A DNA stretch of 23,379 nucleotides. Origin: a virus. The stretch lies in IMG/VR virus record IMGVR_UViG_3300009152_000216, positions 1 through 23,379 of that record. One strand, written 5' to 3'. The position numbers and the translations under genes were made by a program. Below, one piece after another: positions 1 through 23,379 of the stretch (its first letter is position 1; every line of letters begins with the position of its first letter). Below the pieces are notes generated by a model. It was not told the DNA's origin. It saw nothing but the letters and a program-made list of their open reading frames with translations, and did not search any database.

Positions 1-26
1 TATTTTTCAATTTTATCAATATTCAT
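1..26 (-). CDS. 5' end of a gene running off the window
   Basis: An ATG on the minus strand at 26-24 opens a frame reading MNIDKIEK up to the window edge. It begins 2 bases after the stop of the upstream gene (29-31), the same tight spacing as the rest of the operon. The start vaguely resembles the short 'MD-K-IxRI' N-termini of other proteins here, but the cut leaves too little to judge. No function can be given. Confidence 0.35.
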
Positions 27-28
27 TA

Positions 29-571
29 CTAATAATTTGAAGAGGAAAGTCCAAGTTGTTTAGAATATCTACCAAGATTACAAGACCAATATCCTGCGGT
101 TGTTCTATCTGTTTTTTGAGAACACTTGCGGTTCTCTTTAACTATTAATATAGAATTACCAAAAGTTATTTTTTTAACTCCTTCAGTTTTACTCTTAGTA
201 TAAACTGCGAATTTCTTAGGATTTCTTGGAGTTTTACCTTCCGTTAAAATATCATCTTCTGTTTCGTAGATGTAAGGAGCATCTAAATAAACATATTCCT
301 TACCAATTTTAACTTTAATACCTAAATCAGATTCAACCATCAATCTATCCTTTTTATTAAGGTCAATTTTTCCCTGATTAAATAACTCTCTAACTTCATT
401 AACCAAATTAAAATAACCTTCAGAATAAAACATAAATGCATTTTCAGCTAAGGTCATTTCATTATCAATATGATATTGTAACGCGTTTGAAATTTTAACA
501 TTCTCTTTCAATATTAAAGATTTGTCTAACTGTTTCTCTAATGTTTCTTTAATTAATTCACGCAAATCCAT
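29..571 (-). CDS. DUF5872-like protein with possible capsid-targeting N-terminus
   Basis: A 180-residue protein. Residues 1-23 form a charged amphipathic helix (MDLRELIKETLE... ending LILKE), which fits the [L/I]xE-ending N-termini seen on other proteins here. Residues about 117-166 (NPKKFAVYTKSKTEGVKKI, then FG, a Cys, and DRTTAGYWSC) match from memory the DUF5872-type module of large phages and giant viruses, whose core is F-V-Y-K, FG and a Cys-rich ARYWSC-type end. That module's function is unknown. The middle is mostly helical. It is the last complete gene of the minus operon, 24 bases after the preceding stop, with a TATTTATA motif at 586-593 that could act as an internal late promoter. 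No signal peptide or membrane segment is visible. The family call is moderate; the targeting role is inferred. Confidence 0.55.
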   Translation of the reverse strand: MDLRELIKETLEKQLDKSLILKENVKISNALQYHIDNEMTLAENAFMFYSEGYFNLVNEVRELFNQGKIDLNKKDRLMVESDLGIKVKIGKEYVYLDAPYIYETEDDILTEGKTPRNPKKFAVYTKSKTEGVKKITFGNSILIVKENRKCSQKTDRTTAGYWSCNLGRYSKQLGLSSSNY

Positions 572-595
572 GAGATTATTTTTTATATAAATAGT

Positions 596-1216
596 CTAAT
601 CTTTTTTAACTTTAATTTTCCAATAAATCCCGCCATTAATATACGGTGTGAATTCTCCTGATATTCCGTCTGTAGTTCTATTTGCAACTCCAACACCTAC
701 TTGATATAAATGGTCTTTTTTAGTTTTTAATATTAATCCCATCCCTAAAGAGTTAACCCAATCTTTTTGACTCCAAGAACCATCAACACCAATAAACATT
801 TGATTTTTAATTGGTGGCAAAGGAGGAGCTGATTCTCTAACAATTTTTGGTTTAATCGATGCCGACCATTCTCTGGATATTATTTTATTTTGAGAGATAC
901 TATCAGACAAGTATAGAAATCCTTGATTATTATTCAACTTAATAGTGTCCATATTAATCATTTTAGCATAAAAATCTTTAAGAATTTCTGCGGTATCTAC
1001 ATGTACTAATGTTGGCACATAGATTGTAGTATCATGATAAATGTCACTACCTTGAATATATTCAGGGTATGAAATTGTAATGGTATCATGAACCGATTCT
1101 CCAGGGATTTCTTTAACCACTTCTTTAATCACTGTACGATTGTCTCCGTCTAAAAAAAGCACCGCAACAATTAAAGCAAGAATTATAAAATGTCTAATGT
1201 CTAATATTTTTTTCAT
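596..1216 (-). CDS. Membrane-anchored envelope protein, DUF6808/spanin-like architecture
   Basis: A 206-residue protein with one N-terminal hydrophobic segment (about residues 9-22, FIILALIVAVLFL) after a basic start, so it is probably an inner-membrane anchor with a periplasmic body. Residues 28-75 are rich in V/T/D/H (VIKEVVKEIPGESVHDTITI), like the anchored proteins annotated DUF6808 in Bacteroidetes phages and mobile elements. The last 70 residues alternate polar and hydrophobic (QMFIGVDGSWSQ, LYQVGVGVANRT, YINGGIYWKIKVKK) and look like beta-hairpins of an outer-membrane-barrel type. It follows the gene at 1221-2510 after only 4 bases, so the two are co-transcribed. A spanin that bridges the membranes during lysis is possible but unproven. 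No exact family is recognised. Confidence 0.5.
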   Translation of the reverse strand: MKKILDIRHFIILALIVAVLFLDGDNRTVIKEVVKEIPGESVHDTITISYPEYIQGSDIYHDTTIYVPTLVHVDTAEILKDFYAKMINMDTIKLNNNQGFLYLSDSISQNKIISREWSASIKPKIVRESAPPLPPIKNQMFIGVDGSWSQKDWVNSLGMGLILKTKKDHLYQVGVGVANRTTDGISGEFTPYINGGIYWKIKVKKD

Positions 1217-1220
1217 AGTT

Positions 1221-2510
1221 TTACAGCATTAATCTTGAACCAATCAAGAAGTTATTAAGAATCGGTGTCTCTTTTTGAGTAGACGCCGAAACTTTATAGT
1301 TTAGGCTTAAACCAAATCGTTTACTGATTTTATAATCAAACGACGAACCAACTAAAAATCCAAATTGTCTATTAACTGTCGTTTCACCAGTTTTTGAATT
1401 CCAACTTAGTGGTGAATTCATAACAAATACTTGTGGAGATAAAACTATTTTTGGACTAACAGGGAATGGTTTAGTCCAAAACCCAACCACAGATGTTGAA
1501 AATGAAACATTAAAAATATCTCTCATCTCTCCTGTCTTTACATTAACCAACTCTTTATCTTGTAATAATAAAGTAATTGCACCTATATTATATCCATATG
1601 TTCCGTATTTTGGATTTGGTATAATGTGGGTATATCCAACAAGATTCATATAATTTCCGTCCAAATAAGCGGCAGTCATAGAATATGAATTAATAGATTC
1701 TAACTTACCATTTTTAAAATCCATTTTAGTATATCCACCACTTAACGCAAATTGTTTTAATGTACTCCAAATCATACCATTTGCACTCCAACTTTCATTA
1801 CCCGCCATTGAAGCTTTACTAACACCAAATGACGCAATTACACTATACTTTAAATCAGGCCCTTGTGTTGTAGTTAAGTCCGATGCAAATAACATTGGGT
1901 TTGCACTAATCGCTTTCTTTTTTTCTTCTTTCTTTTTCTCGTCAGATTTTTTTTCTTCTTTCTTTTCTTCACTTTTACTCTCAGACTTACTTTCTGATTT
2001 GCTTTCTGAAGTTTCTCCTTTTGAATCTCCAGACCCACCCTCCGATGAGGATGATTCCCCAGAAGATGATGACGATTGGGAGGATGACGATGAAGATGAA
2101 GAGGAGGGTTGAGGTTGTGAGGATGCCGATGAGCTTGCGGCCGAACCAGCTGCGGAACTTGCTGCCGATGATGCGGCTGAAGAAGCTGCCGCACTTGCCG
2201 CTGCAGATACTGCCTGAGTCACTGTTGTTGCTACTGTTTGAGTTACTACTGTTGTTGATGGACATGGTGTTGCAAATATTGAATTAACCCATCTGTCTAC
2301 TTCCCCACTTGCAAATTGAGAATATGTAAAAATTTTAGAGGTTCCTCTAATAATAACTAATACTCCTGTTGTAGATTGAATCGGTATTGATACGACATAG
2401 GTCTTTAAATCACAAGGGTCCAGGTAGGTTTGAGTTACTACCTGTCCTTGCGACCTGTGGGTGAGGAAAACCACAAATAAGATACTTAATAATATTTTTA
2501 GACCTTTCAA
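1221..2510 (-). CDS. Secreted probable outer-membrane beta-barrel protein with Ser/Ala and Lys/Glu linker
   Basis: A 429-residue protein. Residues 1-22 are a signal peptide (KILLSILFVVFLTHRSQGQ). Residues 25-95 form a small domain with two cysteines. It continues into an Ala/Ser tract (about 101-131), a poly-Ser tract (135-160) and a charged Lys/Ser/Glu tract (163-199). From about 219 to the end the chain alternates as beta-strands and ends in LIGSRLML, as an outer-membrane barrel would. A plausible reading is an N-terminal domain joined by a long flexible linker to an envelope-embedded barrel. It lies 12 bases after the CsgG-like gene and 4 before the anchored 206-residue protein, which suggests a shared envelope job. 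No family is recognised. The repetitive tracts create long spurious ORFs in other frames. Confidence 0.6.
   Translation of the reverse strand: MKGLKILLSILFVVFLTHRSQGQVVTQTYLDPCDLKTYVVSIPIQSTTGVLVIIRGTSKIFTYSQFASGEVDRWVNSIFATPCPSTTVVTQTVATTVTQAVSAAASAAASSAASSAASSAAGSAASSSASSQPQPSSSSSSSSSQSSSSSGESSSSEGGSGDSKGETSESKSESKSESKSEEKKEEKKSDEKKKEEKKKAISANPMLFASDLTTTQGPDLKYSVIASFGVSKASMAGNESWSANGMIWSTLKQFALSGGYTKMDFKNGKLESINSYSMTAAYLDGNYMNLVGYTHIIPNPKYGTYGYNIGAITLLLQDKELVNVKTGEMRDIFNVSFSTSVVGFWTKPFPVSPKIVLSPQVFVMNSPLSWNSKTGETTVNRQFGFLVGSSFDYKISKRFGLSLNYKVSASTQKETPILNNFLIGSRLML
1916..2210 (-). repeat. Low-complexity codon tracts encoding the Ala/Ser, poly-Ser and Lys/Glu linker
   Basis: On the plus strand this stretch is built from GCGGC/GCAGC-type, GATGA/GGA-type and TTCTT/TTTTC-type units. 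These correspond on the minus strand to Ala-Ser, Ser-rich and Lys-Glu codon runs. Such simple repeats expand and contract easily, so linker length is expected to vary between relatives. Confidence 0.85.
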
Positions 2511-2522
2511 TTATATTGTATC

Positions 2523-3239
2523 TTATTTGGTGTAAATTCCTTTTTTAATCATCCTATCTAAGATTCTAGCACAAGCAATATCAAGAGCTTTTTTAGTTGC
2601 AATTGATATTGTTGATTGATTGAATTTAACTGGGTCTACGGTTGCGTCTGATAATAAAGTTAGTTCTCTTGTTGTCTTTGCTTCACCTAATCCTGATGCT
2701 CCAAATACAACTCCTGTTTCTGCATTTGTGAATCTTACTTGTAAACCAATACGGGTAACCATTAAATTTTTAACCCCATTTTGTAAATTAACGGTTTCAT
2801 CTTCGGACACAGAATAATCGTAACACTCAATTGTTACAAAGTATTGTGCCAAGTTAATTTTACCTCTACCGTCTAATTTATTCTCAGAAATTCCTGCTTG
2901 TGATGCTTGGAATTGCTTAACCATTCTATTCTTAATTTCTGTTTTATCTTCTGTGAATTTAAAACGATTAAGATTTTCAAGGTATTCCATTGAAATATTT
3001 GCAACCCCTAACCCAACTCTTTTTTCTTTAAGTTCAGGATACATCTCATACATTTCGTCTGAGATTCCCGCCTTTAATATTTGTATTGGTATTTGTGGTC
3101 CATCGTAATCCAAAAACCGACTAATATCTATTGCGGTCTCAAAAGATGCTTTATATTGTTCTGTCTGAGTTTTACCTATAGTTTGGCCATAGGAAGCCAT
3201 TGAGACTAAAAGTCCCGCCATTAATAATATCTTTTTCAT
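2523..3239 (-). CDS. CsgG/LpoB-like secreted protein
   Basis: A 238-residue protein. The signal peptide is residues 1-18 (MKKILLMAGLLVSMASYG). There is no lipobox cysteine, whereas E. coli CsgG is a lipoprotein. Residues about 75-235 follow the CsgG/HfaB/LpoB pattern: a beta strand VGLGVANISM, a helix leading to a short strand, VTIECYDYSV, then RIGLQVRFTNAETGVVFGASGLGEAK (the 'variable described by the conferring of status' strand pair typical of CsgG) and a final helix SIATKKALDIACARILDRM. CsgG forms the outer-membrane channel that exports curli subunits, while LpoB activates penicillin-binding proteins; both share this fold. Neighbours are secreted or membrane proteins, which favours an export or envelope role. 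I recall CsgG-like genes being reported in T4-like cyanophages. The fold call is moderate; pore function is inferred. Confidence 0.55.
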   Translation of the reverse strand: MKKILLMAGLLVSMASYGQTIGKTQTEQYKASFETAIDISRFLDYDGPQIPIQILKAGISDEMYEMYPELKEKRVGLGVANISMEYLENLNRFKFTEDKTEIKNRMVKQFQASQAGISENKLDGRGKINLAQYFVTIECYDYSVSEDETVNLQNGVKNLMVTRIGLQVRFTNAETGVVFGASGLGEAKTTRELTLLSDATVDPVKFNQSTISIATKKALDIACARILDRMIKKGIYTK

Positions 3240-3246
3240 ATGTTGA

Positions 3247-3456
3247 TTAATATCTTTTAGGCCATCTCCAGTCTTTTTTTCTACTGTACAGACCTAATAA
3301 TGTTCCTAACGTAAAGAACTGTATAATCCAAAGAGGTCCCATCCAATCTGTAGTTCTCATTTCGTTATCAAAATAGAACATAAATCCGATTAGATAGATG
3401 ATTGATGAGCAAAACAAGATTACTTGTTCAAACTCTTGATAGAATTTTTTAATCAT
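3247..3456 (-). CDS. Small protein with two membrane segments
   Basis: A 69-residue protein with hydrophobic segments at about residues 12-29 (VILFCSSIIYLIGFMFYF) and 41-58 (PLWIIQFFTLGTLLGLYS), and a basic Trp-rich tail (KKDWRWPKRY). It was not recognised as a known family. Its start overlaps the stop of the upstream gene by one base (TAATG at 3458-3454), a sign of translational coupling, so the two products may act together in the inner membrane. A holin-like size and topology are possible, but its place in the secretion-type operon does not favour this over other roles. Confidence 0.6.
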   Translation of the reverse strand: MIKKFYQEFEQVILFCSSIIYLIGFMFYFDNEMRTTDWMGPLWIIQFFTLGTLLGLYSRKKDWRWPKRY

Positions 3457-3686
3457 TATTTCTTACCCCCTTCATACCAAATATTATCAGGATTGTCCTT
3501 GAACGTTCCGTCTATTTTCCATTCTATCTCATTTACAATGTTTCTTATTCTTTCGTCTTGACTTGTGAATTGTAAATAAAGAAAAAATACTTGTGTTGAT
3601 AATGCGAACGCAAGCCATACTCCGACAAATCCCAAGTATGATTTGAACATTACATCACCGATTTTTTGAAAGTTAATTTTTTTCAT
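3456..3686 (-). CDS. Small single-pass membrane protein
   Basis: A 76-residue protein with one long hydrophobic segment at about residues 17-40 (YLGFVGVWLAFALSTQVFFL) and a charged C-terminal region (QDERIRNIVNEIEWKIDGTF). It is coupled to the next gene by a one-base stop/start overlap at 3456. No family is recognised. An inner-membrane partner of the 69-residue protein is the simplest reading. Confidence 0.6.
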   Translation of the reverse strand: MKKINFQKIGDVMFKSYLGFVGVWLAFALSTQVFFLYLQFTSQDERIRNIVNEIEWKIDGTFKDNPDNIWYEGGKK

Positions 3687-3710
3687 TTTTCCTCAATTTT
3701 TATTTTTATT

Positions 3711-4028
3711 TTACCATTTTGGAGCTTCTTCCTTGAATTCGTCTCCTTCTTTTTTCTTAGGTTTAGGTGCCACTGTTGCAGGTGCACTAGATTTTTCTTT
3801 AATGATTATTGTTTTTCCGCCACCCGCAGCTTGTTGTTGAGTTTGAGTGTTATTGATGTTAATCACAGGTGCCGCTTGTTGTGTTGCAGGTTTTTCTTCC
3901 TCTCCACCAATTAGTTTAGTTGTAACCACACCACCAGCACCTAATACGATAGTTGTGACCAATCCAATGATTGTTTTTTTAAGACCTGACCATGTACCGT
4001 CATTATGGTCTTGTGTTTCCTCTGACAT
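3711..4028 (-). CDS. Membrane-anchored protein with Gln/Ala/Pro/Lys-rich tail
   Basis: A 105-residue protein. Residues 1-16 are polar, residues 17-37 form a hydrophobic, glycine-rich membrane segment (TIIGLVTTIVLGAGGVVTTK), and the remainder is a low-complexity tail rich in Q, A, P and K (ATQQAAPVININNTQTQQQ, then KEKSSAPATVAPKPKKK), ending in EEAPKW. The architecture is a single anchor holding a disordered tether, as in periplasm-spanning stalk or TonB-like linkers. No domain is recognised. It sits 23 bases from the lipoprotein gene and 24 from the next gene in the same operon. Confidence 0.55.
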   Translation of the reverse strand: MSEETQDHNDGTWSGLKKTIIGLVTTIVLGAGGVVTTKLIGGEEEKPATQQAAPVININNTQTQQQAAGGGKTIIIKEKSSAPATVAPKPKKKEGDEFKEEAPKW

Positions 4029-4051
4029 AAAATTTGTTTTTTATTTTTAGT

Positions 4052-4408
4052 TTATTTTATTATAATTGGGTACTTCACCTCTTTACCATTAATGTCGATA
4101 AAGATAAAATCGTAGTCCTTTTTAGGTAATCCTGACAAGTCATAAGTTTTTTGAGTTGTCAATTCATTAGCAGTGAACCCGTCTTTTTTAACTGGTTCTT
4201 CACTTCCAAAAGGAACGATTTGTACCGAATATTTTGAACCAACAGTTGTTTCAAAAACTGCCGTTACAATGTTATTAGTTTGATTTATTGATTTAATTGC
4301 CGTTGACGTTGACTTAACTCCTAAGTCAATTGTTACAGGTTCAGGTAATTCTATTTTTGTACAACCCGCCAATACGATTAAGACTAATGCGATAATTGTT
4401 TTTTTCAT
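4052..4408 (-). CDS. Small lipoprotein
   Basis: A 118-residue protein with a lipoprotein signal: basic start, hydrophobic core IIALVLIV, then lipobox LAGC with Cys16 as the predicted acylated residue, followed by TKIE. The mature part is about 100 residues, mostly beta-like (IVTAVFETTVGSKYSVQIVP, YDFIFIDINGKEVKYPIIIK), suggesting a small Ig-like or FnIII-like sandwich. It lies one base from the 703-residue secreted protein gene (4410), so the two are almost certainly co-translated. A membrane anchor or assembly factor for that protein would fit. No family is recognised. Confidence 0.6.
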   Translation of the reverse strand: MKKTIIALVLIVLAGCTKIELPEPVTIDLGVKSTSTAIKSINQTNNIVTAVFETTVGSKYSVQIVPFGSEEPVKKDGFTANELTTQKTYDLSGLPKKDYDFIFIDINGKEVKYPIIIK

Positions 4409-4409
4409 T

Positions 4410-6521
4410 TTAAAAATTTTTATATCCTGTTAATTTTATTTGTGTGGTATTCAAGTTAATGCCTAATTGAGTTCCATTGGAACTACTAGCGTCCATTGTT
4501 GGAGAAACTTTAACAGATGTTAAAATATCAACACCACTTCCTATTGTTGAAAACTTTAATTTGAATGGTGTTAAATTTCCCTTAATTGAAATTTTATTAT
4601 TTTGGTCAATTGCTCCGAATTTAACTTTACCTTCTTTTGAATTAACAAAAATGTACCAAGAATTTGGAACCTCTGATTTTAGTTCTTCAAATTTGATTTT
4701 TGAATTGTCATAATTAAATTCAAATTGTAATCCTCCCACACTATTTCCATTTGTATTAAGTGTTATAGGTATTTCAACGTTATTTGACGTTACAGTTACA
4801 TTAGATAGATTAATATCGATAGATGAAATTTCATTTGGTGTATTAATAAATGATGTTGATTGTGTTGCCATAGTTCTAAATGCGGTATTAGTCATTAAAC
4901 TATTTACAGCATTTGTTTGAATAGTACTTGTACCATTTATACTAGTTACAACTTGTGAAGAATGTGAACGATTTACATCTCCCCATAAAAGGTATTTTAA
5001 ATCAACAATTTCATTTGTTCCTAATACACCTGTTTTAACATATGTTCTAGGATATGTAATATCTTTCCAATTTGCGGATGTTACTGAACCCCATGAATTA
5101 GAAGGATTTGTATTAAATGTAAATTCAGCTTTAATACCATAATCGTTATTACCTGAACTTCTTATGTAAGGGGTAAATGTTGAAGTTGACACTGTTGTAA
5201 AGCTTGATGGTACTTTGTAGAAAGCCCAGTTAGCATCTTTACTAACAAATTCAACAGGTCCTGAATACAAGTCAAATAATTGTAAACTTTTAATATCTTC
5301 AGGTAATATATTTAACCCGTTAAATTCTCTCAAATCAATATATACTCTTGACTGACCTGAACCATATCCGTCAACATTAACAACACACCATTCAACTTGA
5401 CCTGCGACACTTGTTGCGTCTGTTGTTCTCCAAGTAGGTAAACTCATATAACCATTACTGCCCATAACATATCCTGTTGGTACAGTTACAAGTGTGTCTA
5501 ATCCAACAACCTGAGCCAATAATCTTGGTAGGTCTCCTCCATCTATGATTTTATTTCTGTTTATGTCGGCCGCGTATAAAGATTGACCCGTTTTTAAAAT
5601 TTGACCGTTACTACCATCTAATCCCATTGATGTAAATTCACCTTGTGCTGTAGTAAAATCTGATATTGTGATTGCTCCGTTATATATCGCATTTGTTTTA
5701 TCTATGTTGTGCATTACAGTCACTTCATAAATTTTATTTTCAGATAATAATGATTGATTAATATCTACATTACCATTAGATAAAACATTGAATAATTGTC
5801 CAGTATTACTAACAGTATCTCTAAAAGAAACTTTAACATCTGATATTGCAAGTAAATTAGAACTAATATCAACTTTAGCGGTTAAAAGTTTGCCTGTATT
5901 TTGGTTCATTATAACCTCAGTTGATAATGGGGTGTCCATAAATGTTGCAACTCCGATACCTTGAGCGTTCCATCCAGCAACAAAGTTTAATTTAACAGGA
6001 TTAAACGAATTTGATGTTGACGCAGCCTTTAATCTAAACCTTACAATTAACATTCTATCATAAGATGTGTATGGCATTGATGAAGTTGTTGCCCAAGTTA
6101 TTGTAGCCCTAAGAATTGCATTAGACCCAGTAGGGTTATATACGTAAGTTGCGTTAGCCGTATATCTTTGAGTGCCGTTTGTGTAAGTACTATTTCCCCC
6201 ATAAGAATAATTCGGGTAATTCTGCCATGATAGTTGTATATTAGAACCTGATGGAAGTATTCCTCCGTTTCCACCTGTACCTGTATGGTTAATTGAAACT
6301 ACCTCAAAGTTTGTTTGGTCATATTGGAAATCAAACATTAACTGCCTTGTAACCGCATCACTATTACCATTTGCATGGACTATAACATCAAATTGGTCTC
6401 CTCTATCAATAACTCCACCGTTAATATCGGTAAGAACTCTTGTGTCAGGGAACTTAAATTTAATTTGACTAAATGATGTTAAGGACAATAGTAAAAGTCC
6501 TATTGTTAAAAGTTTTTTCAT
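4410..6521 (-). CDS. Secreted cohesin/dockerin-like surface protein
   Basis: A 703-residue protein with a signal peptide at residues 1-19 (KKLLTIGLLLLSLTSFSQ). Residues about 40-205 and about 575-695 look like cohesin-type beta-sandwiches; the second contains NSVGGLQFEFNYDNSKIKFE and GKVKFGAIDQ, the pattern of the cohesin sheet. Between them, residues 318-342 (ADINRNKIIDGGDLPRLLAQ) resemble a dockerin calcium loop, and GDVNRSH at 514-520 may be a degenerate second loop. In cellulosomes, cohesin and dockerin bind each other, so self-association into a polymer or fibre is a reasonable inference. It is one base from the downstream lipoprotein gene and one from the upstream gene (6523), and is the largest product of the envelope operon. 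It could alternatively be an adhesin. Confidence 0.55.
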   Translation of the reverse strand: MKKLLTIGLLLLSLTSFSQIKFKFPDTRVLTDINGGVIDRGDQFDVIVHANGNSDAVTRQLMFDFQYDQTNFEVVSINHTGTGGNGGILPSGSNIQLSWQNYPNYSYGGNSTYTNGTQRYTANATYVYNPTGSNAILRATITWATTSSMPYTSYDRMLIVRFRLKAASTSNSFNPVKLNFVAGWNAQGIGVATFMDTPLSTEVIMNQNTGKLLTAKVDISSNLLAISDVKVSFRDTVSNTGQLFNVLSNGNVDINQSLLSENKIYEVTVMHNIDKTNAIYNGAITISDFTTAQGEFTSMGLDGSNGQILKTGQSLYAADINRNKIIDGGDLPRLLAQVVGLDTLVTVPTGYVMGSNGYMSLPTWRTTDATSVAGQVEWCVVNVDGYGSGQSRVYIDLREFNGLNILPEDIKSLQLFDLYSGPVEFVSKDANWAFYKVPSSFTTVSTSTFTPYIRSSGNNDYGIKAEFTFNTNPSNSWGSVTSANWKDITYPRTYVKTGVLGTNEIVDLKYLLWGDVNRSHSSQVVTSINGTSTIQTNAVNSLMTNTAFRTMATQSTSFINTPNEISSIDINLSNVTVTSNNVEIPITLNTNGNSVGGLQFEFNYDNSKIKFEELKSEVPNSWYIFVNSKEGKVKFGAIDQNNKISIKGNLTPFKLKFSTIGSGVDILTSVKVSPTMDASSSNGTQLGINLNTTQIKLTGYKNF

Positions 6522-6522
6522 T

Positions 6523-7014
6523 TTATTTTATTTCAAATAATTTATTTACCAATTTGTTACTAGATTTTTTTAACGCATTACTTAATGATTGCTGGTTAAA
6601 ATTACCACCATTATCAATCGCCAATGTTGACATTGATATTTCTGAAGATTCCTCTTCAACAATAACTTCTTTGATTTTTTTACCGTCGTGTTTTAAAATT
6701 CCTTTAAGTCGGATTACAACGGATTCTGCGTCCTTGTGAAAAACAGAAAGATTTGATTTGGTTTTTAATACATCTAAATAAATGATGTCAATTGTAACTT
6801 TATCCTTTGATTCTGGATTAAGTTCAAAATCTTTCTCTTGTAAAAATTCTTCTACTACGTTTTTTACACCAAACTCAAGGTTACGGTTACCCGCAAGGTT
6901 TCCTATTTGAATCTTGTTAGAAACAGATTCAACCCATATTTCTTTTGTTTGGTCTAAATTGTTTGATGATAGAGTGAGCATTCCGCACACTACTAGTAGT
7001 AGAAGTTTGTTCAT
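6523..7014 (-). CDS. Secreted protein of unknown family, first gene of the envelope operon
   Basis: A 163-residue protein with a hydrophobic N-terminus (NKLLLLVVCGMLTLSS), most likely a cleaved signal peptide. The Cys at 10 lacks a proper lipobox. The mature part has alternating strands (KVTIDIIYLDVLK, AESVVIRLKGILK, KIKEVIVEEES) and a final helix SLSNALKKSSNKLVNKLFE. This strand-plus-terminal-helix pattern is loosely like the YajG/CsgG-type periplasmic folds, but I cannot name a family. It begins the minus operon, with a TATTTATA motif 21 bases upstream (7036-7043), and ends one base from the 703-residue protein gene. Confidence 0.5.
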   Translation of the reverse strand: MNKLLLLVVCGMLTLSSNNLDQTKEIWVESVSNKIQIGNLAGNRNLEFGVKNVVEEFLQEKDFELNPESKDKVTIDIIYLDVLKTKSNLSVFHKDAESVVIRLKGILKHDGKKIKEVIVEEESSEISMSTLAIDNGGNFNQQSLSNALKKSSNKLVNKLFEIK

Positions 7015-7035
7015 TTTAATTAGTATCTTGGTATC

Positions 7036-7063
7036 TATAAATACTAACTAACTGCCTATTTAT
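7036..7063. promoter_or_regulatory. Divergent late-type promoter motifs between the envelope operon and PPK2
   Basis: 7036-7043 reads TATAAATA on plus and therefore TATTTATA toward the minus gene starting at 7014. 7057-7063 reads TATTTAT toward the plus gene starting at 7082, 18 bases before its ATG. TATAAATA is the core of T4 late promoters. The intergenic gap is only 67 bases, so both transcription units must start here. Confidence 0.45.
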
Positions 7064-7081
7064 TACTAAAGATTTAAAATT

Positions 7082-8185
7082 ATGTCGGTCCTTAATGAAG
7101 AATTAGATAAAATATTGTCGGTAATGAAAATAGTTTCAGAGCAGGAAGATTCAAATGAACAAATGAATGTTAATTTGAAAAAAACTGTGGAAGTATTAAA
7201 ATATCTTAGATTATATTCTAAAAATATTGAAAAAATGTTGGTGGAAATCAGCGTCATGGGTACATCTCAAATTATAGATTTTCATTTATTAGAAAGAGGT
7301 CTTAAAACAGTATTACTTAAAAAAGGAGATAAAAAGAAAAACGTTGAAGAATATTTTAATAAAATTATTTCATCATTAAAATTAAGAGATAAATCAGGAT
7401 ATGGTCCTGATTCAGATGATGATTATGGATTTGAAGTTGAGGAACCTTCTATTGTACCTAAAAAGGTATATAGAAAAGAAATATTTGAATTACAAGTAGA
7501 GCTATTAAAAATGCAAGAATGGTTGAAAGAATCAAATAGAACCGTAATTATCGTGTTTGAAGGTAGAGATTCTGCGGGTAAAGGAAGTACAATTAAAAAA
7601 TTTACAGAAAATCTTAATCCAAGATATTATAATATTATCGCATTAGGAGTCCCAACTCCTGAAGATAGACAAGATTGGTGGAACAGATATAAAAAAGAAA
7701 TTAAACCAGGAATGATTAATCTATTTGACAGAAGTTGGTATAATAGAGGTTTAGTTGAGCCAGTAATGGGGTATGGTAGTCCTGAAGAATATGAAGATTT
7801 TATGAAGAATGTAGAAGGATTTGAAATGGATTTGGTTAAAGAAGGAGATTACCTTTTTAAATTATGGTTTTCAATTGACAAAGGAACACAAAAAAGAAGA
7901 TTTGATATTAGACAACAATCTCCATTAAAATATTGGAAATATTCGCCAAACGATTCTAAAATGCAAGATTTATGGGATAGATTTACAGAATTTAAAGAAA
8001 AACTATTCGATAAAACTTCTACAATTAATCACCCATGGGTTATTGTTGACGCTGAAGACAAAAGAGTTTCAGGTTTAAACGCAATTAGATATATTCTACA
8101 AAATTTACCTTATAAAGGTAAAGACGAGAAGGTTTTAGACAAATCTTACCCTGAAGCATTAGCAGTTTTAAGACCAAAATCATAA
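7082..8185 (+). CDS. ppk2: Polyphosphate kinase 2 family protein
   Basis: A 367-residue protein. PPK2 enzymes move phosphate between polyphosphate and nucleotides (commonly polyP plus NDP or NMP to a higher phosphate). All family signatures are present: Walker A FEGRDSAGKGST (159-170), Walker B region INLFDRSWYNR (212-222), the lid-side VEPVMGY, SPLKYWKYSPND (280-291) and HPWVIVDAEDKR (317-328). The catalytic domain occupies about 128-345. The first about 125 residues are extra compared with the usual 230-300-residue enzymes and look helical, with an acidic loop (GPDSDDDYGFEVEEP). A TATTTAT motif 18 bases upstream suggests late expression. Substrate class (NMP or NDP) cannot be read reliably. 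It would regenerate NTPs/dNTPs from host polyphosphate late in infection, or consume polyphosphate; both are inference. Confidence 0.92.
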   Translation: MSVLNEELDKILSVMKIVSEQEDSNEQMNVNLKKTVEVLKYLRLYSKNIEKMLVEISVMGTSQIIDFHLLERGLKTVLLKKGDKKKNVEEYFNKIISSLKLRDKSGYGPDSDDDYGFEVEEPSIVPKKVYRKEIFELQVELLKMQEWLKESNRTVIIVFEGRDSAGKGSTIKKFTENLNPRYYNIIALGVPTPEDRQDWWNRYKKEIKPGMINLFDRSWYNRGLVEPVMGYGSPEEYEDFMKNVEGFEMDLVKEGDYLFKLWFSIDKGTQKRRFDIRQQSPLKYWKYSPNDSKMQDLWDRFTEFKEKLFDKTSTINHPWVIVDAEDKRVSGLNAIRYILQNLPYKGKDEKVLDKSYPEALAVLRPKS

Positions 8186-8213
8186 TAAATTAAGCAATCT
8201 TTTAATTAAAAAG

Positions 8214-8221
8214 TATTTATA
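8214..8221 (+). promoter_or_regulatory. TATTTATA late-type motif upstream of endolysin
   Basis: TATTTATA lies 19 bases before the endolysin ATG at 8241, in the orientation and spacing seen upstream of other late-type genes here. Confidence 0.4.
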
Positions 8222-8240
8222 GTAATAAACTTAAATTACT

Positions 8241-9077
8241 ATGATACTAAAAATTGGCTCTTCAGGAGAAGACGTAAAAAAACTCCAATCAAAATTAGGT
8301 TTGAACGCTGATGGCGTATTTGGACCAGGAACTGAAACTGCCGTTAAAAAATGGCAAATAGATAATGATTTAGCCGCTGACGGAATTGTTGGTGAAGGAA
8401 CTTGGGGTAAAATGTTCCCACAACAATTAATTACCGAACCAGCTCCTGTTAAATCATCAACTCCATCAGGTAGTGGATTTAAATTAGAGAATCTAAAAGG
8501 TCACATACCTGATTCAGTAATTGCTCAAATTCCTGATACCGCTAAAAAGTTTAACATAACAACACCATTAAGATTAGCACACTTTTTAGCTCAGTGTGGA
8601 CACGAATCAGGTGGTTTTAAAGCAGTACAGGAAAATTTAAACTATTCTGCAACTGGTCTTAAAGGTACTTTTTCAAAATACTTTAAAGAGGCTGGTTTGG
8701 CGGAATCATATCAAAGAAATCCACAAAAAATTGCAAGTCGAGTTTATGGTGGAAGAATGGGTAATGGTCCTGAGTCTACTGGAGATGGATATAAATTCCG
8801 TGGAAGAGGTTACATTCAATTAACAGGAAAAGACAATTATACAAACTTTGCCAAATTTATCGGTGAAGACACAATTGCTAATCCTGATTTAGTTGCAACA
8901 AAATATCCATTAGCATCAGCAGCGTTTTTTTTCGATTCAAATAAACTTTGGTCTATTTGTGATAAAGGGGCTGATGTCGCAACAGTAACTGCTGTAACTA
9001 AAAGAGTTAATGGTGGAACTATAGGCTTACCTGATAGAATTAAGCACTTCCAAGAATATTATCATTTACTATCATAA
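8241..9077 (+). CDS. Endolysin: peptidoglycan-binding domain plus GH19 catalytic domain
   Basis: A 278-residue protein that cuts the sugar backbone of peptidoglycan at the end of infection. Residues 3-58 are a PG_binding_1 domain with two repeats (LGLNADGVFGPGTETAVKKW and DNDLAADGIVGEGTWGKM). A Pro/Ser linker follows (61-78). Residues about 84-278 are a glycoside hydrolase 19 lysozyme/chitinase-like domain: AHFLAQCGHESGGF holds the catalytic Glu122, then FRGRGYIQLTGKDNY (186-200) and TKRVNGG (253-259). It has no signal peptide and no targeting peptide, so release would need a holin. The length is typical of this fusion. It follows PPK2 by 55 bases with its own TATTTATA motif. Confidence 0.92.
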   Translation: MILKIGSSGEDVKKLQSKLGLNADGVFGPGTETAVKKWQIDNDLAADGIVGEGTWGKMFPQQLITEPAPVKSSTPSGSGFKLENLKGHIPDSVIAQIPDTAKKFNITTPLRLAHFLAQCGHESGGFKAVQENLNYSATGLKGTFSKYFKEAGLAESYQRNPQKIASRVYGGRMGNGPESTGDGYKFRGRGYIQLTGKDNYTNFAKFIGEDTIANPDLVATKYPLASAAFFFDSNKLWSICDKGADVATVTAVTKRVNGGTIGLPDRIKHFQEYYHLLS

Positions 9078-9078
9078 T

Positions 9079-9109
9079 TTTGTAATTAATAGAATTAATA
9101 CTATTTTTG
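9079..9109 (+). promoter_or_regulatory. Bacteroidetes-type promoter
   Basis: TTTG (9079-9082), 19-base spacer, TATTTTTG (9102-9109) fit the Bacteroidetes -33 TTTG / -7 TAnnTTTG consensus. The ATG of the next gene is at 9121, leaving only a very short leader. Confidence 0.6.
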
Positions 9110-9120
9110 AAAAAGAAATT

Positions 9121-9351
9121 ATGTTAATAAAAGCGAGTATTGCAAAAGCAATTTATGATTTTGAGTGGGTTTTAAGAGTATTAGAATCTTCAAGAGACGA
9201 AAGTCATATGGACTGTACATTGAAGTGCTTTTATTTGTGGGAAAAAAAATATTCTAGTTCAAAAGAAAAAAAATTAATCATAAAATTAAAAAGTAATTTT
9301 TGGGTTTTATTTAAAAATAAAAACATACATGTCAGACCATATATCATATAA
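9121..9351 (+). CDS. Small hypothetical protein
   Basis: A 76-residue protein, basic, with a helical N-terminal half (MLIKASIAKAIYDFEWVLRV) and a Lys-rich middle (SSSKEKKLIIKLKS). No family is recognised. It starts 11 bases after a good host-type -7 element and overlaps the metallopeptidase gene by 23 bases (9329-9351) in another frame, so the two form one transcript. Being driven by a host-type promoter, it is probably an early gene. Confidence 0.5.
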   Translation: MLIKASIAKAIYDFEWVLRVLESSRDESHMDCTLKCFYLWEKKYSSSKEKKLIIKLKSNFWVLFKNKNIHVRPYII

Positions 9352-9748
9352 TAGTGAATTTTTACCAAGTATAACCATCTTTGTTGTTTTTTCAGACGAC
9401 CCACAGTACGAACAACTTAAACCATTATTTGAAGAATATGGGTATGGGTTTATGGTTCCAAATAAAAATATAATTTTAATTGATGGGGAAATTCTTTTGG
9501 AAAATGGGAATACTGAGGATTTGTTAAAATTCATAGAAGCTCATGAAATTGCACATGTTATTTTAAATCATGATGGCCCAAGAGATGAAGATGAAGAATT
9601 AGATGCTGATTTAGGTGCGTATTTATTACTATCCCGAAATAATAACATAAGAGCAATAAAACCTTTATTAAAACATTTTAAAGAACGTCATGGTATTAAA
9701 TTTGATGAAAAATTATTAGATAGAGTAAAAAAACACTTTCCAGACTAG
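9329..9748 (+). CDS. Zinc metallopeptidase-like protein (HExxH, ImmA/IrrE-like pattern)
   Basis: A 139-residue protein. The HEIAH motif at residues 72-76 (FIEAHEIAHVILNH) is a zincin zinc site, followed by an acidic stretch and ELDADLGAYLLL (90-101), where E90 or D92 would be the third ligand, as in IrrE/ImmA (M78) and related phage peptidases ('E..AD..A..LL'). The N-terminal half may be the usual accessory sheet (ITIFVVFSDDPQYEQLKP). Known M78 enzymes cut repressors or regulators; the target here is unknown. It overlaps the preceding small gene and is followed by a terminator at 9834-9872. Confidence 0.7.
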   Translation: MSDHISYNSEFLPSITIFVVFSDDPQYEQLKPLFEEYGYGFMVPNKNIILIDGEILLENGNTEDLLKFIEAHEIAHVILNHDGPRDEDEELDADLGAYLLLSRNNNIRAIKPLLKHFKERHGIKFDEKLLDRVKKHFPD

Positions 9749-9778
9749 CTCAAACTTGACTTTTTTAAACTAATATCA

Positions 9779-9872
9779 TATTTATTTGTACACATCGCTC
9801 CACAAGGAGTGTTCTCATATATCCCTTTTCCAAAAGACCCGCGAAATTTATTTTGTCGGGTCTTATTTTTTT
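9779..9872 (+). ncRNA. Candidate small RNA or structured 3' UTR
   Basis: TATTTAT at 9779-9785 is followed by a 6-bp hairpin (CGCTCC-ACAA-GGAGTG, 9796-9811, with one G-U pair) and then the strong terminator at 9834-9872. The arrangement mirrors the stretch at 17365-17462. Because a gene ends just upstream at 9748, this could simply be that gene's 3' UTR rather than a separate RNA. Confidence 0.3.
9834..9872 (+). terminator. Rho-independent terminator
   Basis: AAGACCCG (9834-9841) pairs perfectly with CGGGTCTT (9857-9864), loop of 15, followed by an A and a T-run to about 9871. The -33 element of the next promoter (9852-9855) lies inside the loop, so the terminator and the next promoter overlap. 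Confidence 0.85.
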
Positions 9873-9882
9873 ATTATATTTG
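9852..9882 (+). promoter_or_regulatory. Bacteroidetes-type promoter
   Basis: TTTG (9852-9855), 19-base spacer, TATATTTG (9875-9882), an exact consensus match. It precedes the ATG at 9900, which is why that start is preferred over the upstream in-frame one. Confidence 0.7.
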
Positions 9883-9899
9883 TAGAAATATTTAGAAAA

Positions 9900-10535
9900 A
9901 TGGAACCAGAGAAAGACATATTTGACGAGTGGGATGAGGACAGACTTAAATCCCCATGGATTGTAAGAAAATTAGAATTTATTCCATTATGGTGGAATCA
10001 TGAAGGTAGGTATCTACATAGAAACGTTTGGACAGGGATAAAGAATATTTGGTATTGGTTACCAATTATTTGGAAAGACAGAAATTGGGACTCTCACTAC
10101 ATCTTTGAGATTATGATGCATAAACTCAAAGCTCAATCAAAATATATTGGAGGTAGAGGTATTCATTTACGTGCTGAAAGAGATGCTGAAGTTATGATGA
10201 CATGTGTCAAATTGATGAAATTTATTCAAGATGACTTTTATAGCTCAGAGTACTCAGATTATCATAAAACAAAACATTGGTTTGAAGATGTACCAGGAAA
10301 AGAAGGTTATAGCTCTTGGGAGTCTAGACTTTTAGAAGAAAACTTTGACGATTATTTTAAGAAATACCCTCTAATTTACAAGAAAGTCCTAAATGGAGAA
10401 GGTATGTTTAAAAGAAAAGGTCGTGAAGATGATAAACAGGTTATTGCGATGAATATTGCTCATATTAATCATGACAGAGCAAGAAAGTTACTATTCAAGT
10501 TAATGGAAGAAAATATTGAACGTTGGTGGGATTAA
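9900..10535 (+). CDS. Conserved hypothetical phage protein, Trp-rich
   Basis: A 211-residue protein beginning MEPEKDIFDEWDEDR. An upstream in-frame ATG at 9786 is rejected because it lies before the terminator and promoter. The protein is rich in aromatics in its first third (IPLWWNHEG, NIWYWLPIIWKDRNWD) and has charged, helical middle and C-terminal parts (GGRGIHLRAERDAEVMM; INHDRARKLLFKLMEENIERWW). I associate this W-Y-W-L-P-I-I-W-x-D-R-x-W-D pattern with an uncharacterised phage family, but no function is known to me. It is the first gene of an operon with the 51-residue ORF, phosphoesterase, helical protein and receiver-like protein, driven by a consensus host-type promoter. Confidence 0.75.
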   Translation: MEPEKDIFDEWDEDRLKSPWIVRKLEFIPLWWNHEGRYLHRNVWTGIKNIWYWLPIIWKDRNWDSHYIFEIMMHKLKAQSKYIGGRGIHLRAERDAEVMMTCVKLMKFIQDDFYSSEYSDYHKTKHWFEDVPGKEGYSSWESRLLEENFDDYFKKYPLIYKKVLNGEGMFKRKGREDDKQVIAMNIAHINHDRARKLLFKLMEENIERWWD

Positions 10536-10550
10536 TAAAATTTAAAAATT

Positions 10551-10706
10551 ATGTGGAAAGTTTATCTATTAATGGTTATTGTAGTCGGAATTATTTCGTA
10601 TCTTTGGGTTCGAGGAATTGACTACATGAAAGAAAATCATCCTGACTATAAGGGGGATGACTTATTTGGAAAATTTGAAGAAGACGATAAAGACAATATA
10701 TTATGA
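10551..10706 (+). CDS. 51-residue membrane protein (short ORF)
   Basis: ATG at 10551 opens a 51-codon frame, MWKVYLLMVIVVGIISYLWV and onwards, ending with TGA at 10704-10706. It has one hydrophobic segment at residues 5-20 and an acidic cytoplasmic or periplasmic tail (DDLFGKFEEDDKDN). The stop overlaps the ATG of the phosphoesterase gene (ATGA at 10703-10706), a coupled arrangement that strongly supports it being real. No family is recognised. Confidence 0.65.
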   Translation: MWKVYLLMVIVVGIISYLWVRGIDYMKENHPDYKGDDLFGKFEEDDKDNIL

Positions 10707-11377
10707 AAATAACATTCATCAGCGACACGCACAACAAACACAACCACCTTACAAGTAAGGGGATGGGAAATATATTGGGTAGTGGAGACGTTTTAGTTCA
10801 CGCTGGTGATTGTACCAGTATGGGTAAGAGTCATGAAATTACAAAATTCTTGAATTGGTTTGGTATGACCGATTTTAAACATAAAATCTTTATTGCTGGT
10901 AACCACGATTTTGGTTTTGAGATGCATACTGACATTGCTGAAGAATTCAAAGAAAAAGGTATCATCTATCTTTTTGATAGTGAAGTTGTAATTGATGGTG
11001 TGAAGTTCTACGGTAGTCCTTGGCAACCTGAATTCTACGATTGGGCATTCAACCTACCAAGAGGAGAAAAACTTGCTGAGAAGTGGGCTAAAATCCCTGG
11101 TAATACCGATATCTTAATCACTCACGGTCCTGCTCACGGAATGTTAGATTGGACTATGTCAGGACAAAGAGTTGGTTGTGAAGATTTGTTTCACAGAATT
11201 ATGGAAGTTCAACCAAAAATTCATGTTTGTGGACATATCCATTGTGCTTACGGTCAAAAAACCTTTAATGGTGTTGAATTCTTAAATGCATCTGTTCTTG
11301 ATGAAAGATATGATTATGCAAACAAACCAATTGTTATAGATTTTGATATTGAAACAAAAGAAATTAATTATCCATGA
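10703..11377 (+). CDS. Calcineurin-like metallophosphoesterase
   Basis: A 224-residue protein with all five dimetal motifs in order: ISDTH (6-10), HAGDCT (33-38), GNHDF (66-70), THGPAHG (140-146), CGHIH (176-180). Typical substrates are phosphodiesters or phosphomonoesters (nucleic-acid ends, cyclic nucleotides, lipids); the sequence alone does not choose. Length and motif spacing are normal for a single-domain enzyme, with no signal peptide, so it is cytoplasmic. It is translationally coupled upstream (ATGA) to the 51-residue ORF and downstream (ATGA at 11374-11377) to the 70-residue protein, and shares the transcript with a cyclic-phosphate-processing receiver-like protein, which hints at a nucleotide or RNA-end substrate. 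Confidence 0.9.
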   Translation: MKITFISDTHNKHNHLTSKGMGNILGSGDVLVHAGDCTSMGKSHEITKFLNWFGMTDFKHKIFIAGNHDFGFEMHTDIAEEFKEKGIIYLFDSEVVIDGVKFYGSPWQPEFYDWAFNLPRGEKLAEKWAKIPGNTDILITHGPAHGMLDWTMSGQRVGCEDLFHRIMEVQPKIHVCGHIHCAYGQKTFNGVEFLNASVLDERYDYANKPIVIDFDIETKEINYP

Positions 11378-11586
11378 AAAATAAGATAAACGATGGCCAT
11401 TATTTAGAATTAATGGATAGATTACATGTACAAACATGTATGATAGATGACCACTTAGTAAGTCATCCATTAACAAAAAAAATAAAAAAGGCTAAAAAAC
11501 TTATTGATAGTGCGGTAATGTCTTTAGCTGAAGCATATCAAATTGTAGGTAATGAATCTTATAAAAAAATAAAGAAAAATGATTAA
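11374..11586 (+). CDS. Small helical hypothetical protein
   Basis: A 70-residue, Lys-rich, probably all-helical protein (YLELMDRLHVQTCMIDDHLV; KKAKKLIDSAVMSLAEAYQI). Its ATG overlaps the phosphoesterase stop (ATGA) and its end overlaps the next start by 8 bases, so it is locked into this operon between two predicted phosphate-handling enzymes. No family is recognised. A small adaptor or subunit role is possible. Confidence 0.6.
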   Translation: MKNKINDGHYLELMDRLHVQTCMIDDHLVSHPLTKKIKKAKKLIDSAVMSLAEAYQIVGNESYKKIKKND

Positions 11587-11983
11587 AATTTATTTAGATG
11601 ATGTAAGAACTCCTGTGGATAAAGATTGGATTATCGTAAGAGATTACGAACAATTTGTATCTAAAATTCAAGACATTGGATTGGAAAACATTGAGTTAAT
11701 TTCTTTGGACCATGACTTGGGGGACACTGCAATGTCTGAATGGCATAAAAATGTTTATCACAACTATACTTTAAATTACGATAACATTTTAGAAAAAACA
11801 GGAATGGATTGCACCAAGTGGTTAGTAGAACAATGGTTAGATGGAAAACCTGTGGTAGATGTGGTAGTTCATTCTGCAAATGCAATTGGAAGTGCTAACA
11901 TGATGGGATATATTAACAATTATCGACACATAAATAGATTACCTCAAAATTGTGTTAGAGTGAGAATAGAACATACCGTATAA
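11579..11983 (+). CDS. Cyclic-phosphate-processing receiver-like (cREC) protein
   Basis: A 134-residue protein. LDDVRTP (6-12), LDHDLG (43-48) and VHSANAIGSANM (97-108) match the receiver-derived family annotated as cyclic-phosphate processing receiver (cREC), predicted to act on cyclic phosphates in nucleic-acid or nucleotide metabolism rather than to be a phosphorelay receiver. The conserved His45, the acidic DD pair at 7-8 and the HSAN motif would form the site. It overlaps the 70-residue gene by 8 bases and ends just before a strong terminator, so it closes the operon 9900-11983. The family call is fairly firm; the biochemical activity is prediction only. Confidence 0.78.
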   Translation: MIKIYLDDVRTPVDKDWIIVRDYEQFVSKIQDIGLENIELISLDHDLGDTAMSEWHKNVYHNYTLNYDNILEKTGMDCTKWLVEQWLDGKPVVDVVVHSANAIGSANMMGYINNYRHINRLPQNCVRVRIEHTV

Positions 11984-11984
11984 T

Positions 11985-12012
11985 AAAAGGTGGAGAAATC
12001 CACCTTTTTTGG
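11985..12012 (+). terminator. Rho-independent terminator
   Basis: AAAAGGTGG (11985-11993) pairs with CCACCTTTT (12000-12008), loop of 6, then more T. It starts two bases after the end of the receiver-like gene. Confidence 0.88.
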
Positions 12013-12019
12013 TATTTAT
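12013..12019 (+). promoter_or_regulatory. TATTTAT motif adjacent to start codon
   Basis: TATTTAT lies only 4 bases before the ATG at 12024. The same short spacing recurs before the genes starting at 13958 and 22237. If it is a -10-type element, the transcript would be nearly leaderless. Confidence 0.3.
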
Positions 12020-12023
12020 TAAT

Positions 12024-12677
12024 ATGGGTGCAGAACAAAGTCAATTTTCAAGATTACCAAAAAAACAATTAGTATTTATTTCTGAAAAGTTAGTCGACCA
12101 AGAATTTCCTATCGGGAACCCTTATGATGGTTTTGAAAGTGCTTATATTACTTTACAAGAAGTTTCAAGATATTTTAGTATTGAAGCCGTTCAAGAAGAT
12201 GTTGAATTTTTTGCAAAATTTTTAGAATTAAATGAAAACATCATTGCAGACCTTTTCGCAAACAACAGGAAACAAATGAATAACAGGCAACTGATTGAAC
12301 AATTAGAAATACCTGTTGCAAAGAGTTACGATTTACATTTTGAAACAAATGGCACCTGTACTTATACTGAATATAAATCTCAAGAATTTGATTGCTACGA
12401 TAAAGATTGGGTAAGAGATTCCGCATCACAACAAAGAGATGACGGTAATTGGAATATGTGGGATAGTAATGATATTCATCCAACAGAATATGAAAATTAC
12501 GAAGAAAGCGATTATGAGTTTGGTGATGTATCTGAAATTGATGAAACTGAAATTAAAACTGAATCTATTTTAGATAGACTTGTAATTGAAAATACATCGG
12601 ATGTTATTAAATGTTTAGACAAAAAAACTTTAATTAAATTAAAGTCTATTATTGAATCAAGACTTAGAATTATTTAA
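12024..12677 (+). CDS. Acidic hypothetical protein
   Basis: A 217-residue protein starting MGAEQSQFSRL. An in-frame TTG at 12009 is possible but lies within the terminator T-run, so the ATG at 12024 is preferred. It has a helical N-terminal half (ISIEKLVDQ-like and VEFFAKFLELNENIIADLF), a polar strand region with Cys and Tyr (GTCTYTEYKSQEFDCYDKDW), a strongly acidic stretch (NYEESDYEFGDVSEIDETE) and a C-terminal helix (KKTLIKLKSIIESRLRII). No family is recognised. The last 21 bases overlap the convergent gene at 12657. Confidence 0.6.
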   Translation: MGAEQSQFSRLPKKQLVFISEKLVDQEFPIGNPYDGFESAYITLQEVSRYFSIEAVQEDVEFFAKFLELNENIIADLFANNRKQMNNRQLIEQLEIPVAKSYDLHFETNGTCTYTEYKSQEFDCYDKDWVRDSASQQRDDGNWNMWDSNDIHPTEYENYEESDYEFGDVSEIDETEIKTESILDRLVIENTSDVIKCLDKKTLIKLKSIIESRLRII

Positions 12678-12899
12678 TTTAGATTCTTTTCGAGCCTGTT
12701 TCGCCAATTCACCCAAAGTGTTCTTTTTCTTATCTAACGGATGAACGTAACCTCTCTTATATTTCTGTTCAACTTCTACAGGTCCTGCGGTAGTTATTTT
12801 TGAATTATATCTCCAAATGGATATACATTCATCATCTTCGTATACAACCTCCCATTTGGTAGGTTTTACTGGTATTTTTGAATTAACGGGTATTGCCAT
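12657..12899 (-). CDS. Small hypothetical protein under a host-type promoter
   Basis: An 80-residue basic protein: a beta-like core KWEVVYEDDECISIWRYNSK followed by a Lys-rich tail (HPLDKKKNTLGELAKQARKE). No family is recognised. A TTTG-N20-TACCTTTG promoter ends 5 bases before the ATG, so its transcript should start at or next to the start codon. Its 3' end overlaps the convergent plus-strand gene by 21 bases, so transcripts from the two would be antisense there. Confidence 0.6.
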   Translation of the reverse strand: MAIPVNSKIPVKPTKWEVVYEDDECISIWRYNSKITTAGPVEVEQKYKRGYVHPLDKKKNTLGELAKQARKESKLNNSKS

Positions 12900-12903
12900 A
12901 AAA

Positions 12904-12935
12904 CAAAGGTACGTCTATTTTTAATCTTCTCCAAA
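12904..12935 (-). promoter_or_regulatory. Bacteroidetes-type promoter
   Basis: On the minus strand: TTTG (12935-12932), 20-base spacer, TACCTTTG (12911-12904), an exact consensus match. It overlaps the end of the upstream gene (stop at 12921-12923) and reads toward the start codon at 12899. Confidence 0.7.
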
Positions 12936-13958
12936 TTCTTCTTGCTCGCCAGAAGAGTAACAGAACTCATGTTGATTATATTGATTAGGATTACCATGAA
13001 CATTTAAGAATGTGGTTTGGTCCAATTCTATTGTCTTACATTGTTTTTTGGATTTAACCATTTTTTCCCCATCATAAACTCTAATGTTAAAATATTTGGA
13101 TTCGTTTGAAACACACCAGTTTTCACACATATGTTGTCTCGCATATTTGATAGTCGTATCATCGCAACCTCCAACATATTTTTTAACTTGTACTGGAACC
13201 CAAATACCTTCAGGATTTTTCACTAACATATCAATACCAATCATATCCATAAATGAATAATCTCCAGCATATACTACAACATTTTCAGAACCAATCTGCT
13301 CTGAAATATATTCATAAAATTTTTCTTCTATTATTGAACCTTCTTTTGTTTTTTGGGCAATTGTTTGATTAATTTTTTCTCTAATTTCTTTCTTATTATC
13401 GAGTTCAATTCTACCCATAAATTCTTCAAATGGTGTTACACCTGTGTTATTTTTATGGTTAAAAAAATATTCTAAAGCATTTTCAAATGATACACTATTT
13501 TTATAATGTTCAGGTAATTCTGAAGTCATCATATATGCCGCCGCAGTATAATTTGTGTTTAATTTATTTAATAAATCGTATTGTTTTTCTTCATTCCAAA
13601 TAACATATTGTTCAGTGAACTTAATCATTCTATCAATAATATATTTTCTAAGTTTTGGACAAGAAGTAACAAACTTATTTAAAGCACTCACGACCATTTC
13701 TCTTCTTTCCGAAAAGAACTCATGTTCTTTGTCATATTTAACCGCTCTAATTCCTGTAGTATAGGTAGACAAATATTCTATAACATAATTGTCCATGGCT
13801 TGTTTTACCTTTCTCGTATTCCTCATTAACTTGTTTTCGGCAAATTTACACCATCTATAGTCATTGGTATCTTGTGAGAAAAAGTCACACCCAACCATAA
13901 CTTTTTTAGAATTTTTTTGTTCTATTAAAACTTGTTTTATTTTTGTACGAATATCCAT
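12921..13958 (-). CDS. PD-(D/E)XK-like nuclease with capsid-targeting-type N-terminus
   Basis: A 345-residue protein. The first 13 residues, MDIRTKIKQVLIE, form a short amphipathic helix ending in LIE, then Q, as in T4 prohead-protease sites. The middle (about 30-200) is helical with no recognised domain. Residues about 207-262 carry a nuclease-like core: GSIIEEKFYEY (E211/E212), GIDMLV (D243) and VPVQVKKY (Q257-V-K259), the E...D...(E/Q)xK pattern of restriction-endonuclease-fold enzymes such as Mrr-type proteins. Six or more cysteines in the C-terminal third (CDD, CEN, WCV, CKT, CYS) might bind metal. A terminator lies just upstream at 13986-14008 and a TATTTATA motif 4 bases before the ATG. 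Packaging and injection are inferred; the nuclease call is moderate. Confidence 0.6.
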   Translation of the reverse strand: MDIRTKIKQVLIEQKNSKKVMVGCDFFSQDTNDYRWCKFAENKLMRNTRKVKQAMDNYVIEYLSTYTTGIRAVKYDKEHEFFSERREMVVSALNKFVTSCPKLRKYIIDRMIKFTEQYVIWNEEKQYDLLNKLNTNYTAAAYMMTSELPEHYKNSVSFENALEYFFNHKNNTGVTPFEEFMGRIELDNKKEIREKINQTIAQKTKEGSIIEEKFYEYISEQIGSENVVVYAGDYSFMDMIGIDMLVKNPEGIWVPVQVKKYVGGCDDTTIKYARQHMCENWCVSNESKYFNIRVYDGEKMVKSKKQCKTIELDQTTFLNVHGNPNQYNQHEFCYSSGEQEEFGED

Positions 13959-13962
13959 TGTG

Positions 13963-13970
13963 TATAAATA
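13963..13970 (-). promoter_or_regulatory. TATTTATA late-type motif
   Basis: Plus-strand TATAAATA reads TATTTATA toward the nuclease-like gene, 4 bases before its ATG at 13958. Confidence 0.35.
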
Positions 13971-13977
13971 TCTGTAA

Positions 13978-14008
13978 TAAATAAAAACCCCCTCTTTTGG
14001 AGGGGGTT
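13978..14008 (-). terminator. Rho-independent terminator
   Basis: Perfect 9-bp stem, AACCCCCTC (13986-13994) with GAGGGGGTT (14000-14008), 5-base loop. Read on minus it is followed by TTTTTATTTATT. It ends the transcript of the holin-like gene (14016-14267) before the nuclease-like gene. Confidence 0.88.
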
Positions 14009-14015
14009 AGTTAAT

Positions 14016-14267
14016 TTACTCTTCTGTTGAGTCAGACTTTCCTTTATTAATCCATTTGTCGATGGAACCGATTCCAAAAGACCCTAAAACTAACCATAAG
14101 AATGCATTAAAAATGAATTCGTTGATTACTAGGTCTTTCCCTAATGAACCTGTAACAATGTCTGCAATTGCAAACGCTGTCATCATAATAAAAGCTAAAA
14201 AGCCTACAACAGATTTCTCGTTGATTGTGTTGTTGTCGTTAAACAACTGTGCAAAGAATTTTTTCAT
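14016..14267 (-). CDS. Holin-like protein with two membrane segments
   Basis: An 83-residue protein starting MKKFFAQLFND at 14267. A longer TTG-started frame to 14291 is rejected because the ATG has better context and the TATTTAT motif sits at 14291-14297. Two hydrophobic segments are visible (about 20-40, VVGFLAFIMMTAFAIADIV; and 50-70, FIFNAFLWLVLGSFGIGSI) with a charged tail (KWINKGKSDSTEE). Size, topology and position between an adhesin and late genes suit a holin or holin-like membrane protein that lets the endolysin out. No exact family is recognised. Confidence 0.6.
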   Translation of the reverse strand: MKKFFAQLFNDNNTINEKSVVGFLAFIMMTAFAIADIVTGSLGKDLVINEFIFNAFLWLVLGSFGIGSIDKWINKGKSDSTEE

Positions 14268-14290
14268 AATATTTGGTAATTTACTTACCA

Positions 14291-14297
14291 ATAAATA
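14291..14297 (-). promoter_or_regulatory. TATTTAT late-type motif upstream of holin-like gene
   Basis: Read on minus, TATTTAT lies 23 bases before the ATG at 14267, in the 42-base gap after the adhesin gene. Confidence 0.35.
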
Positions 14298-14309
14298 TCT
14301 AAAACTTTA

Positions 14310-16409
14310 CTAAGATACTACAACATTGATTGATGTTCCTGAAACAAATTGTGTTGATGCTGCTTGAATCATTTGTGCCGACCTAGTCACCACAAGACGA
14401 ATTAAACTAGCAGTTCCAACATAATCTGCGGAAGTTCCTGAGTAAATCGCTGTACTACTTCCTTGACTTATTGTTATTGTTCCGCCCGAATTATCTAATG
14501 TTGAGAATTGTGACGCGTAACTTGTTCCAACTGTATTAATATTATTAAAGCTTAAGTTTAATGTTCCACCAGTATAGTTTGGATTGTACACTGATTTACC
14601 CAAACCATTATAAAATGCTGTTTCACCATTGTTATTTGGCGCTCTTGTTATAGTTGCACCATTAGCAAAAAAGAAGAACCAACCTCCTCCTGGTGTCGGA
14701 GTTGGAGTAGGAGTTCCTGTTGTTGTCACTGTCGGTGTTACCGATGCAGTTCTTGTTGGTGTTTGAGTATTAGTAGGAGTTAGTGTTGGTGTTGGTGTTG
14801 GTAATGAAGCTTCACAATCATCACAATTCGAATAGAAAGTTAGTGGTGAGCCTGTATCTGTTGGGGTAGCAACAATCTTATTGACGATTCTATAACATCC
14901 ACTTGGCGTTGCTCCTGTAAATGTCATGTTGAATACATCACCTGGTGCAAATGCTCCTGGTCCTAAATCAGCGACTAATACATTCAAAGTAGTACATCCT
15001 GAAATTGTGTAAGTTGTGGTTGTTCCGTCAATACAATCGGCACAATTAGGATAGGAAGATATTGGGTTACCACCATCTGTAGGTGTTGCGTTGATTTTAT
15101 TGATAATTGTGTAACATTCAGTTGCAGTCGCTCCTGTAAAGTCCAAATAGAATGTATCACCAGGGAAAAATGCTCCTGGTCCTAAATCAGCGACAATAAC
15201 ATTTGAACTACTACATCCTGAGATGGTGTAAGTGGTAATCGTACTTAAATCAGTTGAAGTTGGTGTTTGTGTTAATGTTGGTGTAACTGATGGTGTTTGA
15301 GTATTTGTTACACTTGGCGTAGGTGTAATTGTATTAGTTGGTGTTTGAGTATTAGTAGGTGTCGGTGTTGGCGTTACCGCTACTGATGTTTCTGTTGGAG
15401 TTGGAGTTGGTGATGGTCCATAACCGTATCTTGATTTAGTTGTGTTATAGATTCCTAAAATTTCTGCTGATGTTAATCCTCTGTCATAAATTGATACTTC
15501 CCCTACATTACCGTTCAAAAACTCATTACCACCAGTTTTTGCAATCTGCAATGCACTTGTAACAACATTATGTCCGACAGGAGTATCCGAACCAACTGAA
15601 GTACCATTAACATATATACTTCTTGTTGTACCATCATAAGTTGCAACAACATTAAACCAATCTGTCGCTGAAACAGAAGTAACCCCCACTAAATCATTAG
15701 CCCACCAATAATTTAACAACACACCAGTTGCCGCTGTTCTAAGTGCGTTTGATTGATTTGTAGTACCAAATGACCCAATACTCATAAGTCCACTACCACC
15801 CCAATTAGAACCAAGTTGAACCCATATTATAAAAGTATAATTTTCATTTCCTATAGGTAGATTGGAACCTGATGGATTATTAAACCAACCGTTTGCTCCT
15901 GTTGAAAAATAAACAGGTGATGAATTATTCCAAGCAATACTACCTGAATTTACCATTGTGACATCGTTTCCATTACCACTTATATCATACCAAGTGGTTC
16001 CTGTACCAGGATAGCTTGATAAATTATTGGCATCCAAATATAAAACAGGTCCACCATACGAATTCCAATAACCATTATTTGTTAACCATGTACTAGCCTC
16101 TGTTGCAGACGTAAAATTTTGATTAAACTCATTATTTGTTAACTGAAGAAAAGAAATATCAGTCAAATCTGTTGACTTAAAAAATCCAACTGATGCGGTT
16201 ACTCCTGAGATTGGTGTTGGTTGAGTATTTCCTGAAACAGGAACGGCAATAACATACCCATCTGATTCTTCGGGTCCCATCCACCAAGTAACTCCTCCTG
16301 GTTCTATACTATAATCTTGGTCAGCTATTCCAACCGCCAAACTTCCTACTTGTGTTGTTCCCGCAATTGGTGACGCACTTGGGTTATACGATAAAGGTGT
16401 TGTTGCCAT
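14310..16409 (-). CDS. Tail fibre/adhesin-like protein: LamG-type lectin, TP linkers and duplicated Cys domain
   Basis: A 699-residue protein without a signal peptide, as expected for a virion component. Residues 1-115 form an N-terminal domain of unknown type. Residues about 120-328 are a concanavalin-A/LamG-like domain (PVLYLDANNLSSYPGTGTTW, then WYDISGNGNDV and a C-terminal GNVGEVSIYDRGLTSAEILG). TP-rich linkers lie at 331-388 and 537-574. Between them two about 70-residue copies (392-461 and 465-533) repeat TTYTISGC, VADLGPGAF, PGD and ATPTD, each with four matching cysteines (399/432/456/459 and 472/505/529/532). A C-terminal beta domain follows (576-699). LamG folds bind glycans or proteins, so host recognition is the likely role. 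A TATTTATA motif lies 13 bases upstream. It is the largest probable structural gene in the window. Confidence 0.72.
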   Translation of the reverse strand: MATTPLSYNPSASPIAGTTQVGSLAVGIADQDYSIEPGGVTWWMGPEESDGYVIAVPVSGNTQPTPISGVTASVGFFKSTDLTDISFLQLTNNEFNQNFTSATEASTWLTNNGYWNSYGGPVLYLDANNLSSYPGTGTTWYDISGNGNDVTMVNSGSIAWNNSSPVYFSTGANGWFNNPSGSNLPIGNENYTFIIWVQLGSNWGGSGLMSIGSFGTTNQSNALRTAATGVLLNYWWANDLVGVTSVSATDWFNVVATYDGTTRSIYVNGTSVGSDTPVGHNVVTSALQIAKTGGNEFLNGNVGEVSIYDRGLTSAEILGIYNTTKSRYGYGPSPTPTPTETSVAVTPTPTPTNTQTPTNTITPTPSVTNTQTPSVTPTLTQTPTSTDLSTITTYTISGCSSSNVIVADLGPGAFFPGDTFYLDFTGATATECYTIINKINATPTDGGNPISSYPNCADCIDGTTTTYTISGCTTLNVLVADLGPGAFAPGDVFNMTFTGATPSGCYRIVNKIVATPTDTGSPLTFYSNCDDCEASLPTPTPTLTPTNTQTPTRTASVTPTVTTTGTPTPTPTPGGGWFFFFANGATITRAPNNNGETAFYNGLGKSVYNPNYTGGTLNLSFNNINTVGTSYASQFSTLDNSGGTITISQGSSTAIYSGTSADYVGTASLIRLVVTRSAQMIQAASTQFVSGTSINVVVS
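14811..15017 (-). repeat. Second copy of the about 70-residue Cys-domain repeat
   Basis: It encodes residues 465-533 of the adhesin. The same order of motifs (TTYTISGC, VADLGPGAF, PGD, FTGAT, Cys, NKI, ATPTD, C..C) occurs in the copy at 15027-15236, with clear but imperfect nucleotide identity. Confidence 0.85.
15027..15236 (-). repeat. First copy of the about 70-residue Cys-domain repeat
   Basis: It encodes residues 392-461 of the adhesin and is tandem with the copy at 14811-15017, separated by three residues. The divergence between copies suggests an old duplication. Confidence 0.85.
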
Positions 16410-16422
16410 TTTTCTTTTTTCT

Positions 16423-16430
16423 TATAAATA
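16423..16430 (-). promoter_or_regulatory. TATTTATA late-type motif upstream of adhesin
   Basis: Plus-strand TATAAATA reads TATTTATA on the minus strand, 13 bases before the ATG at 16409 and just downstream of the terminator at 16443-16470. Confidence 0.4.
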
Positions 16431-16442
16431 GTTAAATGGCAC

Positions 16443-16470
16443 AAAAAAAGGAGACACCGTCGCGTCTCCT
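16443..16470 (-). terminator. Rho-independent terminator ending the non-coding stretch
   Basis: On minus: AGGAGAC (16470-16464), 8-base loop, GTCTCCT (16455-16449), then a run of T to 16443. There is no minus-strand coding sequence between this site and 17054, so it must end RNA-only transcription. Confidence 0.85.
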
Positions 16471-16745
16471 TCAAAGTCCCCGTCAGGACTATATGTGTGG
16501 TGTTCTTGATTAGGTAGGGAGTACACACCGAGACCCCGTAAAATTGGACATTTTTTATTTTTCTGAATTGTGAAAAATACCTAAAAAAGACAAGGTGAGT
16601 TTAGATTTATCCTGGAAAATCTGAGAGAACCACTCATTAAAAACCGCCCGTGTTTGATTTAACAATTTTCTAATTTATAACGCGGAGAAGAAATTGTTTG
16701 GGTGAGTATGGGGAACCACCACTAAAAAACATTCCGCTGTCCATT
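16446..16745 (-). ncRNA. Candidate structured non-coding RNA of about 300 nt
   Basis: The stretch has a near-consensus promoter at its upstream end (16751-16782) and a strong terminator at its downstream end (16443-16470), with no convincing ORF on either strand between. A second hairpin lies just before the terminator (AGTCC/GGACT at 16475-16490, loop of 6), and a GGTGT/ACACC pairing is possible at 16499-16529. I do not recognise a known RNA family in it. It is above average in G+C for this window, as structured RNAs in AT-rich genomes often are. Confidence 0.4.
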
Positions 16746-16750
16746 TTTTA

Positions 16751-16782
16751 TAAAGATAAGAAAGATTTTAATGCCTTCCAAA
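16751..16782 (-). promoter_or_regulatory. Near-consensus Bacteroidetes-type promoter
   Basis: On minus: TTTG (16782-16779), 20-base spacer, TATCTTTA (16758-16751), one mismatch in the last base of TAnnTTTG. It reads into the non-coding stretch that ends at the terminator at 16443-16470. Confidence 0.5.
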
Positions 16783-16824
16783 TCTTTTGATGAAAATTCC
16801 GAAAATAAATTTCGGGGACTTCCG

Positions 16825-16914
16825 TGGTTGGGATTGGAGTCGAACCAATGGCACATTACTTTTCAGATAATTGCTCTACCGTGAATCTTAAAGGATTCCT
16901 GAGCTACCACAACC
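16825..16914 (-). tRNA. tRNA-Phe (GAA), aberrant: D-loop insertion and acceptor bulge
   Basis: On minus a tRNA can be folded: acceptor 5' GGTTG(T)GG with 3' CCCAACC, discriminator A, no encoded CCA; D-stem GCTC/GAGC; anticodon stem ATTAT/GTAAT with loop CTGAAAA (anticodon GAA, Phe); 5-base variable loop; T-arm ATTGG-TTCGACT-CCAAT. Two things are odd. The acceptor pairs perfectly only if one T (16909) is looped out. The D-loop is 24 bases rather than the usual 7-11, because it holds an extra self-complementary stretch (GAATC-CTTTAA-GATTC, 16898-16883). The gene may be a functional variant, a pseudogene or a tRNA-derived RNA. A consensus promoter lies 25 bases upstream. The spurious plus-strand ORF starting MVGIGVEP over this gene is a common tRNA artefact. 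Confidence 0.7.
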
Positions 16915-16938
16915 ATATATTAAAGAACTTTTGTTTCA

Positions 16939-16970
16939 CAAAGATAAGAAGAATTTTTCAAACCATCAAA
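16939..16970 (-). promoter_or_regulatory. Bacteroidetes-type promoter for the tRNA
   Basis: On minus: TTTG (16970-16967), 20-base spacer, TATCTTTG (16946-16939), an exact match. The tRNA begins 25 bases downstream at 16914. Confidence 0.7.
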
Positions 16971-17034
16971 TCTTTTTTTTTCAGAATTTGGATACCGAGT
17001 ATCTTTCATTACCTATAGGTTCCAAACTCTTTTA

Positions 17035-17066
17035 CAAAGATATAAATAACTTTTTACATTGACAAC
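17035..17066 (-). promoter_or_regulatory. Bacteroidetes-type promoter after the 84-residue gene
   Basis: On minus: GTTG (17066-17063; TTG core), 20-base spacer, TATCTTTG (17042-17035). It overlaps the stop region of the gene at 17054. The stretch immediately downstream has no ORF but a small hairpin (GATAC-TCG-GTATC, 17003-16991), so it may make a short leader RNA or simply add to tRNA transcription. Confidence 0.5.
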
Positions 17067-17308
17067 ATCCATCCCATTTTATTTTGCTCCTGATATTGGG
17101 AATAGGTACACTTACGCATCGACTTATAATCAGGTCTCAACTTTGAGTTCTTTGGGTACTTCTCCTCATGAGATTTTTGCTCTCTCATAACACGAGCATA
17201 TGCCTCAGTTTTGCTTGGAGCCCACACGTCATTAAACCCACCGCCAATCCAATTAAACAAGTAAAGGTAATCACCATTAACACTTCTGTATAACTTCTCT
17301 TTTGCCAT
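17054..17308 (-). CDS. Small hypothetical phage protein
   Basis: An 84-residue basic protein: a strand-rich start with aromatic residues (LYRSVNGDYLYLFNWIGGGF), NDVWAPSKTEAYARVMREQK, then a Lys/Tyr-rich tail. The start NGDYLYLFNW and 'P-S-K-T-E-A-Y-A' look like a small single-domain protein, but I recognise no family. It is monocistronic, with an exact host-type promoter at 17331-17362, so it is probably early. Confidence 0.65.
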   Translation of the reverse strand: MAKEKLYRSVNGDYLYLFNWIGGGFNDVWAPSKTEAYARVMREQKSHEEKYPKNSKLRPDYKSMRKCTYSQYQEQNKMGWMLSM

Positions 17309-17330
17309 ATCGTTTATCGTTTTGTGAATA

Positions 17331-17362
17331 CAAATGTAAGAAACTTTTTTTATTCTGCCAAA
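17331..17362 (-). promoter_or_regulatory. Bacteroidetes-type promoter
   Basis: On minus: TTTG (17362-17359), 20-base spacer, TACATTTG (17338-17331), an exact match, reading toward the start codon at 17308. Confidence 0.72.
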
Positions 17363-17364
17363 CT

Positions 17365-17462
17365 ATTTATTAGAAAATAAGCCTCCTTTAATTAGGGACT
17401 TTTAGGACCGTTCCAGTTATGGAACAAACTAGAGAACGATTCGCTACCGTTCTCTTTTTTTT
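17365..17462 (+). ncRNA. Candidate small RNA with late-type promoter motif and own terminator
   Basis: TATTTAT (17365-17371) is followed by a hairpin GTTCC-AGTTAT-GGAAC (17410-17425) and a perfect 8-bp terminator (17431-17462). No plus-strand gene lies upstream for several kilobases, so the terminator has nothing to end unless a short RNA of about 80-90 nt starts here. No ORF of note is present. The layout resembles 9779-9872. Confidence 0.5.
17431..17462 (+). terminator. Rho-independent terminator without an upstream gene
   Basis: AGAGAACG (17431-17438) pairs with CGTTCTCT (17448-17455), 9-base loop, then a T-run to 17462. The gene upstream (17054-17308) is on the other strand and diverges. 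Confidence 0.88.
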
Positions 17463-17483
17463 AAAAACTCGTATATTTCTATT

Positions 17484-17771
17484 ATGTTAGACAAGAAACA
17501 GAGACTCTTTCGCCTGATTGAAAATTATATCAATGATTTTCAAGGAGAATCTGTTCAAAAACTATATGGGGAGGGAGCACGAATTAAAGTTCATTCTATG
17601 AGTGATAGTTACTCCGAAAAATCTATTCTATTTGAAATCGTAATTATATTAGGTGATACAATTAATGAATCTGTAATGGATAAGGCTCTTGCAAATGTTT
17701 TAATTCAAGACGCTCTTGTATATTTCTTCCCTGACCAAAAAGTTAAAACTTACGTTAGATTTGATGTATAA
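17484..17771 (+). CDS. Small alpha/beta hypothetical protein
   Basis: A 95-residue protein: helix KKQRLFRLIENYINDF, strands (ARIKVHSM, SILFEIVIILGDT), helix (VMDKALANVLIQDALVYF) and a last strand (VKTYVRFDV). It resembles in size and layout the 84-residue protein at 21330-21584, whose start is MDKIDRIKRLVESSLD, so the two may be distant paralogues. RLIE at residues 11-14 also fits an [L/I]xE site, weakly. TATATTTC at 17472-17479 is a poor host-type -7 element only 4 bases before the ATG. No function can be given. Confidence 0.6.
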   Translation: MLDKKQRLFRLIENYINDFQGESVQKLYGEGARIKVHSMSDSYSEKSILFEIVIILGDTINESVMDKALANVLIQDALVYFFPDQKVKTYVRFDV

Positions 17772-17772
17772 A

Positions 17773-17796
17773 AAAAACCCTCAAAAGAGGGTTTTT
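17773..17796. terminator. Bidirectional terminator between convergent genes
   Basis: AAAAACCCTC (17773-17782), loop AAAA, GAGGGTTTTT (17787-17796): a perfect 10-bp stem with T-runs on both strands, placed between the ends of the genes at 17484-17771 and 17805-19079. Confidence 0.9.
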
Positions 17797-17804
17797 ATAT
17801 TTTA

Positions 17805-19079
17805 TTAACTAAACGGGTTAAAACTAAATCCTTTTTTTTCAGGTTGTTGTGGTATGAATCTTGGATTTTCTGCCGCCTGTGCAACTGTATTATCACTTAC
17901 AACCCATACTATCATGTCTTCAGAATTTTTATTCAACATTTGAGTTGCTGGAGTTGCGATATGAGTACCATGAACGTTATGAATAATTACAGGAACTCCG
18001 TTTTTAATCGCCCCAACAAATCCAACGTGACTATTAAATGTGAATGGGTCTTTATCTTTAACATTTCCGCTATTATCAAGACCTCTTTTTAACGCTCTTT
18101 GACAAAATGCCATACCTTTATTACCTGAATCTTTATGATATAATCCAACTATGTCACCTAATTTTAATGATGAAATATTTACCTTTGGTGATGATGGGAC
18201 GTTGTTTGTTACTATTGATGGAACCGCACTACCAATTTGTTTGTCAGCATCTTCGGATGCTGCGTGTTTTTCACAAACAGATTTACTTACTTTATTTTTT
18301 ACAAGTTGTGACCATATATTATTCCAATTAATTTCACCACTTGTAAACGCATTATATTTTACTGACCCTCCACTTTTAACATTGTTAAAAACATCCCAAG
18401 CATTTCCACCATATAATTCACTATCATATTGACTCAAACATTTAACCATATATGCAGAACATCTTTTTTCAGATTTGTCACTACTAATTACAACAGGTTT
18501 TGTTGAACTAATTTTACTACATTCTTCTTTAGATATTGCAATACATCTTTCACTTTCTTTAGTAACTACAGGTTTTTTAGTTATGGGCTCAACTTTTGTT
18601 TTTTGAGGTATTGGTTTTTTAGTTATAGGGTCAATTTTAATTGGTTGTGTAGTAACTGGGTTTTTTCTTGTTCCTTGTTTTCCAACAAATGTAACCCCTT
18701 TCATTGGCTCAGCATCTAATAAAGGAGCCGTAACTGTTCCAACCCAACCTGTTTGTTTAATTCCATTTTTTCTTTGGAAATCTTTGATTGCCATTAATGT
18801 ACGTCTACCATAATTTCCGTCAACTCCATCTTTATTTGGACCAAAGGTACCTAAATTATATCCTAATTCTTTCAATTTTGATTGAATTAGTTTCATGTTT
18901 TGTTTTTGGTCTGATGGTGCATTTTGATTGAAATTATTAATTTCAACATTAACAGTTTCTTGAGAACCGTCTAAATCTTCTGCATCCGACTCAATTTCAT
19001 TAATCAAAGAACTTTCTTTAAGAACTTTCTTAACAATTTTTTCTAAATCAGATTCTGTTAATTTTATAATTTTTTTCAT
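17805..19079 (-). CDS. Peptidoglycan-binding NlpC/P60- or CHAP-like peptidase with capsid-targeting-type N-terminus
   Basis: A 424-residue protein. Residues 1-22 are an amphipathic leader (IIKLTESDLEKIVKKVLKE, then SS) ending in LKE. Residues about 55-122 are a PG_binding_1 domain (MKLIQSKLKELGYNLG, GVDGNYGRRTLMAIKDFQRK). A Pro/Lys/Thr linker (140-175) follows. From about 205 there is a papain-like arrangement: RCSAYMVKCL with candidate nucleophile Cys207, GNAWDVF (225-231), KLGDIVGLYHK (306-316), HVGFVGAI with candidate His351, and PVIIHNVHG (363-371). This fits enzymes that cut peptide bonds in peptidoglycan. Most endolysins lack such a leader, so a virion-carried enzyme used during entry is a good inference. 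A TATTTAT motif lies 16 bases upstream. Confidence 0.68.
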   Translation of the reverse strand: MKKIIKLTESDLEKIVKKVLKESSLINEIESDAEDLDGSQETVNVEINNFNQNAPSDQKQNMKLIQSKLKELGYNLGTFGPNKDGVDGNYGRRTLMAIKDFQRKNGIKQTGWVGTVTAPLLDAEPMKGVTFVGKQGTRKNPVTTQPIKIDPITKKPIPQKTKVEPITKKPVVTKESERCIAISKEECSKISSTKPVVISSDKSEKRCSAYMVKCLSQYDSELYGGNAWDVFNNVKSGGSVKYNAFTSGEINWNNIWSQLVKNKVSKSVCEKHAASEDADKQIGSAVPSIVTNNVPSSPKVNISSLKLGDIVGLYHKDSGNKGMAFCQRALKRGLDNSGNVKDKDPFTFNSHVGFVGAIKNGVPVIIHNVHGTHIATPATQMLNKNSEDMIVWVVSDNTVAQAAENPRFIPQQPEKKGFSFNPFS

Positions 19080-19095
19080 TTTTCAGTATTATCCA

Positions 19096-19102
19096 ATAAA
19101 TA
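19096..19102 (-). promoter_or_regulatory. TATTTAT late-type motif
   Basis: Read on minus, TATTTAT lies 16 bases before the ATG at 19079, in the short gap shared with the divergent secreted gene at 19141. Confidence 0.4.
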
Positions 19103-19106
19103 GTCG

Positions 19107-19114
19107 TATATTTG
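19107..19114 (+). promoter_or_regulatory. Host-type -7 element for the secreted glycosidase-like gene
   Basis: TATATTTG matches TAnnTTTG, but no clean TTTG lies at the usual distance upstream (TTTC at 19081-19084 is the best, 22 bases away). It is followed by the ATG at 19141. Confidence 0.4.
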
Positions 19115-19140
19115 ACTTTGTAACTCAAAAAAAAAACATT

Positions 19141-19869
19141 ATGAAAATATTCCTATCTCTACTTTTTATTTTTTTCTTGACATCGGCTTCAAAAAACTAT
19201 ATCTATCCATTTTTCAAAATATCCGAAAAAAAAGATAACATTACGATTAATCATATAAATTCTTTTCCATATAATAAAAAAAATGGAACAATTTCTATTA
19301 TTAAAATCAAAAAAAACTTTTTTGATTATAAAGTCGTCAATAAATCTCACGAAAATTATGATTTTTATGTAAACTCAAATTATTTTAATAAAACTCCTGT
19401 CGGTGAAGTTATTACTGATGGAAAAAAAATCGCATCAAGAAAAAAGAATGGTGGATTTTTTACTTCTAATGGACTCACTCCTACATTTTATTTTGGTTCA
19501 CACCCAAAAGTAAAATATTCATCACAAACGCATACTATTGGGGTAATTCAAGGTAATCTAAATTTTAGAATTTTTAATTATAGATGGGCCAGATATAATT
19601 TGCCGAGACTAATTGTTGGTGAGGATAAATCAGGTAATATTATTATAGTTCATTCAAACTTTAATGGGGAATGTTCTATAGGAGCTATTTCTAAAATTGC
19701 TCAGTCTCAAGGAGTTTATAATGGACTTATATTTGATGGTGGTGCGTCAATTGAAATTGGTATTAAAGCCGATGGAGTTAACTATCATTATCAACAAGTT
19801 CCAGACATCATGCGTTCACTTGGTAATGTACCAACTCCTTGGGTTTTTATTACTGGTTCAAAAAATTAA
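19141..19869 (+). CDS. Secreted phosphodiester glycosidase (NAGPA)-like protein
   Basis: A 242-residue protein with an N-terminal signal peptide (KIFLSLLFIFFLTSAS, 2-17). The body matches the NAGPA/phosphodiester-glycosidase fold: VNSNYFNKTPVGEVITDG (77-94), an inner FTSNG (107-111), then IGAISKIAQSQG and IFDGGASIEIGI (197-208), the 'x-D-G-G-x-S' site. Known members remove sugars linked through phosphodiesters; bacterial ones are linked to exopolysaccharide or cell-surface polymers. Secretion to the envelope suggests an action on the host's own surface glycan, for example during lysis or against superinfection. It is unusual in a phage. Its stop overlaps the convergent gene's stop (19866-19869). 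Confidence 0.75.
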   Translation: MKIFLSLLFIFFLTSASKNYIYPFFKISEKKDNITINHINSFPYNKKNGTISIIKIKKNFFDYKVVNKSHENYDFYVNSNYFNKTPVGEVITDGKKIASRKKNGGFFTSNGLTPTFYFGSHPKVKYSSQTHTIGVIQGNLNFRIFNYRWARYNLPRLIVGEDKSGNIIIVHSNFNGECSIGAISKIAQSQGVYNGLIFDGGASIEIGIKADGVNYHYQQVPDIMRSLGNVPTPWVFITGSKN

Positions 19870-20915
19870 AAACAATTAAGAGTACTCATATTACCTACAA
19901 CTTCTTCTAAGTATCCTATTGCAGTATGATTAGGTCCTTTAAGATTTGGAAAATATCCTGGTAATACCTCATTTGTGTTAACAGTTAAAGTCCCTGGAAA
20001 ATTCTTATATTTTTGGTCAACTTTAGCGCTATTAATTAATTTTGTCGACTTATTCTTATTAAAACTTTGTTCATTATCAAATGGAGCGTAAGTTGAAAGA
20101 TTGCATGGGGCAGCATACAAAGGATTATTAGTTGTACAATATTTTGTAAGTAACTTATTTGCAGTCATATTATGTGTTACGATTGCAGCGTCTAATGCGT
20201 TATTACCCGTACCATTTATAGTATTAATAATACCATTTTTTTGTAAAATTTGATTTTGCGATGGAACCGCAGGGTTCAATCCAGCCTTCAATGCATTTTT
20301 ATATTCAGCGTTCAATTTAAACATTGTACCTAATCCTTGACCTATTGATGTAAAAGATTTGTCATAAGGTCCAATTAATTTACTTAACCCATATTGTTCC
20401 CATGTCTCAGGTGTAAACTGAGCCAATCCCAAACTTTGTGTTATATTATTTTTTCCAAGTGTTTTTCTTACTTTATTGGTTGCATCTATTCCAAGATTTA
20501 TTAAACCACCTAATCCATTTGACCTTAACCATTCAGAAACATTATCACTAGTTTCAGTGTAATTTCCATATTTTGTTTCTCTACCTATTATTCCAATAGA
20601 AGCCTTTACCATCTGCATAAAAGTTTTTTCATCAACTCCAGACTTTTTTATAATCGAGTCTTTGTTTGTCATAACATATATTATAAATGGTTTAAGAATA
20701 CTAGGAACACATGCCTCATATTTTTGAACTGAAGTCTTTTCACCATATCTTACTGATTGGGTATTCATCGTAGGTTGTAATGATGATTGTTGTGGTTGAG
20801 ATGAAGTTAATGTTGCAGCAGGAAATACTGTTGTTTTTCCTTTAGATTGTTCATTAATTGACTTTCTAACGAGGTTAATTAATTCAAATTCTGTTAATCT
20901 AACAATTTTACCCAC
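19866..20915 (-). CDS. Lytic transglycosylase-like protein with capsid-targeting-type N-terminus
   Basis: A 349-residue protein. Residues 1-22 (IVRLTEFELINLVRKSINE, then QS) align without gaps to the leaders of the proteins at 17805 and 21740. A Ser/Gln/Thr-rich linker runs to about 65. Residues about 100-260 resemble a soluble lytic transglycosylase: ASIGIIGRETKYGNY with catalytic Glu113 and SLGLAQFTPETWEQYG (161-176), the 'S-x-G-L-x-Q' core that positions the sugar. Such enzymes cut the glycan chain of peptidoglycan. The C-terminal 90 residues are unassigned. Only one base separates it from the gene at 20917-21189, so both are transcribed together. A role in cell-wall passage at entry is inferred from the leader. 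Confidence 0.68.
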   Translation of the reverse strand: MGKIVRLTEFELINLVRKSINEQSKGKTTVFPAATLTSSQPQQSSLQPTMNTQSVRYGEKTSVQKYEACVPSILKPFIIYVMTNKDSIIKKSGVDEKTFMQMVKASIGIIGRETKYGNYTETSDNVSEWLRSNGLGGLINLGIDATNKVRKTLGKNNITQSLGLAQFTPETWEQYGLSKLIGPYDKSFTSIGQGLGTMFKLNAEYKNALKAGLNPAVPSQNQILQKNGIINTINGTGNNALDAAIVTHNMTANKLLTKYCTTNNPLYAAPCNLSTYAPFDNEQSFNKNKSTKLINSAKVDQKYKNFPGTLTVNTNEVLPGYFPNLKGPNHTAIGYLEEVVGNMSTLNCF

Positions 20916-20916
20916 T

Positions 20917-21189
20917 TTATTTTACTTTAGATAAAAAATCAACTTTAACAGTTAATTCTGCAACTTGTTGAGTTAATTTTAATATGGTTTGTCTCATCTC
21001 ATCTTTTTCTTTGGATGACGATTGCAATAATGCTTCTAACTTAGAAATTCTATCTTTGCAGTCGTGACGAATAAATTCTTCATCTCTTTCTTTTCTCATT
21101 GACCTTTTTTCGTAAAATCTCCACGCACTTGCGGAACCTAAAACACCAACCACTGTGATTAAGACCGTCCAAATTGATTCTTGTTGCAT
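20917..21189 (-). CDS. Membrane-anchored coiled-coil protein (spanin/holin-like)
   Basis: A 90-residue protein starting MQQESIWTVLITVV at 21189. A longer frame to 21255 exists, but the chosen ATG has AAAGGA 6 bases upstream, the clearest Shine-Dalgarno-like site in the window, and a TATTTAT motif 17 bases upstream. One hydrophobic segment (about 7-23), a basic stretch (RFYEKRSMRKERDEE), then a long coiled coil (RISKLEALLQSSSKEKDEMR and LKLTQQVAELTVKVDFLSK) follow. An inner-membrane anchor plus periplasmic coiled coil is the usual form of an i-spanin; some holin-like proteins also look like this. It is co-transcribed with the transglycosylase, so a lysis or wall-related role is likely. Confidence 0.6.
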   Translation of the reverse strand: MQQESIWTVLITVVGVLGSASAWRFYEKRSMRKERDEEFIRHDCKDRISKLEALLQSSSKEKDEMRQTILKLTQQVAELTVKVDFLSKVK

Positions 21190-21206
21190 AATAATCCTTT
21201 TAAGAG

Positions 21207-21213
21207 ATAAATA
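21207..21213 (-). promoter_or_regulatory. TATTTAT late-type motif
   Basis: Read on minus, TATTTAT lies 17 bases before the ATG at 21189. Confidence 0.38.
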
Positions 21214-21258
21214 TAACTTTTCTTGTAAAAATTGGTCGTTTGGTCGGGATGGCAATAA

Positions 21259-21281
21259 TTATTATTCTTATAGAATAATAA
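21259..21281. repeat. Perfect AT-rich inverted repeat
   Basis: TTATTATTCT (21259-21268) and AGAATAATAA (21272-21281) are perfectly complementary around a 3-base loop. It has no T-run of its own on minus and sits just upstream of the small coiled-coil gene. It may be a binding site or an extra transcript hairpin. Confidence 0.6.
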
Positions 21282-21298
21282 TATAATATTAAAAAAGT

Positions 21299-21320
21299 AA
21301 AAAAACTAGTAATACTAGTT
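21299..21320 (-). terminator. Rho-independent terminator
   Basis: On minus: AACTAGT, 3-base loop, ACTAGTT (21320-21304), then a T-run to 21299. It ends the transcript of the 84-residue gene that stops at 21330. Confidence 0.65.
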
Positions 21321-21329
21321 CTAGGAAAT

Positions 21330-21584
21330 TTACACAAAATCCACACAACACTCAAACCCAAGTAGAGACTCTAATAAACTTTCCACTTGGTTTGGTCGGT
21401 CCAAAATTACTGAACCTTTACGTATCTGAATAAAAAGTGAATAAGAATCAGGAACCCACTTACTTGCCTCCTCGTCATATTTCTGTGTAGGAAGTACCGT
21501 TAAACTATCAATAGATATTTCCCCTCCGAAGGAGGTGTCCAACGAAGATTCAACAAGTCGTTTTATTCTGTCGATTTTGTCCAT
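21330..21584 (-). CDS. Small alpha/beta protein with possible targeting N-terminus
   Basis: An 84-residue protein: MDKIDRIKRLVESSLDTSF at the N-terminus, in which LVE followed by SS fits an [L/I]xE site at residue 12; strands SIDSLTVLP and YSLFIQIRKGSVILD; a helix QVESLLESLLGFE; and a last strand CCVDFV. It resembles the 95-residue protein at 17484-17771 in layout. No family is recognised. It lacks the TATTTAT motif and a clear host-type promoter, so its expression class is open. Confidence 0.55.
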   Translation of the reverse strand: MDKIDRIKRLVESSLDTSFGGEISIDSLTVLPTQKYDEEASKWVPDSYSLFIQIRKGSVILDRPNQVESLLESLLGFECCVDFV

Positions 21585-21681
21585 ATCTTTCGTTTAATCG
21601 TCTTTTAATTGGTTAATGTCTCTTTACCCCAAACAAATAACATATACGAAATTTGGTCGGTTTCCGTTCGTTTTAGGGTAT

Positions 21682-21707
21682 AAAAAAAGCCCCATTGATT
21701 GGGGCTT
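21682..21707 (-). terminator. Rho-independent terminator
   Basis: AAGCCCCA (21687-21694) pairs with TGGGGCTT (21700-21707), loop of 5. Read on minus it is followed by seven T to 21682. It ends the transcript of the 165-residue gene that stops at 21740. Confidence 0.88.
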
Positions 21708-21739
21708 AAATTATAAATTATATTTTTGTAATGTTCAAG

Positions 21740-22237
21740 TTATTCTCCTTTAATCATTGAGATTCCGTGTTTTAAAAATTCTTTTGCTCTTGCAGACACA
21801 TGTTGCATTCCATAAACTTTTTCAATATCTTTCACTAACTCTTCACCGTGTTCGTTCTCTTTATAGAGTTCAATAATTTTATCCATCGCTCTATTACATT
21901 CTTTTTTATTTTCATCAAAGTAGTTGTAAGGTTTAAACTCTTTTAAATGGTTCATAACATCATATGCCAAATGTTCTCCACCATCGGAAACTTTTGGATG
22001 AAGTCTTAAAGTTTTTAACAATTCAAGTCTATCAACTAATCCGTTGATTCCTCCCTTTCTTATTTTAACGCCTTCGATGTAGTCTTCAGCGTTATCGTCG
22101 CCAACAATCTCTTCTAAAGATTTAACGTTTCCACCATGGCAGAACTTTCTATCTTCTTCTTTTTGAGCTTGCTCTGAAATATAAAGTTTCTTAATTGACT
22201 CTATTTCTGTTTCTGTAATTTGAAATCTTTTACTCAT
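21740..22237 (-). CDS. Hypothetical protein with capsid-targeting-type N-terminus
   Basis: A 165-residue protein. Residues 1-22 (SKRFQITETEIESIKKLYIS, ending in E22) align to the leaders of the peptidase and transglycosylase above, with a predicted cut ISE, then QA. The rest is helical and charged (LKTLRLHPKVSDGGEHLAYD, NRAMDKIIELYKEN, VYGMQHVSARAKEFLKHGIS) with two cysteines (33 and about 113). No family is recognised. A TATTTAT motif lies 4 bases before the ATG and a strong terminator follows at 21682. It could be an internal head protein delivered with the DNA, like the T4 internal proteins. Confidence 0.6.
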   Translation of the reverse strand: MSKRFQITETEIESIKKLYISEQAQKEEDRKFCHGGNVKSLEEIVGDDNAEDYIEGVKIRKGGINGLVDRLELLKTLRLHPKVSDGGEHLAYDVMNHLKEFKPYNYFDENKKECNRAMDKIIELYKENEHGEELVKDIEKVYGMQHVSARAKEFLKHGISMIKGE

Positions 22238-22241
22238 AACA

Positions 22242-22248
22242 ATAAATA
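22242..22248 (-). promoter_or_regulatory. TATTTAT motif next to start codon
   Basis: Read on minus, TATTTAT lies 4 bases before the ATG at 22237, the same close spacing as before 12024 and 13958. Confidence 0.3.
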
Positions 22249-22257
22249 TACGGGTTT

Positions 22258-22983
22258 TTACAATATGTCGTGGAGAAACTTCATTTTCTCTTCATTAGAT
22301 AATTCTTTTGTTGTGAATGAGAATGGGTTGTAATCAAAGATTATAAAATGTCTTTTATGGTAATCGTAAACTCTTTTTGCTGATTCAAGACTATAAGAAG
22401 TATTAAACTTATAAGGTCTTTGATTTACATGAGGATTATATTTCAAATAATCTTGAACATATCCTGATTCCCAAATTTTACTATTTTTAACAAAATCTAA
22501 TTTCCCCAAATCTTCTTCTAAAGATTCCATCTTAATGAATAAATCAGGAATACGAGTTTTAAACCCATACTTTGAAAGATAATTCTTTTGAATTGGCCTT
22601 GTTTCCAAATCTTCTTCATTTGTACTTAACCGATATAATAACATTTCTTTAATAAATCTATCATAAGTAGTAACTAAATTTTCATGAGAATCTTTGGTAT
22701 ATACCAAATTTTTACCTGCATTAGTAAAATTAGAAAAAATCGATAACATCCTGTCATATGGATTACGTATACTGCAAATCACTTTATAATCTTTGTATAT
22801 ATCAGGAATATCTATATCATGAGATTGATAATTTATCCCATCAATATTTAGATTTTTTTTTAACTCTCCATTAGTGTTTGTAAAATACTCAAATCCCAAT
22901 TTAGTAAAGATGTGGGCAGTTGCTTTCGTACCACACCTCTCAGGTGCCCACCAAATAATTTTATGTTCGTGTGAAATATTCAT
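22258..22983 (-). CDS. Sulfotransferase family protein
   Basis: A 241-residue protein. Its N-terminus IIWWAPERCGTKATA (9-23) is the 5'-phosphosulfate loop of PAPS-dependent sulfotransferases (normally PK.GTT/S), and VICSIRNPYDRMLSIFSNF (68-86) is the 3'-phosphate site with Arg73 and Ser81. Spacing between the two and overall length fit a single-domain enzyme without signal peptide or membrane segment. It would transfer sulfate from PAPS to a hydroxyl or amine on a glycan or other acceptor; the acceptor is unknown. A phage copy might modify host surface glycans or a virion glycan. It shares the about 36-base gap 22984-23019 with the divergent endonuclease gene. Confidence 0.82.
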   Translation of the reverse strand: MNISHEHKIIWWAPERCGTKATAHIFTKLGFEYFTNTNGELKKNLNIDGINYQSHDIDIPDIYKDYKVICSIRNPYDRMLSIFSNFTNAGKNLVYTKDSHENLVTTYDRFIKEMLLYRLSTNEEDLETRPIQKNYLSKYGFKTRIPDLFIKMESLEEDLGKLDFVKNSKIWESGYVQDYLKYNPHVNQRPYKFNTSYSLESAKRVYDYHKRHFIIFDYNPFSFTTKELSNEEKMKFLHDIL

Positions 22984-22999
22984 ACTTAAAAATATAATC

Positions 23000-23007
23000 T
23001 ATTTATA
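23000..23007. promoter_or_regulatory. TATTTATA/TATAAATA in the divergent gap
   Basis: Reads TATTTATA toward the plus endonuclease gene (12 bases before its ATG) and TATAAATA toward the minus sulfotransferase gene (16 bases before its ATG). One palindromic-type element may serve both genes. Confidence 0.38.
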
Positions 23008-23019
23008 ATAAAAAAACAT

Positions 23020-23379
23020 ATGAAAAAAATCACCAAGAAACTTTTTATACTTTTTAGTATTGTACTAATGGGTATTAGCCTACAAGCTCAAGATGTTGTT
23101 GTATTAAAACACACAAATTACACATCACACTTTTCAAAATCTAAACATTACCCTGTGATGGTTGAGTGGTGGATTACGAGAGCAAAGGTGAGTTGTGAAA
23201 AACCATTAGCAAGAAAAGATAATTTTAAACCTGACCCATTATTACCAAATGAAACCAATTTATTGGAAGATTATAAAGGTTCAGGGACTGACAGAGGTCA
23301 TATGATGCCAGCAGCTCAAAACCTATGTCAAACTCCTGCAATACAAGATGAATGTTTTTACTTTTCAAATATGTCTGCA
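23020..23379 (+). CDS. Secreted DNA/RNA non-specific endonuclease, 3' end cut by window
   Basis: The first 120 codons of a protein running off the window. Residues 1-24 are a signal peptide (KKLFILFSIVLMGISLQAQ). The mature part carries the His-Me-finger nuclease site DRGHMMPAAQN (91-101), with His94 as the general base, and FSNMSA (115-120), whose Asn117 is the metal ligand of the NUC1/S. marcescens nuclease family. Such enzymes cut DNA and RNA without sequence preference. Export keeps the enzyme away from phage DNA in the cytoplasm; it could clear extracellular or periplasmic DNA, including that of superinfecting phages. The ATG is set by the signal peptide and the TATTTATA motif 12 bases upstream. 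Confidence 0.85.
   Translation, partial: MKKITKKLFILFSIVLMGISLQAQDVVVLKHTNYTSHFSKSKHYPVMVEWWITRAKVSCEKPLARKDNFKPDPLLPNETNLLEDYKGSGTDRGHMMPAAQNLCQTPAIQDECFYFSNMSA

Follow-up and report, generated by a model that had tools for sequence, protein, structure and literature searches.

To our knowledge, decades of work have brought no agreement on what phage tRNAs do. Some have been proposed to escape tRNA-cutting defences, an example being T5 tRNA-Lys against PARIS (PMC12409363, PMC10264068 and PMC11555353). Phage tRNAs have been predicted to be insensitive to anticodon nucleases, and it has been argued that defences which cut tRNAs have shaped them (PMC10264068). AriB of PARIS has been modelled on U16/U17 of the D loop, a change of U16 impairs cutting, and non-productive binding by phage tRNAs has been raised as a possibility (PMC12409363).

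Here we describe a tRNA-Phe-like RNA gene in a viral DNA of 23,379 nucleotides (the window, that is, the whole stretch analysed, from IMG/VR record IMGVR_UViG_3300009152_000216). Like T5 tRNA-Lys and similar, putatively evading tRNAs, this RNA is phage-encoded and has a changed D loop and anticodon arm. Those tRNAs carry point changes in an otherwise normal molecule, whereas the tRNA-Phe-like RNA has a structural insertion and a bulge. With canonical tRNA-Phe(GAA) (RF00005) it shares the cloverleaf, the L-core bases, GAA, A73, the T loop and, in the window, G44 and U45; its own features are a D-loop hairpin, an acceptor bulge, a score below the Rfam cut-off, an anticodon arm that drifts among relatives, and a place outside the tRNA island. 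No phage tRNA combining a covarying D-loop hairpin with an acceptor bulge was found in the open-access literature searched.

Two other tRNA-like RNAs deserve comparison. The name given by ARAGORN and the enlarged D region are shared with tRNA-Sec, an identity ruled out by the GAA (not UCA) anticodon, the 7-bp acceptor, the 5-nt variable loop in place of a long variable arm, and the ARAGORN call once the hairpin is removed (see below). YrlA (bacterial Y RNA, RF02553) is also a tRNA-like RNA, but in YrlA-like RNA the acceptor is capped and lacks a 3' acceptor end, whereas the window RNA has the normal order and ends. Neither the capped acceptor and long closing stem nor any YrlA match (Rfam) occurs in the window. 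For a group I intron, the covarying hairpin at 16/17, at 18 nt, would be far too short.

Anatomy of the tRNA-Phe-like gene

The first-pass annotation had called a tRNA-Phe(GAA), and inspection of the minus strand confirms both the call and the anatomy (Table 1), including G34, A35, A36 and A73, the bases expected of tRNA-Phe. The acceptor, GGTTG[T]GG/CCCAACC, reaches 7/7 pairs only if T16909 is looped out, as had been noted, and is thus not the unbroken 7-bp helix of a canonical tRNA. U8 and A9 are present, the D stem is GCTC/GAGC, and the D loop, AGGAATCCTTTAAGATTCACGGTA, indeed has 24 nt and contains the perfect 5-bp hairpin described earlier. The T arm (ATTGG-TTCGACT-CCAAT) is intact, as are the other two elements reported so, namely the anticodon arm (ATTAT-CTGAAAA-GTAAT), with the canonical 5-bp stem and 7-nt loop including U33, and the promoter, a Bacteroidota-type -7 motif (TAnnTTTG). 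The variable loop is GTGCC (5 nt). CCA is not encoded, as is also the case for most ordinary tRNAs of these phages.

Table 1 Features of the three-RNA cassette in the window.
Feature	Position	Strand	Basis or remark
SL46, conserved 46-nt hairpin RNA upstream of the tRNA	16984..17029	(-)	Alignments; core ATGAAAGATACTCGG
TATCTTTG, -7 motif just ahead of SL46	17035..17042	(-)	Motif scan
TATCTTTG, promoter of the tRNA unit (-7 motif of Bacteroidota type)	16939..16946	(-)	Motif scan
tRNA-Phe-like RNA gene, 90 nt	16825..16914	(-)	G1 = 16914, A73 = 16825; sequence
Looped-out T separating acceptor pairs 5 and 6	16909	(-)	Pairing
D-loop hairpin GAATC-CTTTAA-GATTC in place of 16/17	16883..16898	(-)	Two-sided changes among 35 sequences
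Anticodon G34 A35 A36	16862..16864	(-)	GAA in every listed cassette member
Terminator-like hairpin 3' of the tRNA	16799..16815	(-)	
TATCTTTA, -7-like motif ahead of R290	16751..16758	(-)	Motif scan
R290, conserved structured RNA of ~295 nt downstream of the tRNA, terminator hairpin at its end	16445..16742	(-)	Alignment

The Rfam tRNA model (RF00005) gives the window tRNA 25.7 bits, below its gathering cut-off of 29, and ARAGORN miscalls it tRNA-SeC(tca). ARAGORN names an edited copy without the hairpin tRNA-Phe(gaa), while removing the bulge alone leaves the call unchanged. Family model R1 matches 16825-16914 with 103.4 bits, the window being among the model's own sequences. ARAGORN makes no call for two relatives (L013 and L066) and misnames others SeC, Thr or Pro; in the GOLLD-clade members described below, the long D loop is what produces the spurious names Thr, Pro and "???". 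RNAs of this kind are probably under-reported, because standard tools miss or misname them. Folding of the single window sequence showed no unusual stability (z -0.61), so the case for structure rests on sequence comparison.

Conservation and covariation among relatives

Relatives were collected through an 84-aa neighbour protein, which has homologues at 65 viral loci, and with a DNA pattern for tRNAs with an enlarged D loop, which returned 117 stretches, some of them ordinary tandem tRNAs. An intergenic alignment reveals a cassette of three conserved RNAs in the order SL46, tRNA, R290. Acceptors of the cassette group are mostly GGTTG[N]GG...CCCAACC. The acceptor bulge occurs in 20/20 distinct syntenic sequences, always at position 6 and with a varying base (T, A or C), and among the 191 distinct ordinary tRNAs of these loci not one requires a bulge of this sort. 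The D-loop hairpin is kept in 18 of the 20, the window included; the two exceptions, L331 (D loop AGTCCCGGTA) and L256 (AGAAGGTA), both retain the bulge, which is therefore the constant mark of the group. The T arm, the D stem and the tertiary-core bases are invariant (alignment A2), as in canonical tRNAs, with U8, A14, G15, G18, G19, C48 and the TTCGA loop all kept; the acceptor helix is preserved as well. The window tRNA sequence itself recurs in two further IMG/VR contigs, including the 66-kb G002. The sequences show an RNA gene derived from tRNA-Phe that a lineage of large phages has conserved.

Substitutions in the helices point to selection on structure. In a cassette model of 11 sequences, 9 pairs show two-sided changes (reached by 4/500 shuffles), 97.6% of the cells are paired (0/500), and the covariation score is also matched by 0/500. 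A 35-sequence alignment, which was fitted to the model and hence leans toward its structure, has two-sided changes in 18/27 pairs (1/500 shuffles), among them 5/6 pairs of the D-loop hairpin, and a covariation score reached by 0/500. A single 5-bp hairpin within an 18-nt insert is not rare by chance (7% of shuffles); over 33 distinct D-loop inserts, the mean is 5.7 bp compared to 4.0 (sd 0.15) after shuffling. That the hairpin is a plain stem is suggested by the UUCG-type loops that several members have.

Wherever its flanks can be read, the cassette tRNA lies behind a convergent gene for a 95-aa protein and, in most cases, before a LamG gene or a 91-aa gene. The conservation, the compensatory changes and the retention of the tRNA where this 95-aa protein is only 43-85% identical lead us to reject the decayed tRNA suggested by the first-pass annotation; on this comparative evidence, the RNA is a working molecule kept by selection.

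Anticodon arm and phenylalanine identity

The anticodon is GAA in 18/18 distinct cassette anticodon arms, even though their length is 15, 16, 17 or 18 nt (stem and loop 5+7, 5+6, 4+7 or 5+8). About half of them, including that of the window, have the standard 5+7 arm and the other half deviate. A73 is likewise invariant across cassette members; together with G34, A35 and A36 it makes up the conserved set of four bases that confer Phe identity (PMC9976931). Drift of the arm around a fixed GAA argues for recognition by a protein, which may be PheRS or a host enzyme reading tRNA-Phe, rather than for codon reading. Selection that keeps a tRNA despite drifting decoding geometry makes "tRNA for decoding" separable from "tRNA for something else".

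Genomic setting and neighbouring RNAs

A distance of 24-46 kb separates the cassette tRNA from the tRNA island in G004, G011, G012 and G013, and no other site in these four matches the family model strongly. The 66-kb G002, near-identical to the window, has an island of about 21 tRNAs that includes an ordinary tRNA-Phe(GAA); the window-type gene is thus an extra, divergent copy. By ARAGORN-based counts covering the island regions, an ordinary tRNA-Phe also occurs in G004 and G011 and is called in G017 and G008; the islands of G012, G013 (a partial record), G015, G016 and G009 yielded none. A normal tRNA in related phages had been named at the outset as evidence against a meaningful odd form. 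Comparison gives a mixed answer, in that near relatives retain that form and several carriers add an ordinary tRNA-Phe elsewhere.

T4 repairs PrrC-cut tRNAs with an Rnl1-type ligase. A ligase of this type is encoded in 9/11 records examined; Rnl1 ligases are known in other large phages too, so its presence does not point to the tRNA-Phe-like RNA. Ro60/TROVE genes were not found in the 11 records. Judged from the -7 motif alone, the hosts of the carriers look like Bacteroidota.

A -7 motif stands ahead of each of the three RNAs in most phages, including the window. In L099, L113, L148 and L180 there is one -7 motif, R290 begins a few nucleotides after the tRNA, and the tRNA would form a single transcript unit with the flanking RNAs. 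The SL46 motif is far commoner, occurring in at least 119 viral-contig stretches, mostly without a bulged tRNA. R290 has two-sided changes in 22/39 predicted pairs and carries two hairpins with GACGG-type loops. It has no Rfam match, and for this reason a T-box-like reading was dropped. Its core pattern was found in 26 stretches, all in contigs carrying a bulged tRNA, either known before or, in L331, found there. L256 has the bulged tRNA and lacks R290. Synteny with this new structured RNA provides a concrete test object.

Possible functions

From these features we infer how the RNA would be charged and processed and what its target may be. The reading that we place first, tentatively, and from sequence and analogy, is that it serves as bait for, or as a poorly cut form against, host enzymes recognising tRNA-Phe, ordinary decoding not being its selected job. 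Host PheRS would charge the processed RNA, and selection would act on something other than ordinary codon reading. Host enzymes that read the elbow and the anticodon arm of tRNA-Phe would bind it or cut it poorly, and the ordinary tRNA-Phe of host and phage would be spared during infection. A hairpin at 16/17 would lie on the outer elbow, so that the contacts of the L shape could stay. Indeed, the U16/U17 site on which AriB has been modelled is exactly the position of the hairpin, which gives a precedent for bait or resistance. The covariation, the fixed GAA and A73, the ordinary tRNA-Phe in several carriers, the distance from the tRNA island and the frequent Rnl1-type ligase also speak for this reading. 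Of the three readings offered by the first-pass annotation, decayed tRNA, unusually processed tRNA and decoy or resistant form, the last fits best, although its support is indirect; unusual processing is conceivable, given the shared transcript unit predicted in four lineages. The decoy reading is weakened by the standard 5+7 geometry of about half of the cassette arms, including that of the window, which could decode, by the lack of another tRNA-Phe among the island tRNAs of G012 (326 kb), and by the tight synteny with SL46 and R290, which hints at a role with them that a decoy leaves unexplained.

Second in our ranking is a decoding tRNA-Phe in which hairpin, bulge and changed arm resist host cutters, phage translation continuing after destruction of host tRNA-Phe. 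We consider this possible but less probable. The canonical CTGAAAA loop of the window, the preserved tRNA core, whose contacts an insertion at 16/17 avoids, and the case of G012 would all agree with such a molecule, and there are precedents (PMC10264068 and PMC11555353). Nevertheless, half of the cassette arms (5+6, 4+7 or 5+8) are unlike those of decoding tRNAs, and an ordinary tRNA-Phe is often present too.

Third, and rather doubtful, is a module for the neighbouring RNAs, in which RNase P and the 3' processing enzymes would cut at the tRNA and so release SL46 and R290, or in which R290 would have the tRNA as its partner. The four phages without a -7 motif between tRNA and R290 are consistent with this, as is the restriction of the R290 core to lineage contigs, the sole new one of which, L331, has the bulged tRNA. 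On the other side, most lineages, the window among them, have a separate -7 motif for every one of the three RNAs, GAA would not be needed for processing, L256 keeps the tRNA without R290, and kissing of the anticodon loop with an R290 loop was rejected after no co-change was seen by eye at position 37.

It is improbable that the RNA serves some non-ribosomal use of Phe-tRNA, as a donor of Phe or a sink for PheRS: the identity bases are fixed while decoding geometry drifts, which speaks for it, but neither a phage PheRS alpha nor a Leu/Phe-tRNA transferase (Aat) was found among the 11 records examined. A decaying pseudogene or an assembly error, suggested by the score under the Rfam cut-off and by the lack of a full-length relative in isolated phages, can be dismissed in view of the compensatory changes, the conserved synteny and the dozens of contigs, many of them independent, that carry the gene.

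More speculatively, and with more against than for it in our estimate, aminoacylatable non-decoding tRNAs marked by a hairpin in the elbow and a bulge in the acceptor might form a phage-specific class, which together with R290 would be an RNA-only counter-defence cassette.

Related tRNA-like genes in other phages

The family was not found in Rfam, and isolated phages gave only partial matches, to ordinary tRNAs. One scan of a genome collection returned 11 hits, mostly ordinary nested or tandem tRNA genes, with no family member by eye; one of them, L219, has a D-loop duplication. An archaeal sequence, an Aenigmatarchaeota MAG, holds a tRNA-like gene with a D-loop hairpin (L222:7766-7862).

A second group, the GOLLD clade, occurs in phages carrying GOLLD RNA and has GGTATT.. 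acceptors, mostly unbulged, and D-loop hairpins of 5-6 bp. Its anticodon loop is mostly AACGAAAG, with GAA present and U33 usually absent. GOLLD RNA was seen in L016, L024, L048 and L050, two of which, L024 and L048, also gave tmRNA matches; several tRNA-like genes lie close by, some of them from a TAGTCAGG...CCTGACTA family whose inner parts are odd. A YrlA-like RNA adjoins the D-hairpin tRNA in the GOLLD phage L024 (6592-6689; 40 bits, under the cut-off), where it is a permuted tRNA-like RNA with a capped acceptor and a closing helix of 8-10 bp, and also in L016, L038 and L048; no Ro60 gene was found with it. A third, smaller group (L110, L120, L176 and others) combines the hairpin with an extra T that, by eye, lies in the T stem and not in the acceptor.

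In other large phages, genes that resemble tRNA-Thr(GGT) and combine a D-loop hairpin with an acceptor bulge lie near the same place (L109:3273-3374 and L145:9852-9953), possibly by convergence. The D-loop insert of L151:2878-2978 holds a stem-loop resembling an anticodon arm, GGAGGGTTTGTAACCCTT, and L129:473-565 and L154:11462-11556 are two more tRNA-like genes in which a D-loop hairpin goes together with an unusual anticodon arm. Elsewhere in the window, the phage matches of the gene at 7082-8185 (+) include polyphosphate:AMP phosphotransferases and unannotated huge-phage genomes of up to 735 kb.
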